This document shows positions 1 to 64,000 of a stretch of DNA of 64,000 nt, piece by piece (the stretch's first letter is position 1; each line of letters starts with the position of its first letter). The stretch spans positions 1-64,000 of the forward strand of contig JAGWWS010000004.1 in the NCBI GenBank assembly GCA_018970255.1, in the 5' to 3' direction. The DNA is from Verrucomicrobiota bacterium (GTDB taxonomy: Bacteria; Verrucomicrobiota; Verrucomicrobiia; Chthoniobacterales; Terrimicrobiaceae). The notes beneath the pieces are model-generated. The model worked only from the letters and a program-made list of their open reading frames with translations. It did no database searches and had not been told where the DNA came from. The position numbers were made by a program, and so were the translations under genes.

Positions 1-306
1 GGAAGGCAGCGATGTCTACACCGATGGCTGGAAGGCTTATGACGGACTGGTGACCAATGGCTATCGGCACCATAGAATTCACCACCATCAAAATGAATTC
101 GCCCGTGGAAAAAACCATGTCAACGGCATCGAATCCTTCTGGAGTTTTGCGAAGTTTCGCATGGCGAAACTTCGCGGGGTCAGGAAGGAAAAATTCCTAA
201 TCCACCTCAAGGAATCGGAGTGGCGTTTTAACCATCGGCTTGATAACATTTACTCAATTCTTCTCAGACAAACCCGCCATTTTCCGCTCTAAACTGGGCA
301 AGACCC
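1..306 (+). mobile_element. Right end of an IS1595-family (ISXO2-like) insertion sequence
   Basis: The left edge of the window lies inside an insertion sequence. It carries the C-terminal part of an ISXO2-type transposase and, just after its stop codon, a probable terminal inverted repeat that reads GGGTCTTGCCCAGT on the minus strand (306 down to 293). The element boundary at about 306 is inferred from this G-rich terminus; the matching left end is outside the window. The element sits at the 3' end of the convergent sugar operon, and its terminus provides the last codons of the O-antigen-ligase-like gene. Confidence 0.7.
2..292 (+). CDS. IS1595-family (ISXO2-like) transposase, C-terminal part
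   Basis: Only the last 96 codons are present; the frame is open to the left edge. The visible part contains the segment around YTDGWKAYDGL, which holds the second acidic residue of the DDE catalytic core, and a downstream NHVNGIESFWSFAK segment. The N-H-NGIE-FW pattern is characteristic of ISXO2-like DDE transposases and contains the third conserved position of this group. The protein would cut and rejoin the element ends during transposition. Because it is cut by the window edge, whether the gene is intact cannot be judged. The stop codon TAA at 290-292 lies 14 bases before the inferred end of the element. Confidence 0.8.
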   Translation, partial: EGSDVYTDGWKAYDGLVTNGYRHHRIHHHQNEFARGKNHVNGIESFWSFAKFRMAKLRGVRKEKFLIHLKESEWRFNHRLDNIYSILLRQTRHFPL

Positions 307-1808
307 TTTTCTAATTTTTCCCACTCTGCTTTTCTTGGCGATAAAGTTGAAATCGTTTGGTTATTGTCACCTTTTTCTTTTGATAGTGTTGCATACAAGC
401 TGAATAGGAAGCCATACATCCACCATCTATTATACGCATCCCAAGAGGTGTGCCCAACCACATGACTAAACAAAATATCTCTAAAAGTGTAAAAAAGTAT
501 GTAAGCTGACAGGATGAATTTCAAAGAACCCATCGGGTAGAGACGAGTTGATTTATAAGACACAATTAGCGCTGTAAGATATACCAATGCTTGAATTACA
601 GAAAGTGGGATTCCAAAGTCCGCAGCGTATCCAAGCCAAGTATTATGCCAAGCTCGTCCGATCGCGTAAGGGGCCGCAAGGGAGTCTCCACCCCCGACAT
701 ATTTGGTTGCTGTAATTTGTCTTATGACTTCTGAGTAATCAACTGTAAAGCCTCGCCCAATAATTGGATACCTTTCAATATTCTCCATAGCAAATCTCCG
801 GAGCCCTTCACGAAAGGAATCTTTTCCGTGCTCCATGTGGCGGAACTCTGAATCCCAATCGGCAGGGAGCCAAGAAAGAGTTCGTTGAATTTGAAGGGGA
901 AATTGAAATAAATTACCATGACCGAAAATGACAACCAAAGAGAAAACTATAGCGCCAAATAAGCCAATGAATAAATATCCATACTGTCTGAAAACAATTG
1001 CTGAAACAAGTGGTGCCAAAAAAACCGCAATTATAGCAGTTCGTTTTCCGCTGAATAGAGTAAAACCTATGGCCGCAATATATAATAACAAAAGTATCGG
1101 GTGTCTAAAACCCAGAATTTCGCGTGGTTTCTTCCAAGCGAAAAGTATGAATGAAATAGCCAGTGCGGGGCCAGATAGGTTTTGGTGCCAAGTGTAAAAA
1201 TCGTCAGGACCCGAATCCATTGCAAACACATCATCGCTTGCGCCCCTAAAAAATGAAAAGATATTATAAGAGGCGCTAACTATTGATCCTCCTATAATAA
1301 AAACGACAACCCACTTGCAGTCTTTATCTGTGATCTCTCGGCTCGAAATAATAACAAAAGCCATGAAAGCTAGCAGCAATTTCAGGTAAAACCGCCCCCC
1401 CATTGTTGTGGACCCAAAAGCCCCCAGACCAGATGGATATAAACAAAATATAAACAATACCCAAACCATAAAAAGGTATATCGGGATGTGGGTGGCGCGC
1501 CAGAGGACAAGTTTGTCCAATTTGAAGGCGACGCGGGAGACGAAAATGCCGAAACAAAGGACGATGCAAAGCTCAGCCAGTTCGATGTTTCTTCCGCCAA
1601 ATGGGATAGCAGGGAGGCCGGAGAGCAACGAGGCTGGGATGAGATACCAGTAGTTTTTGCCGAGTGAGAGAAGAATCGGGGCTCCTATCATGACGCCGAA
1701 GACTAGGGCGATTTGCATGAGTTGTCCCTGACCTGCCGCCCTTCCCATAAAGAAAGCCATGATGATGCCAAGAGAGGAAACGGCGAAGACGATGATTTTG
1801 GAGTTCAC
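264..1808 (-). CDS. O-antigen ligase/polymerase-like membrane protein (C-terminus supplied by IS)
   Basis: This polytopic inner-membrane protein of 514 residues belongs by its pattern to the O-antigen ligase / Wzy superfamily: about ten hydrophobic segments and a large periplasmic loop between the late helices (roughly residues 300-400) containing RYPIIGRGF and AWHNTWLGYAADFG, which resemble the conserved loop of these enzymes. Such proteins polymerise or transfer lipid-linked glycans on the periplasmic face. The start is GTG at 1808. It is the last gene of a minus-strand sugar operon. The gene is AT-richer than its neighbours. The final 13 residues (GLAQFRAENGGFV) and the stop codon are encoded by the inserted IS terminus, so the native C-terminus has been replaced. 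The cytoplasmic tail probably tolerates this, but function is unproven. Confidence 0.75.
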   Translation of the reverse strand: MNSKIIVFAVSSLGIIMAFFMGRAAGQGQLMQIALVFGVMIGAPILLSLGKNYWYLIPASLLSGLPAIPFGGRNIELAELCIVLCFGIFVSRVAFKLDKLVLWRATHIPIYLFMVWVLFIFCLYPSGLGAFGSTTMGGRFYLKLLLAFMAFVIISSREITDKDCKWVVVFIIGGSIVSASYNIFSFFRGASDDVFAMDSGPDDFYTWHQNLSGPALAISFILFAWKKPREILGFRHPILLLLYIAAIGFTLFSGKRTAIIAVFLAPLVSAIVFRQYGYLFIGLFGAIVFSLVVIFGHGNLFQFPLQIQRTLSWLPADWDSEFRHMEHGKDSFREGLRRFAMENIERYPIIGRGFTVDYSEVIRQITATKYVGGGDSLAAPYAIGRAWHNTWLGYAADFGIPLSVIQALVYLTALIVSYKSTRLYPMGSLKFILSAYILFYTFRDILFSHVVGHTSWDAYNRWWMYGFLFSLYATLSKEKGDNNQTISTLSPRKAEWEKLEKGLAQFRAENGGFV

Positions 1809-1954
1809 GGGAAAAGCTTGGTGCGGAGAGCGTCGACCTCTTAGCGGAGGATCCTGAAAAGAATATATAGAAACCTCGTGAGCATTAGTTTATGGTGGCA
1901 AAAAGAAAAAATAGGCGAGTCGACAGTGTGCGGCATTTTAGGTCACATCAAAAA

Positions 1955-3466
1955 TCAATCCAACTTCTTGCCGTAAGCTTCGAAAGCCTTGTAATTCTCA
2001 AGCAGGGTGAATCGGTTATCAGACAAGAAATCTACAAGAATTTTATTTGGATCATAAATATCTGGCTTGGAAAGCATCACCAGATCCGTTTTTTTTCTGA
2101 GTTCAAAGGGCGTTGAGCGGGAGCCGAATGTCAGGAAGAGAGATTTCGAGGCGATGTGGCTTTCCGCTTCCGGCAGGTAATAGAGAAGCGACGGTTCGTC
2201 GGCGGCCCACCATACGGTTTTTCCTTGTTCTAGATAGGATTGAGCCAACTGGGCTGCGGAGCGGTAGTCGTCTTTGAGGAAGCGTTCCTCTGTCCTTGCG
2301 CAGAGCGATGAAGTGAGAAGCAGGGAAAGGAATGCCACAACAAGAAACTTGTATGGCATCTTTCCGGAACTTAGTAGTTTTCCGAGGCACCAAGCCATGA
2401 ACAGAAGGAGAAACGGGAGGATGGGCATCATGTGACGGCCTACGATCCGAAAGTCTTTGACTATTCCGATGAGAACGATGGAAGCCGTTCCGGCGAGGGC
2501 GGTGGCGGCGATGATTCGAGACCAGGCGGTGGGAGGATGGGCAATGAGTTTTGGCAGCGATATAGTTGCAATAAGGAGAGTCACAACCGCAAAGGTTGTT
2601 ATTCCCAAGATGAAAGGACTGAGGGAAGAGATTCCCAGTGAACGAAGTTCGAGTCGGCCTGGACCGAGTCCCATAAACCCGAGCAGTTCGTAAAAGGCAA
2701 AGGCTAATGAACTGAACGAGGTGTTGGCGGCGTTTGAGGCGCCGACGCCCAATTGCAGGGTCCACAAGTAGTAGGCTCCAAGAGCTAAAAGAATGAGTAG
2801 GCTTGAGGCGGCAACCGAAAGGGTCCAGAGTGAGCGGAAAATCGAAGTCAGAATTTTCTGGTTGAGTAAAATGGCCATGTAACCCAAGGCAAAGAAGAAT
2901 GCGAAGACGACGCCGGTCAAACTGGCGGCACAGAGAATCAAGGTTCCAAGGCAAACAAGGGTGAGATTTTTTTCGATGGAAACGGGATTTCTTCCTTGGT
3001 TGACCATCGCGATCAGCATGAGAGTGGCGCCGCAGAGTTGAAGAATGTAGGGGCGCGCTTCGTCCATGTAGATCCAAACCATGGGTGACAGGCAAAGAAG
3101 CGAGGCGAAAAGGAGTCGGGTGAGAGGTTTTTCTTGGAAGGCAAAAAGGACGGCGCAAACCGTAACCCAGAAAAATGGGATATTCATGGCGCGTAGGGCG
3201 TATTCACTGGAGCCAAAGATTTTTTCCCAAGCCCAAAGGGAGAGCATGTAACCGGGCATTTGGAGGTCCGAACCGCCGAAGCGGATGTTTTGAGCCCAGA
3301 ATTCGGCAAGTGTCGGCTGGATGGCGCGGAAGGCGCTGTTTCCTTCATCGATCCAGAAGGATTGGGTTGAGATGGAAAGAAAACTGACTATCAAGCACAG
3401 AACCAACAGGGCCAATTCCTTGGAGCAGAGCCGAGGTGGAATGTGGGAGCTATTCGCGCTCTCCAT
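1955..3466 (-). CDS. GT39/ArnT-like membrane glycosyltransferase
   Basis: A 503-residue polytopic protein of the GT-C type. The first transmembrane helix is followed by the motif WIDEG, with Asp40-Glu41 in the place of the catalytic acidic pair of the dolichyl-phosphate-mannose mannosyltransferase and ArnT families. These enzymes use polyprenyl-phosphate sugars and act on the periplasmic side. About eleven further hydrophobic segments follow, then a soluble C-terminal domain (about 390-503). Its start codon overlaps the stop of the upstream GT2 gene by one base (TGATG), which fits a pair in which the GT2 makes the polyprenyl-phosphate sugar and this protein uses it. The acceptor is unknown. 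Confidence 0.75.
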   Translation of the reverse strand: MESANSSHIPPRLCSKELALLVLCLIVSFLSISTQSFWIDEGNSAFRAIQPTLAEFWAQNIRFGGSDLQMPGYMLSLWAWEKIFGSSEYALRAMNIPFFWVTVCAVLFAFQEKPLTRLLFASLLCLSPMVWIYMDEARPYILQLCGATLMLIAMVNQGRNPVSIEKNLTLVCLGTLILCAASLTGVVFAFFFALGYMAILLNQKILTSIFRSLWTLSVAASSLLILLALGAYYLWTLQLGVGASNAANTSFSSLAFAFYELLGFMGLGPGRLELRSLGISSLSPFILGITTFAVVTLLIATISLPKLIAHPPTAWSRIIAATALAGTASIVLIGIVKDFRIVGRHMMPILPFLLLFMAWCLGKLLSSGKMPYKFLVVAFLSLLLTSSLCARTEERFLKDDYRSAAQLAQSYLEQGKTVWWAADEPSLLYYLPEAESHIASKSLFLTFGSRSTPFELRKKTDLVMLSKPDIYDPNKILVDFLSDNRFTLLENYKAFEAYGKKLD

Positions 3467-4170
3467 CAGATTTTGATTTTGGAAAGTTGGGTGACGAGTT
3501 CCACGGCTTTTTCGGAGAATTTGCCGAGTTTTACGCTGGGTTCGCCGCCGTAGCGTTCGCGGAAGCGGATGGGGATGTGGTGGTGGGTCCAGCGGGATTT
3601 TTTCAACAGGACGGCAAAGGCGATATTGGCAAGGAAGAAGTCGGAGGGGATTTTTTCGAGAATGGGTAGGAGTTTTTCCGTTCGGATGAGGCGGTAGGGA
3701 ACATTGGCGTCGGCGCAGTGGACGCGTTGGGTGGCAAGGAGGACGGTTTTCAGGATGAGACTGGCAAGCACGCGGCGCCAGCCGTCATCGCGACGGGTGC
3801 GGACGCCGTAGATAACATCGAATTTTTCCCGGAGGCGCCAGAAGCGGAAGAAGTATTGGGGGTCGCACTGGCCGTCGGAATCGATCTGGAGGATATGGTG
3901 AATTTGGCGTTCGCAGGCGAGGCGGTAACCGGCGAGGCAGGTCTGGCCGTGGCCGCGGTTGGCATGGGTTAGGATTTCGAGACGGGGACCGAGTTGGTCG
4001 CGGAGGCGATTGAGGATTTTGAGGGTGTCATCGGTAGAGCCGTCGTTCAGGCAGAGGAAGGTGAAGTTTTCTGTCCAGTTTTCGATTTCTTGAAACCATT
4101 CGAGAACGACTTTGCGCACCGAGGCTTGCTCGTTGTAGACGGGCAGGATGATGGCGAGGTCGAGGGGCAT
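3466..4170 (-). CDS. GT2 glycosyltransferase, polyprenyl-phosphate sugar synthase-like
   Basis: A 234-residue GT-A fold enzyme like dolichol-phosphate mannosyltransferase/DpgS. Visible motifs are the N-terminal nucleotide-sugar segment LPVYNE (9-14), NDGSTDDT (42-49) and the metal-binding DSD triad (Asp97-Ser-Asp99) within LQIDSDGQ. There are no C-terminal transmembrane helices, so it would be a soluble or peripheral cytoplasmic enzyme. It probably transfers a sugar from a nucleotide donor to undecaprenyl phosphate, making the donor for the GT39 protein that begins in its stop codon. The donor sugar cannot be told from sequence. Confidence 0.8.
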   Translation of the reverse strand: MPLDLAIILPVYNEQASVRKVVLEWFQEIENWTENFTFLCLNDGSTDDTLKILNRLRDQLGPRLEILTHANRGHGQTCLAGYRLACERQIHHILQIDSDGQCDPQYFFRFWRLREKFDVIYGVRTRRDDGWRRVLASLILKTVLLATQRVHCADANVPYRLIRTEKLLPILEKIPSDFFLANIAFAVLLKKSRWTHHHIPIRFRERYGGEPSVKLGKFSEKAVELVTQLSKIKI

Positions 4171-4197
4171 TTTTTGTAAAAGCGTGGAGCGGATGGA

Positions 4198-4554
4198 TCA
4201 AGCCAGAGAGGCTATTTGGCTGGGCAGCCAGCTGGCTACGAGGAGGGTGATAGGGCGGGGGGTGGGGTTGGTGAGTTCGTGGGATTCGCCGGGGTGGACG
4301 AGGAGGGCGTCCCCGGGGTGGAGGGTGTGGGGTTTGCCGTCGATTGTGAGAAGGGCGTCGCCTTCGAGGGCGATGAAGAGTTCGGGCATGTCGGCGTGGG
4401 TGTGGGCGGGGCAGGTCTCGCCAGGCGGGAGGACGGCGCGGGCGATTTGGGTGAAGGGGGGCAACTCGCCTTTGCGGAACCAGACTTGCTTTTGGGCGAG
4501 GGGATTGTGGCTGACGGGTTCGAGGGGGAGGGTTTGGAGGCGGCGGTTGAGCAT
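4198..4554 (-). CDS. Small cupin-domain protein
   Basis: A single-domain cupin of 118 residues. The first cupin motif is visible as GETCPAHTHADMPELFIALEG with metal ligands His51, His53 and Glu58, and the second as PGDALLVHPGESHE with His87 or His92 as the fourth ligand. It therefore looks able to bind a metal. Cupins of this size include sugar epimerases and isomerases, dioxygenases and sensors, and the sequence does not say which. Its position between glf and a polyprenyl-phosphate glycosyltransferase suggests a role in sugar metabolism, but this is only context. It lies 27 bases upstream of the GT2 gene. Confidence 0.7.
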   Translation of the reverse strand: MLNRRLQTLPLEPVSHNPLAQKQVWFRKGELPPFTQIARAVLPPGETCPAHTHADMPELFIALEGDALLTIDGKPHTLHPGDALLVHPGESHELTNPTPRPITLLVASWLPSQIASLA

Positions 4555-4629
4555 TGAGGGGCGAGGTTTATCGTAAGCAATGAGGTTCTCACGGCGGCAC
4601 GGCGGGCACGGCGAATTGAAGGGGAATTT

Positions 4630-5901
<1,272 letters not shown>

Positions 5902-6032
5902 AGGGGACGGATCAGGCGGAGCGGGAGGATTCGCGGGGCGGGGGATTTTGGCAGGCTGCCGCCTTTGGTCGCGGGGGGCGGGACCTTGCAGGGAAATCGG
6001 GTGGTGGCGTGGTCAACACGCGGTGGGGTGGG

Positions 6033-6551
6033 TCAATCGGCTTTTAGGAATTTTTGGGCGATGGGGAGGAATTGGAGGGCGCGGCGGTGCCACTTGGCGA
6101 CGCGCTCGAGGCGGAGGCGGTAGTCGCCGCGGTGTTCCGGCGGGAGTTTCGGGAGGAGGGGTTCGATTTCGGCGAGGAGGTTTTGGCTGGTGGAGAGGCG
6201 CGGGATGAGGCGCTGGCGGACGAAGCCGGAGATGAGAACCTTGAGTTCCAGGCGGGCGGAGTAGGTGGCGGTGCGGCCGTTCGGCTCGCGCTCGATGGCG
6301 CCGAGGGATTCGAGGGCGCGGAGGCCTTGGCTTGCGGAGCCTTTGCTGATGCCGAGGCGGGCGGCGATGGCGTCCATGGTGAGGGGTTCGGGCGAGGCGA
6401 AGAGGATGCCGTAGATTTGGCCGTGGGAGCGGGGGTTGCCAAAGAGGTCGGCGAGCTCGGAGAAGACTTCGACGAGGGTTTCCTCGAGGCGGGCGGCGGT
6501 GGCGGCACAGTTGGTTTCGCGCGCGGGGCGTGGGGCGGTGGCGGGAGGCAT
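6033..6551 (-). CDS. GbsR/MarR-type transcriptional regulator
   Basis: A 172-residue protein with a central winged helix-turn-helix. The segment ELADLFGNPRSHGQIYGILFASPEPLTMDAIAARLGISKGSASQGLRAL is arranged as in the GbsR family, whose members often control osmoprotectant or transport genes. Residues after the wing form a helical C-terminal domain, likely for dimerisation. The start ATG at 6551 is chosen because it is the first methionine ahead of the conserved region; the same frame stays open further upstream over tatD but only as its antisense. It is divergent from tatD with about 130 bases between them, which probably hold both promoters. The target and effector are unknown. Confidence 0.7.
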   Translation of the reverse strand: MPPATAPRPARETNCAATAARLEETLVEVFSELADLFGNPRSHGQIYGILFASPEPLTMDAIAARLGISKGSASQGLRALESLGAIEREPNGRTATYSARLELKVLISGFVRQRLIPRLSTSQNLLAEIEPLLPKLPPEHRGDYRLRLERVAKWHRRALQFLPIAQKFLKAD

Positions 6552-6683
6552 TGGTGCGGGGAGTCTCGGCGAATTTTGGCGGGAGTTCAATTCAAAATGA
6601 ACTTTGGGTCGTTTTTGCCGGGCTATTGCGGGGAGCGAAATCGGGAATGCGGGGCGCGGGGTTTCTGGTAGTTTGGGAGGGCT

Positions 6684-7532
6684 ATGGAACTGATCGAGAC
6701 GCACGCGCATTTGGACTATCCGGATTTTGCGGGGGATTTGGAAGCGGTGGTGGAGGCGGCGCGGGCGGCGGGGATTTCGAAGATTATTACGATCGGGACG
6801 GGGCTGGAGAGCAGCCGGAGGGCTGTGGAACTCGCGGAGCTGTTCGAATGTGTGCATGCGGTGGTGGGGTTGCACCCGACCTATGTGGAGGAGGAGAAGG
6901 GTGGGTGGTTGGAGGGAATCCGGGAGCTGGCGCGGCATCCGAAGGTGGCGGCGATCGGGGAGACGGGGCTGGATTACCACCATTTGCCTTCGGAGAAACT
7001 GGCGTCGTCGCCGGCGATCAGCGCGCTGGGGACCGAGATGGCGGCGGACACGGAGGCGGCGATCGTGGATGGTGCCTACAAGGCGGCGCAGGCCGAGGCT
7101 TTCGCGGCGCAACTCGACCTCGCGGCGGAACTGGGGCTGAACGTGGTGGTGCACCAGCGGGATGCCTGGGACGACACGCTGGGGATTTTGAAAAACTACA
7201 CGGGGCGCGTGCGCGGGGTGTTCCATTGTTTCGGCAATACGCTGGGGCAGGCGATGGAGGTGGTGGCGCTGGGGCACTTGGTGTCGTTCACGGGGATCGT
7301 GACATTCAAGAATGGCGGGAATGTGCGTGAGGTGGCGGCGGGGCTGCCAATCGATGCATTCATGGTGGAGACGGATTGCCCGTATCTGGCTCCGGTGCCG
7401 CACCGGGGGAAGCGCTGCGAACCGGCGCACACGCGGTTGGTGGCGGAGAAGGTGGCGGAGGTGCGGGGGATTCCACTGGAGGAACTGGCCGGCGCGACGA
7501 CGCGGACGGCGCGGGCGTTTTTCCGGCTTTGA
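6684..7532 (+). CDS. tatD: TatD-family metal-dependent hydrolase with an insertion
   Basis: A 282-residue TIM-barrel hydrolase; family members act as 3'-5' exonucleases or D-aminoacyl-tRNA deacylases. Metal ligands are visible in order: THAH (His7, His9), IGETGLDY (Glu93), VVVHQRDA (His157), FHCF (His181) and ETDCPYLAP (Asp231). The C-terminus has the usual PHRGKRCEP block. Between GLDYH and the helix beginning near AFAAQL, about 33 extra residues (100-133) are inserted compared with Escherichia coli TatD. All catalytic positions are preserved, so it should be active. It stands upstream of a secreted protease gene with a 47-base gap. Confidence 0.85.
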   Translation: MELIETHAHLDYPDFAGDLEAVVEAARAAGISKIITIGTGLESSRRAVELAELFECVHAVVGLHPTYVEEEKGGWLEGIRELARHPKVAAIGETGLDYHHLPSEKLASSPAISALGTEMAADTEAAIVDGAYKAAQAEAFAAQLDLAAELGLNVVVHQRDAWDDTLGILKNYTGRVRGVFHCFGNTLGQAMEVVALGHLVSFTGIVTFKNGGNVREVAAGLPIDAFMVETDCPYLAPVPHRGKRCEPAHTRLVAEKVAEVRGIPLEELAGATTRTARAFFRL

Positions 7533-7579
7533 GGGTGGCGCCCGTTGCGTTTGGGCGCGGGTTTGGTAGCTTGCGGGTG

Positions 7580-9022
7580 ATGTTTCGCGCCCTGGTTTTG
7601 TTTTGCGCCGTTTTTTTTGCGGTGCGTGCCGGGGCTTTGGAAATTTCGCGGAGCCTGGTGAGGATCGAGTCCACCTCGCAGGTGCCGGACTACAAGACGC
7701 CTTGGAATCCTGGCGAGGTCGAAAGCGGGGTGGGCGCCGGGTTTGTGATCGATGGGAATCGGGTTATGACGAACGCGCATGTGGTGAGCAACGCGAGGTT
7801 CCTGACGGTTTCGAAGGAAGGCGACCCGAATCCCTACCCGGCGCGGGTGCTGCACATCGCGCATGATTGTGATCTCGCCCTGCTCGAGGTGAAGGAGGCA
7901 GATTTTTTTCAGGGAACGAAGCCACTCGAGTTCGGAGGGATTCCCGCGCTGGAATCTGTGGTTTCCGTTTATGGATATCCGATCGGCGGGACGCGGCTTT
8001 CGGTGACGCGGGGGATCGTTTCGCGGATCGATTTTCAAACCTACTCGCACTCCGGGATCGACGCGCATCTCACGATTCAGATCGATGCGGCGATCAATCC
8101 CGGGAACAGCGGCGGACCGGTGATGCAGGATGGCAAGGTGGTGGGTGTGGCGTTTCAGGGATTCAGCGGGGATATCGCGCAAAATGTGGGCTATATGATC
8201 CCGACGCCCGTGGTGAGGAGGTTTCTGATGGATGTCGAGGACGGGCGCTATGACCGCTACATGGATCTGGCGATGACTTACCAGAGCCTGTTCAACCCAG
8301 CCGCGCGGGCGGCGCTGGGATTGAAAGATGACAACCTCGGCGTGATGGTTTCGAGCGTCTACGATGGAGGATCTTCGGCTGGGATTTTGCAATCGGGCGA
8401 TGTTTTGCTGGCGATCGACGGCCATAACATTTCCAGCGATGGAACGATTCCACTCGGGGATGAACCTGTGCCGCTGGCGGAGGTTGTCGAACGGAAACTC
8501 AAGGGTGATTCTGTGAAGCTCGATGTCTTGCGGGATGGCAACCCACTCGCGCTGGAGGTGCAGTTGACCGAGCCGTGGCCGTTCACGCTTCAGGCGAATG
8601 CTTATGACGAGATGCCGCGGTTCGTGGTTTTCGGCGGGTTGGTTTTCCAACCGGTGGATGAAAATTTCATGCAGGAGCATGCGCCGGGGAATCAGAGGTT
8701 GAAGTATCTCTACGACTTTTTTGTGGAAGATTCGGTTTACCGTCGGCATCCCGAGTTGGTGGTCTTGAGTAATATCCTCGCGGACCCTGTGAACGCTTAT
8801 GCGGGGGATTTCCGATACGCGGCGGTCGATAAAATCAATGGCCAGCAAATCAAGGGGCTGAGAGATGTGGCTGAGGCTTTCGGGCAGAAGGCGGATGTTT
8901 ATGTCATCGAGTTTGTGGGTGAGGGGAGGCCTGTGGTGCTCGAAGGAAAGGCTGTCGCCGAGGCCAGGGAGCGGATTCTCGCGCGGTATGGTGTGGTGAA
9001 CGAACAGAACTTGGACAAATGA
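7580..9022 (+). CDS. Secreted Deg9-like trypsin-type serine protease with PDZ domain
   Basis: The 480-residue protein begins with a signal peptide (about 1-19, FRALVLFCAVFFAVRAGA). The chymotrypsin-fold domain has an intact triad: His67 in MTNAHVV, Asp98 in HDCDLALLEV and Ser177 in PGNSGGP. A PDZ domain follows (about 265-350, with SSAGILQSGDVLLAIDG), then a C-terminal domain containing FVVFGGLVFQ. The block GRYDRYMDLAMTYQSL after the protease domain is like plant Deg9-type enzymes rather than DegP. It would act in the periplasm in protein quality control. ATG at 7580 follows a GTG by three bases and gives the best signal peptide. Its stop overlaps the start of a paralogue by four bases (ATGA). 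Confidence 0.85.
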   Translation: MFRALVLFCAVFFAVRAGALEISRSLVRIESTSQVPDYKTPWNPGEVESGVGAGFVIDGNRVMTNAHVVSNARFLTVSKEGDPNPYPARVLHIAHDCDLALLEVKEADFFQGTKPLEFGGIPALESVVSVYGYPIGGTRLSVTRGIVSRIDFQTYSHSGIDAHLTIQIDAAINPGNSGGPVMQDGKVVGVAFQGFSGDIAQNVGYMIPTPVVRRFLMDVEDGRYDRYMDLAMTYQSLFNPAARAALGLKDDNLGVMVSSVYDGGSSAGILQSGDVLLAIDGHNISSDGTIPLGDEPVPLAEVVERKLKGDSVKLDVLRDGNPLALEVQLTEPWPFTLQANAYDEMPRFVVFGGLVFQPVDENFMQEHAPGNQRLKYLYDFFVEDSVYRRHPELVVLSNILADPVNAYAGDFRYAAVDKINGQQIKGLRDVAEAFGQKADVYVIEFVGEGRPVVLEGKAVAEARERILARYGVVNEQNLDK

Positions 9023-10509
9023 GGACGCGAGCTGTTTTTCTTAGTTTGGTTTTTGCGATGGCTGTGCCTGTCATTGCCGGCACAACGCCGCAGGTTCAGA
9101 AGGAAACCGAGGCTTCGAATCCGCGTGATTCGCTACTGCGGGTGAATTCGAACAACCAGGCCTTCGATTTTTTCCGTCCTTGGAGGAAGAAGCCGCCTTT
9201 CAGCCGGAGAGGCATCGGGGTCTTGATTGAGGGCGGTAGGATTCTGGTGACGGCGGAGCTGGTCGCTAATTCCAATTTCATCGAACTCGAAAAGGCGGCG
9301 ACAGCGGAGAAGTCGGCGGCAACGGTCGAGCGGGTGGATTACGATTGCAATCTCGCGGTGCTGAAGCCGGTGGATCCAGGATTCATCAAGGCCATGAATC
9401 CAATGCCGATCGATGGGAATCTCAAAGTCGGCAGTGAACTGGAGGTTTTGCAGATGGAGCCGAATGGCGATATCGCCCGGACAGCGGCGAAAGTTACGAC
9501 AATTGGAGTGGGGGGATATCCGTTTGAGAATCTGGGTTTGCTCGTGTTCAAGGCCGCGGTGCCGCTCCAGCAGCGGGAGGGGAGCTTTACCCTGCCGGCG
9601 GTGCGGGACGGCAAACTGGTCGGTTTGTTGATGAGATATGACGCGAGGAACCAGACGGCGGAAATCGTGAGCACGCCGGTGATTCGTCATTTTTTGAAAG
9701 AAATGGAGGATGGGCGTTATGAAGGATTCGCTCGGCTGGGGTTGAGTTTTGCGTCGTTGAGGGATCCGCAATTGCGGCGGCATGTGAAGGTCACAGAGCC
9801 GGGTGGAATCTATGTGACCGAGGTCGTGCCGGGTGGTTCGGCCGCGCTGGCGGGAATTCGCAAGGGGGATGTGATTCTGGAAATCGACGGGAAATCGATC
9901 GATCAGGACGGGAATTATGATGATCCCGAATTCGGAAGGATTTTGTTCAGCCACATCACGAGCACAGTGAGGCATCCCGGCGAGACTGTGGCGGTGAGGA
10001 TTTCGCGGGACGGGAAGGTGGAGGACTTAAAGGTGGCGTTGCAGGTGCCGGATCGCTCGCGGTTGGTGAGCGAGGCCCATATCACGGACCGGGCGCCGCG
10101 GTTTCTCGTGCTGGGCGGCCTCGTTTTTGTGGAGCTTTCGAGATCGTATTTGCAGGAGTGGGGCGCCGATTGGGCGAAGGCCGCGCCGCAGAGGTTGGTC
10201 TACTATGACGCTTTCCAAAACGAATTGCCCGAGGATCGCGGCAAGATCGTGGTGCTTTCACAAGTGATGCCAACGCCCGACACACTGGGCTACGAGGATC
10301 TCCAAAACCATGTGGTGCTGAAGGCGAATGGGCGCACTGTTCGAAGCCTTGAGGATCTCGCCGAGGCATCCAAAGAGCCGTTGGGAGGCTTTCACAAGAT
10401 CGAGTTAGAGGAGGATCCGAAGTTGATCTTTTTGGATGCGCAATCGGTCGAGGCCAACAAAGACGCCTTGATGAAGCACTATGCGTTACCGGCTTTGCAG
10501 AGACTCTGA
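9019..10509 (+). CDS. Deg9-like pseudoprotease with PDZ domain, triad lost
   Basis: A 496-residue paralogue of the preceding protease with the same architecture: signal peptide (about 1-21), protease-fold domain, PDZ domain (GSAALAGIRKGDVILEIDG, about 275-290) and the FLVLGGLVF C-terminal block. Aligned by eye with its neighbour, all three catalytic residues are replaced: His by Glu80 (VTAELVA), Asp by Asn111 (YDCNLAVLKP), and the GNSGGP loop by REGSFTLP, where the Ser column reads Phe190. The fold-supporting residues around these sites are kept. It is translationally coupled to the active protease by an ATGA overlap. A regulatory or substrate-holding partner is likely, but that is inference. 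Confidence 0.8.
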   Translation: MRTRAVFLSLVFAMAVPVIAGTTPQVQKETEASNPRDSLLRVNSNNQAFDFFRPWRKKPPFSRRGIGVLIEGGRILVTAELVANSNFIELEKAATAEKSAATVERVDYDCNLAVLKPVDPGFIKAMNPMPIDGNLKVGSELEVLQMEPNGDIARTAAKVTTIGVGGYPFENLGLLVFKAAVPLQQREGSFTLPAVRDGKLVGLLMRYDARNQTAEIVSTPVIRHFLKEMEDGRYEGFARLGLSFASLRDPQLRRHVKVTEPGGIYVTEVVPGGSAALAGIRKGDVILEIDGKSIDQDGNYDDPEFGRILFSHITSTVRHPGETVAVRISRDGKVEDLKVALQVPDRSRLVSEAHITDRAPRFLVLGGLVFVELSRSYLQEWGADWAKAAPQRLVYYDAFQNELPEDRGKIVVLSQVMPTPDTLGYEDLQNHVVLKANGRTVRSLEDLAEASKEPLGGFHKIELEEDPKLIFLDAQSVEANKDALMKHYALPALQRL

Positions 10510-11383
10510 GATTTTTTTAGCGGCGCGCGGGGCGTTGCTGGCGTTTTGTGCCGTGTTTTTGATCCCACTCTTTGCGGAGGGATCCACGCAAACTTTCCGC
10601 GGTTGCAAGTTGGGAGATGGTGCTTGGGCGGATGGGGACAGCTTTCCTGTGGTTCTACCTGATGGGCGGAATGTGGTGCTGAGGTTGTATGGTGCGGATT
10701 GCATCGAGTGGCATGTGGGTGACGAGACCATGGCGCGAAGGCTGCGGGCGCAGCGGCGATACTTCGGAATCGGCGGTGGAGATGTGCCTGAATCGATGGC
10801 CAAGGCGCGCGACTTCGCACGCAAGGCTGCGGAGAGGACGCGGGAACTTTTGGCACAACCTTTCGTTGTGGAAACGGCTTTTTCAAAGACGCCCGGCGGC
10901 GGCAGAGTTTACGGTTTTGTTGAAACCGCGTCCGGAGAGGATTTGGCGGCGATTCTGGTGCAGGAGGGTTTGGCGCGGGCTCATGGAATCGCCCGACAAA
11001 AGGCCGACGGCATGTCCGCCAACGATTACCGCGACTCGCTCACCGACCTGGAATTGACTGCTGCGGCGGCGAGGCGGGGTATTTGGGCGGAGACGGATTG
11101 GGAGAGGATCACGGAAGACCGCGCACAAGAGCGGCGTGAGGCAGCGGAGCTGGAATCCCTCGTGGCTGGAGCCAAGCGTTCACCCGGCCCGGTCGATCCA
11201 AACACAGCGACCGTGGAGGATTTGGAAACATTGCCGGGAATCGGATCTGTTTTGGCAACGCGGATTGTCGATGCGCGGGCCAAGGGGCGTTTCGAATCAG
11301 CGCAGGATTTGTTGCGCGTTCGCGGCATGTCGCGTGCGAGGTATCAGGCGATCGAGGGGCTGTTGAAATTTTCCGCGCAATAG
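10481..11383 (+). CDS. Secreted SNase-like nuclease with C-terminal helix-hairpin-helix
   Basis: The 300-residue protein has an N-terminal hydrophobic export signal (about 10-33), a staphylococcal-nuclease-like domain (about 37-200) and a ComEA-type helix-hairpin-helix DNA-binding domain (about 243-298, LETLPGIGSVLATRI). In the nuclease part ADGDSFPV, RLYGADCIEW and GGGRVYGFVE correspond to the DGDT, RLxxxDxPE and catalytic Arg segments of SNase, and LVQEGLARAHG to the usual LVRQGLA. It could bind and degrade DNA outside the cytoplasm, for nutrient recovery or DNA uptake. It overlaps the pseudoprotease gene by 29 bases, indicating one operon with both. A later non-ATG start inside the signal region cannot be excluded. 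Confidence 0.75.
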   Translation: MRYRLCRDSEIFLAARGALLAFCAVFLIPLFAEGSTQTFRGCKLGDGAWADGDSFPVVLPDGRNVVLRLYGADCIEWHVGDETMARRLRAQRRYFGIGGGDVPESMAKARDFARKAAERTRELLAQPFVVETAFSKTPGGGRVYGFVETASGEDLAAILVQEGLARAHGIARQKADGMSANDYRDSLTDLELTAAAARRGIWAETDWERITEDRAQERREAAELESLVAGAKRSPGPVDPNTATVEDLETLPGIGSVLATRIVDARAKGRFESAQDLLRVRGMSRARYQAIEGLLKFSAQ

Positions 11384-11441
11384 CTGGAATCGCAGTCGAT
11401 GGCTTGAAGGTTCGGGGTCTTTCTTCTTACATCCCCCTTTG

Positions 11442-12065
11442 ATGTCCCTCCGTCTCCTCAATCATCCTCTCGCCGAGCACCTCATCACCCACCTTCGCGA
11501 CAAGACCACGAAGCCGGTTCTGTTTCGAAACCTGAGCTACCAACTCACTCTCCTTCTGGCTCTGGAGGCGACTCGCGATCTCGAGACAGTTGAAAAAAAC
11601 ATCGAAACGCCGCTGGCCACTTGCAAGGGACGGGTCTTGGCGCGGCCTCTGGTGGTGGTGCCGATTTTGCGCGCCGGCCTCGGAATGCTTCAACCGTTTC
11701 AGGATGTTTTTCCCGACATCTCGGTTGGCTACATCGGCCTTGAGCGGGATCATGAGACCGCTGTCGCCCGCAATTACTATTTCAAGCTCCCCTCCGTGCG
11801 TGATGCCCGCACCCTTGTGGTCGATCCCATGCTCGCAACCGGTGGCTCGGCCTCCCATGCGATCTCCGCGATTAAAGAGCGCGGGGCTGAGGAAATCACC
11901 CTCGTCTGCATTATCGGCGCGCCCGAGGGAGTGGAGCGTGTGCGACAAGACCACCCTGAAGTTCCGATTGTTCTCGGCATCTTGGACGCTGGTTTGAACG
12001 ACCAGAAATACATTCTCCCAGGGTTGGGAGACTTCGGCGACCGGCTCTACGGCACGCATGCCTGA
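11442..12065 (+). CDS. upp: Uracil phosphoribosyltransferase
   Basis: A 207-residue enzyme that salvages uracil with PRPP to UMP in the cytoplasm. The phosphoribosyl pyrophosphate-binding motif VVDPMLATGGSASHA (126-140) is typical, as are RAGLGM (78-83) and the C-terminal PGLGDFGDRLYGT block. Length matches the family. The ATG at 11442 is preferred over a TTG one codon upstream. It follows the nuclease gene by 58 bases and is convergent with a small ribbon-helix-helix-like gene. It probably has its own promoter in that gap, though none stands out. Confidence 0.95.
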   Translation: MSLRLLNHPLAEHLITHLRDKTTKPVLFRNLSYQLTLLLALEATRDLETVEKNIETPLATCKGRVLARPLVVVPILRAGLGMLQPFQDVFPDISVGYIGLERDHETAVARNYYFKLPSVRDARTLVVDPMLATGGSASHAISAIKERGAEEITLVCIIGAPEGVERVRQDHPEVPIVLGILDAGLNDQKYILPGLGDFGDRLYGTHA

Positions 12066-12098
12066 AGAGCCGGTTCGAATTTTCCGAAGGCGCGTCTG

Positions 12099-12410
12099 TT
12101 ACTGCTGCCCCTGTTGCTGGGAGGGCTGGACAGGAGCGTAGGCACCCATCGGAGCTCCGTAGGGATGCATATAAAATGGCGGCGGGACCATTTGCTGTGT
12201 CACCGGCGCGGATGGAGCTGGCGCGGGAGCTGGTGCCGGCGGGGGTGCCTGCATGCGCAGCCACTCCGCTTCAATGAGGTCTTCGAACAACTGCGAAACC
12301 GAACGGCGACGCTTGATCGCGAGTTCGTCGGCGTAAGTCCGAATCTCGGGGTGGATGGTTAGGTTCAGTTTTCCGCGAAGAATGCGGTTGGGATCTTTTT
12401 TTCTTGGCAT
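12099..12410 (-). CDS. Small ribbon-helix-helix-like protein with Pro/Ala tail
   Basis: 103 residues. The N-terminal half (LNLTIHPEIRTYADELAIKRRRSVSQLFEDLIEAE, about 16-50) has the strand-helix-helix pattern of ribbon-helix-helix DNA-binding proteins, with a basic start MPRKK. The second half is a low-complexity tail of Pro-Ala repeats followed by Tyr/Pro/Gln-rich sequence. ATG at 12410 was chosen because a longer frame adds only five residues. It is divergent from the SRAP-like gene with about 118 bases between them, so it could regulate itself and that neighbour. No homologue is recognised by name. Confidence 0.55.
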   Translation of the reverse strand: MPRKKDPNRILRGKLNLTIHPEIRTYADELAIKRRRSVSQLFEDLIEAEWLRMQAPPPAPAPAPAPSAPVTQQMVPPPFYMHPYGAPMGAYAPVQPSQQQGQQ

Positions 12411-12528
12411 GTGAGGAAGATGCACAATGCGCCTAAAATCTCAATAGGGTCAACACCCCGTATGAAAAATTTTGTAAGTGTCGCTTGGGTCGACAACTGT
12501 TAATCTTTCGGTCAGTCTTAATTCTGGA

Positions 12529-13029
12529 ATGTGCGCGGTATTCAAGCTGAAAGGCGTGGAATTCAAACCCGGGCGCGAAGTCTCCGCGATCGGTCCCTCA
12601 GGCTCGGTCAAAACCATTTGGGCCGGATTTGCGCGCAGTGAGATTCTTGGTTGGTGGATTTCGAAAGGTGGCGTGCTGCTGGACATTCCCTGTGACGAGT
12701 TTGCGGAGAGGTCGGAGGTGGATGGATCGCTGAATTGGAAAAACGCTCCGCCCGGCCAAGTGCTCCGGGCTTTGCTGGATCGGCAGACGAACCACGCGTT
12801 GGTGAAAATCGTCACCCGGGAAGCCACTCGCGAGGAGTTTGAGTTTTTCCAGCATTCCCGAGTTCCGGTTTTCGAGAATCCGCTGCATGAGGCAGGGGCG
12901 CCCGCTGAACCGTGCGTCGCGCAGGCGCCGTTGATCTCAGTGACCCCAACCCCCAAGCCGGTGAAGCCAGTTACTCGACGGCCAGCGCCCGAGCCTGTCG
13001 CAGTTCAGGAGCTTCTTTTCGATTTCTAA
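12529..13029 (+). CDS. Short SRAP/HMCES-like protein with C-terminal putative clamp-binding motif
   Basis: A 166-residue protein starting Met-Cys, as in SRAP (YedK/HMCES) proteins, where Cys2 crosslinks to abasic sites in single-stranded DNA after Met removal. Further matching blocks by eye are W31-AGF (like the WGLIPSW segment), DEFAERS (like ARAET), DGSLNWK (65-71, like DGFYEWK but with Asn69 for the catalytic Glu) and QHSRVPV (108-114, like IHDRMPV, keeping His109). It lacks about 50 residues of the usual core. A Pro-rich linker leads to the final residues QELLFDF, where QELLF resembles the bacterial sliding-clamp-binding pentapeptide. ATG at 12529 is selected so that Cys is residue 2. Family assignment is moderate. 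Confidence 0.5.
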   Translation: MCAVFKLKGVEFKPGREVSAIGPSGSVKTIWAGFARSEILGWWISKGGVLLDIPCDEFAERSEVDGSLNWKNAPPGQVLRALLDRQTNHALVKIVTREATREEFEFFQHSRVPVFENPLHEAGAPAEPCVAQAPLISVTPTPKPVKPVTRRPAPEPVAVQELLFDF

Positions 13030-16000
13030 TTCGAAGCCGTCGCCGACTTTTCCTTCGCGATGAGCATGTAGAGCGCCGGGACGAGGAAGAGTGTGAAGAT
13101 GGTGCCGATCGCCATTCCGCCGACGAGCACGAGGCCGATGGAATTTCGCGCCGCAGCCCCGGCGCCTGTGACCAGCACAAGCGGGAAGTGGCCAACGACT
13201 GTGGCAATGGTGGTCATGAGCACGGGCCGCAACCGGACTCGCGCGGCGTCTCTCACCGCTTGCAATTTGGATGCGCCCTCGGCCTGGCGTCGATTGGCGA
13301 ACTCCACAATCAGAATTCCATTTTTTGCAATGAGGCCGACGAGTGTGACAAGGCCGACTTGCGAGTAGATGTTCAGCGTGGTCGTCCAACCATTCGTCCA
13401 GAAGGCCACATCCGGCGCGGGGATTTTGAGGAAGGTGAAAATCAGCGCTCCGAACATCGCGAGCGGGACGGAGCCGAGCAGGATGATGAAGGGATCGCGG
13501 AAGCTGTTGAACTGCGCAGCCAGCACCAGAAAAATCAACACGAGCGCGAGGGCCAGAGAGGGCAGAAACTTGCTGCCTTCCGCCCTCAACTGCCGCGACT
13601 CGCCGGTGTAGTCGATCACATACCCGGGCGGCATGATCTTCGCGGCCTCGTCCTCCAGAAAACGCAGGGCCTGATCGAGTGGCCGGATGGCGACGCCGCT
13701 GAGTTTGACGGCGTTCAATTGCTGGAATCGATTCAGCGATCGTGGCTCCGCGTTGCTCTTGAGAGTGGCCACGGAACCAAGCGGCATGAGGCGCCCCTCG
13801 GGCCCGGTGACATAAATGCTCTGAAGTTGCTCGGGAGTCAGTCGGTCCGCACGTTGGATTTGTGGAATCACCTTGTAGCTGCGGCCGGCGATGTTGAAGC
13901 GGTTTACAAAATTTCCGCCGAGCATGGCGGAGAGGTCCTCGCCGATCTGGCGCAGGTCGAGTCCCATCGAGGCAATCTTATCGCGGTCGAGAACGATCTC
14001 GGTATGCGGTTGGTCGATCTTGGTATCGATGATCGGCGGGAAAGCGAACATGCCGCTTTCGATGGCCTTCCGTTGCAACTGCTGGGCGATTTCAAGAATC
14101 TCTTTCGGCTCGGCGGTGGAGGCGATGACGAACTCGACAGGAAAATCCCCGCCGCCGGGCAAGGCGGCCGGCGTCACCGGGAACATCCTGATTCCCGCGA
14201 GCTGAGAAAGTTTTCCTGCGACCTCGGGAAGAATTTCCTGCGGGCTGCGCTCTCGTTCGCCCCAAGGCTTCAGAACCATGCCACCGAATCCGAAGGTCGG
14301 TTGCGTGACCTGGAAAGTATAGGAGGTCTCGGGGGTGTTCAGAAAAATGCGAGTCGCCTCGTCGGCATAGCGGACCGTTTCCTCGATGGTTGCATCCGCA
14401 GGAGCCTCCACAATTCCGAAGATCACACCTTGATCCTCCTCGGGCGCCAATTCGGTGGGAGACATCAGAAACATTGGAACGCAAAGCAGCGCGATTCCGC
14501 CCCAGACCACATAAGCGGCGGTGCGATTTGCGAGAACGACATCGAGCCTCCGGCAGTAGGCATCGCGAAACCGCTCGAAGTTTCTCGTGATGGCTCCAGC
14601 GAAACCACGCTCTTGCATTCCGGGTTTCAAAAGACCGGCGCTCATTGCAGGGGAAATCGTCAGCGCGACGATGCCCGAGACAAACACCGCTCCTGCCAGC
14701 GTGAAGGCAAACTCGCGGAATAATGAGCCTGTGAGGCCACCTTGGAATCCAATCGGCAAATAGACTGCAGCCAGCGTGACCGTCATGGAAACCACGGGAC
14801 CCACCAATTCTCGGGCGCCGAGAATCGCCGCATCGAACGGCTTCATGCCCTCCGACAAATGCCGCTCCACATTTTCGACGATGACGATGGCGTCATCGAC
14901 CACCAGACCGACGCAGAGGACGATCGCCAGCAGCGTGAGCAAATTCACCGTGAAGCCGGCGACTTGCATCAGAAAAACCGCTCCGAGAATCGAAAGCGGA
15001 ATCGCCACGACCGGCACCAGCACCGCCCGCATGGAGCCGAGGAACAGAAAAATGACCACCACCACGATGAGAAGGGTTTCCGCCAGTGTCTTCATCACCT
15101 CGCGAATCGCGTCCGTGATGTAGACCGTCGAATCGTAGCCGATACCCGCCTCGAGTCCGGCCGGCAGCTCGGCTTTGATTCTGTCGAGTTCCTCCCGCAC
15201 GTCGCGGATCACATCCAGCGAGTTTGCGTTCGGCAGAACCCACACGCCCATGAAGACCGCCTGCTCGCCGCTGAAGCGCACGGCCGAGTCGTAGCTCTCG
15301 GCGCCGAGGACCACATCCGCGATGTCCTTCAACCTCACCACCGCACCGCCGCTTTCGCGGATGACGAGTTCCTCGAACTCCTCCGCGGTCTGAAGGTCTG
15401 TGTTCGCAGTCAGGTTGACTGTGACGAGCGCGCCTTTGGTTTGGCCCACGGCGGAGAGGTAATTGTTTCCGGCAAGAGCGCGCCGAACTTGTGCCGGGCT
15501 GATGTTGAGCGCCGCCATGCGGTCGGGCTTGAGCCAAATCCTCATCGCGAATGTCCGCCCGCCGAGGATTTCCGCCCGCTGCACGCCCGGCACTGCCGTC
15601 AACCTTGGTTGCACCACCCGCGACAGATAGTCGGTGATTTCATTCGGTCTCAGGATGTCCGAGACGAAGCGCAGGTAAGCCGACGCGCGCTCGGAGTCCG
15701 CACTGACGATTTCGATCACCGGCACCTCGGCCTCGGGCGGCAAGTCGCCGCGCACTTGATTCACCTTCGCGCTGATTTCGGAGAGCGCCTTGGTCGGGTC
15801 GAAGTTCAACTTCAACCGCGCGGTGATCACCGACCGGCCCTGCGCGCTCTCGGATTGGACATAGTCGATGCCATCAGCGGCGGCGATGGCGCGCTCGATC
15901 GGAGTGGTGATGAACCCCCGCACGAGGTCGGCGTTGGCGCCCACATAGTAGGTCGTGATGGTGACCGAGGCGTTGTCGCTGCGCGGGTATTGGCGCACGG

Positions 16001-16115
16001 TCAGCGTGAAAACCGCCTGCACACCGGCGACGAGCAGAAGCAAAGCCACCACCACGGCTAATACCGGCCGCCGGATGAAAAGGTCCGTGAAATGCCAAGA
16101 GGAGTCGCCCTGCAT
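13026..16115 (-). CDS. RND-family (HAE1-type) efflux permease
   Basis: A full-length inner-membrane permease of 1029 residues, like AcrB/MexB/MdtB. Helix 1 follows FIRRPVLAVVVALLLLVAG, two large periplasmic loops are present, and helix 4 contains VGLVVDDAIVIVENVE with Asp407-Asp408 exactly at the AcrB proton-relay positions. The relay Lys is in LIAKNGILIVEF near the C-terminus. It would export small molecules driven by protons as a trimer. No membrane-fusion protein or outer-membrane channel gene is adjacent; the neighbours are unrelated, so partners must be encoded elsewhere. It is convergent with the SRAP-like gene, and the stop codons overlap (CTAA, 13026-13029). Confidence 0.92.
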   Translation of the reverse strand: MQGDSSWHFTDLFIRRPVLAVVVALLLLVAGVQAVFTLTVRQYPRSDNASVTITTYYVGANADLVRGFITTPIERAIAAADGIDYVQSESAQGRSVITARLKLNFDPTKALSEISAKVNQVRGDLPPEAEVPVIEIVSADSERASAYLRFVSDILRPNEITDYLSRVVQPRLTAVPGVQRAEILGGRTFAMRIWLKPDRMAALNISPAQVRRALAGNNYLSAVGQTKGALVTVNLTANTDLQTAEEFEELVIRESGGAVVRLKDIADVVLGAESYDSAVRFSGEQAVFMGVWVLPNANSLDVIRDVREELDRIKAELPAGLEAGIGYDSTVYITDAIREVMKTLAETLLIVVVVIFLFLGSMRAVLVPVVAIPLSILGAVFLMQVAGFTVNLLTLLAIVLCVGLVVDDAIVIVENVERHLSEGMKPFDAAILGARELVGPVVSMTVTLAAVYLPIGFQGGLTGSLFREFAFTLAGAVFVSGIVALTISPAMSAGLLKPGMQERGFAGAITRNFERFRDAYCRRLDVVLANRTAAYVVWGGIALLCVPMFLMSPTELAPEEDQGVIFGIVEAPADATIEETVRYADEATRIFLNTPETSYTFQVTQPTFGFGGMVLKPWGERERSPQEILPEVAGKLSQLAGIRMFPVTPAALPGGGDFPVEFVIASTAEPKEILEIAQQLQRKAIESGMFAFPPIIDTKIDQPHTEIVLDRDKIASMGLDLRQIGEDLSAMLGGNFVNRFNIAGRSYKVIPQIQRADRLTPEQLQSIYVTGPEGRLMPLGSVATLKSNAEPRSLNRFQQLNAVKLSGVAIRPLDQALRFLEDEAAKIMPPGYVIDYTGESRQLRAEGSKFLPSLALALVLIFLVLAAQFNSFRDPFIILLGSVPLAMFGALIFTFLKIPAPDVAFWTNGWTTTLNIYSQVGLVTLVGLIAKNGILIVEFANRRQAEGASKLQAVRDAARVRLRPVLMTTIATVVGHFPLVLVTGAGAAARNSIGLVLVGGMAIGTIFTLFLVPALYMLIAKEKSATASN

Positions 16116-16272
16116 TCGGGAAGATTAGCGAATGGTTTTCAAAAACCCGAGCTTTTGTGGGCTCAACTTGAGATTGCGTTTTCCAAATGAAAGCCGCTGG
16201 CAGCGCCGAAAGATTGTGGAGGCTTGGGATTTAGAAGGGACTCTTTAAAAGATTCAGAGCACGGCAGTGTCC

Positions 16273-17826
16273 ATGATTCAAAAATTCCTCTCATATTTGC
16301 TGAGTTTTGAAAAACTCCGCATGGATTTCGTCATCGGAGTGGCTGTGGTGAGTGTCTGGGGGTTTTTGTATTTGCCGCATTTGCGGACCTCGCCCGCTTG
16401 GTATGGCGATGAAGCGTTGGCGCTGACGGCCGGATTGAACTTTGTCCGCGGCGTGCCGGCGCACGGGTCGTTTTGGAACACTTTCTGGAATCCCTATGCG
16501 CCCTACCAACCTGCCTACGAGGCGCTGGTGGGTTTCGCCGCCCAAGCCGCTGGAAATGACATTCTCGGAGGGCGCTTTGTGAACGCGCTTTTCGGCCTCG
16601 CCACCGCACTTGTGGTTTGCTTCGGCGGGCGGAGGATCATGGGGCGCGCCTGTGCTCTCGGTGCCTCGCTGGTATTCCTCGGATACGAGCAATCGGTCAT
16701 CCACTTCCGCTGGATTTTCACCCACAACCTCGTCGCGCTGGGTTTCGCCATCACATTTCTCTGGCTTTGTGGCAAACCGACGCGGCGCAACGACGGGATT
16801 GCCGGTTGCGGCTTGGGACTTGCGGGCTTGGCATTGCCGCTCTCGGTTTACGGTTGCATCGCGGCATTTCTTATCCGAATCCGGCACCCGAAGTCGTGGC
16901 TGCCATTGATAGGCCCTTATGCCGTCGTGACTGCGTCGTCGCTCGGACTCGCGTTGGTTCTTTTCCCCGGGAAGGGTTTTCTTTGGACGGACCTCGCGGC
17001 GATGGCCGAATTCTATGCCGATGCGAGTCGCGAGAATGGCGGCGGCGGGAAGGTTTTTGAAAATTTCCTGCGGTTCTACACTCAGGATGCCTTCCACATT
17101 GTGGCGTTCGGGATGGTTCTGGTTTCGCTGGCGGGGCGTGGAAGGAATTTGGCTGTGGGCGCGCTGGCGGTTTCGGTCCTGCTTTTGCAAAACCGGCAAA
17201 ATCTCACGGTTTTTTACTATCAAGCCGTGGTGATACTCCCGCTGTTGGCGGTTTGCTTCGGTGCCGGGTTTCAAGTTTTGGCAGACCGCTTGGGGAGAGT
17301 GGTTCCAAGAAACCCCGTGGCAACGCTGGCCGGTCTGGCTCCGGTGGCGCTCGGCGGGATTCTTTGCCTGACGATGCTGCCGAAATCACTGGGCGGTTCG
17401 CTGCAGCCGCGCATCGCGCCGTGGTGCACGCAATCGATCCCCGAAGTGGAGGCGGCTGCCGCTTGGATCAATGCACGAACGGGTCCCGGCGACTTGGTAA
17501 TTTGCCATCAGAACATCGCCTGGCTGCTTCATGCGCGGACGGCGGATTACTTGCAGGCTACGACCTGGCAGGGGCGGTCCACCTGGCCGTTCAAGCAACC
17601 CCTGCGCCGGGACCAATTCCGGTTCGACCCCGACTTGTCGAAGGCGCGCTATGCGGTGGTGGCGGATATCGACCGCGTGTGGACCTTCGCCCAACCCGGC
17701 GTGGGCGCAACAGTGGCGGTTTTTGAAAAGAAAAAATGGCCCGTCGTCTGGGCGGGTGAAAATTATCTCGTGCTGGAGAATCCAGTTCTCCGGCAGGCGC
17801 AGGGCTTTGGTGAGGCTGACCGATAG
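16273..17826 (+). CDS. GT39/ArnT-like membrane glycosyltransferase
   Basis: A 517-residue polytopic protein. The first helix is followed by TSPAWYGDEALAL, with the Asp-Glu pair in the position of the catalytic acidic residues of GT-C enzymes of the PMT/ArnT group. About ten hydrophobic helices follow, then a soluble C-terminal domain from about 395, as in ArnT relatives. It should use a polyprenyl-phosphate sugar in the periplasm. ATG at 16273 is preferred over a GTG six bases upstream. It begins a run of three large membrane proteins and is divergent from the RND gene across 157 bases that probably contain both promoters. Confidence 0.75.
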   Translation: MIQKFLSYLLSFEKLRMDFVIGVAVVSVWGFLYLPHLRTSPAWYGDEALALTAGLNFVRGVPAHGSFWNTFWNPYAPYQPAYEALVGFAAQAAGNDILGGRFVNALFGLATALVVCFGGRRIMGRACALGASLVFLGYEQSVIHFRWIFTHNLVALGFAITFLWLCGKPTRRNDGIAGCGLGLAGLALPLSVYGCIAAFLIRIRHPKSWLPLIGPYAVVTASSLGLALVLFPGKGFLWTDLAAMAEFYADASRENGGGGKVFENFLRFYTQDAFHIVAFGMVLVSLAGRGRNLAVGALAVSVLLLQNRQNLTVFYYQAVVILPLLAVCFGAGFQVLADRLGRVVPRNPVATLAGLAPVALGGILCLTMLPKSLGGSLQPRIAPWCTQSIPEVEAAAAWINARTGPGDLVICHQNIAWLLHARTADYLQATTWQGRSTWPFKQPLRRDQFRFDPDLSKARYAVVADIDRVWTFAQPGVGATVAVFEKKKWPVVWAGENYLVLENPVLRQAQGFGEADR

Positions 17827-17852
17827 GGAGTGCTTTTGCGGTGAGCTGGAGT

Positions 17853-20192
17853 ATGAACGCATTTCGGATGAAGCAGCGATTCATCGAGCGAATTTTCGGG
17901 GTTGCGGTTTTGGTCGCCGTTGTGGGCGTGTTGCTTTGTTTTTGGGTTGGGCGTCAGGTTTCGGAGCAGGAGCTTTTTGCAAATTTTTCCAAGGCGGGAG
18001 ATTTTTGGCGGGGGTTGCAAAGCGTGGGCGGGTGGCCGTGGTGGTCGCCCAATTTTTTGCAGGGGACGAGTCTTGCGCCGGCTTGGGGGTTCATGCTGAC
18101 GAATGCCGTGATGCTGGCGTTCGCGCTGCCGCTTGGGTTTTTGGCAGGGTCGAAGGTGGCGGCGGGCGCTTGCCTTTTGGCCGGGGCGGCGGGGATGTGG
18201 GTTTTCCTCAGGCGCTGGTCGGGGTCGGAGCGGGCGGCTTGGTTCGGGGCGGCGTTTTTTTTGCTTTGCCCATCGGTTCTCACGCGGGCGGCGGGGTTCG
18301 AGCATTTCGTGGTTTTGGTTTCCATGGCGGTTTTGCCTTGGGTGTTTTGGTCGGGGGTTTGCTTTGTGCGCGGGGGGTCGGCGCGTGCGGCGGTTTTGTT
18401 CGGGGTTTGTTTCGCGGCTCTGGCGCTGGCTTACGGGAAGACGGCGGTGATGGCGCTGCCGGTGCTTTTGGTTTTCCTCGGGCTGGAATTTTTTTCGGTG
18501 CCGGGGAACCGGCGGCCGGGTTGGGGGGTGATGGCGCTGGCAGCTGCGGTGGTTTTTGTTTTGGCCGTGGTGCCGAACCTGCCGGCGCTGCGGGAGAGCG
18601 GGTTCGTGGCGATGTTCGAGTTCGGGCCATTCGAGGGTTGGCAGCGCGCATTCAGCACGAAGAGTGCGCTGAGCTGGTTCGACCGGGATGGATTTTTGGG
18701 GGCGGGGATGGATGGGGGGTTCGCGCCGACGACGCTGAACGGGGGGACCTATCTGGGATTTGTTTCGGCGGCGGTGCTGGTGGCGCTGCTGTTGCGGGCG
18801 GGAGCGAGGAGGTCGGCCGAGGGAAGGTGCGCTCGGACGATGCTGGCGCTGGGGTTGGGGATGTTTTGGCTGTCGTTCGGCCCGCGGAGCGTGGTGGGCG
18901 GGCACTTCGAGTTTTTGCGGATGTCGCCGGGGGCGGCGGATTTCACGCCGGCGCTGGCTTGGATCCTTTTGGTGGCGCAGGTGTGGGTGGTTTTCAAACT
19001 GGTGCCGCAGGGTTCGGTTTTTTGGCGATGGGTGGCGGCGGGGGTTTCGCTCGTTTACTTGTTCGTGCCGGGGTTCCGGCTGCTGGAGTGGGTGCCGCTG
19101 TATTCGAACATCCGGGCGCCGTTTGATTTTTACCAAGTGGCGGGGGCGGTTTGCATGGCCTCGGCGGCGGCTCTGGCGGCGGGGGCATTGCTCGCGGGGG
19201 TGCATGGATGCTGGCGGCGGCGGGGATTGGCGGCGGTGCTGGTGGTTTTGGCGGCGGTGGATTGCGGGGTCTATGCGCGACCGTTTTTCCAATCCGGCAT
19301 GGACCGTGCGGTCTGGACCGATTTCCTCGCGGCGCAGGAGTTCTTGAAATCAGCCCCGGCCGAGGGGCGCGTGTATCCGTTTTCGGGACGGTATTTTTAT
19401 TTGGTGGCGCCTTGGATTTCCGGGAGGCCGCTGGCGGCGGAGGCGTTCAACAGCTACCTGCAACAGCGCGGGGCGGCGTTGCTGCAGGGGAGCGCCTTAT
19501 TCGAGGATGGCTTGCTGCGCGCCTATATGCGGGTGGCGGGCGTGGCGTATTTGCTCGTGGACAAAACGGACCCGGATACCGACCAGGCGCTGCAGGGGCG
19601 GCTGCGCGGGATGTTTCCCGTGGCGTTTGAAAACACAAACATGGCGGTGCTGGCCGTGGGGGAGCCGCTGGGGTTTGGATTTTTGGCGAAGGATTTCGTG
19701 CAGGCAGGGGGCGACGGACCCGAAGTCGCGATGGCGGCGCTGGGCGGGGCGGAGCACAACCTGGCGGTGGTGGGGATGGATGGCGCTGCAGCGGACGAAC
19801 CGGGCTTGCGGGGGCGCGTGGTGGATGGGCGCATCGCCCCGCCGGATGGCGGGAAACTCGAGGAGGGTGCTGCGTTCGTGCCGGTGGGGAGGTTTTCCGA
19901 AAACTACCAGCGGGTGGAATTCGCGTCTGCCGGCGGGGTGGGGTGGTTGGTTTCCAACGAGGCGTGGCACCCCGATTGGCGGGCGTTCCAAGGCGGGCGG
20001 GAGTTGGAGATTCACAAGGCGATGCTGGCGTTTTCGGCGGTGCGCACGGATGGAACCGGGGGTGTGGTTTTCGAATTCCGCGAGCCCTGGTGGTATAACT
20101 TTTGCGCTTGGGCGGCGGTGGGCGGATGGGTGGCTGCGCTGGGATTTTTGGCGGTGGTGCGCGGGCGCGGATCGGCTAATTTCCAGACATGA
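17853..20192 (+). CDS. YfhO-like polytopic membrane protein
   Basis: About 779 residues with a dozen hydrophobic helices in the first 480 residues and a large soluble C-terminal region (about 500-750), ending in another helix pair. The layout and segments such as TLNGGTYLGF, PLYSNIRAPFDFYQVAG and VSNEAWHPDWRA resemble bacterial YfhO/GT-C-like proteins, some of which glycosylate lipoteichoic acid. The acidic residues after helix 1 are less clear than in the GT39 neighbour, so the catalytic activity is uncertain. ATG at 17853 lies four codons after a GTG that could also serve. Its stop overlaps the next small gene (ATGA). Confidence 0.6.
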   Translation: MNAFRMKQRFIERIFGVAVLVAVVGVLLCFWVGRQVSEQELFANFSKAGDFWRGLQSVGGWPWWSPNFLQGTSLAPAWGFMLTNAVMLAFALPLGFLAGSKVAAGACLLAGAAGMWVFLRRWSGSERAAWFGAAFFLLCPSVLTRAAGFEHFVVLVSMAVLPWVFWSGVCFVRGGSARAAVLFGVCFAALALAYGKTAVMALPVLLVFLGLEFFSVPGNRRPGWGVMALAAAVVFVLAVVPNLPALRESGFVAMFEFGPFEGWQRAFSTKSALSWFDRDGFLGAGMDGGFAPTTLNGGTYLGFVSAAVLVALLLRAGARRSAEGRCARTMLALGLGMFWLSFGPRSVVGGHFEFLRMSPGAADFTPALAWILLVAQVWVVFKLVPQGSVFWRWVAAGVSLVYLFVPGFRLLEWVPLYSNIRAPFDFYQVAGAVCMASAAALAAGALLAGVHGCWRRRGLAAVLVVLAAVDCGVYARPFFQSGMDRAVWTDFLAAQEFLKSAPAEGRVYPFSGRYFYLVAPWISGRPLAAEAFNSYLQQRGAALLQGSALFEDGLLRAYMRVAGVAYLLVDKTDPDTDQALQGRLRGMFPVAFENTNMAVLAVGEPLGFGFLAKDFVQAGGDGPEVAMAALGGAEHNLAVVGMDGAAADEPGLRGRVVDGRIAPPDGGKLEEGAAFVPVGRFSENYQRVEFASAGGVGWLVSNEAWHPDWRAFQGGRELEIHKAMLAFSAVRTDGTGGVVFEFREPWWYNFCAWAAVGGWVAALGFLAVVRGRGSANFQT

Positions 20193-20428
20193 CGGAGAAG
20201 GAACAAATCCTCGAGCGCATCCGGCAATGGAAGGTCGCCGCTGCGGAGATGGACCGGGAAAGGGCGGAGCGCCTAAGGGGCATGGGGGAAAGCGAATCGG
20301 CGCGGATTTTCGATATGCTGGTCCCGCCAAACCCCGCTGCGGTTTGGCGCCGCCCGGAGAGGCTTGAGGCTTCGGGCATGGTGGAGCAGCAGCGGATTTT
20401 CAAAAGGGGACATGGAGCGCGAAATTAA
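20189..20428 (+). CDS. Small charged hypothetical protein
   Basis: 79 residues, soluble, rich in Glu and Arg. The first half (KEQILERIRQWKVAAAEMDRERAERL) is predicted by eye to be one long amphipathic helix that could form a coiled coil. No family is recognised. It is supported as a gene by its four-base ATGA overlap with the upstream membrane protein and by a position 33 bases ahead of the DUF2723 gene in the same direction. It might be an accessory subunit of one of these membrane enzymes, but that is context only. Confidence 0.5.
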   Translation: MTEKEQILERIRQWKVAAAEMDRERAERLRGMGESESARIFDMLVPPNPAAVWRRPERLEASGMVEQQRIFKRGHGARN

Positions 20429-20461
20429 CCTCGCGGCAACGCAGGAGACGGGGATTTTGCT

Positions 20462-23296
20462 GTGGTGCGAAAAAATGATGAGGGGGCGGGGGTTGGTTTG
20501 AGCGGGCGGATTTGGGAGCGGGTGGATTGGGTGGCGGGCGCCGTGGCTGCGGGGGTTGCCGGGGCGGTTTATTTTTGGACAGCGGCTCCGAATGTGACGC
20601 TGTTGGACTCCGGCGAGTTCATCGTGGCGGCGCAGCATTTCGGCGTTCCACACCCGACCGGGTATCCGCTCTGGACGCTGCTGGCCTGGCTTTTCCAACT
20701 CCTGCCGCTGGGGAACGCGGCTTGGGAGGTCAACCTTTTCAGCGGCTTCTGCGGGGCGTTGGCGGCGGGCGTGGTGGCGGCGCTTTTCTCGAGTTCCACG
20801 CGCTGGATGCTCGGCGGGCGGGTGGCGAAGTGGCGGGGGTTGAACACGGTGGTGGGGGTGTCGGTCGCGCTGCTTTTTGCGTTCAGCTTTTCCATGTGGT
20901 CGCAGGCGGTGATCGCGGAGGTTTACACGCTGCATGCGCTGCTGGTGGGGCTGTTTTTGGCGGCCCTGTATGCCTGGCTGCGCCGGCCGGAATCGCTCGG
21001 GCTGCTGCTCCTGCAATTTTTCCTGCTGGCGCTCTCGTTCAGCAACCACCAGCTCACCGTGGCTTTGGCGCCGCTCCCGCTGCTGGCGGTGCTGCTGGTG
21101 CGGAGGGGGATTTTTTGGGACTTGGTGGTGGCCTGCACGCTGGCGGCGCTGGCGGCGTATCTGGGGTTCGCCATCCTTTCGGGCGAGGCGCCGGTGCTGA
21201 AAACGGCGATCCGGTTTTTCTACTGCGCGATGGCGGGGTTTGCCGCGCTGGTGCTGTTGCGGCGGTTCCGCGTGGAGTGGAGGCTCGTAGCCTTCCTGCC
21301 GTTCGTGGTGGCGCTCGGGTTGCTGCCGTATGCCTACATGCCGCTCGCGTCCTCGACGAACCCGCCGATGAATTGGGCCTACACGCGCACGGCGGAGGGT
21401 TTTTTCTTTTCGTTCAACCGCTCGCAATACGGCGGCAGCCTTTCGGAGCAGAGCCTGAGGTCGCTGGGGAAGCTGGTGGGCACGGATTCGCTCGGGCGGC
21501 CGAAGGGTGTGGATGCCGGTGCGGCGGATGCGGGGCCGGGCTGGCTGGCGCGGATGCAGGAATGGGTGGGATTTTTTTGGTGGCAGCTCGGGAAGAGTTT
21601 CACGCCGCTGGGGGTGCTGGCGTCCTTTGCCGCATTGCTGCTGGTGCTGCGGGTGCGGGATTTGGCGGCGAGGACTTGGATTTACATCCTCGAGGTGGCG
21701 TTTGTTTTAGCCGCGGTGCTGCAACCGGTGGCGGACGGGGCGCAGACGGATGCGGGCGGGTGGTGGCTGCAGATGCCCTACCACACCTACACGAACTTGG
21801 TTTTCGCGTTGCTGGCCGGGCTGGGGTTGGTGGCCGGCGCGTGCTGGCTTTTCAACCGCGCGCCGCGGCTGGCGGTTTTGCGCTACGGGCTGCTGGCGCT
21901 GCCGATTTGGCCGTTGTTTTTCAACCATGACGGCTGCAGCCAGCGCGGGCGGTGGTTTGGTTGGCAATTCGGGCACGACATGCTCAAGGACCTGCCGGCT
22001 GGGAGCGTGGTTTTCGGTGGGACGGACCCCGGGCGGTTCGTGCCGACCTACATGGTTTTTGGCGAGAGCCCACAGCCTGCCGGGGTGAAGCGCGATCCGG
22101 GCTTCGACCGGCGCGACCTTTACATCATTACGCAAAACGGGGTGGGCGAGCCGCTCTACCGGAAATACCTCGCGGACCACTACGGGGAGGGGCGGCCGGC
22201 GGCGCGGAATTTTTTCGAGCGCTGGCTCGGGCGGGACCTGATGTATCCAGGGAAACCCTTGGTTTTTCCAAGCGAGGGGGAGATTGAGGCGGAGGTCGCG
22301 AAAGAGATGGAGCGGGCTTCAAAGGGGGGAGCGCCCGATCCGTCGATCCCGCACAGCGTCGCCACGCGGCTGATCTGGGAGAAGAACCGCGATGCCCACG
22401 ATTTTTTCGTCGAGGAAAGTTTCCCGCTCGAGTGGTCCTACGGCCACGCCGAGCCGCACGGGCTGGTTTACAAAATCCACCGCGAGCCATTGGCGGAGAT
22501 TCCGCGGGAGTCGGTGGAGCGGGATTTCGAGTTCTGGGAGGGATACATCGCGCGGCTGCTGGCGGATCCCGAATATGCGAAGGACTACGATGCGCAACGG
22601 TCGTTTTCAAAATTGCGCGCCACGGCGGGGAACCTCTACCGGCACCGCAAAATGGATGCCGAGGCCGAACGCGCCTATCGGCAGGCGCTCGCGCTTTGGC
22701 AAGGGAACGGGGAGAGCCTTTCCGCGTTGAGCGCGATGCTCTGGGAGCGCGCCGATTTCGACGGTGTGCTGGCGCTTTTCGAGGCCGCGCTAAAGGAGGA
22801 CCCGAACAACCTGGCGCTTTGGCGGATGTATTTCAGCGCGGAGAAGCGGAAGGAAATGCAGGGCGAGATTGCGGGGCTTGAGGGCAAGCTCGCCAAGAAC
22901 CCCGGCGATGCGGAATCGGCCGGCAAGCTGCTGGAACTTTATATGGCGGTGGACGACACCAACGCCCTCGGGCCGTTTTTGGAAAAGTCGGTGGCGGCGC
23001 TGGCCGACAAACCGGAATTCCTTTCGCAGGCGGCCGTGCAGGGCGGGGCTGCGGGTTTGGGCAAGGCTTCGCTGAAAGCCGCCGAGGCGCTCGTGGCGGC
23101 GAAGCCCGCCGATGGCGAGGCAAGCCTGCTGCTGGCTGTGGCCGCATTGCGGAACGGTGACATAAACCGTAGCCTCGAGGCGGCCCGGGAGGCGGTGGCG
23201 AAGGGTGGGCTCGCCATGCGCGAGGCGCTGAAAAATTCGCCCGAATTCGACAAGCTTCGCAACGACCCGGAATTCAAAAAAGTCGCCGGCGAGTGA
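20462..23296 (+). CDS. DUF2723 membrane glycosyltransferase-like protein with TPR tail
   Basis: A 944-residue protein. The N-terminal part (about 20-480) is a DUF2723 domain, related to protein O-mannosyltransferases: the motif LLDSGEFIVAAQHFGVPHPTGYPL carries Asp49 and Glu52 and the HPTG segment typical of the family. Eleven or more helices follow. The soluble part from about 700 contains TPR-like helical repeats (AERAYRQALALW, FEAALKEDPNNLALW). Such proteins are widespread in Bacteroidetes and PVC bacteria and may glycosylate exported proteins. Only GTG codons are available for the start near 20462. The stop lies one base from the convergent purine nucleoside phosphorylase stop. Confidence 0.8.
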   Translation: MVRKNDEGAGVGLSGRIWERVDWVAGAVAAGVAGAVYFWTAAPNVTLLDSGEFIVAAQHFGVPHPTGYPLWTLLAWLFQLLPLGNAAWEVNLFSGFCGALAAGVVAALFSSSTRWMLGGRVAKWRGLNTVVGVSVALLFAFSFSMWSQAVIAEVYTLHALLVGLFLAALYAWLRRPESLGLLLLQFFLLALSFSNHQLTVALAPLPLLAVLLVRRGIFWDLVVACTLAALAAYLGFAILSGEAPVLKTAIRFFYCAMAGFAALVLLRRFRVEWRLVAFLPFVVALGLLPYAYMPLASSTNPPMNWAYTRTAEGFFFSFNRSQYGGSLSEQSLRSLGKLVGTDSLGRPKGVDAGAADAGPGWLARMQEWVGFFWWQLGKSFTPLGVLASFAALLLVLRVRDLAARTWIYILEVAFVLAAVLQPVADGAQTDAGGWWLQMPYHTYTNLVFALLAGLGLVAGACWLFNRAPRLAVLRYGLLALPIWPLFFNHDGCSQRGRWFGWQFGHDMLKDLPAGSVVFGGTDPGRFVPTYMVFGESPQPAGVKRDPGFDRRDLYIITQNGVGEPLYRKYLADHYGEGRPAARNFFERWLGRDLMYPGKPLVFPSEGEIEAEVAKEMERASKGGAPDPSIPHSVATRLIWEKNRDAHDFFVEESFPLEWSYGHAEPHGLVYKIHREPLAEIPRESVERDFEFWEGYIARLLADPEYAKDYDAQRSFSKLRATAGNLYRHRKMDAEAERAYRQALALWQGNGESLSALSAMLWERADFDGVLALFEAALKEDPNNLALWRMYFSAEKRKEMQGEIAGLEGKLAKNPGDAESAGKLLELYMAVDDTNALGPFLEKSVAALADKPEFLSQAAVQGGAAGLGKASLKAAEALVAAKPADGEASLLLAVAALRNGDINRSLEAAREAVAKGGLAMREALKNSPEFDKLRNDPEFKKVAGE

Positions 23297-23297
23297 T

Positions 23298-24068
23298 TCA
23301 GACCAGCGGGAAGGCGGCGTGGAGGAGTTCCACCATTTGCCCCGCGGCCGCTTTGCCGACTGCGGTGACATCCTCGTGCGCGAGCGCTGCATCCGAGAGC
23401 CCGGCGCCCCAATTCGTGAGGCAGGAAAATCCGGCCACCTCCATTCCGAGCAACCGGGCCTGGGTTGCCTCGGCCACGGTGGACATCCCCACGGCGTCGG
23501 CGCCGAGGGTTTGCAGCATCCGGATTTCCGCCGGCGTTTCGAATTGCGGTCCCGGCATGGCTGCGTAGACGCCTTCATGGAGTTTGATGTTTTTTTCCGC
23601 CGCGGCCTTGCGGAAAACCGACCGGATGCGCGGGCTGTAGACCTGCGACATGTCGATGAAGTTCGGCCCGCCGCGCAGGGGGGAATGGCCGGTGAGGTTG
23701 ATGTGGTCCGAAATCACCATCCAGGTGCCGGGTTCGAAGGATTTGTTCACGGTCCCGGCGGCGTTCGTAAGGAGGAGTTTTTTGATGCCCGCGGCGTGCA
23801 TGAGCTGGACATGGCGGACGACCTCGTGGGCGCTCCAGCCCTCGTAAAGGTGGACTCGGCCCTGCGCGACGAGGATCGGTTTGCCGGCGAGGCGGGCAAC
23901 AATGAAGCGCCCCGCATGCCCGGGGACCCCCGAGGCGGGCAGTCCCTCGATGGCGCCGTAGCCGATGGAAAAATCGTGTTCGAGGCTTTCGGCAAACGGA
24001 CCGAGCCCGGAGCCGAGGACGATCGCGGTTTCCGCCCCGGAGTTTTTGATTTCGTCTGGGATTTTCAT
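23298..24068 (-). CDS. punA: Purine nucleoside phosphorylase (trimeric type)
   Basis: A 256-residue cytoplasmic enzyme that phosphorolyses purine nucleosides to base and ribose-1-phosphate. Diagnostic segments are the phosphate loop VLGSGLGPF (17-25), QGRVHLYEGW, LLTNAAGTVN, the substrate-binding Glu in AAMPGPQFETPAE and DAVGMSTVAEA. These place it with the low-molecular-mass trimeric PNP group that acts on 6-oxopurines. Length is slightly short for the family but no block is missing. It is transcribed with the sugar transferase upstream (7-base gap) and ends one base from the convergent DUF2723 gene, leaving no room for a terminator. Confidence 0.92.
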   Translation of the reverse strand: MKIPDEIKNSGAETAIVLGSGLGPFAESLEHDFSIGYGAIEGLPASGVPGHAGRFIVARLAGKPILVAQGRVHLYEGWSAHEVVRHVQLMHAAGIKKLLLTNAAGTVNKSFEPGTWMVISDHINLTGHSPLRGGPNFIDMSQVYSPRIRSVFRKAAAEKNIKLHEGVYAAMPGPQFETPAEIRMLQTLGADAVGMSTVAEATQARLLGMEVAGFSCLTNWGAGLSDAALAHEDVTAVGKAAAGQMVELLHAAFPLV

Positions 24069-24075
24069 GGGATGG

Positions 24076-25512
24076 TCATTTGGCCCCGATGCCGAGGAGC
24101 ACAGTGGGAATTGTCCTGAGGACGATGAAGAGGTCGAGGAAGAGCGACCAGTTGTCGATGTATTCGAGGTCCATGCGGACCCAGTCGTTGAAATTCGTGA
24201 CCGAGCTGCGGCCGCGGATTTGCCAGAGGCAGGTGAGCCCCGGCTTCATGCTCAGGCGGCGGCGGTGCACGGTGCTCTCGAACATCGCCACTTCGCCGAC
24301 CGGCAGCGGGCGGGGGCCAACGAGGCTCATCTCGCCGCGGAGCACATTCCAGAGTTGTGGGAACTCATCGATGCTCGTGCGGCGGAGGAAGCGGCCGAGC
24401 GGCGTCACGCGCGGGTCGTTTTCGATCTTGAAGACGGGACCATTCATCTCGTTCAGCTCCATCAGGTCGGCTTTGCGCTGTTCGGCATCGTTCGACATCG
24501 TGCGGAATTTCAGCATCGTGAACGGCTGTCCGTGCAGCCCGGCGCGCTGCTGGCGGAATACCACCGGTCCGGGCGAGGTCAGGCGGATGCCGATGGCGAC
24601 CGCCAGGAAAACCGGCGAAAGGACGATGAGCCCGATGGCGGCGCCCAAGCGGTCGGAGAGGTTTTTCAGGAACAACGCCCAGGAGATTTCCGGCGTGCTG
24701 CGGAAAACGAGCATCGACCGCGAACCCAGGCTGGAAAAGGATGGACGGGCGATGGAGGTCTGGATGAACTCCGTGCTGAGCCATGCCTCGACGCCCTCCG
24801 CCTCGCAGGCTGCGATGGCTTTTTGCACCTTGTCGAGGTCCATGCGGCTGAAGGCCAGCACCACGCGCCCGACCGAATGGCGGTGGAGTGCTGCGATGAG
24901 CGCTTCAGTGTCGTTTTCCGCAAGGTCGACGGTTTCGACCACGCGGTTTTCGAGTTTTTGGACCGGAGTGAAGCCTCCCAGGAGTTTCTCCACGCTGGCG
25001 GGTTCGCCCGCCACGATTATGCGCTCGCCGATCGCCCCGGACTGGAGGCTGCGGCGGTAAATGGCTACCTGGATGCGTTCCCGGAGCAAAAGCAATGCGG
25101 GGCCGAGCAGCGCGAAAATGATGAGCACCGAGCGGCTGGGCACCTCGAGGCGGAGGAAGATCACCGCCGCACCGAGGATCACGAAAAGCCAGACGCCTGC
25201 ACTGGCGATTTGTTGCAGGGTCCGGACGGCGGTGCGTTCGTTCGGGTGGTTGTAGAACCCTTGGAGGTCGAGGAGGAAGGGGCCGAACGGGACGACAACC
25301 GCCAAAATCCAGAGGAAATCCGGAAATGGACCGATCTCGACAAGGCCGTCGAGGATGATCATGTCGTTGTAGCGCAGGAAGTGCGACAACCAGAAAGCTA
25401 AACCCAACAAAACCGCATCCGCGACCTTCAGCAGTTGCTGATTGATTTCGTGTCGGTGAGGAATCATTAAGGCTGCGTGGGCGAATTCTCGCGAAACAAG
25501 GCTGCGGAACAT
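24076..25512 (-). CDS. Polyprenyl glycosylphosphotransferase (WcaJ-like), EPS initiation
   Basis: A 478-residue protein with four or five N-terminal transmembrane helices, a middle CoA-binding-like domain (about 135-270) and the C-terminal bacterial sugar transferase domain (about 275-478). The catalytic core is visible as MLKFRTM, TPLGRFLRRTSIDEFPQLWNV, SLVGPRPLP and KPGLTCLWQIRGRS. It would transfer a sugar phosphate, commonly glucose-1-phosphate, to undecaprenyl phosphate to begin repeat-unit synthesis. ATG at 25512 is supported by a Shine-Dalgarno-like GAGGGGAG seven bases upstream. This start touches the divergent aroD start at the same CATATG. A second, distinct enzyme of this family lies at 54.6-56 kb. 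Confidence 0.9.
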   Translation of the reverse strand: MFRSLVSREFAHAALMIPHRHEINQQLLKVADAVLLGLAFWLSHFLRYNDMIILDGLVEIGPFPDFLWILAVVVPFGPFLLDLQGFYNHPNERTAVRTLQQIASAGVWLFVILGAAVIFLRLEVPSRSVLIIFALLGPALLLLRERIQVAIYRRSLQSGAIGERIIVAGEPASVEKLLGGFTPVQKLENRVVETVDLAENDTEALIAALHRHSVGRVVLAFSRMDLDKVQKAIAACEAEGVEAWLSTEFIQTSIARPSFSSLGSRSMLVFRSTPEISWALFLKNLSDRLGAAIGLIVLSPVFLAVAIGIRLTSPGPVVFRQQRAGLHGQPFTMLKFRTMSNDAEQRKADLMELNEMNGPVFKIENDPRVTPLGRFLRRTSIDEFPQLWNVLRGEMSLVGPRPLPVGEVAMFESTVHRRRLSMKPGLTCLWQIRGRSSVTNFNDWVRMDLEYIDNWSLFLDLFIVLRTIPTVLLGIGAK

Positions 25513-26217
25513 ATGTCTCCCCTCGGTAAGCGTCAAAGAATTACGGCGCCGGGTATTTTCCCATCGACCCCGTGCATCGTGGGAATAGTGGACTCCGCCC
25601 CCGCCCTGCGGAAATCCACCGCCCTTCCGCGCGGGGCATGCGATTTCCTTGAGTGGCGCGCCGACCGCTTGGGTGCCGGCATTCCCAAATCCCGGCTGCC
25701 GTGGATCGTTACCGCCCGCCACCCCGCCGAGGGGGGCGCTGGAAATTTGGCTGCCGCACCGAGAAGGGAACTAATGCTCCGCCTGCTGCCTGCCGCGGCT
25801 TTGGTGGATGTGGAAATCCGGAGCTTTGATTCGATGCGGGTCGTCTTGGAAGAAGCGCGCAGCTTGGGAGTCGGCGTAGTGGCGTCCTTCCACGATTTCC
25901 GCAAAACGCCCGCCACCACCATCCTTCGTGGAAAGGTCCGCGAGGCGGCCGAAGCCGGCGCTGCGGTTGCGAAAATTGCAACGGCTGTGGACAGCCCAGC
26001 GGATGTCGCAAAATTGCTGGCGCTTTTTGAAAACGCCCCCCTGCCGCTCGCCGTGATGGGCATGGGCACCCACGGAAAAACCTCGCGCCTCCTTTTTGCT
26101 GGCTGCGGTTCGGTCCTAAACTACGGCTGGATTTCCAAACCGAATGTCCCGGGCCAATGGTCGGCGGTTGGATTAAGGGCGCTTTTCCGCGAGTGCATCC
26201 ATCCAAATCGGAATTGA
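25513..26217 (+). CDS. aroD: Type I 3-dehydroquinate dehydratase
   Basis: A roughly 234-residue TIM-barrel enzyme of the shikimate pathway that dehydrates 3-dehydroquinate through a Schiff base. Visible active-site residues are FLEWRAD (Glu47, Arg49), the catalytic His127 in ASFHDF and the Schiff-base Lys154 in VAKIATA; the C-terminal LNYGWISKPNVPGQW block matches the family's substrate loop. The start is uncertain: ATG at 25513 directly abuts the divergent sugar transferase start and has no good ribosome-binding site, while the domain begins only near residue 21, so GTG at 25579 or the upstream GTG at 25477 are alternatives. It ends 38 bases before tRNA-His. Confidence 0.85.
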   Translation: MSPLGKRQRITAPGIFPSTPCIVGIVDSAPALRKSTALPRGACDFLEWRADRLGAGIPKSRLPWIVTARHPAEGGAGNLAAAPRRELMLRLLPAAALVDVEIRSFDSMRVVLEEARSLGVGVVASFHDFRKTPATTILRGKVREAAEAGAAVAKIATAVDSPADVAKLLALFENAPLPLAVMGMGTHGKTSRLLFAGCGSVLNYGWISKPNVPGQWSAVGLRALFRECIHPNRN

Positions 26218-26255
26218 CAAAACGACCAACGCAGGGAGAAAAATAGGATGCGTTT

Positions 26256-26331
26256 GGTGGTCGTAGCTCAATGGTAGAGCTCCAGGTTGTGGTCCTGGCT
26301 GTTGCGGGTTCGAGTCCCGTCGATCACCCCA
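26256..26331 (+). tRNA. tRNA-His (GTG anticodon)
   Basis: A complete cloverleaf: acceptor GTGGTCG (26257-26263) pairs with CGATCAC (26321-26327) with one G-T wobble; D stem GCTC/GAGC; anticodon stem CCAGG/CCTGG with loop TTGTGGT giving anticodon GTG; T stem GCGGG/CCCGT with loop TTCGAGT. An extra G at 26256 opposite C at 26328 is the G-1 identity element of tRNA-His. The 3' CCA (26329-26331) is encoded in the genome. It is isolated, between aroD and the FecR-type gene. Confidence 0.97.
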
Positions 26332-26453
26332 ACCCGACTCAAAAATCCGGACGTTTTTTTCATTGGGCGACGAGAATTGGATATTTCACCATCGTATAGA
26401 CTGTGAATAACTTGTTGACCTTTATCATTTCGGGATTTAGGTGAAGACCTTAT

Positions 26454-28394
26454 ATGAAAAGGTTGCTTGTTACCTTGGTGACCTTGTTGCCAGGGGCCCT
26501 CTTGGCGCAAAATCCTGATTCGATTTCCCTTCCTCCGTCATCGGAAATCCGCAATTCCACCCCGCAGCAACTCTCGGACGTTGTCTCCCAAGCCGTTCTT
26601 GCAAATCCCGGCCAAAGCTCACGGCTTGTGCGTCAGGCCCTGAATCCCTTTCAATCCGAGCAAGGCGGGTTTTCCGAGGAGGACAAAAAACGGGTCGCGG
26701 CAATTGTTTCCTCGGCCGTGGCCGCCTCGCCGCTTTCTTCGAGGGATTCCATCATTGCAGCCGGTGCCGGGGCTCTGCCGACCTTGGGAGCCACCATTGC
26801 CCTCGCGGCCAAGTCGGTCACCTCACACGCCGCGGAGTCTGCTTCCAACTCCGGGATGTTGTTGGGCAACATCCGCGTTCTGGAGGTTTCTGGCAAAGGC
26901 GTCGAGATGATCGATGCCGGCGGCAAGGTTTCCCAGCTGAAGCAGGGCGAGTTTCTTCGTCAAGGCGTCAGGATTGTGACAGGCGCCGAGGGCAGCGCAG
27001 TGTTGATCTTTGAAAACGGGGCTTTCGTCCGCGTGGAACCGGGGTCTGAGTTTTGCATCGAGAAATTCACCCAGGATCCTTTCGACCCGGAGGGTTTGGA
27101 TTACCGCACGAGGGAGAGTGAACCCTCGCGCTCGCTCACGCGGAGCGGTCTTCTGAAGGGCAAAATTCTTTTCGACGTAGCGGAACTCAAAAAAAATTCC
27201 ACATACGAAATCGTCACTCCCGTGGGAGTCGCCGGAATCCGGGGCACGGGGGGCTTCGTCACCAGCACGCCGGGCGCCGGGAACCAACAGGCGGGATTCG
27301 GGCTCTACGAAGGCTCCGCCACCTACACCACGCCCAACGGGCAATCCCAAACAGTCAACCAGAACCAATCTCTTGGAGTCGGCGGGCCCGGTGAAAATTT
27401 TGCGGTGAATACAAACCCGCCCGGTGGTCAAGCCTCGGTGCAACAGGCCCAGCAGGGGATGAGCCAAGCCGGGTCTCTCGTGACCACGCAACCGTTTCTT
27501 GGCGCCCCGCCTCCGCAAAACGCTCCGCCCGATCCCATGTCCAGCCTGACTCCGGCCCAGCAGCAGGCGCTCCAACAAGCAGCCGTCGAGGGTCCGCAGG
27601 CCGTGGCCGAGGCTGCCCAGCAGCTTGCTGCCGCCGCACCTGCTGCCGCGGCGCAAATTGCAATGGCCGCAGCCGATCTTTCACCCGCCGCCGCTACTTC
27701 CATCGCCTCAGGGATTTCCTCGGTCTTGCCTGCTCAAGCGGCCGCGATAGCCGCCGCGGTTTCGGCAGTCGCTCCGGTTCAAGCCGCCGCAGTAGCCTCC
27801 GTTGTGTCGCTTGCCCTGCCAGGCCAAGCTACCTCAGTGGCTTCTGCTGTCGCCACAGTGGTTCCGGCGCAAGCCGCCACAGTGGCCTCGTTTGTCACTA
27901 CAGTGGTCCCTGCCCAAGCCAGTGCCATAGCCGTTTCGATTTCGACATCTGTTCCGTCCGATGCGGGTGCTGTTGCTGCTTCCGTGAGCGCCGTCGTTCC
28001 TACGCAAGCTTCAGCGATCGCCTCATCCGTGGCAACAGCTGTTCCCGCTCAGGCCGCATCGGTGGCCGCGGCAGTTGCCACAGTGGTTCCCGCACAAGCT
28101 GCCACGGTTGCTGCTGCAGTGGCGACCGCTGTGCCAGCGCAAGCTGCTTCCGTGGCCTCTGCAGTGGTGACCGCTGTGCCTGCTGAGGCGGCTTCCGTCT
28201 CTACTGCCGTTTCTGCAGCTGTTCCGTCCCAGGCAGCGGCCATCAATTCTGCAGTCGCTGTTGCGGTCGCCAATGCCAATCAAGCCGGCGATACCGCAAC
28301 TGTGACGACTCCAGCCGGCCCGCCCGTGAACCAGAACCCTGCCGCTCTCACTACTCCGACCCCCACTCCGACTCCAGTATCACCGTCTTTCTAA
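26454..28394 (+). CDS. FecR-domain envelope protein with twelve 15-residue Ala/Val/Pro repeats
   Basis: 646 residues. A signal peptide (1-18, MKRLLVTLVTLLPGALLA) is followed by a helical region, a FecR domain at about 138-290 (GNIRVLEVSGKGVEMIDAGG, VRIVTGAEGSAVLIFENGAFVRV, ATPVGVAGIRGT-like YEIVTPVGVAGIRGTGG), a Gln/Pro linker and a long Ala-rich tail. Residues 419-598 are twelve exact-length copies of a 15-residue unit with consensus SAVATVVPAQAATVA. The end is a short Thr-Pro repeat. It is therefore exported and probably sits in the periplasm or at the surface. FecR domains outside iron signalling often occur in envelope proteins of PVC bacteria. It precedes the EPS export genes and is separated from them by a terminator-like hairpin. 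Confidence 0.75.
   Translation: MKRLLVTLVTLLPGALLAQNPDSISLPPSSEIRNSTPQQLSDVVSQAVLANPGQSSRLVRQALNPFQSEQGGFSEEDKKRVAAIVSSAVAASPLSSRDSIIAAGAGALPTLGATIALAAKSVTSHAAESASNSGMLLGNIRVLEVSGKGVEMIDAGGKVSQLKQGEFLRQGVRIVTGAEGSAVLIFENGAFVRVEPGSEFCIEKFTQDPFDPEGLDYRTRESEPSRSLTRSGLLKGKILFDVAELKKNSTYEIVTPVGVAGIRGTGGFVTSTPGAGNQQAGFGLYEGSATYTTPNGQSQTVNQNQSLGVGGPGENFAVNTNPPGGQASVQQAQQGMSQAGSLVTTQPFLGAPPPQNAPPDPMSSLTPAQQQALQQAAVEGPQAVAEAAQQLAAAAPAAAAQIAMAAADLSPAAATSIASGISSVLPAQAAAIAAAVSAVAPVQAAAVASVVSLALPGQATSVASAVATVVPAQAATVASFVTTVVPAQASAIAVSISTSVPSDAGAVAASVSAVVPTQASAIASSVATAVPAQAASVAAAVATVVPAQAATVAAAVATAVPAQAASVASAVVTAVPAEAASVSTAVSAAVPSQAAAINSAVAVAVANANQAGDTATVTTPAGPPVNQNPAALTTPTPTPTPVSPSF
27708..28247 (+). repeat. 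Twelve tandem 45-bp coding repeats
   Basis: Twelve contiguous 45-base units, with no length variation, encode the 15-residue repeat [SA]-x-V-[AS]-x-x-V-P-x-Q-A-x-x-V-A in the tail of the FecR-type protein. The Pro at unit position 8 and Ala at position 11 are invariant apart from single exceptions elsewhere in the unit. Copies 4, 7, 9 and 10 are closest to each other at DNA level; the outer copies have diverged. This points to growth by unequal crossing over and then drift under protein-level constraint. Confidence 0.85.
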
Positions 28395-28448
28395 TTTTGC
28401 ATATTCGGACTTACCAAACCCGTGGAAGACGAAAGGCGATAACTCCTC

Positions 28449-28481
28449 AGAGTCGGAGACAGTGGTCTGATTCTTTTTTTT
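28449..28481 (+). terminator. Terminator-like hairpin between the FecR gene and the barrel fusion gene
   Basis: AGAGTC, a two-base GG bulge and AGAC form the 5' arm; loop AGTG; GTCT and GATTCT form the 3' arm (ten pairs, one G-T), directly followed by eight T. It lies 55 bases after the FecR gene and 28 bases before the next start codon, so it could also act as an attenuator. Confidence 0.6.
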
Positions 28482-28485
28482 GCAG

Positions 28486-28497
28486 GGCGAATTCGCC
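28486..28497. repeat. Perfect 12-bp palindrome upstream of the fusion gene
   Basis: GGCGAATTCGCC is a perfect inverted repeat lying between the terminator T-tract and the ATG at 28509. It could be an operator or an RNA hairpin near the translation start. No factor is known; a chance palindrome is possible. Confidence 0.3.
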
Positions 28498-28508
28498 TAT
28501 CTCGAGTT

Positions 28509-30923
28509 ATGTCGCGACTCTCTCCAATTTTTGAGAGTGAGGCGCTCGCCCCATTGCAGAAAGCTGGCTTTGAATTCCGCCAGAGTCACTACCGCTTGGG
28601 AATTGATGAGTTCTTGAATTATGTCCGCGAAAATGCACTTCTCGAGAATCTTTGCGGCGAGATTGCCGGTGATGGAAGGGCTCTTGACACCCATACCTTG
28701 CGCGATGCTCTTGGGTCGCTTTTGCTCGCCTTTTTCCAAGGTCAAGCTACTCTGCCCGAACTTGATTCGCAGCGTTTCGAAACCCGTTTTGCCAAGTTGC
28801 TCCGGCTTTCCTGTGTCGAGGGCTCTCATCGAATTGAGCGAATTCTGCAGCGTCTTCGAGATCAAGGAGGTGAAAGTAGTGCTAAAGACCACCTCCAATC
28901 CGCGCTTAGAAACTCTGCCCCGGCACCCTGGGTTTGCGATCTGCAAGTTTCGCGAGTGGAAGCCGAGAATCGAATCGAAGTCCACTCGGTCTGGGATGAC
29001 TCACGGAAAAAGTTTTTTGATATCCAATTTCAGCCCTCATCGGAGCAACGCGGCGCGCGCTCCATGTGCTGGGACTTTTTATCATTATTGCCCTCATGGA
29101 AAAAGCCGGTGTCAGTCCGAGGGTCTGAGAGATTTTGCTCGGAGGAAAATCTCACCGCCGCCGAAGCGCTGGGAGTCGATTTCGTTTTCCAACTCCCGCC
29201 GTCGGCTCATCTCCTGGACCAAAAAGAGCCCCGGTTATCATCAAGTCCAAAACCCGAAGCCCCGCGTTCCGGACTCGTCCAAATGCCCAGCTGGAGTCGG
29301 AAACGGAGAGTTCTTTTTCTCAAATCCGGAGCCGTCGTTGCCTCAAGCGGCCTCTCCATTTCCACTGCCGAAAAACTTTTTCAAAACATGGCGCCTCCGC
29401 CGAGTTGGCGAAAGGGCGGATTGGAAGGCGATTCTTTGGAATGTTCGCAGACGATCGCTCTGTTCGCCGCGATTTTCCAAAACTGGTGGAGTGATTTCGA
29501 AGCCGGACGCACTCCAGATAGCGCGACTTCCACTGACGGAGCCACGATTCCGCGCGGCTCCAGAAAAATTTCCCAGAAACTTGCCGCCGTGATCCTGGTT
29601 CTCCTCGCCACCGGCATCGCCTTCACCGCCAACCCTCAACCCGCCGAGCGTCCTCCTCCACAGGCTCAAAACGCCGCCGAGTCCGATGCCGACTTCCTGC
29701 TCGCGCCCATGCAGCCCGCCAAACCCGATGCGGGGTTCCAAACCATCGAGGCCACCACCGACTATCCCATCGCTCCGTTGCCCGATCCGAATGTGGACGA
29801 TGTCCCGCCGCTCGACGGCGAGCAGATCGGCCTGGTGCAGATTCCTCAAGAAGCCGATGACCGAATGTGGCGCATCCGGCCGGTCATCGCAACCGGCGTG
29901 ACCTATGATGACAATATTTTCATCACGAACACCGATCGCAAGGGCGACCTCATTTACAACATCAACCTCGGGTTCGTTTTGGAAGTCGGCGACTACCGGA
30001 ACATGCAAAGCAACTTCCTTCTCTTAGAGTATCTCGCCGAGGGATTCTTTTTCAATCGCTACGCCTCGCAGAATTCCTTCGACCAGCAAGCCAGCCTGCT
30101 TGCCCAATACCGCTTCAACCAACTCGCCGTCCAAATCGAAAGCCGCTACCAATACTTGAACGGCGCTGAGCGCGAGGTTGGAGCCTTCACCACGCGCTCA
30201 CTATTCTTCAACGCCCTCCGCTTTCTTTACCAATACAGCGAAAAAACCGACATAGACCTCGAGTTCAACCAATCCCTCAACGACTACCCGAGTAACCTCA
30301 GTTCTTCAGACTACCAGGCCAGCCTTGGTTTTGATTATGCACTGTTCCCGAAAACGAAAATTGGGCTGCAGGCAATCGCTGGTCTCCAACCCACGGAGGA
30401 AAGTCCGGACATGTGGTATCAGACCATCAACGCGCGCGTTGCTTATGGTGTCTCTGGCAAGGTGGTGCTCAGAGCCAGTGGCGGCATTCAGTTCAACCAA
30501 TATGCTGGAGGTGGTGAACCCTTACGAATCCTCCCGGTCTTTTCGCTCGGCGCCGAGTATCAACTTTTTCCCAAAACCAGCCTCACATTGGTTGGCTATC
30601 GAAACCTCCAATCCTCGCCCTCCATTGCAAGCCAGGACTACATAGCAACGGGTGGTGAATTCGCACTTTCACAAGTGATCACCGACAAACTCGCGTTTGC
30701 AATCTCCGCCGGCTATGAGAATGATACCTATGTTGCGAACACGACCGATACTAATGCGACTCGCGTGGACAACTTCTACTTCTTCACTCCCAGCTTGACC
30801 TATAGTTTCCTGAAATACCTGCGTGCAACGCTGTCTTACGAATATCGTGCAAATGCCTCCACGCTTTCGGTCGACTCTTGGTATGACAACCAGGTTAGCT
30901 TCGAGTTGGAGGGTGATTTCTAG
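28509..30923 (+). CDS. Dead-transposase-like domain fused to an outer-membrane beta-barrel protein
   Basis: 804 residues in two unlike parts. Residues 1-350 look like an IS1380/IS4-type DDE transposase: a helical N-terminal domain (TLRDALGSLLLAFFQGQATL, SHRIERIL), Asp144 in VCDLQV as the first acidic residue, and VRGSERFCSEENLTAAEALGVDFVFQLP, which matches the second catalytic segment but has Ser206 for Asp. A hydrophobic helix at 358-372 could be a signal or anchor, followed by a Pro-rich linker (380-450). Residues about 462-804 are a beta-barrel with alternating hydrophobic strands (RIRPVIATGVTYDDNIFITN to VSFELEGDF, ending in Phe), like outer-membrane proteins of EPS clusters. The frame is unbroken across both parts. 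Either the gene is a real fusion, or the barrel is translated from an internal start that is not obvious. It precedes the wza-like gene by six bases. Confidence 0.6.
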   Translation: MSRLSPIFESEALAPLQKAGFEFRQSHYRLGIDEFLNYVRENALLENLCGEIAGDGRALDTHTLRDALGSLLLAFFQGQATLPELDSQRFETRFAKLLRLSCVEGSHRIERILQRLRDQGGESSAKDHLQSALRNSAPAPWVCDLQVSRVEAENRIEVHSVWDDSRKKFFDIQFQPSSEQRGARSMCWDFLSLLPSWKKPVSVRGSERFCSEENLTAAEALGVDFVFQLPPSAHLLDQKEPRLSSSPKPEAPRSGLVQMPSWSRKRRVLFLKSGAVVASSGLSISTAEKLFQNMAPPPSWRKGGLEGDSLECSQTIALFAAIFQNWWSDFEAGRTPDSATSTDGATIPRGSRKISQKLAAVILVLLATGIAFTANPQPAERPPPQAQNAAESDADFLLAPMQPAKPDAGFQTIEATTDYPIAPLPDPNVDDVPPLDGEQIGLVQIPQEADDRMWRIRPVIATGVTYDDNIFITNTDRKGDLIYNINLGFVLEVGDYRNMQSNFLLLEYLAEGFFFNRYASQNSFDQQASLLAQYRFNQLAVQIESRYQYLNGAEREVGAFTTRSLFFNALRFLYQYSEKTDIDLEFNQSLNDYPSNLSSSDYQASLGFDYALFPKTKIGLQAIAGLQPTEESPDMWYQTINARVAYGVSGKVVLRASGGIQFNQYAGGGEPLRILPVFSLGAEYQLFPKTSLTLVGYRNLQSSPSIASQDYIATGGEFALSQVITDKLAFAISAGYENDTYVANTTDTNATRVDNFYFFTPSLTYSFLKYLRATLSYEYRANASTLSVDSWYDNQVSFELEGDF

Positions 30924-30929
30924 GCTGAT

Positions 30930-31547
30930 ATGAAACAGATGAGCAGTATTCCATCCGCTTTTGCTTTGCCGTTGTTCATGTTTGCTGTGATTTTCTGCCA
31001 TTTGCCTTCGGCCGACTGTCAGGATGCAGCTTCGCCAAGCGAAACATCCGATTATCGTCTTGCTTCCGACGACCTACTTGATTTCCGGGTTTTTCAAGAA
31101 CCCGAACTGGATTCCGTAGTTCGTGTGTCTGGTGATGGAATTGCTCAGTTTCCGCTCATCGGTTCTGTTTCGATAGGTGGTAAGACAATCTCTGAAGCAA
31201 TTTTGGCGATAGAAAACGCCTATCGCGACGGGTATCTTAAAAATCCACAAGCCAGCCTCACCATCCGAGCATACGCTAAAAAACTCTTCACGATTCTCGG
31301 GCAGGTCCAGCAACCGGGTTCCTACGACATGCAAGGCAATAACCGCATCACACTTCTTCAGGCCATCGGCATGGCCGGGGGTTACACCAAGATCGCCGAT
31401 CCGGCGAATGTGACTGTCAAAAGGCAAGACGAAGGTAGCGAAAAATTATTGAAGTTTAATGCCAAGCGGATGGCCCGTGGAGATGAGGACTCCTCATTTT
31501 TCATCAAAGCTGGCGATGTGATATCTGTTGGCGAATCCCTTTTCTAA
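30930..31547 (+). CDS. Wza-like polysaccharide export protein
   Basis: A 205-residue protein with a signal peptide (about 1-30) followed by the poly_export domain (YRLASDDLLDFRVFQEPELDSVVRVSGDGIAQFPLIG, about 42-80, and SLTIRAYA) and one SLBB domain (FTILGQVQQPGSYDM, about 112-160). It has no lipobox and lacks the second SLBB and C-terminal helix of Escherichia coli Wza, so it is a short form, as in many exosortase-type and PVC EPS clusters. Such proteins form the periplasmic part of the export channel. The adjacent barrel fusion and the tyrosine kinase three bases downstream fit one export complex. Confidence 0.85.
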   Translation: MKQMSSIPSAFALPLFMFAVIFCHLPSADCQDAASPSETSDYRLASDDLLDFRVFQEPELDSVVRVSGDGIAQFPLIGSVSIGGKTISEAILAIENAYRDGYLKNPQASLTIRAYAKKLFTILGQVQQPGSYDMQGNNRITLLQAIGMAGGYTKIADPANVTVKRQDEGSEKLLKFNAKRMARGDEDSSFFIKAGDVISVGESLF

Positions 31548-31550
31548 CCT

Positions 31551-33893
31551 ATGGCCGACTCCCTGCCACAGCGGACTCCTTCTGCCCAGTTGCCCACCCA
31601 TCAACCTCCGCAAAGCCACCATCGCTCCCAGATGCCAGCAGCACTTCAGGGCGCCATGGAGGATCTTGGCTCGCTGGTCGATTTGCGCCACCTGTTTCAC
31701 CTGGTTGTTTTGCGTTGGTGGGTGATCGCTCTGATCGTCAGCATCTGCACGCTTGCGGCCGCTGGGTGGGTGATGCGCCAACCAAAAATCTATCAATCGC
31801 GCGCCGTTCTTCAGGTTCAGCAACAAGAGCAACGCATTTCGAACATCGAAGGGGTCACCCAAGAGAATCCCTCATCCTTGGATTTCATAAACACTGTAGT
31901 CCAAGCCCTCACGAGTCGGAATTTGATGCTTCGAGTCATAGAGTCAGGAAATCTCCGACAAAATCCCGCATTCGTTGCTCCCGGATCAAATCCGACTGAA
32001 ATTCAGCTCGCGGACAGACTTCGTAGCAAAGTTCAAGTCAGCCTACGCCGGGGCACAAGGCTGATAGATATTACCGTGTCAGACCGAAATCCTGTGATGG
32101 CCCGTGATTTGGCTTCCGCTGTCGTCAGAGAGTTCATCAGAGAAAACTTCAGCCAACGGCTCGCCGTTTCCAAGGTGGCTACAGACTTTTTGAGAGAAGA
32201 GGCCGATAAGTTGAAAAAAAAACTCGAGTCCTCCGAACTGAAACTACAGCAATATAAGGAACAGAATCGAGCAGTCTCGCTGGAAGACCGGCAAAACATA
32301 ACGGTCGAGCGGCTTCGGGAGGTTAGCAGTGAGGCTACCGAGGCCAATAATCAGCGACTGAGGTTGGAAGCCGATATCGAGCAGGTTCACAAGCTTGGTG
32401 CGGGCAATACTGAAGAACTGCTTCGAATCCGAAGTGTCGCGGAGATTCCTCAAGTAGCCGCTGCCCGTGCAGAACTCGCTGATGCCACCGCTGAGTTTTC
32501 CGCCCTACAGGATCGATACGGCTACAAGCATCCCAAGCTCATTGCCTCCCAAAAACGGATCGAACTACTTGAAAAAACCCTCGCCGAAAGCACAGCCAAG
32601 GCGGGTGATATTCTTCAAAGGCAGTATGACGCCGCCGTGCTCACGGAGTCCAAGCTCACTGCCGCCCTCAAAGAGCAGGAGGATGCTGCATTGGAATTAA
32701 ACAAAATCGCCATCCCCTATAATGTCCTACAACGCGATGTGGAGAGCGACCGCAGTCTTTACGAAACGCTGCTCCAGCGCATGAAGGAAACATCTGTCAC
32801 TGGGCCCGTTGAGCAAGCCCCATACACACTCATTGAGGAACCCATGGTCCCGGGGCACCCATCCCAACCGAATGTTAGGCGCACGATCATGATGGTGTTT
32901 ATCTTTTCGCTTCTTGTCGCTTTCGCCGGAATCATCATTCTCGACGTGTTCGATTCCTCTCTTCGTTCAGTGGACGAGGCGGAAAAGTTTCTTCATCTGC
33001 CTGCACTCGTTGGAATACCAAACCACCGCGCCATCTCCGCGAGAAGAGGACAACGGCAAAAAAACTTTATCTCGCCGGATACCAACTACCCGATTGGCTA
33101 TGGATCTTCATCATATCGCTCGGCCAGCATTCCAGACGATGAGGGCGATTTTCCTCCAAAAATCCTGGCCAAATCTGATCGGCTAAACTATCCCATCGCT
33201 GCCATTGAAGACCCCGCTTCCTCATTGGCGGAGGCCTACCGGACTCTCCGTGTTTCCCTTTCCATGTTAGGGCCCGAGGAAGAGAGGCGGGTGCTTCTTT
33301 TTGTCAGTGCTGTTCCCGAGGAGGGAAAGACCTACACCTCGCTCAACACAGCTGTTGTGCTCGCCCAGCAAGGTCGGCGAACCCTGCTGATCGACGCCGA
33401 TCTCCGCCGACCGAGCCTCCACAAGGCCCTTCAATCCCGCAGCGAGGTCCCAATTGGGATGACGGATCTTTTCAGCGGCAATGCAAAGTTAAATGAGGTT
33501 ATTCAGCAAACCGACATCGAAAACTTGTTTCTTCTGCCTGCCGGCCGACGCGCGCCGAATCCAGCCGAACTTCTTTCAAGCGCAGATCTTGGGAAGTTGA
33601 TTGAGCAACTTCTGAAAAAATTTGATCGAATTGTAATTGATAGCGCGCCGGTGAATGCGGTTAGCGACACCCTTGTTCTCGCGCCGCACGCACACAAGAC
33701 GATCCTTGTGGTTCGCGCCGGGACAACGCACCGCAAAGCCGTTGAACGCGGCGTTTTGTTATTGCGAAAATCCGGAGCCCGTCTGGCTGGTTTCGTCTTG
33801 AACCGTCTGCCTACAGGTCGCGCGGCAAGTTACTACTACTATTATTACGGCGACAAATACGAGAAAGACTCCGCTTACGGCGCTGCAGGCTGA
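31551..33893 (+). CDS. Wzc-type tyrosine autokinase / chain-length determinant
   Basis: A 780-residue inner-membrane protein. A Wzz domain starts near residue 42, with the first helix WWVIALIVSICTLAAAGWV, a periplasmic coiled-coil (about 205-390) and the second helix IMMVFIFSLLVAFAGIIIL near 445. The cytoplasmic BY-kinase has Walker A SAVPEEGKT with Lys593, Walker A' LLIDADLRRPS and Walker B-like FDRIVIDSAPV. The C-terminus ends in a Tyr cluster, six consecutive Tyr (761-766) plus two more, the autophosphorylation sites that control polymer length. Walker A reads PEEGKT where PGEGKT/S is usual, which is still acceptable. It sits next to the wza-like gene as in classic Wzx/Wzy loci. Confidence 0.92.
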   Translation: MADSLPQRTPSAQLPTHQPPQSHHRSQMPAALQGAMEDLGSLVDLRHLFHLVVLRWWVIALIVSICTLAAAGWVMRQPKIYQSRAVLQVQQQEQRISNIEGVTQENPSSLDFINTVVQALTSRNLMLRVIESGNLRQNPAFVAPGSNPTEIQLADRLRSKVQVSLRRGTRLIDITVSDRNPVMARDLASAVVREFIRENFSQRLAVSKVATDFLREEADKLKKKLESSELKLQQYKEQNRAVSLEDRQNITVERLREVSSEATEANNQRLRLEADIEQVHKLGAGNTEELLRIRSVAEIPQVAAARAELADATAEFSALQDRYGYKHPKLIASQKRIELLEKTLAESTAKAGDILQRQYDAAVLTESKLTAALKEQEDAALELNKIAIPYNVLQRDVESDRSLYETLLQRMKETSVTGPVEQAPYTLIEEPMVPGHPSQPNVRRTIMMVFIFSLLVAFAGIIILDVFDSSLRSVDEAEKFLHLPALVGIPNHRAISARRGQRQKNFISPDTNYPIGYGSSSYRSASIPDDEGDFPPKILAKSDRLNYPIAAIEDPASSLAEAYRTLRVSLSMLGPEEERRVLLFVSAVPEEGKTYTSLNTAVVLAQQGRRTLLIDADLRRPSLHKALQSRSEVPIGMTDLFSGNAKLNEVIQQTDIENLFLLPAGRRAPNPAELLSSADLGKLIEQLLKKFDRIVIDSAPVNAVSDTLVLAPHAHKTILVVRAGTTHRKAVERGVLLLRKSGARLAGFVLNRLPTGRAASYYYYYYGDKYEKDSAYGAAG

Positions 33894-33978
33894 AGAGTTT
33901 CAAGTCATTCTTAAAAATGTTAAAAACAGGTGTAGGAATCCCGCCCCGCCACCAAAGGCGGCAGCTTGGTAAAATACT

Positions 33979-34623
33979 ATGACACATGATGATTTGAAAT
34001 GGGTTAAGCGGCTGCTGGATGAAAGAAAACTTCAGGAGCCGATTCTTGAGCTTGGAGTCGGGTATAGTGGCGAAACGTGTCGCGAACTTTTTGAAGAAAA
34101 AGGGTTGCGCTACTACGGCACAGATCTTGAAAAAACCCCTTCTGTCGATGTGGCTGCCAATTTTGAGAAATCTGAAGACATGGAGGCTTTCTCAGCGCTT
34201 GCTCCTTTTGGAACAGTGCTTGTCCTTAATGTTTTGGAGCATACATTCGAGCCTATTCGTGTCTTGGATAACGCCGTTTCTCTTCTAAGGCCCGGTGGCT
34301 GTTGCGCGGTTTTGACTCCCTCGGTTTGGCCCCTCCATAACTATCCAATGGATACTTGGCGGATTCTTCCAAACCTCTACGAGGAATATGCCCGGAGGCG
34401 TGGCATGGAGCTAGATCGTAATCACTTTGACTTCATAGGCAAAGGTCCTGTGGAAACCTTCCGTGGATCGAGTGGAAACCACAACTATCCGCCTCCATGT
34501 GGCAAACCGGTTCGTTTGCTCTGGTCGCGGATTATCCACAAAGTTCTGAATACATGCGGCAAAGGAATGTTTTTTCCAAGTCATATTGCGGTGGGAGCTC
34601 TTTTGAAAAAACCCATTGCCTGA
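33979..34623 (+). CDS. Class I SAM-dependent methyltransferase
   Basis: A 214-residue protein with the Rossmann methyltransferase pattern: LELGVGYSGETCR for SAM binding (about 23-35), the acidic YYGTDLE, and VLVLNVLEHTFEP (about 82-94) as in methyltransferase-11-type enzymes. It probably methylates a sugar or other component of the repeat unit in the cytoplasm; the substrate is not known. It follows the kinase gene by 85 bases without an obvious terminator and opens the AT-richer part of the locus. Confidence 0.75.
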   Translation: MTHDDLKWVKRLLDERKLQEPILELGVGYSGETCRELFEEKGLRYYGTDLEKTPSVDVAANFEKSEDMEAFSALAPFGTVLVLNVLEHTFEPIRVLDNAVSLLRPGGCCAVLTPSVWPLHNYPMDTWRILPNLYEEYARRRGMELDRNHFDFIGKGPVETFRGSSGNHNYPPPCGKPVRLLWSRIIHKVLNTCGKGMFFPSHIAVGALLKKPIA

Positions 34624-34662
34624 GAACTCCTCCGGCTACCCATCTCCCACCGGTGCGGGCCT

Positions 34663-35643
34663 ATGATCACTTCCAAAGCAAGCCCAATCGTATCGGTGCT
34701 TGTCACTGTTTACAAGCGCACTACTTTTCTAAAAACCGCAATACAGAGCGTTTTAAATCAAACCTTTCGAGATTTTGAAATTATTCTACTGGATGACTCC
34801 GGTTCGCATTTGGCAAAGGCTGTTTGTGAGCCTTTTCTTTCCAGTGGAAAAATTAGGTATCACGCAAATTTAAAAACGATTGGAGTTGCAGAGAGCTTGC
34901 GCGCAGGTATCGCGAATTCGAACGCTGAGTTCATCTCGATTCTGAATGATGATGACTTTTGGGAACCGGAGTTCCTCGCAAGACTACTCCCCCCACTCCA
35001 AGCGGATGAGCGTAGATTTCTTGCCTTCAGTGATCATTGGATTGCAGATGCTGATGGGAAGGTGGATTTTCTAGCCACTGAGGAAAACACGGTGCGTTAT
35101 GGCAGGGCGAATCTTCCTGAAGGCGATGTCAGCAACCTTCCCGATTTTGTTCTAATCAAGAACGGGGTTCCATTGGCAATGGCATCAGTTTTTAGGAAGC
35201 GAGCCTTGGACTTGCGCCTATTAAACTCAAAGGTCGCCGGAGCATACGATTTTTGGATTTCATGTGCACTATCTTCCACTGGTGGGAAATTTTACTTTGT
35301 TCCCCAGCGACTGACAAGTTGGAGATTACACCTCAAAATGGAAACAGGGAGACGCAGCCCAGACAAGTCTGATTGCATGGTCTTTATCATTTCTCAAATC
35401 TTGGATCGAGCTTGGTTCCCGGAGATGAAGGATCAACTCGTTCGAAAACTATCCGATTCTTGGTTTCGGTCGGGTCTAGACTATTCAGACTTCGGTCAAG
35501 TGGCGCTGGCCCTTCATTGCTTTGTGAAGGCATTTTTGACCAAGCCTAGCTTCAAAACCGCTGTCAAAATTGTTTTATACATTCCCCAGAAATGCTTTAA
35601 AACCTTTTTTGGCTACATTCGCGCAAAACTATTTGATCGATGA
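34663..35643 (+). CDS. GT2 family glycosyltransferase
   Basis: A 326-residue GT-A enzyme. The start VSVLVTVYKRTTFLKTAIQSVLNQTFRDFEIILLDDSGS carries the first nucleotide-sugar motif, and ILNDDDFWEPEFL (about 87-99) has the DxD-like acidic cluster. The C-terminal third contains helical segments that may be amphipathic and membrane associated. It adds a sugar to the lipid-linked repeat unit; donor and acceptor are unknown. It overlaps the flippase gene by four bases (ATGA), which indicates coupled translation. Confidence 0.8.
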   Translation: MITSKASPIVSVLVTVYKRTTFLKTAIQSVLNQTFRDFEIILLDDSGSHLAKAVCEPFLSSGKIRYHANLKTIGVAESLRAGIANSNAEFISILNDDDFWEPEFLARLLPPLQADERRFLAFSDHWIADADGKVDFLATEENTVRYGRANLPEGDVSNLPDFVLIKNGVPLAMASVFRKRALDLRLLNSKVAGAYDFWISCALSSTGGKFYFVPQRLTSWRLHLKMETGRRSPDKSDCMVFIISQILDRAWFPEMKDQLVRKLSDSWFRSGLDYSDFGQVALALHCFVKAFLTKPSFKTAVKIVLYIPQKCFKTFFGYIRAKLFDR

Positions 35644-36914
35644 AAGACTCGGTTGTTTCTAAGTGCGTTGGATGGGTTGTCCTCATAGCCAAGTTTGGCA
35701 GTGTCCAAGTTTTGGTTCAAACTATTGGCTTTTGTGCTGGGCTTCTGCTCGTCCGCTTCATGTCCAAAGAGGATTATGCGCTTTATACTTTAGCCATCAC
35801 AATGCTAGGAACCATGGCTGTCTTGTCAGACTCTGGTGTGGGTAGTGGCGCTACTTCTCTGGCAGGTCGATTTTGGGGTGACGCAATCAAACTAGGTCAA
35901 GTTGTTAAAACAGCAATCCGCCTCCGTTGGATTTTTGGAATTGCCGTTGCGGGCTTTTTCTCACCAGTGCTATTTTTCTGGCTCAAGTATTTAGGAACCG
36001 AATCTCGAGAGGCCTTCGTCGGAGCACTCCTTGTGGCACTAACGCTTTTTTTTCAAACCGGAAGCAGCATCTTAAGTGTTGTTCCGCGCATGCTTCTTCA
36101 AGCGAACCGCCTTCAATCTATTGAGTTTTTTACTTCGCTTGTGCGGTTGGCGGCCGTAGGTGCGGCATGGCTGTTTTTTTTAGATTTTGTTACGGCTCTC
36201 CTCGCTGGCCTGGCTTCTGCAGTCTTCCAATGGTTTCTGTTCTTTCACATGACTCGTCATGATTTCAGAAGGGATGTCCAAGTGGACCCCGGGATCAAGT
36301 CCGCCATACTTAAAATAGTCGTAAAGCATTCTCCTAATGCAATCTACTACTGCATACAGAGCCATCTTGTTATTTGGTTGCTCGGCATTTTTGGAAGTTC
36401 AGCAACGCTAGCTGATGCTGGTGCCCTTGGGCGTTTGGCGGTTGTTTTCACAATTGTCGGAAACATTGTGGCCTCACTCGTAATGCCAAGGTTTTCCCGA
36501 TGCGATTCGGCTAAGTTGTTGTGGTGGAGATATCATCAGGTTGTTTTTTTACTGATACTTGCTCTTTTTGGCACTGTCATGCTGGCGGTCCTTTTTCCTA
36601 CACAGATGCTCTGGATTCTTGGAGGCCAATACAAAGGGCTTGAGTTGGAATTTCTCCTTATGGTGATAGCTCAGTCGGTCAACTGTTTGCTAATGGCGCT
36701 ATCGACGTTGAACCTCGGTCGCGGTTGGATTGTTTCCCCATGGGTTGCGATTCCGATTGGAATAATCTCGTATATATCTCTATTTTATTGGATTGGCGTT
36801 TCAACCTTAAGTCAGGTTTTGCTGGCTGGAATCATTGTTAGCGTAATTGCTGTTTTTATAAATTATGTTCAGGCAATTTATTCAATAAGTCGCTTAGATG
36901 GATTGAAAAAATAG
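35640..36914 (+). CDS. wzx: Wzx-like polysaccharide flippase
   Basis: A 424-residue protein with about twelve hydrophobic helices, arranged as in the oligosaccharide flippases of the MOP superfamily (GFCAGLLLVRFMSKEDYALYTLA near the N-terminus is the usual Wzx start, and LGRLAVVFTIVGNIVASLVMPRFSR is in the middle). It would move the undecaprenyl-diphosphate-linked unit across the inner membrane. It is the only recognisable flippase in the locus. The gene is AT-richer than the housekeeping genes, as often seen for wzx. Confidence 0.8.
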   Translation: MKDSVVSKCVGWVVLIAKFGSVQVLVQTIGFCAGLLLVRFMSKEDYALYTLAITMLGTMAVLSDSGVGSGATSLAGRFWGDAIKLGQVVKTAIRLRWIFGIAVAGFFSPVLFFWLKYLGTESREAFVGALLVALTLFFQTGSSILSVVPRMLLQANRLQSIEFFTSLVRLAAVGAAWLFFLDFVTALLAGLASAVFQWFLFFHMTRHDFRRDVQVDPGIKSAILKIVVKHSPNAIYYCIQSHLVIWLLGIFGSSATLADAGALGRLAVVFTIVGNIVASLVMPRFSRCDSAKLLWWRYHQVVFLLILALFGTVMLAVLFPTQMLWILGGQYKGLELEFLLMVIAQSVNCLLMALSTLNLGRGWIVSPWVAIPIGIISYISLFYWIGVSTLSQVLLAGIIVSVIAVFINYVQAIYSISRLDGLKK

Positions 36915-36967
36915 GTCTTTCATAGACTAAATCAAATCATCATGAGTAGTTTTTATTACCACTTCTT

Positions 36968-38065
36968 GTGAGGCTTTTGTTTATTTGTAGCTCGCTGAAT
37001 TCGGGCACTGACGGTGTTGGTGACTACACACGCCGACTTACGAGAGCCCTGCGTGAGCGTGGACATATAGTTTATCTAACTTCATTGAGTGAGAAATCGG
37101 GAAGTCTGAAGTCTCCTGAAGACGATGAGCACGTTCTGAGATTAACTGTAAATTTGCCTTGGAAAGCGCGCTTAGATCAGCTAAATGGGTTTTTGCGGGC
37201 GTCACATCCCGAATGGATTAGTTTGCAGTATGTTCCTTATGGCTTTCAAAAAAAAGGAACACCTTTTTCGCTTCCTTCCCGGTTGGCATCCACAACTTCA
37301 GGAGCCAACTGGCATTTAATGTTTCACGAATTATGGATTGGAATTACGCACTCATCTCCTTGGCGGCACAAGTTGGTTGGATTTTTCCAGCGGCACATTG
37401 CTAGAAGTCTGGTTTGGCGCTTGAAACCAAAGGTCGTGCACACCAGCAATCCCCTTTACGTCGAGTTGTTAAAACGAGCTGGAATTAAAGCGGCTAGGCT
37501 TCCTCTTTTTGGAGCCATTCAGTTGGATAGCTCTGAACTCGAGTGGATGAAAAAATGCCTCTCGGAGGATGGGATCACAGATAGCAACCGTCATGAATGG
37601 TTGTTGGCTGGGATGTTTGGCAGTTGTTATCCCGATTTTCCATTAGAGAAACATGTGGAGCGCGCTGCTAACAGAGCCAATCAATCAGGCAAAAAGCTGG
37701 CGCTGTTGGGAATTGGCGGTGGGGTCGGAACCGGCATGGAATGGGAGTCGCGTATTCGAGAAAGCTTCTTTTGCGATGTGGCTCGCCATTTTGGACGACA
37801 AACCGAGCAACGTGTCTCGGCTTTTCTCCAGAGTCTAGATCTAGCCATTCCATCAACACCTGTTGAGTTTCTCGGAAAAAGCAGTGCAGCCGCTTCAATG
37901 GCCCTTCATGGCGCCGATTTAGATATGACATATCGAGTTGATATGCCAGAATATCGGGACCTAAATCTCGCGAACTGGAGGCAGAGTGATCTCTTCTGGC
38001 CGTTGGAAAGGGTGGCCACCGAAATAGAAAAGACCTTCGCCCCTCCCCAAAAAAAACTTCATTAA
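36968..38065 (+). CDS. Glycosyltransferase-like protein (GT-B fold)
   Basis: A 365-residue protein beginning RLLFICSSLNSGTDGVGDYTRRLTRAL, the typical N-terminal Rossmann start of GT4-like enzymes with the Gly-rich G-VGDYT loop. A second domain is suggested by WLLAGMFGSCYPDF (about 215) and TPVEFLGKSSAAASMALHGADL near the C-terminus, where the EX7E-type Glu of retaining GT4 enzymes would be; only one Glu is clear. It may be a diverged or inactive member. The start is GTG at 36968. It ends two bases before the first FkbM gene. Confidence 0.55.
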   Translation: MRLLFICSSLNSGTDGVGDYTRRLTRALRERGHIVYLTSLSEKSGSLKSPEDDEHVLRLTVNLPWKARLDQLNGFLRASHPEWISLQYVPYGFQKKGTPFSLPSRLASTTSGANWHLMFHELWIGITHSSPWRHKLVGFFQRHIARSLVWRLKPKVVHTSNPLYVELLKRAGIKAARLPLFGAIQLDSSELEWMKKCLSEDGITDSNRHEWLLAGMFGSCYPDFPLEKHVERAANRANQSGKKLALLGIGGGVGTGMEWESRIRESFFCDVARHFGRQTEQRVSAFLQSLDLAIPSTPVEFLGKSSAAASMALHGADLDMTYRVDMPEYRDLNLANWRQSDLFWPLERVATEIEKTFAPPQKKLH

Positions 38066-38067
38066 AA

Positions 38068-38841
38068 ATGAGTTGGAAAAAAAATTACCCTCGCTTTTAC
38101 CGGTTTTTTGCCAAACTGCGATTTGCTCTAGCGCGCGAAAAAATCATTCAATTGCCATTTGGAGCAAAAATGAGAGTCAATCCCTACAGTTATGTGGAGA
38201 GATGCATTGGCGAAGGGAGCTTTGAGAGGCGAAGACTAGATTTTTTGTTTTCCTCAATAAAAGAAGATTGTGTCTTTTTTGATATTGGTGCAAATGTTGG
38301 AGTTTTCAGCCTTCTTGCTGCCACTCGAGGAGCAATCGTGCATTCATTTGAACCCGAGCCCTTAAATTTGATCCGGCTGAAGGGCAATCTAAAACTCAAT
38401 CCCGAGATTGCCAGCCAGGTGAAGGTTTGGCCTATCGCTCTTGGCAACCAAGTCGGTCAAGTTAAATTTAGTCGTCCTCTTTCAGATAATTATGGTCGCT
38501 CATCGTTCAGGCTCCAAGATGATTGTGATTTAATAACCGTTAAGATCGACAAATTTGATAACTTAGGCCTTCGGTTTGCTTCAAAGAGCTTTTTCAAAAT
38601 TGATGTTGAAGGGGCTGAAAAAGATGTTCTTGAGGGAATGAGCTCCGCTTTGGAAGCCAACGTTCCAACTATGTTTCTAGTGGAAGTCCATAGAGAGGGC
38701 GGAGTTGACTTGTCTTCTATGGTTGAATTTTTTTTCCAGCGTGGGTATCGAGTGACCTTTTTCGACGATTTCGAAGGCGTGGAGTGTGCTTGTGCCCCAG
38801 ATTCTGGTGACGTTGCACTTCTGGCTCGAAAAAATTTCTAA
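38068..38841 (+). CDS. FkbM-family methyltransferase, copy 1
   Basis: A 257-residue methyltransferase. The SAM-binding segment is VFFDIGANVGVFSLLAA (about 70-86), followed by the FkbM-typical FEPEPLNLIRLKGNLKLN and FFKIDVEGAEKDVLEGM. FkbM enzymes O-methylate hydroxyl groups of sugars or polyketides. A close paralogue lies 174 bases downstream: both start MSWK-YPR-YRF-AK-RFA-AREKII and share the DNA around the start codon. This copy is clearly AT-richer than the second, so they have diverged in composition or arrived separately. Confidence 0.85.
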   Translation: MSWKKNYPRFYRFFAKLRFALAREKIIQLPFGAKMRVNPYSYVERCIGEGSFERRRLDFLFSSIKEDCVFFDIGANVGVFSLLAATRGAIVHSFEPEPLNLIRLKGNLKLNPEIASQVKVWPIALGNQVGQVKFSRPLSDNYGRSSFRLQDDCDLITVKIDKFDNLGLRFASKSFFKIDVEGAEKDVLEGMSSALEANVPTMFLVEVHREGGVDLSSMVEFFFQRGYRVTFFDDFEGVECACAPDSGDVALLARKNF

Positions 38842-39015
38842 AGGAACAAACCTTCGCGGCCCGAAATTAGTGACATAAAAGTATAAGAGCCCATCTACAC
38901 CCTGCGGAACTTTTGTCGACTTCTCTAAAAAAATGATTACTAGTGAAAGTATGCTTTTGTCAAAAGCGCGCTCTGGTTGCTGGTTTTCAGCACATTGTTT
39001 TGTGAAAAATTAAAA

Positions 39016-39783
39016 ATGAGTTGGAAAGCCAGATATCCAAGGGTGTATCGATTTCTAGCCAAGTGCCGTTTCGCAAGCGCACGGGAAAAAATCATCGACC
39101 TACCTTTCAAGGCAAGGATGCGCGTGAACCCTTACAGTTTCAGCGAGCGCCTCATCGAGAATGGAGACTTTGAAAAATGGCGGGTGGAGTTTTTCCAATC
39201 AACGATCAGCTCTCGGAGTGTTTTTTTTGATATCGGCGCGAATGTCGGATTCTTCAGCCTCCTCGCCGCTAAGCAGGGAGCGACAGTGCATGCCTTTGAA
39301 CCTGAGCCTCTGAACCTCTCACGCTTGCAGGGCAACTTGCAGCTCAACCCTGATCTTGCGCCAAAGATCAAAATTTGGCCGGTGGCACTAGGCGATAAGG
39401 CCGGCGAGGTGGATTTCGGTCGTCCCCTTTCTGACAACTACGGACATTCGTCGCTTTTGTTGGACGAGGGATTCGACCGAATTCGCGTGCGAATGGAAAG
39501 GTTCGCGGATCTGGATTTCGGTTCGTTCGATGAAAGATTTTTTAAGATTGATGTGGAGGGAGCCGAGCAGCTTGTTCTCGAGGGTTTCGGCGAGGCTTGG
39601 GATTCGCCGGCAACTACGGTTTTCCTTGTCGAGGTCCACCGTCAATACGGCGCGGATCTTGATGCCATCGTAAAAATTTTCGCCTCGCGTGGTTTTCGCC
39701 TCAGCTTCATGGATGAGTCGCACGGAGGGGAAACGGAGTTCGTTCCAGACGGTGGCGATGTGGCGCTTTTAGCGCGCAAGTGA
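39016..39783 (+). CDS. FkbM-family methyltransferase, copy 2
   Basis: A 255-residue paralogue of the preceding gene. It has VFFDIGANVGFFSLLAAKQG for SAM binding, FEPEPLNLSRLQGNL and FFKIDVEGAEQLVLEGF, all intact. The ATG at 39016 is chosen because it matches copy 1 exactly at both protein and DNA level (19 identical bases from 39009 to 39027); an in-frame start 13 codons upstream is not needed. Probably it methylates a second position or a different sugar of the same polymer. The GC content is nearer to that of the chromosome. Confidence 0.85.
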   Translation: MSWKARYPRVYRFLAKCRFASAREKIIDLPFKARMRVNPYSFSERLIENGDFEKWRVEFFQSTISSRSVFFDIGANVGFFSLLAAKQGATVHAFEPEPLNLSRLQGNLQLNPDLAPKIKIWPVALGDKAGEVDFGRPLSDNYGHSSLLLDEGFDRIRVRMERFADLDFGSFDERFFKIDVEGAEQLVLEGFGEAWDSPATTVFLVEVHRQYGADLDAIVKIFASRGFRLSFMDESHGGETEFVPDGGDVALLARK

Positions 39784-39816
39784 TTTCTGTCTGGCACAGC
39801 GCGGCTACTTTTCCCA

Positions 39817-40857
39817 ATGGGAAAAAAAATCGAAAAGCTGGCAGTTGATTTGAGGGTGGGGGGTCTGGGGGATGTCTGGATGCGCCTCGTGGGGTTTTAT
39901 GCGATGGCTGCCTTACGCAAAAATCTGGCATTCAGCCTGTCCATCCCAAGACCTCTTGAATCCATCGCTTTCCACGCATTCGGCGACCGCTTGGAAATCA
40001 AGACTGATCCCGATCCCGCGTGTATTACTTATTCGGTTCGGGGTTTGCGGGACTTGTTGCCGAAGGCACTGGGTGGTCAAAAGTTTGCTGCACCCTACGG
40101 GCGAGCTGTCATCAAAACATGGGACCGCTGGACTCCGCGCGACCGACTGAACTCTTTCCTATATGCACTCGCTGACTCAGGTGGCCTCGTCTTTTCTCCT
40201 CCTTGGAACTCTTTGTCGGATTACCAGGGATTTTCCGAAACCATCTTATTGCCTCATTTGAGGAATGTTTCTTCCGACGGGTTTCGCGCGCAAGTCATCG
40301 CTGATCATGATTTCATCTCCCGGCGTGTGGACGAATTTTCGGGGCAGTTTTCCGAAAAGCTTTCGAGGAGAACTACACAAAAGGTCTTGGTTTTCCCCAC
40401 CGGAACAGGTCGCCAGTTCATCCCTGTGGCGTGGGCAAAGAGGAATCTGCACCACGCCGTTTTTGCCATCTACGATCGGGATCCGGAACTCGGTGAATGG
40501 CAATCCTCGGGATTGCAGACCATACTTTATTCTTCACCCGGAGAAATCGCGGCCATTGGGCTGGCGGCTCGCGTTGCGGTGACGACAGATAGCTTTCCCT
40601 CCCACATTCTCCAACACTCTGGCACTCGCTTAGTAATTTTGATCACGGGGACTGAGCGGAGCCGAGTGGTTACGCCTGGCTTCAAGGGGCATGTGGTCGA
40701 TGCGGTGGCTCCGTGCCATCCCTGTCCGCATTTGGAGCGGCGAGGTTTTCCGATATGCAAGGCAGGGTATCAGGTTTGCTTGAACTGGGATTCCGCGGAA
40801 TACACCCGGAAAATTTTGCAGCTCATTGGAAGTATCGGCATGCGGGGGTCGAATTGA
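39817..40857 (+). CDS. GT9-like (heptosyltransferase-type) glycosyltransferase
   Basis: A 346-residue GT-B protein. It starts with LAVDLRVGGLGDVWMRL, like the RxxGLGD-type N-terminus of GT9 proteins, and has the C-terminal nucleotide-sugar region RVAVTTDSFPSHILQHSGT followed by the Cys-rich block APCHPCPHLERRGFPICKAGYQVCL, a pattern seen near the end of heptosyltransferase-like proteins. The donor could be another sugar, as no ADP-heptose synthesis genes are nearby. Its stop overlaps the next start by one base (TGATG). Confidence 0.65.
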   Translation: MGKKIEKLAVDLRVGGLGDVWMRLVGFYAMAALRKNLAFSLSIPRPLESIAFHAFGDRLEIKTDPDPACITYSVRGLRDLLPKALGGQKFAAPYGRAVIKTWDRWTPRDRLNSFLYALADSGGLVFSPPWNSLSDYQGFSETILLPHLRNVSSDGFRAQVIADHDFISRRVDEFSGQFSEKLSRRTTQKVLVFPTGTGRQFIPVAWAKRNLHHAVFAIYDRDPELGEWQSSGLQTILYSSPGEIAAIGLAARVAVTTDSFPSHILQHSGTRLVILITGTERSRVVTPGFKGHVVDAVAPCHPCPHLERRGFPICKAGYQVCLNWDSAEYTRKILQLIGSIGMRGSN

Positions 40858-41852
40858 TGGCACAGCCTTTTTCTGTGGCGGTGTGTATTCCTACCTTCAA
40901 CCAAGGCGGGTATGTGGTCGCTGCTGTCGAAAGCGCCCTGCAGCAAATCGGGGTGGAAACAGAGGTGTGGATTTCCGACGATGCCAGCACGGACGTTACG
41001 GCGGCAGCATTGGAGAAATTTTCCAGGAATCCCTTGGTCCACATTCACAGGCAAAATGCGAACACTGGAATCGCCTTCAATGCGAGTTGGGTGATGTCGC
41101 GGCCGCGAACCGATTATGTTGTTCGCTTGGATTCCGATGATTTGTTGCGTCCTGACTACTGCAGAAATCTCGCCGGATTGCTCGAATCAAATCCGAAAGC
41201 CGCAGTGGCACATTGCGCGGTTCAAGAGATTGATTCAAAGGGTGCCCGCGGTCGCGTCCGGCGTCTGGCGCGAAAGAGTGGATTCCAGAGTGCTGAGGAG
41301 GCCCTCCGATCCGCGGCCACCGGGTATCGGGTGGCTGCGAACATTTGCATGTTCCGCAAAGAGGCGCTCGATTCTTTGCCGTTTGTTTTCCAAGAGGGCC
41401 TGAATTTCTGCGAGGACTGGGATCTTTTTGCGCGGCTTGCGGCTGCGGGTTGGGGGAATGCTTACAGCTCGAGTGTGCTTGCAGAGTATCGGGTGTGGAA
41501 GGACGCTGCAGGTTTGAGAGAGCTTCGGCGCGCGGCTGAGATTGCGGGCATCAAGCATGTAATCGGTTCAACCTTGTCCGATGCTTGGAGTCGGAAGGGT
41601 TGGCCTTTGACGCAATTGGAATCCGCCCGTGTTCGATTCGCATGTGTGCAGTCTGCGTGCCTTCTGAACTTGGATCCTGAGAGCCCTGAATATCTCCGCC
41701 TTCGGCAGAATTTAGAGGCTTTGGCGGGCAACAAGATCAAGTTGGTCGATGAGTATTTGGAAAAGATCAGAGACCTCCGGCATCTGAGAGTGATGCAGGA
41801 TTGGTTGCACTTGCGCCTTAGAGATCTTTGGAAAGCTGTTTTCTATAGATGA
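40857..41852 (+). CDS. GT2 family glycosyltransferase
   Basis: A 331-residue GT-A enzyme: VAVCIPTFNQGGYVVAAVESAL at the start, WISDDASTD (about 41-49) and the metal-binding VRLDSDDLLRPDY (about 90-102). The middle region has FCEDWDLFARLA, where the acidic pair acts as the catalytic base region of many GT2 enzymes. ATG at 40857 overlaps the preceding stop codon and gives the conserved N-terminus; a longer frame opens upstream over the GT9-like gene but has no homology to the family. Donor unknown. Confidence 0.85.
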   Translation: MAQPFSVAVCIPTFNQGGYVVAAVESALQQIGVETEVWISDDASTDVTAAALEKFSRNPLVHIHRQNANTGIAFNASWVMSRPRTDYVVRLDSDDLLRPDYCRNLAGLLESNPKAAVAHCAVQEIDSKGARGRVRRLARKSGFQSAEEALRSAATGYRVAANICMFRKEALDSLPFVFQEGLNFCEDWDLFARLAAAGWGNAYSSSVLAEYRVWKDAAGLRELRRAAEIAGIKHVIGSTLSDAWSRKGWPLTQLESARVRFACVQSACLLNLDPESPEYLRLRQNLEALAGNKIKLVDEYLEKIRDLRHLRVMQDWLHLRLRDLWKAVFYR

Positions 41853-41883
41853 GGGAGAGTCGATCGGGGAATCTCCAGCCGCG

Positions 41884-42987
41884 ATGAAACTGCCTGCCAT
41901 TGATGTCTTGCGCGGAGTGGCCGCGCTTGGTGTGGCTTGGTATCATTCGCGTGTGGACCTTTGGGTGGGCTTCAAAGCGATCCAAGCGGACCCTGCGGCT
42001 TATTCTTGGTTCGACAGGGCAATAAGTTGGGTATCTCTGCCGGTATCTCAGATGGGTGCAATGGTGATGCTCTTTTTTGTGCTGAGTGGTTTTTGCATCC
42101 ATCTGCCAATCGCCGGCAGAGCTCAGATGCCCAACTGGAAAGCATATGCGGCAAGAAGATTTTTTCGAATTTATCCCGCTTACTTTGGCACGCTCGTTGT
42201 TTGTTGGGTGGGATCATGGGCGCTCTCGGCCCCCCAAGAGGGTGGGTTTCCTCAAAGTGGCATTTATGCCGCAAGTGCCGTGATGGTCCAAAATTGGGTT
42301 TTCGACGGGCGCCAAATTTCAATGAATCCTTCACTTTGGTCGATTCCGGTCGAGGCGGAGTTGTATTTCGTCTACCCGCTACTTCTTTGGATTTTTTTTC
42401 ACTATGGCCTGAAGTGGTCACTCGTTTTTACATTGATTTGCAGCGCTTTCGGGCTCGCCATGTTTCTTCTCGGACTCGGGAATCCCAACGGGAGTTTTTT
42501 TAAGTATGCCTTGATTTGGAGTTCTGGAGCTTGGCTGGCGGAGAGGTATGCAAGTCAGCGATTGCCGAAGTGGTCGAGTGGGCACGCGTGGGCGTTGCTG
42601 GCGGTTTTTATACTAACCCTTCTCGCCGGATTTCTAGGTGTGGATGTGTTTTTCGTTCACTATGGCTGGGGACTTTTCTCATTTCTGCTGGTCTGGTGGG
42701 TTCTAGGGCCGGGGTCACTTTTTTTTAGTCGCTCCGCTCCGTGGGTGCGGATACTGGCTTTCACCGGAACGATTTCATATTCCATTTACTTGCTACACTT
42801 TCCGTTATTCCGGCTGGCTGGAGCAGCCTGGGTTTCGATGTTTGGTTCCAAACCGGATAGTTTCTTTATCCCAACCTTGGCCACGCTACTCGTCGTTCCT
42901 GTGGCTTGGGTCTTTTTTCGAGTTATTGAAATGCCGTCGCATCAAATCGGTCGGAGGTTGGGTCGAGCGCTTCAAGTAACCTCTTAA
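41884..42987 (+). CDS. Acyltransferase family 3 membrane protein
   Basis: A 367-residue protein with about ten helices. The first helix contains LPAIDVLRGVAALGVAWYHS, with the RG and the catalytic His typical of the OafA/NolL/WecH type acyltransferase-3 family, followed by MLFFVLSGFCIHLP and WKAYAARRFFRIYPAYF. It would add acetyl or a similar acyl group to a sugar hydroxyl of the polymer at the inner membrane. No SGNH domain is attached. It is six bases from the next gene. Confidence 0.85.
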   Translation: MKLPAIDVLRGVAALGVAWYHSRVDLWVGFKAIQADPAAYSWFDRAISWVSLPVSQMGAMVMLFFVLSGFCIHLPIAGRAQMPNWKAYAARRFFRIYPAYFGTLVVCWVGSWALSAPQEGGFPQSGIYAASAVMVQNWVFDGRQISMNPSLWSIPVEAELYFVYPLLLWIFFHYGLKWSLVFTLICSAFGLAMFLLGLGNPNGSFFKYALIWSSGAWLAERYASQRLPKWSSGHAWALLAVFILTLLAGFLGVDVFFVHYGWGLFSFLLVWWVLGPGSLFFSRSAPWVRILAFTGTISYSIYLLHFPLFRLAGAAWVSMFGSKPDSFFIPTLATLLVVPVAWVFFRVIEMPSHQIGRRLGRALQVTS

Positions 42988-42992
42988 AGCAA

Positions 42993-44228
42993 ATGGTTCT
43001 CATTTCCCATCCAACCGGGAATACGTTCATGCGCGAGGCTGTTTGTGCCTTGGGCGAATCGGAGCTACTCGCAGAGGTTCACACGGCCATCGCCGCATGC
43101 GGGGGAAATTTTTTTGATAAGCTCGCGCGGCTGCCGGGCTTTGGAGAAATTCGCCGTCGCCATTTTCCAGAAAAAATTGAAAATAAGCTTTACCTCCATC
43201 CACTCCGCGAATGCGGGCGTCTCCTTGCCTCAAGGCTCGGCTTGGGCCGTTCAATTAAACACGAATCGGGATTTTTCAGCTTGGACGCTGTTTATCGTTC
43301 GTTCGACAAGAGCGTTTCCCGGCGCATCCAGATGGGGAAAGTTTCCGCGGTTTATTGCTACGAAGACGGTGCTCTAGAAACATTTCGTGCCGCCAAGGCG
43401 AGAGGAGTCTTCTGCATTTATGATCTCCCAATCGCTTATTGGTCGACCGTGCGTCGACTGCTTTTGGAGGAGGCGGATCGTTTGCCGGAGTGGGCCTGCA
43501 CTTTGGATGGACTGAAAGATTCCCAAGAAAAAATTTCTCGCAAGGAGAGCGAATTGGAGCTTGCCGACCTGGTCTTATGCCCAAGCCAGTTTGTGAGAGA
43601 TTCTATTCCAATACCCCTTTGCCAAAAGAAAAAAGTGCAGATTGTTTCTTTCGGCTCGCCGACGCTCTCCAAATCCGCACTGAGGAGTCGTGCCACTGGA
43701 CCTCTCAAGGTGCTCTTCGCGGGATCCATGACTCAGCGCAAGGGGTTGGGTGACCTCTTCACGGCGTTTCGTTTGCTCGATTCCAAAAAATTTGAGCTTC
43801 ACATTTTGGGCACACCAGTAGCGGGTATGGATTTTTACTTAAATCAGTTCCCAAACTTCACGCACCACTCCACGCGGGCGAATTCTGCTGTGCTCGAATT
43901 AATGAGCCGATGCGACGTGCTGGTGCTTCCATCGATTGTCGAGGGTCGGGCTTTGGTGCAGCAGGAGGCTATGGCGTGTGGGCTCCCGGTCATTGCCACG
44001 CGCAACGCTGGTGCAGAGGATTTGCTCGAAGATGAAACTGCAGGTTTTTTGGTTCCGATACGAAGCCCGGAATCCATTGCCAGGAAACTCGAGATGTTGG
44101 AATGCAACAGAGACCTTCTCGAGTCGATGAGCCGCATGGCGAGAGTGAAAGCCGCTGCGATGCAATGGGATTTTTATCGGTCCCGAATCGTGGAGTGCGT
44201 GGCAGTGGCGATTAGCGCCTCAAAATGA
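42993..44228 (+). CDS. GT4 family glycosyltransferase
   Basis: A 411-residue GT-B enzyme. The C-terminal half has the diagnostic run KVLFAGSMTQRKGLGDLF (about 237-254), LMSRCDVLVLPSIVEGRALVQQEAMACGLPVIAT (about 303-336) with the EX7E pair formed by Glu in VEG and QEA, and a final helical region. The N-terminus VLISHPTGNTFMREA is a variant of the usual start. It probably transfers a hexose in the cytoplasm. Overlaps the following methyltransferase gene by four bases (ATGA). Confidence 0.85.
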   Translation: MVLISHPTGNTFMREAVCALGESELLAEVHTAIAACGGNFFDKLARLPGFGEIRRRHFPEKIENKLYLHPLRECGRLLASRLGLGRSIKHESGFFSLDAVYRSFDKSVSRRIQMGKVSAVYCYEDGALETFRAAKARGVFCIYDLPIAYWSTVRRLLLEEADRLPEWACTLDGLKDSQEKISRKESELELADLVLCPSQFVRDSIPIPLCQKKKVQIVSFGSPTLSKSALRSRATGPLKVLFAGSMTQRKGLGDLFTAFRLLDSKKFELHILGTPVAGMDFYLNQFPNFTHHSTRANSAVLELMSRCDVLVLPSIVEGRALVQQEAMACGLPVIATRNAGAEDLLEDETAGFLVPIRSPESIARKLEMLECNRDLLESMSRMARVKAAAMQWDFYRSRIVECVAVAISASK

Positions 44229-45124
44229 AAGTTCAAGACCCTCCAAAGCATTCTGCAAAACTCCTCCGCGAACGAATTCCTTATGCGTTGGAACTTTTCG
44301 AGGATGACGGCTTCGGAAATCGGGTATTGAAATCCATGCCAACTCCCTCCGAGCTGGACCGGTTTTACGCCACAAACTTTTCCAGGCAGAGCTATGAGCG
44401 TTTCGGAAAAAAACTGGAAGCACTTCGTCGGGCGTGGTTTGGCCGAAGTTTTCTCTCGAAGAGCCAAAAGTTAAGGCCTGCCGTCTTAGAGGTCGGCAGC
44501 GGCAATGGACAATTTTTGGCCGCTTTCCGAAAACTCTCACCAAATGCGGGTTTGTCTGCGGTCGAATTCGTGAATCCCGACTTAAAAAAAGTGGCATCAC
44601 AAAACCAAATCGATTGCTTCAGTTCACTGGAGGAGCTCGAGATGCGCGGCGGTTCTTTCGACCTGATTGCCCTGTGGCATGTGCTGGAGCACTTGGCAGA
44701 CCCATGGAGTCTGATCCGGAGACTTACAAAGCTTTTGAAGCAGGAGGGCGCTTTGGTTTTTTCCACTCCAAACATGTTTTGCCCGGGAGTTTTACGTTAC
44801 CCGTCTTCCTGGCCTTGGAACCAGCCGCCACCCATCCACCTGTGGCACTTCCATCCCAAAGCGCTGGAAAGGAGACTTCACAGCGAGTTTCCCGACTGTG
44901 GAATTCGCGCTTTCACCAGGGAGTCGCGGGATGCAAACTTTTTGTTCGACGCTTTTGTGCGACCGCAAGTTCTGAATTTTGTTCCCTTCAGCGCAACAAA
45001 AAACCTTCGTTTTCAGTCTGTGGTGCGGCTCACTGCCGCATGCTTCAATGAAACAATTTTGAATCCAATCCTGCGGCAGAAGGGTTTATTTGGGTCTGAA
45101 ATCGTCGCAATTTTGAAAAGATAA
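44225..45124 (+). CDS. Class I SAM-dependent methyltransferase (methyltransferase-11/12 type)
   Basis: A 299-residue protein. An N-terminal region with MPTPSELDRFYATNFSRQSYERFG precedes the Rossmann domain: AVLEVGSGNGQFLAAF (about 86-101), SFDLIALWHVLEHLADP (about 144-160) and GALVFSTPN. The N-terminal block is typical of methyltransferases in polysaccharide loci that modify lipid-linked or terminal sugars. The substrate is unknown. It is 13 bases upstream of the polymerase gene. Confidence 0.8.
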   Translation: MKVQDPPKHSAKLLRERIPYALELFEDDGFGNRVLKSMPTPSELDRFYATNFSRQSYERFGKKLEALRRAWFGRSFLSKSQKLRPAVLEVGSGNGQFLAAFRKLSPNAGLSAVEFVNPDLKKVASQNQIDCFSSLEELEMRGGSFDLIALWHVLEHLADPWSLIRRLTKLLKQEGALVFSTPNMFCPGVLRYPSSWPWNQPPPIHLWHFHPKALERRLHSEFPDCGIRAFTRESRDANFLFDAFVRPQVLNFVPFSATKNLRFQSVVRLTAACFNETILNPILRQKGLFGSEIVAILKR

Positions 45125-45137
45125 ATCCCGTTTCGAA

Positions 45138-46517
45138 ATGACACGCCGTCGCCAAGTCCAACTTTTGCTTTGGAGCTATTTTTGGTTGCTGATTTTTGAG
45201 GGCGCCCTGCGAAAATGGGTGTTTCCAGGGTTTTCGAATCAACTTCTCCTTATTCGAGATCCAATTGCGATTTGGGCCATTGTCGCCGGAGCGCCATTCC
45301 TTACTCGATCGCGCTGGACGGCTTGGGTGGCCACGACTTGGATCATCGGAATACTCGGAACAATTTTTGCGCTATTCTTTGGACATGGGGATGTTGTAAC
45401 TGCATTATTTGGTGCCAGAGTTTTTTGTTTTCACATCCCTTTGATTTTCCTTTTTTCCCTAGTCTTTGATCAAGATGATGTATGGAATTTCATTAAGGCA
45501 CTGGCAATTACAGCTATTCCTATGACATTTCTAGCGGCAGCTCAATACTCTCTGCCTCAAGATCATTTGGTGAATCGCGCGCCGGGAGGCATGGAGGGCG
45601 GGGGTTTTTCTGGAGCACTTGGGAGATTTCGGCCTCCAGGAACTTTCTCTTTTATCAACGGACTAGTTGAGTTTTATGGTCTTGCATCTGCCGCAGTCGT
45701 GGCCATTTTCCTTGCGGGCAAGCCACCTTTACCCAGATGGATTTATGCTTCGCTTCTTGCTATCATCGTGGTTCTTCCGATTTCAATTAGCCGCTCGCTG
45801 TTATATAAATACATAATCAATGGGATTATGGCATCCTTTGCGGCGGCATCCTCTCTACGGAACCTCGTGGCTGCTATAGCTTTCACCCTCATTCTCCTCG
45901 CTGCTTCATGGGCGACTTCGCACCTTGGAACAGTTCAAGACGCAAGGGAGGCGTTTCTTGCTCGATGGGAAGAGGCCACCGAAATGGAGGGTCAGGGCCA
46001 GGGGGCATTGTTTGCTCTCCAACAAAGAACGCAGTCGGGAACACTCGACGAAATCAAGAGAGCATTAGAGCAACCGATTTTTGGACATGGCATCGGTCTT
46101 GGAACAAATGTGGGCGCCGTAAGGGTTTCAGGTTTTCAGGACTTTCTTGTTTCAGAGAGTGCTTGGGGAAATTTGATTGGCGAATTGGGTCCCCTCTTAG
46201 GTGGATTGGCTCTGGCGTTCAGAATTGGCCTTGTTCTTCTTATGATCCAGCTCATGCTTAAAGAACTCCGCAAAGGAAATACCTTGCCAACAATTCTTAG
46301 CGGTGTGGCAATCATTGCAGTGCTTTTTGGGACAACTTCTCAACCAACATCTCTCGGCTTCGTGGTCCTGTGCTCTGGACTGATGCTCGCTGCATGCAAT
46401 TCCCCCAAGATAGGTTTGTTTGCGAGTGACGGTGCGGATACTTCACAACAACAAGACTCTTCATGGCCCGAAAATTTCGCGGGTGTGGATTCTTCGGAGC
46501 CAAAGCATTACTCCTAA
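45138..46517 (+). CDS. wzy: Wzy-like polysaccharide polymerase (polytopic membrane protein)
   Basis: A 459-residue protein with about ten to twelve hydrophobic helices and one larger loop (about 265-345) containing LEQPIFGHGIGLGTNVG, similar to the periplasmic loop of Wzy and O-antigen ligase-type proteins. It lies among the repeat-unit genes, so the polymerase role is preferred for this one of the three such proteins in the window. Polymerases vary greatly in sequence, so the call rests on topology, the loop motif and position. The gene is AT-rich. Confidence 0.65.
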   Translation: MTRRRQVQLLLWSYFWLLIFEGALRKWVFPGFSNQLLLIRDPIAIWAIVAGAPFLTRSRWTAWVATTWIIGILGTIFALFFGHGDVVTALFGARVFCFHIPLIFLFSLVFDQDDVWNFIKALAITAIPMTFLAAAQYSLPQDHLVNRAPGGMEGGGFSGALGRFRPPGTFSFINGLVEFYGLASAAVVAIFLAGKPPLPRWIYASLLAIIVVLPISISRSLLYKYIINGIMASFAAASSLRNLVAAIAFTLILLAASWATSHLGTVQDAREAFLARWEEATEMEGQGQGALFALQQRTQSGTLDEIKRALEQPIFGHGIGLGTNVGAVRVSGFQDFLVSESAWGNLIGELGPLLGGLALAFRIGLVLLMIQLMLKELRKGNTLPTILSGVAIIAVLFGTTSQPTSLGFVVLCSGLMLAACNSPKIGLFASDGADTSQQQDSSWPENFAGVDSSEPKHYS

Positions 46518-46523
46518 AATTCG

Positions 46524-47708
46524 ATGGCGCTTCAGAAGATCGTATTAATTGCAAATTATTTGCCTGACAAGCAGGATAGTATGTTGCGCTTGGCGGACTT
46601 GTTCTGTCGCGTTATCTCAGATTCGGGTTTAGAAGTAGAAGTTCTGCGCCCGAAGGATGTGATCGGTCGTTTGCGGTGTATGGTGCCCTGCATGGCAAAG
46701 TGGTTGGGATACTTGGACAAATATCTTCTATTTCCTTTTTTCCTAATCACCTATCTTTGGCAAAACAGAAACAGGGATGGTGCCGTCTATCATATAACCG
46801 ATCATTCAAATGCCGTTTACTCACTCCTTCTGCTAAAGAAACCGCGCATTGCAACTTGCAATGATGTCTTGGCCATTCGCTCTGCACGCGGCGAGATTCC
46901 AGAAAACCCTACCCGATTAACTGGCAGAATATTGCAAAAAGCGATCCTAATGGGCCTGGCAAACACCCCCCGCGTCGTGTGTATTTCACAAAACTCGGAA
47001 AGGGATTTGCGGAGTGTTCTTGGGAAACATTCTCCGGAAACATCTTTTGTTTTTTTGCCGCTAAACTTTGATTTTCAGCCTTTGTCTAGAGATGTTGCGT
47101 TGGCCACTTTGCAGTCCCTTGGCAAGCAAGAAGTTGTTCATCTTGGTCAAGAAATTATTCTCCATGTCGGTGGCAATCAATGGTATAAAAACCGCATTGG
47201 TGTTTTAAAAATTTTTGCAGAGCTTTGCCGCATTCGTTTGGCCAACCATTTGCCGATTTTGCCTCTTGTGATGGCAGGAAAAGAACCAGACGAGAATCTC
47301 AAGGCATTTGTCAAAGAGCATGGTAGTTTGCCGATCCATTTCTTGACCGAACCATCCACTCCGCAACTTTGTGCACTCTACTCTTTGGCAAAGGTTTTTG
47401 TGTTTCCATCTTTACAAGAAGGTTTCGGATGGCCGATTCTCGAGGCAATGGCGTGTGGGTGCCCAGTTGTCACCACTGGGCATCCCCCGATGACAGAGGT
47501 GGGAGGCTCCGCAGCGGTTTATATCAAGCCCCAAAAAGTTTCGGAATCTGCCAGGTCGCTCAATGAAGTTTTGGAGTGGTCAGCGAGTGCGCGAGCGGAC
47601 TTCGTCGAGAGAGGATTTCAGAATCTCAAGCGGTTCACTCAAGAACAATTCGCATCGCATTATCTGGCCGCTTACAAGAATGTTCACCAGTCACTATCCA
47701 GACCTTGA
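46524..47708 (+). CDS. GT4 family glycosyltransferase
   Basis: A 394-residue GT-B enzyme. The N-terminus KIVLIANYLPDKQDSMLRLA and the C-terminal block YSLAKVFVFPSLQEGFGWPILEAMACGCPVVTT (about 290-322), with the two Glu of the EX7E motif, place it in GT4 (mannosyltransferase-like). HITDHSNAVY and CISQNSERDL fit the usual acceptor-side helices. Because gmd is the next gene, with only two bases between, it may use GDP-mannose or a GDP-deoxyhexose, but this is inference from position. Confidence 0.85.
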   Translation: MALQKIVLIANYLPDKQDSMLRLADLFCRVISDSGLEVEVLRPKDVIGRLRCMVPCMAKWLGYLDKYLLFPFFLITYLWQNRNRDGAVYHITDHSNAVYSLLLLKKPRIATCNDVLAIRSARGEIPENPTRLTGRILQKAILMGLANTPRVVCISQNSERDLRSVLGKHSPETSFVFLPLNFDFQPLSRDVALATLQSLGKQEVVHLGQEIILHVGGNQWYKNRIGVLKIFAELCRIRLANHLPILPLVMAGKEPDENLKAFVKEHGSLPIHFLTEPSTPQLCALYSLAKVFVFPSLQEGFGWPILEAMACGCPVVTTGHPPMTEVGGSAAVYIKPQKVSESARSLNEVLEWSASARADFVERGFQNLKRFTQEQFASHYLAAYKNVHQSLSRP

Positions 47709-47710
47709 TC

Positions 47711-48760
47711 ATGCACGAGAACAAGCGGCAAAAAAAAATTCTCATTACGGGGATCACCGGACAGACGGGATCCTATCTTGCAGACCTATTCATTTCAGAG
47801 GGTTGTGAGGTTCATGGGATTGTTCGTCGCGCAAGCAGTTTCAACCGCTCCCGCATCGAGCATTTGCGTGCCAACCCTGAAATCTACGGCAAAAAACTTT
47901 TTCTTCACTATTCGGATCTGGATGATTCAACAACGATCCGGCGGATTTTGTTTAAGACGGAACCGGATGAGCTTTATCATTTGGCAGGCCAAAGCCATGT
48001 CGGGTTGAGTTTCGAAATTCCTGAATCCACCTGCCAGGAAACCGCCAGTGCAACCTTGGCCATCTTGGAGATTTGCCGCGATCTCAAAAATCCTCCGCGC
48101 ATTTATCATGCATCATCATCAGAGGTATTTGGCTCCCCCTCGGAGTCTCCACAAAAAGAGACTACTGCATTTCGTCCGGCAACACCTTATGGCTGTGCAA
48201 AGGCTTTTGCGACGAATATGGCCAGCGTCTATAGACGCGCGCACGGACTTTTTGTTTGCAATGGAATTGCCTACAACCATGAGTCACCGCGTAGAGGAGA
48301 AAACTTTGTCACCTGCAAGATCGCTGCTGCCGCTGCAGCGCACGCGCGTGGACGCCGCGAATGCCTCGAACTTGGAAACTTGAATGCCGAACGCGACTGG
48401 GGATACGCGCCGGAGTTTGCGCGCGCGATGGCCGCCATGCTCCATCACGATTCCCCCGACGATTATGTGATCGCAACTGGCCATTCCAGCTCAGTCAGGG
48501 AATTCGCTCTCGCTGCCTATCGAGCAGTTGGTATCGAGCTCGCTTTTGAAGGGTCGGGACACGCGGAGGTTGGTTTTGAAATGGGCAGCGGAAAGGTTTT
48601 TATTCGAGTGAATCCTCATTTTTACAGGCCGGTCGAGCCGACTCGACTCGTCGGCGACAGCTCCAAGGCCCTTGAGATCCTTGGATGGCGAGCGTCCATT
48701 ACCGCCAAGGGGGTGGCGGAGATCATGGCTCGCGCGGAAATGGACTCGCAAAGCCGGTAA
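47711..48760 (+). CDS. gmd: GDP-mannose 4,6-dehydratase
   Basis: A 349-residue short-chain dehydratase (extended SDR). The NAD(P)-binding motif is GITGQTGSYLA (about 16-26), followed by GIVRRASSFNRSRI that is specific for Gmd, the catalytic SSSEVFG region and the Tyr-Lys pair in TPYGCAKAF. It converts GDP-mannose to GDP-4-keto-6-deoxymannose, the precursor of fucose, rhamnose and perosamine. ATG at 47711 is chosen from the Rossmann start; an in-frame start 45 codons upstream would overlap the GT4 gene. A terminator hairpin incorporates its stop codon. No fucose synthase (fcl) or rmd gene is in the window. Confidence 0.92.
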   Translation: MHENKRQKKILITGITGQTGSYLADLFISEGCEVHGIVRRASSFNRSRIEHLRANPEIYGKKLFLHYSDLDDSTTIRRILFKTEPDELYHLAGQSHVGLSFEIPESTCQETASATLAILEICRDLKNPPRIYHASSSEVFGSPSESPQKETTAFRPATPYGCAKAFATNMASVYRRAHGLFVCNGIAYNHESPRRGENFVTCKIAAAAAAHARGRRECLELGNLNAERDWGYAPEFARAMAAMLHHDSPDDYVIATGHSSSVREFALAAYRAVGIELAFEGSGHAEVGFEMGSGKVFIRVNPHFYRPVEPTRLVGDSSKALEILGWRASITAKGVAEIMARAEMDSQSR

Positions 48761-48778
48761 ACTTTCCGGCTCTTTTTT
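48752..48778 (+). terminator. Rho-independent terminator after gmd
   Basis: AGCCGG (48752-48757) pairs with CCGGCT (48766-48771) around an eight-base loop that contains the gmd stop codon, followed by C and six T. It should end the 28.5-48.7 kb transcript or reduce read-through into the amidotransferase gene. Confidence 0.7.
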
Positions 48779-48804
48779 GTTTCCTTAAAAATTACACCAA
48801 AGTA

Positions 48805-48832
48805 TTATCAGTTGGTTGTCCTTCTATACGAT
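48805..48832 (+). promoter_or_regulatory. Possible sigma-70-like promoter for the amidotransferase gene
   Basis: TTATCA and TACGAT are separated by 16 bases in the gap between the terminator and the start at 48871. Each matches the consensus in only about four of six positions. Because the terminator upstream should stop transcription, a promoter is expected in this gap; this is the best candidate by eye. Confidence 0.25.
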
Positions 48833-48870
48833 GCTGTTTTCTGACATAAAAAATTTTCGGCAAACCCTTT

Positions 48871-50643
48871 ATGTGCGGATTCATAGGCTGTTTTAAATCG
48901 GGAGGTCGGGCGCACTCTTCTGATCTGGCGCCCATGGCGCACCGGGGTCCCGATGGATTTGGCGAATGGAGGTCGCCGGCTGGCGATTGTTGGCTCGGGC
49001 ACGTGCGTCTTGCTATCTTAGAGCTCGGCAATGCCGGCGCCCAACCGATGCTCAGCGCAAGCGGAAGGACGGCTATTGTTTTCAACGGCGAGATCTACAA
49101 TCACCTGGAAGTCCGGAAGTCGATTCGCTCGATTCCCTGGCGGGGTCACTCGGATACTGAAACGCTGGTGGAGGCGTGGGAGCAAATAGGAGAGCGCTGC
49201 TTGGAGAGTTTGCGGGGAATGTTCGCGTTTGCGGTTTATGATCTCGAAGCGCGAGAGCTTTATTTGGTGCGTGATCGCCTAGGGATTAAGCCAGTTTACT
49301 TCCGACAGGATCACAAAGGTTTTTCTTTCGCCTCAGAGGTGCATGTTTTGAATGGGGGAAGACGGCCGGCACTGGGAGAAGACGCCCTGAATATGTTTTT
49401 GGCCACCGGTCACCTTTCGGGTGAAGGTGAGGTAGGGGAGGGAATTCGCATTTTGCCGCCCGGTTGCAAAATCCGTATCTCCGCAGGAGGAAGGATGTCC
49501 CAGGAAAAATGGTGGCCCAAAGTCGTTTTGCGGCATTCTCAAACGAGAAAGCGCGAAGAGCTTTTGGAGGAAGTGCGGCGTCTTGTGGAATCTTCGGTTA
49601 GCGAGCATTTGTTGGCAGATGTGCCTGTCGCGGTTTTCCTCAGTGGGGGCACTGATTCATCTGTGATTGCGACAGCAGCGGCCAAGGCTGCAAATTCGCC
49701 TTTGCGCACATTTACGGTGGGGTTTCCTCAAATTGATTTCGATGAAAGACCAATCGCTAAATTAGTTGCAGAACGGTTGGGGTCGAAACATCACGAGATT
49801 GAGGTTAGTCCCCAGGATTGCATACGGTGGATCGGGGATGCAGTGGCAGCTTTGGATCTTCCATCCGCGGATGCTGTAAACTCCTTTATCGTTTCTCGAG
49901 TCGTCCGCGACCAGGGACTGAAAGTCGCCTTATCGGGTCTGGGGGGAGATGAAGTCTTCGGTGGTTATCCAAGTTTCCGTGACGTGCCACGGCTACGTTT
50001 GCTCGGTTGTTTGCCGGAAAAAGCAGTGCGCAAGGGAAAGTTTTTTTTGCCTGAAAAAATCCGCGCCAAACTTGAAGGAAATGGATCTTTCGATGCCTTC
50101 TCACTCGCTCTCGCAAGAAGGCGCTGGTGGTCAAGAGCCGAAATCCGTGATGCGGGAATTGGTGGCTCTGAGATGTGGCCTTTGCGGCCCGTGGGCTCGA
50201 TGGATTCATTTGCAATGGTTTCTTGGGCGGAAATTCTGGGTTACATGGAGCCCATGCTTCTGCGCGATTGCGATCAGATGAGCATGGCAGCAAGCATGGA
50301 ACTGCGAGTTCCATTTTTGGACCATCGACTAGTGGAATTTGGATTGGCGGTTCCTGAGAGCCAAAAGCGGGGAATTCCCAAAAAATTGCTTGTGGATGCT
50401 TTCGCTCGGGATCTTCCCATAGAAGTTTGGGATCGCCCAAGGGCTGGATTTGTTTTGCCTATGGATGATTGGATGCGCGGTCCGCTGGCGGATTTTTGCT
50501 CTCACGGATTGGATGCTTCTAAGTCCCGCCTAAATGCGGCATTCGTTGATCGGGCTTTTGCCAAATTCCAAGAACGTAGGATTCACTGGACAAGAGTTTG
50601 GCAGTTGGTGGTGCTAGGGCATTACCTTGAAAAAATTCGTTGA
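48871..50643 (+). CDS. asnB: Asparagine-synthase-like glutamine amidotransferase
   Basis: 590 residues. The N-terminal class II glutaminase starts MCGFIGCF with the nucleophile Cys2, and has MAHRGPDGFG and VFNGEIYNH. The C-terminal synthetase domain has the PP-loop AVFLSGGTDSSVIA (about 250-263) and DRPRAGFVLPMDDWM. It uses glutamine ammonia and ATP to amidate a carboxylate. Homologues in EPS loci (exosortase-associated amidotransferases) probably amidate uronic acids or amino-sugar substituents rather than make asparagine; this is context-based. It opens the second part of the locus after a terminator. Confidence 0.85.
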   Translation: MCGFIGCFKSGGRAHSSDLAPMAHRGPDGFGEWRSPAGDCWLGHVRLAILELGNAGAQPMLSASGRTAIVFNGEIYNHLEVRKSIRSIPWRGHSDTETLVEAWEQIGERCLESLRGMFAFAVYDLEARELYLVRDRLGIKPVYFRQDHKGFSFASEVHVLNGGRRPALGEDALNMFLATGHLSGEGEVGEGIRILPPGCKIRISAGGRMSQEKWWPKVVLRHSQTRKREELLEEVRRLVESSVSEHLLADVPVAVFLSGGTDSSVIATAAAKAANSPLRTFTVGFPQIDFDERPIAKLVAERLGSKHHEIEVSPQDCIRWIGDAVAALDLPSADAVNSFIVSRVVRDQGLKVALSGLGGDEVFGGYPSFRDVPRLRLLGCLPEKAVRKGKFFLPEKIRAKLEGNGSFDAFSLALARRRWWSRAEIRDAGIGGSEMWPLRPVGSMDSFAMVSWAEILGYMEPMLLRDCDQMSMAASMELRVPFLDHRLVEFGLAVPESQKRGIPKKLLVDAFARDLPIEVWDRPRAGFVLPMDDWMRGPLADFCSHGLDASKSRLNAAFVDRAFAKFQERRIHWTRVWQLVVLGHYLEKIR

Positions 50644-50672
50644 ACTTTGGGCCTCCGCCAAGTGGCGCATCG

Positions 50673-51854
50673 ATGAGAATTCTTCGCGTTATCGCAAGCT
50701 TAGACCCAAAAATGGGCGGGCCTTCGCAAGGAATCCGAAATTCCATTCCCGCCTTGGCGGCAATTGGAATAGAAAACGAAGTCGTTTGTTGCGACACGCA
50801 GGGTTCCGCATGGCTGGATAAAGACCCATTTCCCGTGCATGCGGTTGGACCCAGCCGTTTCGGCTACGCCTACTCCAGCGCCCTTGGGCAATGGATGGAT
50901 GCAAACCTTGGGCGCTTCGACGCCATCATCTCGCATGGGCTCTGGCTTTGGCCGGGGCTGGCATCATTCCGCGCCTGGGAAAAAATCGGGAAACCGGGTC
51001 AACGGTTCTTCGCCATGCCGCACGGCATGCTCGACCCTTGGTTCCAGCGCGACCGCTCGCGGCGGCTGAAAGCGTTCAGGAATTTTTTTTATTGGTGGTT
51101 GGCCGAGCGGCGCGTGGTGAATGGCGCGGACGCCCTGTTTTTCACCTGCGACTGGGAAATGCAGCTCGCGCGCGAAACATTCGGCGGCTATCGCCCAAGG
51201 CGCGAACTCAACATTGGTTATGGGGTCCCCGAACCGCCTGCATTTTCGGAAACAATGCGCGCGGCTTTTTCAGCCAAGGTTCCAAACTTGGGGGATAAGC
51301 CTTATCTTTTGTTTCTAGGTCGCATCCATCCGAAAAAAGGCGTAGATTTGCTTGTGCGCGCCTACTGCGAAATCCTGAAAAAAGGCTTTCCCGATTTGGT
51401 GGTCGCGGGTCCGGGTTGGGATTCGGAATATGGAACGCGGATCAAGAGTCTGATCCGTGAGCAGGAAGCGGGGAGCTTGGAGCGGGGGGCGATTCATGCG
51501 GTCGAGATGCTGGAGGGGGATGCGAAGTGGGGGGGGCTCTATGGCTGCGAGGCTTTGGTGCTGCCATCGCACCAGGAGAATTTTGGGATTGCCGTGGCCG
51601 AGGCATTGGCTTGCAACAAGCCAGTGCTCATTTCGAACAAGGTCAACATTTGGCGGGAGGTCGTGGAGGATGGGGCTGGTGTCGCGGCAGGGGACGACCT
51701 CGCAGGAACGACCGAACTCCTCCGTGCGTTTCCGGAAACAAGTAGGAATGAGGATATGAACCGTTTCCGTAAAAGCTACCGCAAGCGTTTCGGGATCGAT
51801 GCTGCCGCGCAAAAAATGGCCGGCGTATTGCGGGATTCATTGTCATGGGTGTGA
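50673..51854 (+). CDS. GT4 family glycosyltransferase
   Basis: A 393-residue GT-B enzyme beginning MRILRVIASLDPKMGGPSQGI, a common start in WcaI/WbaZ-type GT4 enzymes with the Gly-rich acceptor loop. The donor-binding half has YLLFLGRIHPKKGVDLLVRAY and GCEALVLPSHQENFGIAVAEALACNKPVL, with the EX7E Glu residues. ATG at 50673 is preferred over a TTG at 50640 that would overlap the amidotransferase stop. It overlaps the downstream acetyltransferase gene by ten bases. Base composition returns to GC-rich here. Confidence 0.85.
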   Translation: MRILRVIASLDPKMGGPSQGIRNSIPALAAIGIENEVVCCDTQGSAWLDKDPFPVHAVGPSRFGYAYSSALGQWMDANLGRFDAIISHGLWLWPGLASFRAWEKIGKPGQRFFAMPHGMLDPWFQRDRSRRLKAFRNFFYWWLAERRVVNGADALFFTCDWEMQLARETFGGYRPRRELNIGYGVPEPPAFSETMRAAFSAKVPNLGDKPYLLFLGRIHPKKGVDLLVRAYCEILKKGFPDLVVAGPGWDSEYGTRIKSLIREQEAGSLERGAIHAVEMLEGDAKWGGLYGCEALVLPSHQENFGIAVAEALACNKPVLISNKVNIWREVVEDGAGVAAGDDLAGTTELLRAFPETSRNEDMNRFRKSYRKRFGIDAAAQKMAGVLRDSLSWV

Positions 51855-52405
51855 ATTCGAATACCCATACCGGTCCGAGTTTTCCGCTGCAGGACCGGTT
51901 GGCGCGTGCGCTTTGGAATTTCGTCCAGGCAACGGCGTTTCGCTGGAGCCCGCGTCCGCTTCATAGCTGGCGTAGTTTTTTGTTGGCTTTGTTCGGCGCC
52001 AAAATCGGACGCAGAGCGCACATCTATCCAGGAGTCCGTATCTGGGCTCCGTGGAATTTGGAAATTGGCGACGAAGCTGGCGTGGCAGATGGGGCAATCC
52101 TTTACAGCCAAGGGAAAATTTCCATCGGGCGCCGCGCTGTTGTTTCGCAAGGAGCGCACCTTTGCGCAGGGACGCACGATTTCGAAGCCGAAGGGTTCCC
52201 GCTTGTGGTGAGGCCGATCGTGGTTGGGTCGCATGCCTGGGTGGCCGCTGAAGCGTTTGTCCATCCCGGTGTGGAAATTGGGGAAGGCGCCGTGGTGGGC
52301 GCCCGCTCGGTGGTGTTGAAAAGCATGCCGCCGTGGATGGTGTCTGCGGGGAATCCGTGCGAACCTAAGAAACTTAGAAAATGGAGGCCCAGTAGAGGGG
52401 GCTAG
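51845..52405 (+). CDS. WcaF-like O-acetyltransferase (left-handed beta-helix)
   Basis: A 186-residue protein with an N-terminal helical part (LARALWNFVQATAFRWSPRPLHSWRSFLLALFGAKIG) that is typical of colanic-acid acetyltransferase WcaF and of nodulation-type NodL relatives, followed by hexapeptide repeats (IGRRAHIYPGVRIWAPWNLEIGD, ISIGRRAVVSQGAHLCAGTHD). The catalytic His lies in AGTHDF. It would acetylate a repeat-unit sugar with acetyl-CoA. It is in tight linkage between the GT4 and GT2 genes. Confidence 0.85.
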   Translation: MGVNSNTHTGPSFPLQDRLARALWNFVQATAFRWSPRPLHSWRSFLLALFGAKIGRRAHIYPGVRIWAPWNLEIGDEAGVADGAILYSQGKISIGRRAVVSQGAHLCAGTHDFEAEGFPLVVRPIVVGSHAWVAAEAFVHPGVEIGEGAVVGARSVVLKSMPPWMVSAGNPCEPKKLRKWRPSRGG

Positions 52406-52406
52406 A

Positions 52407-53228
52407 ATGGTCTCTGTTGTCATCCTGACCAAAAATGAGGAAAGCGACTTGCCCGCGTGCCTCGATTCTTTGGCTTGGGCTCAGGATGTGCACGTGGTGG
52501 ACTCCGGAAGCACTGATCGGACGGTAGACATCGCAAAACAGAGCGGAGCAAAGGTTTTAGTTAATCCATTTCAAAGTTTTGCCCACCAAAGAAATTGGGC
52601 GATCGACCATTGCAGTTTCGAAAACAGTTGGATTCTTTTCCTTGATGCTGATGAACGCTCCACTCTCGCTTTTGAAAAAGCCGTCCTGTCATCTGTGGAA
52701 AAAGCCGAAACGCCGGTTGCCGGTTTTTTTTGCTGTTGGAAAATGATGCTTGGAGGGCGGTGGCTTAAAAGGTCAGACAATTTCCCCAAGTGGCAGTTCC
52801 GACTACTCCGGAGGGGGAGCGCTCGTTTCATTGATGTCGGGCATGGACAAAAAGAAGGCGCCGTCGACGGAGTAATCCAGCATATAATGGAACCATACTT
52901 ACACTATCCATTTTCAAATGGCTGGGAGTCTTGGATGGAAAGGCACCGCAGATATGCAAAACTTGAGGCCGATGATCGTCTCGGAAATCCTCTCCCCAGA
53001 TTGCGACAACTTTTGTCACCTCATGCCTCACAAAGGAACACTGCGATCAAAAGGACAGTGGCAAACATCCCTCTCTGGCCGCAATTCCGTTTCTTTTACT
53101 CTTATGTAGCCAAGGGAGGTTGGTTGGAAGGCAGTGAAGGGTTCGAATATTGCCGAAAGATGATGTGGTATGAGATGCAAATTCAAATTGAGATGAAGCG
53201 TTTAAAAATGCAGAGAATGGCAGCTTGA
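52407..53228 (+). CDS. GT2 family glycosyltransferase (WaaE/KdtX-like)
   Basis: A 273-residue GT-A enzyme: VSVVILTKNEESDLPACLDSL, VVDSGSTDRTVDIAKQ and the metal site FLDADER (about 75-81). FAHQRNWAI and WQFRLLRRGSARFIDVGHGQ are characteristic of the WaaE/KdtX beta-glucosyltransferase-like subgroup. Start ATG lies one base after the acetyltransferase stop. It would add a hexose to the repeat unit. The 134-base gap that follows contains no clear signal before the broken VanZ-like gene. Confidence 0.85.
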   Translation: MVSVVILTKNEESDLPACLDSLAWAQDVHVVDSGSTDRTVDIAKQSGAKVLVNPFQSFAHQRNWAIDHCSFENSWILFLDADERSTLAFEKAVLSSVEKAETPVAGFFCCWKMMLGGRWLKRSDNFPKWQFRLLRRGSARFIDVGHGQKEGAVDGVIQHIMEPYLHYPFSNGWESWMERHRRYAKLEADDRLGNPLPRLRQLLSPHASQRNTAIKRTVANIPLWPQFRFFYSYVAKGGWLEGSEGFEYCRKMMWYEMQIQIEMKRLKMQRMAA

Positions 53229-53362
53229 GAGCCGGTTGTGTTTCCGCAAGACATCTCTGGTTTTGATAGAAAACGCGTTTGGTTGAAGTTCTGCTTGCAA
53301 ATTATCAGCGAGGCGAACCCGCAACAATCACGGGATTTTGAGTCAAAAGGGAGGGCAGAAGG

Positions 53363-53783
53363 GTGACACGGAAGTTCTTTCTCATACCTCTTGTCCTCTT
53401 CGCAGGAATTTTTTTGGAGCAGTTATTTGGTGCTGCGTAGCGCCATCGCCGGATTTGGCAAAAATTCAATGGATACTGGAGTGGCTCGGCAACTGGGCGG
53501 ATGCCAATCCTACTTTCATAAACTTCCCGGCATTCGGGACGCTGGCGTTGCTGATCCTTTCGTTACTCGCTGTTTGTCTGAATCGCTGTGTGACATTTGC
53601 TCCCGCGTTTTTAGCGCGGTTTTCGTCAGCTTGCTGGCCATCATTTTGGAGTGTTTGCAAGTCCCCATGCCGGGTCGCTTTTTTGATCCTGTAAATATTG
53701 CGTGGTCGATTGCAGGAGCATTTTTTTGGGGCTTTTGCGCTGGCTCCCTCTTTGAAGATTTTCAGGCCCCCTTAGATTTGTGA
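53363..53783 (+). pseudogene. VanZ-like membrane protein gene, broken by frameshifts
   Basis: The pieces of one VanZ-like membrane protein are spread over three frames. Frame 2 from GTG at 53363 gives TRKFFLIPLVLFAGIFLEQLFG and then a stop (53438-53440). Frame 1 then gives SPDLAKIQWILEWLGNWADA and a hydrophobic helix (FGTLALLILSLLAVC), and frame 0 gives FVSLLAIILECLQVPMPGRFFD, which matches the VanZ E-QxxxPGRxxD block, and PVNIAWSIAGAFFWGFCAG. Two net frameshifts are needed, near 53430-53450 and near 53590-53620. Each piece continues as membrane helix, which suggests recent damage or a sequencing error. The end overlaps the next start (GTG at 53780). Confidence 0.6.
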
Positions 53784-54541
53784 AAAAGTTTCCGTCTGTT
53801 CGTTTTTTGGGAGTCAATTTAGCTGCCATCGAAGTTTCAGAGGCGGTTCATTTGGCCTGCAGAGGAGGACTTTTTCTGGCGCCATCCGGGCCCGGATTGT
53901 GTGACTTGGAGTTCGATAAAGAATACCGAAATGCTTTGCTGGGAGCGGATGTGAACCTTCCCGACAGTGGTCTGGCGATTCTGCTGGCGCGCTTTCTCCG
54001 AATGGGACGTCTGCCGCGAACATCAGGCTTGGGTTTTCTCGAGGCTCTACTTGAGCGGCCTGAACTTCAAAAAGCCGGCGCAACTTTTTGGGTCATGCCA
54101 TCGCGGGAGTCTATGGAGCGAAATTTGGTGTGGCTGCGCAAAAAGGGTCTGCAGGTTTGTGCGGACGACTGCTATATTGCGCCTCTTTACCCCAAGCGAG
54201 GGCCAGTGGCCGATGTTGACCTCTTGGATCGACTGTGCAAGCGGTGTGTGCGTTTTGTTTTTGTCTGCACCGGCAGCGGGACGCAGGAAAAGCTAGGCCT
54301 TTGGCTGAAAGAGAATTTGCCCGATCGACCGGCCATTTGTTGCATAGGTGCGGCAATTGGGTTTCTCAGTGGCGATCAAGTCCGGATTCCAAATTGGTCG
54401 GACAGGATGTGTCTAGGGTGGCTTTTTCGGTGCTTTTCTGAGCCAAAAAAGTTTGTTCCACGATACGCTGCGGCCACACGCTTAATTTGGTTGGCTTTAA
54501 GACACCATTCCGAACCTCCACCGATAGCCCAGATCTTTTAA
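53780..54541 (+). CDS. WecG/TagA/CpsF family glycosyltransferase
   Basis: A 253-residue protein of the GT26 family. Visible signatures are VRFLGVNLAAIEVSEAV at the start, ADVNLPDSGLAILLARFLRMG (about 54-74) where an Asp serves in catalysis in this family, FVFVCTGSGTQEKLGLWL and CCIGAAIGFLSGDQVRIPNW (about 194-213). It probably transfers an N-acetylhexosaminuronic or ManNAc-type sugar to the lipid-linked primer. Start is GTG at 53780, overlapping the stop of the broken VanZ-like gene, which indicates former coupling. It is followed by a strong terminator. Confidence 0.85.
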   Translation: MKKFPSVRFLGVNLAAIEVSEAVHLACRGGLFLAPSGPGLCDLEFDKEYRNALLGADVNLPDSGLAILLARFLRMGRLPRTSGLGFLEALLERPELQKAGATFWVMPSRESMERNLVWLRKKGLQVCADDCYIAPLYPKRGPVADVDLLDRLCKRCVRFVFVCTGSGTQEKLGLWLKENLPDRPAICCIGAAIGFLSGDQVRIPNWSDRMCLGWLFRCFSEPKKFVPRYAAATRLIWLALRHHSEPPPIAQIF

Positions 54542-54574
54542 TTCAACTGCAGCTTAGTTTCTCTGATGGAAAAG

Positions 54575-54599
54575 CGGATTCGAAAGAATCCGTTTTTTT
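54575..54599 (+). terminator. Rho-independent terminator closing the EPS locus
   Basis: A perfect 7-bp stem CGGATTC/GAATCCG with a GAAA tetraloop is followed by seven T. It separates the plus-strand EPS operon from the convergent sugar transferase gene, whose stop lies just downstream; A-rich bases before the stem may let it work weakly on the minus strand. Confidence 0.9.
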
Positions 54600-54601
54600 C
54601 T

Positions 54602-56044
54602 TTAGTAGGCTGTTTTCATGGGAACCAGTATTTGCCAAGCAGTTTGAAAGCTTATCGCGATATCTACTAAAGGAGAGTAATTTTCGATGTATTCTAGGTC
54701 AGCTTCGATCCTGCGAACGACGTCTTCATCAGTTCTGGCTTCTCCACGCATTCCGCGAACTTGGGCAAGTCCCGTGATGCCGGGTTTGACAACGCTGCGG
54801 ACGTTGTATGCAGTGAGAAGACGCTGCCATTGGCTGTTGTGTTCTGGCAAGTGTGGGCGAGGACCGACCACACTCATGTCGCCAAAAAAGACGTTTAGGA
54901 ACTGAGGAACTTCATCGAGGGAGGTTTTTCGAAGCCATCGCCCCGCTGGAAAAATCCGAGAATCCTGTTCCCGTGCTTGGCTGGTATCACGCTCGGACCC
55001 TGTGTGCATGGTGCGAAACTTGAAGATGCGAAATTGCCCCCCACCGATGCCGGAGCGCGTTTGTCTGAAGAACAAGGGACCAGGTGACTGGAGTCGCTGC
55101 AGAAACCAAACCAAAACGCAAAGCCAAGGAAACACCAAGATGATGGCTATGCCGGAAAGCAAAATGTCGTAGAGGCGTTTGAGCATTCGGTTTAGCGGAC
55201 TCTCGAGGGGCTCGCGGCGGAAGTGCACAAAATTGAGTCCATCGATTTCGGCGCTCCATGCTCTGGCCCCAAAGCGTTCTTCCAGATCATCCCAAAACAT
55301 AAGGCGAGCCCCGCGGCTTTCGGCGAGATTAAGGAAGCGAGTCATTTCCAACCGGTCGGCTGGCGGTTCCAGCCATAAAAGAACGTCTGGCGATTCACAT
55401 TCGAAAATTTTCTCAATTTCGTTGGGAATCCCTAGCCATGTGGTTTGGATTTTCCCCGTGTCAAAGTTGCTTGGGGCAACGATGCCCGAAACGCGAATGC
55501 CCATGCGTTTTTGGCGTTGAATCCACTCCGCAAGACGCTCGGGTTTTCGGAAGGCGGGCTCGCGTGTGGCAAGCAGGAATTTTTGGCGGCTGCTATCGCC
55601 AAAAGCCAAAGGAAAAACGAAATGGGGCATGGCCAAATTCGTTGCAATGAGAGTTCCGTAAAGAATTGGCAACCATGAGAAGAGAAATACGCGCGAGATT
55701 TCCTTGTCCTTTGTGGCAACGAGGAAGAACACGACGACCGTGCCGATGAAAAGCGTTTGGCGGCCGGCGAGGTGGAGGCGCCCCATGAAGAGCCCGGAGA
55801 GCCGTGCGGCGTCGTCGTTTGCATTGTAGGCTGCACGCAGTAGCAGCGCCCCGATGCCGACTCCCGCGTAAAGACTGTAGGACCAGAAGTTCCCAATAAG
55901 GTCCTTCTCAACAACAGTAATAAAAAACCAATACCACAGTGCAAAAACACCATATACGGCGATGGCTTGAAAAATCGCGTGGAGAGCAATCGCACCACGC
56001 TGGCGCTCGCGAATCACCCGAGTCCCCCCTTCGCTCTTACGCAA
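54602..56044 (-). CDS. Polyprenyl glycosylphosphotransferase, second EPS-initiating enzyme
   Basis: A 480-residue protein with N-terminal helices (about 20-145), a middle domain and the C-terminal bacterial sugar transferase core: RQTRSGIGGGQFRIFKFRTM, WLRKTSLDEVPQFLNVFFGDMSVVGPRPHLP and KPGITGLAQVRGMRGEA. It would load undecaprenyl phosphate with a sugar phosphate. It differs clearly from the enzyme at 24-25.5 kb, since the middle domain has little similarity, so two polymers or two pathways are possible. It is convergent with the EPS locus and transcribed after the O-antigen-ligase-like gene upstream (46-base gap). Confidence 0.9.
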   Translation of the reverse strand: MRKSEGGTRVIRERQRGAIALHAIFQAIAVYGVFALWYWFFITVVEKDLIGNFWSYSLYAGVGIGALLLRAAYNANDDAARLSGLFMGRLHLAGRQTLFIGTVVVFFLVATKDKEISRVFLFSWLPILYGTLIATNLAMPHFVFPLAFGDSSRQKFLLATREPAFRKPERLAEWIQRQKRMGIRVSGIVAPSNFDTGKIQTTWLGIPNEIEKIFECESPDVLLWLEPPADRLEMTRFLNLAESRGARLMFWDDLEERFGARAWSAEIDGLNFVHFRREPLESPLNRMLKRLYDILLSGIAIILVFPWLCVLVWFLQRLQSPGPLFFRQTRSGIGGGQFRIFKFRTMHTGSERDTSQAREQDSRIFPAGRWLRKTSLDEVPQFLNVFFGDMSVVGPRPHLPEHNSQWQRLLTAYNVRSVVKPGITGLAQVRGMRGEARTDEDVVRRIEADLEYIENYSPLVDIAISFQTAWQILVPMKTAY

Positions 56045-56090
56045 CTCATTTCGTTTTTATAATGCTGCGAAAATGAAGATTTTCAAGAAT

Positions 56091-57461
56091 CTACTGTGAG
56101 CGCGAGGAAACCTTTTTGCGCGCCAGGTTCGACCAAGCCACGGCAGCGGTGCAGAGAGCAAAGAGCTGCAGTCCCGCGATCTGGAATGGGAAATCAATGC
56201 ACCCGTGAACCATGAAGCCGATTAGAGAGAGCATGCAAGAAGCGGCCAGGATTCGAGTCTCTGGCGAGTGATTGAAGATGGCATGGAATGCGGAGAGGAA
56301 AACTGCGCCGCCGAATAAAGCAAACCATGCAACCGCTCCTGCCCAACCCCATTCCATCGGGGTCTGTAGGGCATCGGAGTGGGCGAAGTCGTAGCGTCCC
56401 TCGAGCGGGACTTTGGATTGCGCGCGGTGGGTGTCGAAAACTTTTTCGAAGGTTCCGGGTCCGAAACCGAGTGGACCTGTGGCTGGCAGCGATTCCTCGA
56501 GAATGATTCGGTAGGCTGAGACGCGGCCGCTTTCCGGCGCGACTTGTTTCAATGCCCCCTCGTTCCAACGCTTGATCGTTTTTTCCAATCCGAACGACAG
56601 GGTGAGCAAAACTACGGCGGCAAGACCAGCGGCGATCGGCAGAAGAAGAGATTTGAGTTTTGGACGATTTGTGCTCTCCCGGCGCAAGGTGAAGATCCAG
56701 ATTGCAAAACACAGCAGCAGGCCAGCGGAGATGATGTTTGCAGCGCGGGAAACATTCACGAATGCCGCTGCGGCGGTGGTGAGGGCGGCGAGTGTCCAGA
56801 GAACTCGGCTGGCATTGGCGTTTTCTCGCATGAAGGAGCGGATGGCCAGGCCGACGGTGAGGGGTAGGACAAGGTTGATGAAGGCGCCGGCGTTGGCGTG
56901 GTAGCGGAAGACGGCGAAGAAGGTGTTGCCGAGGTTGTTTTCCAAGTCCCAAAAAATGGATGGGGCATCAGTGAGGCGCTGGGCGAGACCGAGGATGACG
57001 ATGCTGGTTCCAGTCCCAGCGATGGTGATCCAGAGCCGGTCACGCCAGATTCGATTGGCGGCCATGTCGCAGGCGATCGCGAACGCACCGAGGACTCCGG
57101 TGACCAGTAGCATGGAGGGTAGAACCATTTGTTGGTCGAAAAAGCCGGGCCATCCGGGAAGCGGCTGGTCGCGGTGAACGAAAACGCCCGCGAATTCGAC
57201 GAATTGTTTTTTTGCGTTCCATGCCATCAACCAGCCTTGGAGGAGCAGAAAGCCGAGTGCTGCTGTGGGGATGGCGGGGATTCGCGGCAAACGGAACCGG
57301 AGCAGGAGGCCGAGCAAAAATACCACGGTGTTCGCGATGAGTAGCCAAGAGATGAGTTCGCGCGTCCATGGCCGCGTGCCGCCGTAAAGCCAGGCGGAGA
57401 GGACGATATTCGCCAAAAGCATCCACCGCGCGGCTTCAAGGGGAAATTGGAAAAAGGTCAT
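56091..57461 (-). CDS. O-antigen ligase-like membrane protein
   Basis: A 456-residue polytopic protein. Ten or more helices are visible and a conserved loop at about 310-370 contains ESLPATGPLGFGPGTFEKVFDTH and RYDFAHSDALQTPMEWG; the H-S-D pattern in a late loop is characteristic of the Wzy_C/O-antigen ligase family. It may ligate or polymerise the glycan begun by the adjacent initiating transferase. It has the same orientation as that gene and a GC-rich composition, unlike the two other family members in the window. Start ATG at 57461 is divergent from two small lipoprotein genes. Confidence 0.8.
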   Translation of the reverse strand: MTFFQFPLEAARWMLLANIVLSAWLYGGTRPWTRELISWLLIANTVVFLLGLLLRFRLPRIPAIPTAALGFLLLQGWLMAWNAKKQFVEFAGVFVHRDQPLPGWPGFFDQQMVLPSMLLVTGVLGAFAIACDMAANRIWRDRLWITIAGTGTSIVILGLAQRLTDAPSIFWDLENNLGNTFFAVFRYHANAGAFINLVLPLTVGLAIRSFMRENANASRVLWTLAALTTAAAAFVNVSRAANIISAGLLLCFAIWIFTLRRESTNRPKLKSLLLPIAAGLAAVVLLTLSFGLEKTIKRWNEGALKQVAPESGRVSAYRIILEESLPATGPLGFGPGTFEKVFDTHRAQSKVPLEGRYDFAHSDALQTPMEWGWAGAVAWFALFGGAVFLSAFHAIFNHSPETRILAASCMLSLIGFMVHGCIDFPFQIAGLQLFALCTAAVAWSNLARKKVSSRSQ

Positions 57462-57539
57462 GCGGGGAGGCCGTGACGCGAAGTTTGGAAGTGAGCGCTG
57501 TCGGCGTCAATGCGGTTGCGCCGTTTCGGTTGATGGCAC

Positions 57540-57797
57540 ATGATTTCTATGATGAGTCTTTTGAGAGCGAGCGCGGTGGCCTGTGGTTTGCTTTTGGTTG
57601 GCTGTGCCGGGATGGAGACTGCGGCGCCGGATCCGCTGCGTCAGCGGTTGGTGGCGCGGGAGCAGGAGTCGCTCGTGTCTCTCGCGATCGAACGGTCGGG
57701 ATTTATCGACTCCACGGGGCCGGTGGTCGAAGTGCCGCTGCCGAGGCCTGATTTGATGCGGCAACCGGCGGAATTGGTTCCCTGGACGGAGAATTGA
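57540..57797 (+). CDS. Small lipoprotein
   Basis: 85 residues with a hydrophobic signal ending in the lipobox LLVGC, so it would be lipidated on Cys at residue 22. The mature part is about 64 residues, mostly polar (REQESLVSLAIERSGF, VVEVPLPRPDLMRQPAELVPW). No family is recognised. There are two further in-frame ATG codons at 57549 and 57552, either of which keeps the signal. It precedes another lipoprotein gene, whose ATG lies two bases after its stop, so the two are probably co-transcribed. Confidence 0.6.
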   Translation: MISMMSLLRASAVACGLLLVGCAGMETAAPDPLRQRLVAREQESLVSLAIERSGFIDSTGPVVEVPLPRPDLMRQPAELVPWTEN

Positions 57798-57799
57798 TT

Positions 57800-58450
57800 A
57801 TGGGCGCGATCGGATTTTTCAAAAGAGCTCTCGCGGCTTCGGCGGCGGGGGTTTTGCTGTGTTCTTGCGAGTCGGTGGTTCAGCCGAGGGGCGAAATTGA
57901 AATCAAGAATTCGGCGAAGGTCGGGAGTGGTCCGGTTTTTGTTTTGGATACGTTTCACCATGCGAATCCGGAATTGGAAACCAAGCTTGCCGCCGACTTG
58001 CGCGAGGCGCTCGGGAAACGGGGATTCCAAGTTTCGAAGGAAATTTCGAAATCCAAGCTCGTGCTGCTGGCGACGCCGGGACGTATTCGAGTGGGATCGG
58101 GTGGCAATGCCACTCAGTCGCGTTTGGAGCGCTCGCCGTTCTTGGCCGGCGGGGTGGTGGGGATGACGCGGGCTTCCGATGTGGCGGCGGCGAGGTTGCT
58201 CAAGGCTCCTGCGTCCGGAGGGGGCGAGACTTTTTGGAAGGCGGGATTGCTTTTGACGGCGGTGGACCGGAAGGAGTTTGAGGAGTTCGGGAAGAAGAGC
58301 GATTCGTTGCCGCATGTTTGGCGGGCTTATGCGGGGACACAATTAGAGAAGCCGTCGTGGAGCAGTGTTTCGCCGGGGCTTGTGGAGGCGGTGGCGGATG
58401 CGGCGGCGCGCACGATTCCTTCGGCGCAGCCCGCGAAGCCGCAACCTTAG
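57800..58450 (+). CDS. Lipoprotein of unknown function
   Basis: 216 residues. A signal peptide ends in the lipobox LLCSC (lipidated Cys at about 24). The mature part contains KVGSGPVFVLDTFHHANPELETKLAADLREALGKRGFQV, a beta-strand followed by a helix, resembling the arrangement of small envelope lipoproteins such as DUF4410-type, but the match is only general. The start is ATG at 57800; a TTG two codons upstream is less likely. Its stop codon overlaps the convergent ABC fusion stop (58447-58450). Function unknown. Confidence 0.65.
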   Translation: MGAIGFFKRALAASAAGVLLCSCESVVQPRGEIEIKNSAKVGSGPVFVLDTFHHANPELETKLAADLREALGKRGFQVSKEISKSKLVLLATPGRIRVGSGGNATQSRLERSPFLAGGVVGMTRASDVAAARLLKAPASGGGETFWKAGLLLTAVDRKEFEEFGKKSDSLPHVWRAYAGTQLEKPSWSSVSPGLVEAVADAAARTIPSAQPAKPQP

Positions 58451-61400
58451 GAAATTCTGAGGCGGATTTGGCGGCGGAGGATGAGGGTGAGAATGGCGAA
58501 GAGGGCGAGGGTGGAGACAATCAGGACGGCGGTGTTGAACCAGAGGATGCCGATGCGGATGCCGAAGTATTCCTTCACGGGGCCGAAGAAGACATTGAGG
58601 TGGCGGTTTTCGCGGTAGTCGCTTTGTTCCATCTCGGCTTTGGAAATGAGGTCGGTGACTTTGCGGTTCACATAGATTTGCTCGGCGGTGGTGCCGCTGC
58701 CGAGGTTGCGGAAGCGGGTGGGGTCGAAGGGGGCGCCGGCGATGGCCCTGTCGATTTGGCGGAAGGCGCCGCGGAGTTCGCGGGGGTTCGAGCCTTCGAG
58801 GCCGGAGAGGAAGGCGAGGGCGTCCTTGAGGTCTTCGAGGCGGCGGCCGCCGTCGGTGTCGGACGCGCGGTTGCGGATGTTTTCGTCGATGAGGGCTTGG
58901 ATTTTTTCCTGGCGGCGGGTGAGGGGGTTGAGCTTCGACTGGGCGTAGACGAGGGCTTCGTAGGACCAGCGGGTGGGCATGATTTCGCAGATCGGCGGGA
59001 CTTGGAGGTCGCTGCGGGGCGGCATGGCGCTGCCGGGGTGCCTGTTGACCCACTGCTGGATGGCGTGGATGAAATCGAGGTTGCGGTTCATCTCCTCGTA
59101 TTTGATGAGGGCGCCGCTGAGGATGATCTGGGGGATGAGGATGACGGGGATGATGAGGATGCCGGTTTTGCTTTGGGAGACGAGCGAGGAGATGACGAGG
59201 CCGATGGCGGCGCCGTTCGCGGCGGTGAGGAACATCGCGGTGAAAACAATCCAGAAGCCGTCGCGCAGCGAGAGGAGGGCATTGCCGATGAGGGCGAAGA
59301 GCGCGCATTGGATGACGGCGAAGAAGCCGAGGGTGAGGACCTTCGCGGCGGTGTAGAAGGCGAGGTTCACATCGAGGTTCCGCTCGCGCATGAGGACGGG
59401 GCGGTCATGGATGATGTCGTCCACGCTATTCGTGAGGCCGAGGAACATGGCGACGACGAGCGAGAGGAAGAGGTAGGTGGGGATGTGGAAGGAGGAGGCG
59501 AAATCGTAGACTTCGCTCTCGGAGTAGCGGAGCACGAGGCCGGTGAGGAGTGCGAGCAGCGGGGCCTCGAGGATGGTGGTGAGGAGGTTCGCACGGTTGC
59601 GCAGTTTGCTGAGGAAGGCGCGGCGGAGGAGGATGGTGAATTGGCGCCACTGCTCGCGGGCGCGGAGGCCTTCGCGGCGGCGTGGTGCCGGTGGCTGGGC
59701 TGCGGCGGGTTCGCGGGGGGCGGGCGTGGATTGGACATCCTTGAGCAGGCGGTGGGCGTCGAATTTGTCGCGCCAGTAGTCGGGTGAGAACCGGCGGGCG
59801 GGGACGAGCTGGCCGCGGTCGTTTTCCTCGAGGATGATGTCGCCGCCGAGGTCGCGCAGCGGGGTTTCGAGCACATCGAAAATGAATTCCGGGCGGGTGG
59901 TGCCGCAGTTTTCGCAGGCGCCGGAGGATTCCTTGGCGAGGGTGTCCGCGGCATCGGCGAAGTATTCGAGCGTTTCGCGCGGGGTGCCGAAGAAGACGAG
60001 CTTCCCGCCGCGGTCGAGGACGATCGCCTTGTGGAACATCTGGAAGATGCGGGAGGTCGGCTGGTGGATCGTGACGATGACGATTTTGTTGTGCGCCATG
60101 TCGCGGATGATTTCCATGATGTGCTCGGAATCCTTCGAGCTGAGGCCGCTGGTGGGCTCGTCGAAGAGGAACACATCGGCGGTGCTGACCATGTCGAGGC
60201 CGATGTTGAGGCGCTTGCGCTCGCCGCCGCTGAGGGTTTTGCGGGCGGCGGGGCCGACGACGGAGTTCCGTCGCTCGTTGAGGCCGAGCTCGGCGAGCTT
60301 CGCATCGATGCGGCGCATGCGCTCGCGGCGGCCGATGTGGGGGGCGCGGATGGCGGCCGCGAAGTCGAGGTTCTCGGCGATGGTGAGCTGTTCGTCGAAG
60401 GCGTCGTATTGCGGGATGTAGGCGACATATTTCCGCAGGGCGCCGTGGTGGGCGTAGAGCGGCTGGTTGTTGAAAAGGACCGAGCCGGAGGCGGGGGCGA
60501 ACTGGCCTGAGAGGGCGCGGAGCAGGGTGCTCTTGCCGCAACCGCTCGCGCCCATCACGCAGACCAGTTCCCCGCGTTCGACCGAGAACGAGATGCCATC
60601 GAGGGCGGTGGCGCCACCGCGGAATTTGCAAACGAGGTCGCGGGCCTCGAGGGTGCGGACGAGGTTCCTTTCCTCCTCGATGATTTGTTCGGTGAAGTCG
60701 CAGCGGAGGACCTGGCCGGTGTCGATGCGGATGAGGTCGCCATCGGCGAGCGGGGCGGTGTTCCGCACCGGCATGCCGCCCACGAGGATTGGGCGGTCAG
60801 ATTGCAGGACATCCACGCGGCCGACCTTTTGTTCGTAGTCGCACGAGATTTTCAGGAGGACCTCGCCGCCGTGGCCGGGCGAGAGGAGGATGTCGTCTTC
60901 TTCCAGTTGTCCGGGGTCGTTCGAGACGAGGTATTCGCTTTTGGTCGGCTTCAGTTCGAACCGGCCGCCATAGGACCGGGCGCGCTGGCGGAGGTAGTCG
61001 AGGTCGAGGACGCTGTCGTTGTGGAAGACGATTTTGTCCTCGAGCGTTGCGGAGACCTCGCGGCCGCGCTCGAGCCGGGCGCCATTGAGGACGGCATCGA
61101 CATCCTTGAGCGCGCGCACACTGACCCTCAAACCGAAGGCGACGCGCAGGCAGGAGTCGCGCGACTGGTTTTTTTCGAGGGTCACTTCGTCCCCGTCGTC
61201 CACCTCGACGAAGATTTCGGGCAGGGTGACATTTTTCTTTGCGTTGAAATAGAAGATGAGGTCCGCATAGGTGAGGACCATGTCGTCGATGAGCACGCGC
61301 TGGCCGGAGTAGAGGCGCGCGAACGAGCCGGGCTCGAGGGCGCGGCCCTGGACGATGAGGGTGCGGCCGCTGAGGTTTTTCAGGATCACTAGGTCGCCGA

Positions 61401-62040
61401 AGCGGTAGGAATTCAGCCGCTCGCCGGGCTGGAAATCGTGGACCACCACATCCGACTCGTCCGGGTGGCCGAAGCTCACCATTTCCAGCGGCGAGGCGCC
61501 GGAGGAGTAAACGGAGGGGTCGGCCTTCGCATCGGCGTTGAGTTGGTAAACGATGTCGATGGCCTGCGAGGCCATGCCGAGGCGCGACATGAAGGCGTAG
61601 TAGGCGACCACGGCTTCGTTTTTGAGGCCGGCGCGGGCGATGAGGTCGTAGAGCTGGACGCCGAGGAGGATTTTGCGCTCCTCGCTGAGCTGGCCGGAGA
61701 GTTTTTGCGCGACGGCGTCGAGGTCCTGCTTTTGGAGCAATGCGGTGCGGAAAAGTTCGCGGAGGTCGGAGTAAACCGCGTCCGGGTAATCGTAGCGGAG
61801 GAAGCCGAGGCTGGAGTCGATTTCCTCCTCGAGCAATTCGCCGTCCACGCGCGAGAAGGCGGCGAGGACCTGGATGAGGGTGGGGAGGAGGTTCGGCGCT
61901 TCGACCACGGTGCGTGGGCGGCCCTGGATGCGGCGGGCGAGGCGGCGGAGTGCGGACTGGGCTCCGGAGGCCAGGCGGAGGAAACCCTCGAGGCGGCTTT
62001 GCAGGCCGGGCTGATTCGAGGAGCTTTGGGAGGGGTCCAC
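58447..62040 (-). CDS. TerB-FHA-ABCG fusion transporter
   Basis: About 1197 residues. From the N-terminus: a TerB-like helical domain (about 45-140, LLPTLIQVLAAFSRVDGELLEEEI), an FHA-like beta-sandwich (about 205-270), a second FHA-like domain (about 330-455, YLVSNDPGQLEEDDILLSPGHGG), an ABC ATPase with Walker A GASGCGKST (about 495-503), signature LSGGERKRLNIGLDM, Walker B VFLFDEPTSGLSS and switch VTIHQPTSR, then an ABC2-type membrane domain of about six helices. The ATPase-then-membrane order is that of ABCG/White half-transporters, usually dimeric exporters. The start is taken as GTG at 62040; the open frame continues further only as antisense of rph. The GC-rich gene is convergent with the lipoprotein gene. 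Substrate unknown. Confidence 0.8.
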   Translation of the reverse strand: MDPSQSSSNQPGLQSRLEGFLRLASGAQSALRRLARRIQGRPRTVVEAPNLLPTLIQVLAAFSRVDGELLEEEIDSSLGFLRYDYPDAVYSDLRELFRTALLQKQDLDAVAQKLSGQLSEERKILLGVQLYDLIARAGLKNEAVVAYYAFMSRLGMASQAIDIVYQLNADAKADPSVYSSGASPLEMVSFGHPDESDVVVHDFQPGERLNSYRFGDLVILKNLSGRTLIVQGRALEPGSFARLYSGQRVLIDDMVLTYADLIFYFNAKKNVTLPEIFVEVDDGDEVTLEKNQSRDSCLRVAFGLRVSVRALKDVDAVLNGARLERGREVSATLEDKIVFHNDSVLDLDYLRQRARSYGGRFELKPTKSEYLVSNDPGQLEEDDILLSPGHGGEVLLKISCDYEQKVGRVDVLQSDRPILVGGMPVRNTAPLADGDLIRIDTGQVLRCDFTEQIIEEERNLVRTLEARDLVCKFRGGATALDGISFSVERGELVCVMGASGCGKSTLLRALSGQFAPASGSVLFNNQPLYAHHGALRKYVAYIPQYDAFDEQLTIAENLDFAAAIRAPHIGRRERMRRIDAKLAELGLNERRNSVVGPAARKTLSGGERKRLNIGLDMVSTADVFLFDEPTSGLSSKDSEHIMEIIRDMAHNKIVIVTIHQPTSRIFQMFHKAIVLDRGGKLVFFGTPRETLEYFADAADTLAKESSGACENCGTTRPEFIFDVLETPLRDLGGDIILEENDRGQLVPARRFSPDYWRDKFDAHRLLKDVQSTPAPREPAAAQPPAPRRREGLRAREQWRQFTILLRRAFLSKLRNRANLLTTILEAPLLALLTGLVLRYSESEVYDFASSFHIPTYLFLSLVVAMFLGLTNSVDDIIHDRPVLMRERNLDVNLAFYTAAKVLTLGFFAVIQCALFALIGNALLSLRDGFWIVFTAMFLTAANGAAIGLVISSLVSQSKTGILIIPVILIPQIILSGALIKYEEMNRNLDFIHAIQQWVNRHPGSAMPPRSDLQVPPICEIMPTRWSYEALVYAQSKLNPLTRRQEKIQALIDENIRNRASDTDGGRRLEDLKDALAFLSGLEGSNPRELRGAFRQIDRAIAGAPFDPTRFRNLGSGTTAEQIYVNRKVTDLISKAEMEQSDYRENRHLNVFFGPVKEYFGIRIGILWFNTAVLIVSTLALFAILTLILRRQIRLRIS

Positions 62041-62151
62041 TGACGGGCAAAATATCCGCGGCTTGGCGCGCTGGCAATCCGCTCCTCGGGTGGTGCGTTT
62101 TCTGCCGAAAAACCATTGCCCCCGCCCCCGCGCCCCCGTCACATTCGCCCG

Positions 62152-62874
62152 ATGATCCGCCACGACCAGCGCAGCCCGCGCCAAATCCGCCCCGTCACCA
62201 TCGAGAAAAACATCGCCCCGCACGCGCAGGGCTCGGTTTTGATCTCCTTCGGCAACACCAAAGTCATCTGCGCCGCCACCATCGAGGAGTCTGTGCCCCG
62301 TTGGATGAAGGAGCAAAACAAGACCGGCGGCTGGATCACCGCCGAATACTCCATGCTCCCCTACAGCACCCTCACGCGCAAACAGCGCGACTCTTCGCGC
62401 GGCAAGCCCGACGGCCGCGGCACCGAGATCCAACGCCTCATCGGCCGCTCGCTCCGCGCCGTTGCCGACCTCGAAAAACTCGGGCCCCGCACGCTCTGGG
62501 TCGATTGCGATGTCCTGCAAGCCGATGGCGGCACCCGCACCGCAGCCATCACGGGCGCTTCGATTGCCGTCGAACTCGCCGCCCGTTGGCTCGTGCAGGA
62601 GGGGAAAACCCCCGCCCCGGCTGTGAAAAACCGCGTCGCCGCAGTGAGCGTGGGCGTTGTCGGGGGAGAAATCCTCGTGGACCTCGACTACCCCGAGGAC
62701 AAGGACGCCTGCGTGGACATGAATGTCGTCATGACGGACAAGTTCGACTTCGTCGAAGTCCAGGGCAGCGGCGAGGAGAATGTCTTCTCCGCCGCCCAAC
62801 TCGAAGGAATGGTCTCCGCCGCCCGAGACGGCATTTCCCAGCTCCTCGAAATCCAAAAAGCCGCCCTCGACTAA
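62152..62874 (+). CDS. rph: Ribonuclease PH
   Basis: A 240-residue phosphorolytic 3'-5' exoribonuclease that trims tRNA 3' ends and degrades RNA, acting as a hexamer. Typical family segments are visible: RHDQRSPRQIRPVTIEKN, GSVLISFGNTKVICAA, GWITAEYSMLPYSTL, RGTEIQRLIGRSLRA, WVDCDVLQADGGTRTAAI and EVQGSGEENVF. The conserved Asp and Arg residues for phosphate and metal binding are intact. ATG at 62152 gives the usual N-terminus MIRHDQR. It is followed after 13 bases by lgt. Confidence 0.95.
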   Translation: MIRHDQRSPRQIRPVTIEKNIAPHAQGSVLISFGNTKVICAATIEESVPRWMKEQNKTGGWITAEYSMLPYSTLTRKQRDSSRGKPDGRGTEIQRLIGRSLRAVADLEKLGPRTLWVDCDVLQADGGTRTAAITGASIAVELAARWLVQEGKTPAPAVKNRVAAVSVGVVGGEILVDLDYPEDKDACVDMNVVMTDKFDFVEVQGSGEENVFSAAQLEGMVSAARDGISQLLEIQKAALD

Positions 62875-62887
62875 CCAGCATCCCGCC

Positions 62888-63829
62888 GTGCCGCTGCTCG
62901 CCTATGTCCACGACCTCAGCCCGTTCGCGCTGCGGTTCGGCGAGGGCTTCGGCATCCGCTGGTATGGGCTCGCGTATGTCGCCGCCTTCCTTGCTGGCTA
63001 CGGCATTTGCCTGCACCTCGCCCGCCGCGGCTTCAGCGACATAGCGCCCGGCGCCATCGCCGATTTCATCACCGGCACCGCGCTCTTCGGCGTCGTCCTC
63101 GGCGGCCGCCTGGGCTACATGCTGTTTTACGACTTAGAAAATTTCGCGCGCGACCCGCTCCTGGTTTTCAAGCTCTGGGACGGCGGCATGTCCAGCCACG
63201 GCGGCATCCTCGGCATCGTCATTTTCACATTCATCTACGCCCGCCGGAAAAAAATCCCCTGGCTCAATGTCGGCGACACCGTCGTCGTGGCCGCACCCGT
63301 GGGAATTTTCCTCGGCCGCTGCGCGAATTTCATCAACGGCGAACTCTACGGCCGCCCCGCCAGCGTCCCCTGGGCGGTCCAATTCCCCGCCGAACTCCAC
63401 GAAATCGACCCCGCCCGCGCCCAGGCAGCCCTCGACTCCGCCGCCGCTGCGAACCCCGCCTGGAATTCCATCCCAGCCCTCATCGCAAACGCCTCCGATC
63501 CCCGCCTCTCCGAAATCCTCGCCCAGCACCTCACCCCCCGACACCCCTCGCAAATCTACGCCGCCCTGCTCGAAGGCGCCGCGCTCTTCGCCATTCTTTG
63601 GATCCTGCGCACCCGCTTCCGCCTGCCAGACGGCATCCTCACCGGCGTGTTTTTCATCACCTACGCCCTCCTCCGCATCATCGGCGAATTTTTCCGCGAA
63701 CCCGATGCCCCGCCCACCCTCGCCCTCACGCGCGGGCAATTCCTCTCCCTCTTCCTCCTCCTCATCGGGGCCGCCTTCCTCGCCGCCGCGAAACTCCGCC
63801 CCACCTGGGCGCCGTGCTTCCGCCGTTGA
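62888..63829 (+). CDS. lgt: Prolipoprotein diacylglyceryl transferase
   Basis: A 313-residue inner-membrane enzyme with about seven helices that transfers diacylglycerol from phosphatidylglycerol to the lipobox Cys of prolipoproteins. Diagnostic are IRWYGLAYVAAF near the start, FKLWDGGMSSHGGILG (about 93-108) and the Lgt signature GRCANFINGELYGRP (about 144-158). The family's RHPSQ-like segment is TPRHPSQIYAAL. It is slightly long because of an insertion of about 50 residues (165-215) before that segment. GTG at 62888 is the only plausible start. It would serve the lipoproteins at 57.5-58.4 kb and others. Confidence 0.93.
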   Translation: MPLLAYVHDLSPFALRFGEGFGIRWYGLAYVAAFLAGYGICLHLARRGFSDIAPGAIADFITGTALFGVVLGGRLGYMLFYDLENFARDPLLVFKLWDGGMSSHGGILGIVIFTFIYARRKKIPWLNVGDTVVVAAPVGIFLGRCANFINGELYGRPASVPWAVQFPAELHEIDPARAQAALDSAAAANPAWNSIPALIANASDPRLSEILAQHLTPRHPSQIYAALLEGAALFAILWILRTRFRLPDGILTGVFFITYALLRIIGEFFREPDAPPTLALTRGQFLSLFLLLIGAAFLAAAKLRPTWAPCFRR

Positions 63830-64000
63830 AAATCGCCGCCGCAATCGCCCTCGCGCTCGCCGCCGCCGTGGTGTTCCTTCTCCGCATGCCGCGTTTCGAA
63901 TCCCAGCCCCGCCCGGCATCCACATTCGGGGAAGCCCTCGAAAAATTCGCCACCCTGCGCGCCTCCGAGTCCACCCTTCCGCTCCACCCCGAGGGCGCAA
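63814..64000 (+). CDS. Membrane-anchored protein, N-terminal part, cut by window edge
   Basis: The first 62 codons of a frame that is open to the right edge. GTG at 63814 overlaps lgt by 16 bases. An N-terminal hydrophobic helix (IAAAIALALAAAVVFLL) looks like a signal anchor or uncleaved signal peptide, followed by Pro- and Ser-rich sequence (PRFESQPRPASTFGEALEKFATLR). Too little is present to identify a family. Its close spacing suggests co-transcription with rph and lgt. Confidence 0.5.
   Translation, partial: MLPPLKIAAAIALALAAAVVFLLRMPRFESQPRPASTFGEALEKFATLRASESTLPLHPEGA

Follow-up and report, generated by a model that had tools for sequence, protein, structure and literature searches.

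A single open frame in the 64,000-nucleotide stretch of Verrucomicrobiota DNA analyzed here (the window) joins a domain derived from an IS1380-type transposase to an outer-membrane beta-barrel of an EPS locus, and three further species of the genus carry this fusion. The catalytic triad is gone from all four copies. Since the four species have nevertheless kept the joined gene intact, the transposase part probably has a new job. The explanation that we favor, with moderate confidence, is that a transposase was captured once, lost its triad and was exapted as the cytoplasmic N-terminal domain (N-domain) of an EPS-export porin whose signal peptide is probably cleaved. The first-pass annotation of the window had offered a domesticated transposase as one reading, and this is now supported by a single origin, by presence in four species, by the loss of the triad and by constraint on the sequence.

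Layout of the fused gene

The fused gene and its neighborhood are listed in Table 1. Inspection of the open reading frames gave 804 codons plus a stop, confirming both the coordinates and the unbroken frame from the transposase half into the barrel that had been claimed earlier. In a profile scan of the window protein, the barrel matched PF10082 (BBP2_2) at 27.7 bits against a cut-off of 23.7, and its similarity to EpsL/TIGR03016 lay below the cut-off. A full-length AF2 model of the fused protein, built from two sequences, reached a pLDDT of only 31, and it is at this level of confidence that it bears on the 18-stranded barrel that characterizes partners of class 3 OPX proteins. A scan with defence-system models gave no match, and a sequence search of the PDB found no sequence relatives.

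Table 1. Coordinates of the fused gene, its parts and its operon neighbors in the window, and of the unfused barrel genes in the sister genus
Feature	Position	Strand	Basis
FecR-domain protein with Ala/Pro-rich repeat tail, upstream operon neighbor	26454..28394	+	
Fused gene: transposase-derived domain, putative signal peptide, linker and beta-barrel	28509..30923	+	Frame, profile matches, same fusion in G005, G006 and G007
IS1380-type transposase-derived N-domain, residues 1-335, stopping just past the NWW motif	28509..29513	+	
Codon 146 (Gln), place of the first catalytic Asp (D-x-D-[ST]-T)	28944..28946	+	Alignment
Codon 206 (Ser), place of the second catalytic Asp (RGD motif)	29124..29126	+	Alignment
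Codon 298 (Pro), place of the catalytic Glu (Y(2)R(3)E(6)K motif)	29400..29402	+	Alignment
Putative internal signal peptide, residues 350-371: RGSRKISQK, hydrophobic core, G-I-A	29556..29621	+	
Pro-rich linker, presumably periplasmic, residues 372-453	29622..29867	+	
Outer-membrane beta-barrel, residues 454-804 (PF10082 BBP2_2; EpsL/TIGR03016-like)	29868..30920	+	
Class 3 OPX protein, Poly_export and SLBB only, 205 aa	30930..31547	+	Profile scan
Wzc-type polysaccharide co-polymerase / BY-kinase	31551..33893	+	Named from sequence and position
Unfused barrels of the sister genus	L128 7584-9062; L129 9959-11437; L127 7822-9303		

Origin of the N-terminal domain

The window protein alone matches the NCBIfam model IS1380 (NF033539) over residues 180-270 with an E-value of 1.5e-6, under the curated cut-off. 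A profile of the four fused N-domains was compared profile to profile, using hhalign, with real IS1380-type transposases of the genus; the match spans 331 columns at probability 100 and an E-value of 6.2e-42. The same profile retrieves real transposase genes in the genomes of the genus at E-values of 1e-46 to 1e-42. These genes match the IS1380 and DDE_Tnp_1_4 models. The IS1380-type layout that had been proposed for the N-terminal half is thus borne out by both the family model and the profile comparison.

In a maximum-likelihood tree, the four fused N-domains form one clade (100/99) that is nested in a fully supported subgroup of ~530-aa IS1380 transposases, although some caution is due with the window and G005 rows, which sit on long branches. 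Common to the four are a truncation after NWW, a deletion in the insertion region and an invariant Cys143, a position occupied by Leu in real transposases; relative to those enzymes, all four lack the last ~100 aa. The clade, these shared characters and the common genomic slot point to a single capture. The window N-domain has lost ~8 further amino acids and is the least similar of the four to real transposases. An AF2 model of the G007 N-domain (pLDDT 66, pTM 0.70) has the Tn5 transposase as its best PDB match (E-value 2.2e-7), the next transposase being piggyBac; this fold is not independent of the homology claim because real transposases were part of the alignment behind the model.

An intact, apparently mobile IS1380-type element of 1.67 kb is present in G010 (L160 2554-4222 and L161 1938-3604). 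Its two copies are 98% identical and bear the terminal repeats CCTAAA..CGGCAGT(T/C)GA, and it is a living relative of the captured transposase. Terminal inverted repeats like those of this element did not rise above shuffled controls at any of the four fused loci, and the N-domain gene is found as a single copy in a fixed operon slot across species. A recent insertion was considered and rejected, as the same genome has no other IS1380 match and the N-domain is single-copy. Transposase genes of the same IS1380 subgroup are also present on three IMG/VR contigs (L167, L168 and L174), so the donor element may be spread by phages or by misbinned contigs.

Distribution of the fusion

A search of 58 relatives found the fusion in G005, G006 and G007, in each case as a single open frame of ~800-850 codons that aligns end to end with the others. 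Its recurrence in three other species excludes a chance join, and the four assemblies, being independent, exclude an assembly chimera; the G007 contig has a sequence match to the public MAG contig VFJO01000027. The EPS locus is patchy within the genus (g1), with the barrel of the fusion present in only 4 of the 16 genomes, and it is fused in all four. In the sister genus of the same family (g3), the barrel is unfused in 3 of 3 genomes. There it is 493-503 aa long and takes the corresponding place in the operon, between a FecR-type gene and the OPX and Wzc-type genes; these barrels are the nearest unfused relatives of the fused barrel.

A search of 213 genomes of the order revealed no comparable open fused frame, sampling at higher ranks (384 genomes from the class, 388 from the phylum) gave no fusion either, and plasmids and viral contigs yielded no relative. 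The capture is datable to one genus. With the unfused barrel, four fusions and living relatives of the donor all at hand, it is possible to study directly in bacteria how a new gene arises when a transposase is captured.

Loss of catalysis and remaining constraint

Real members of the family align at the motifs D-x-D-[ST]-T, R-G-D and Y(2)R(3)E(6)K. In the window, G006, G007 and G005, respectively, the first catalytic Asp is replaced by Gln, Phe, Leu and His, the second by Ser, Gly, Thr and Pro, and the catalytic Glu by Pro, Phe, Phe and Cys; the whole DDE triad is lost in all four fusions. The earlier observation that Ser206 stands in place of the second catalytic Asp is therefore correct, and the alignment adds that Gln146 and Pro298 are likewise substitutions. 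Immediate neighbors of the lost sites are invariant, namely the Asp two residues before the first and the RG before the second. The same is true of the scaffold motifs W-x-R-x-RR, NWW and RG across the fusions, while the catalytic positions vary freely.

Among the four N-domains, third codon positions are saturated at 30-34% identity, with 38-53% at first and 46-61% at second positions, and pN is 0.41-0.56 compared with a saturated pS of 0.75-0.81. Neutrality was assessed by alignment scores instead of simple amino acid identity, because gapped alignments of unrelated sequences inflate identity. Observed Smith-Waterman scores range from 166 to 650, whereas scores under simulated drift, with stop avoidance as the sole constraint and third-position identity matched (0.31-0.36), were at most 63. 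Judged by these comparisons, the transposase part is under purifying selection, with synonymous sites saturated. The selection is moderate, because the N-domains diverge much faster than the barrels: pairwise amino acid identity is 24-41% for the former and 64-81% for the latter (64-67% for barrels paired with that of the window). Constraint of this kind, as estimated from the alignments, shows that the amino acid sequence matters, either for a new function or just for folding.

Putative internal signal peptide and probable export of the barrel

Residues 358-374 form the sole strong hydrophobic segment ahead of the barrel (Kyte-Doolittle 2.5), and a hydrophobic peak preceded by basic residues is found before the barrel in all four fusions. 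The first-pass annotation had recognized this internal helix, which stands, and had also concluded that no usual signal peptide precedes the barrel, which does not. A type 1 signal peptide is indeed absent from the N-terminus of the window fusion and is internal instead (residues 350-371), with the helix aligning to the N-terminal signal peptide of the 493-503 aa unfused relatives. Ala371 (position -1) is invariant in all seven sequences, four fused and three unfused, Gly369 (position -3) is shared by all four fusions, and most of the sequences have a T-x-N-P stretch after the helix. The helix looks like the former signal peptide of the barrel, now internal, and the conserved site suggests that signal peptidase I probably cuts after Ala371. 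Because of the alignment with ordinary signal peptides, the barrel is probably cut free, and the membrane-anchored protein envisaged earlier is disfavored.

Start codons bear on how the barrel is made. There is no ATG, GTG or TTG between codons 310 and 361 of the window gene, between 312 and 358 in G005, or from after codon 321 to the helix in G007; in these three of the four species the gap upstream of the hydrophobic core is at least 40 codons. An internally started barrel is for this reason unlikely, and the barrel is most likely produced by read-through of the N-domain. G006 has ATG codons just ahead of the helix, which makes internal initiation possible in that species. How Sec would handle a signal peptide that lies behind a folded domain of ~335 residues is a question for protein export that the fusion raises. 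The unfused barrels of g3 have ~35 residues ahead of the hydrophobic core, an unusually long n-region, and the extended n-region is thus older than the capture.

Operon context and the likely OPX partner

The fused gene sits before the OPX and Wzc-type genes in the same slot in four species, and the Wzc-type protein of the window is 65-67% identical to those beside the other fusions. A FecR gene immediately precedes the fusion in three of the four, the window, G005 and G006; G007 lacks one at this place. The barrel-OPX gene order of the window recurs in G005 and in the unfused loci of G017, G020 and G023. An architecture of Poly_export and SLBB only is the definition of class 3 OPX proteins (PMC9603273), which are without an outer-membrane pore of their own and are paired with a neighboring beta-barrel (PMC9601211, PMC9603273). 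From its family and the gene order, the fused barrel is likely the translocon partner of the OPX protein encoded at 30930-31547. The long C-terminal tail of the upstream FecR-domain protein consists of 15-residue repeats (approximately V-P-A-Q-A-A-x-V-A-x-A-V-x-x-x) with a 45-bp period, and similar tails occur beside the G006 and G005 fusions.

Proposed history and alternative explanations

We propose that an IS1380-type transposase gene became joined in frame before an EPS-export porin gene, once, in an ancestor within the genus, and that the transposase part, having lost its triad, became a permanent N-terminal domain. The whole frame would be translated from the upstream start and the N-domain would fold in the cytoplasm. 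Sec would engage the barrel's original signal peptide, which is now internal, while the N-domain stays on the cytoplasmic side, and signal peptidase I would then cut after Ala371. The barrel could thereby reach the outer membrane as pore partner of the adjacent class-3 OPX protein, and the N-domain would remain cytoplasmic, tethered to the inner membrane by the leftover hydrophobic helix, in some non-catalytic job as a scaffold or nucleic-acid-binding regulator. General DNA binding is not a conserved property, since the predicted net charge of the N-domain at pH 7 is -3 in the window, -4 in G006, +7 in G007 and +21.5 in G005. The data are matched at least as well by a domain that acts at the inner membrane as a scaffold or through protein contacts and is produced in a constant ratio to the pore. 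As a tentative refinement, which we think unlikely in this specific form, the cut-off N-domain may be a membrane-tethered regulator, produced together with the pore at a fixed ratio, that binds either to DNA or to the EPS machinery from its cytoplasmic side and matches the output of EPS to that of the pore; signal-peptide cleavage would serve as the step of release or reporting.

The strongest rival to exaptation, and a real if minority possibility, is that the N-domain has no job at all. Selection would just keep the frame open and the segment soluble, and the leader would have to be translated through to make the barrel because no start codon is near the signal peptide. The missing start codons in three species, the fast evolution of the N-domain and its unconserved charge all agree with this, and part of the constraint could serve folding and solubility. 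Yet the amino acid similarity far exceeds what stop avoidance would leave, the scaffold motifs (RG, W-x-R-x-RR and NWW) have stayed invariant as the catalytic positions drifted, and ~335 codons have been retained in four species even though a new start codon should arise easily and free the barrel of its leader.

Two further explanations differ in the fate of the barrel. If the helix were a signal anchor, the protein would stay uncut and span both membranes, its ~80-residue linker crossing the periplasm and its N-domain, tied to the barrel, reporting the state of the pore. The positive-inside rule does place the helix N-in, with RGSRKISQK on the cytoplasmic side, and such a linker is long enough in principle. 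We nevertheless consider this quite improbable, because the residues at -3 (Gly) and -1 (Ala) do not vary and the helix lines up with N-terminal signal peptides of the ordinary kind; in the alignment, moreover, the linker is no longer than that of unfused relatives and so did not evolve to span the periplasm. A decaying remnant in front of a barrel translated from an internal start, the other reading entertained in the first-pass annotation, would account for the loss of catalytic residues in all four fusions and for the ATG codons beside the signal peptide in G006. It is very improbable given a frame that is open in four of four species despite saturated third positions, conservation well above neutral drift, and the lack of a start codon near the helix in the other three species.

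Comparison with known systems

The capture of transposases is an established phenomenon, described mostly in eukaryotes. In eukaryotic host-transposase fusion genes, a transposase domain has been captured in frame by a host gene, and the partner is a transcription-factor domain. The fusion described here resembles them in an in-frame capture conserved as one gene, with a domain that is catalytically dead, and differs in being bacterial, in having an exported outer-membrane pore as the partner, and in that its parts are probably separated by signal peptidase. In the papers that we searched, neither a fusion of a bacterial DDE transposase with a host envelope protein nor a transposase domain ahead of an outer-membrane protein was described, and a word search of a review on mobile-element recruitment in prokaryotes gave no mention of DDE transposases.

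Relative to the IS1380 transposases themselves (NF033539, DDE_Tnp_1_4), the N-domain is homologous over the 331 columns and belongs to a subgroup with mobile members in the genus. It differs from them in lacking the triad, a portion of the insertion region and the last ~100 aa, in having no terminal inverted repeats that we could find, in its single copy in a fixed slot, and in being joined to an exported protein. ToxR/CadC-type regulators have a cytoplasmic N-domain, one N-in membrane helix and a periplasmic part, a layout that is also predicted for the fusion; the fusion departs from them in its fold, in having an outer-membrane barrel as the periplasmic part and in a helix that looks cleavable.

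As a functional analogy only, TldR proteins are nuclease-dead relatives of TnpB in bacteria that are non-catalytic and control flagellin (PMC13418256), and in both cases a transposon-encoded nuclease would have been exapted as a non-catalytic factor for a surface structure. The protein families are unrelated, and TldR is RNA-guided. Closest in genetic setting are EpsY-EpsX and WzaX-WzpX of Myxococcus, where an OPX protein with only Poly_export and SLBB and an outer-membrane beta-barrel are likewise encoded by adjacent genes of an EPS operon (PMC9601211, PMC9603273). In Myxococcus, the signal peptide of the class 3 partner barrels is an ordinary one of type 1 (PMC9601211), whereas that of the fused barrel is preceded by a predicted cytoplasmic domain of ~335 residues.
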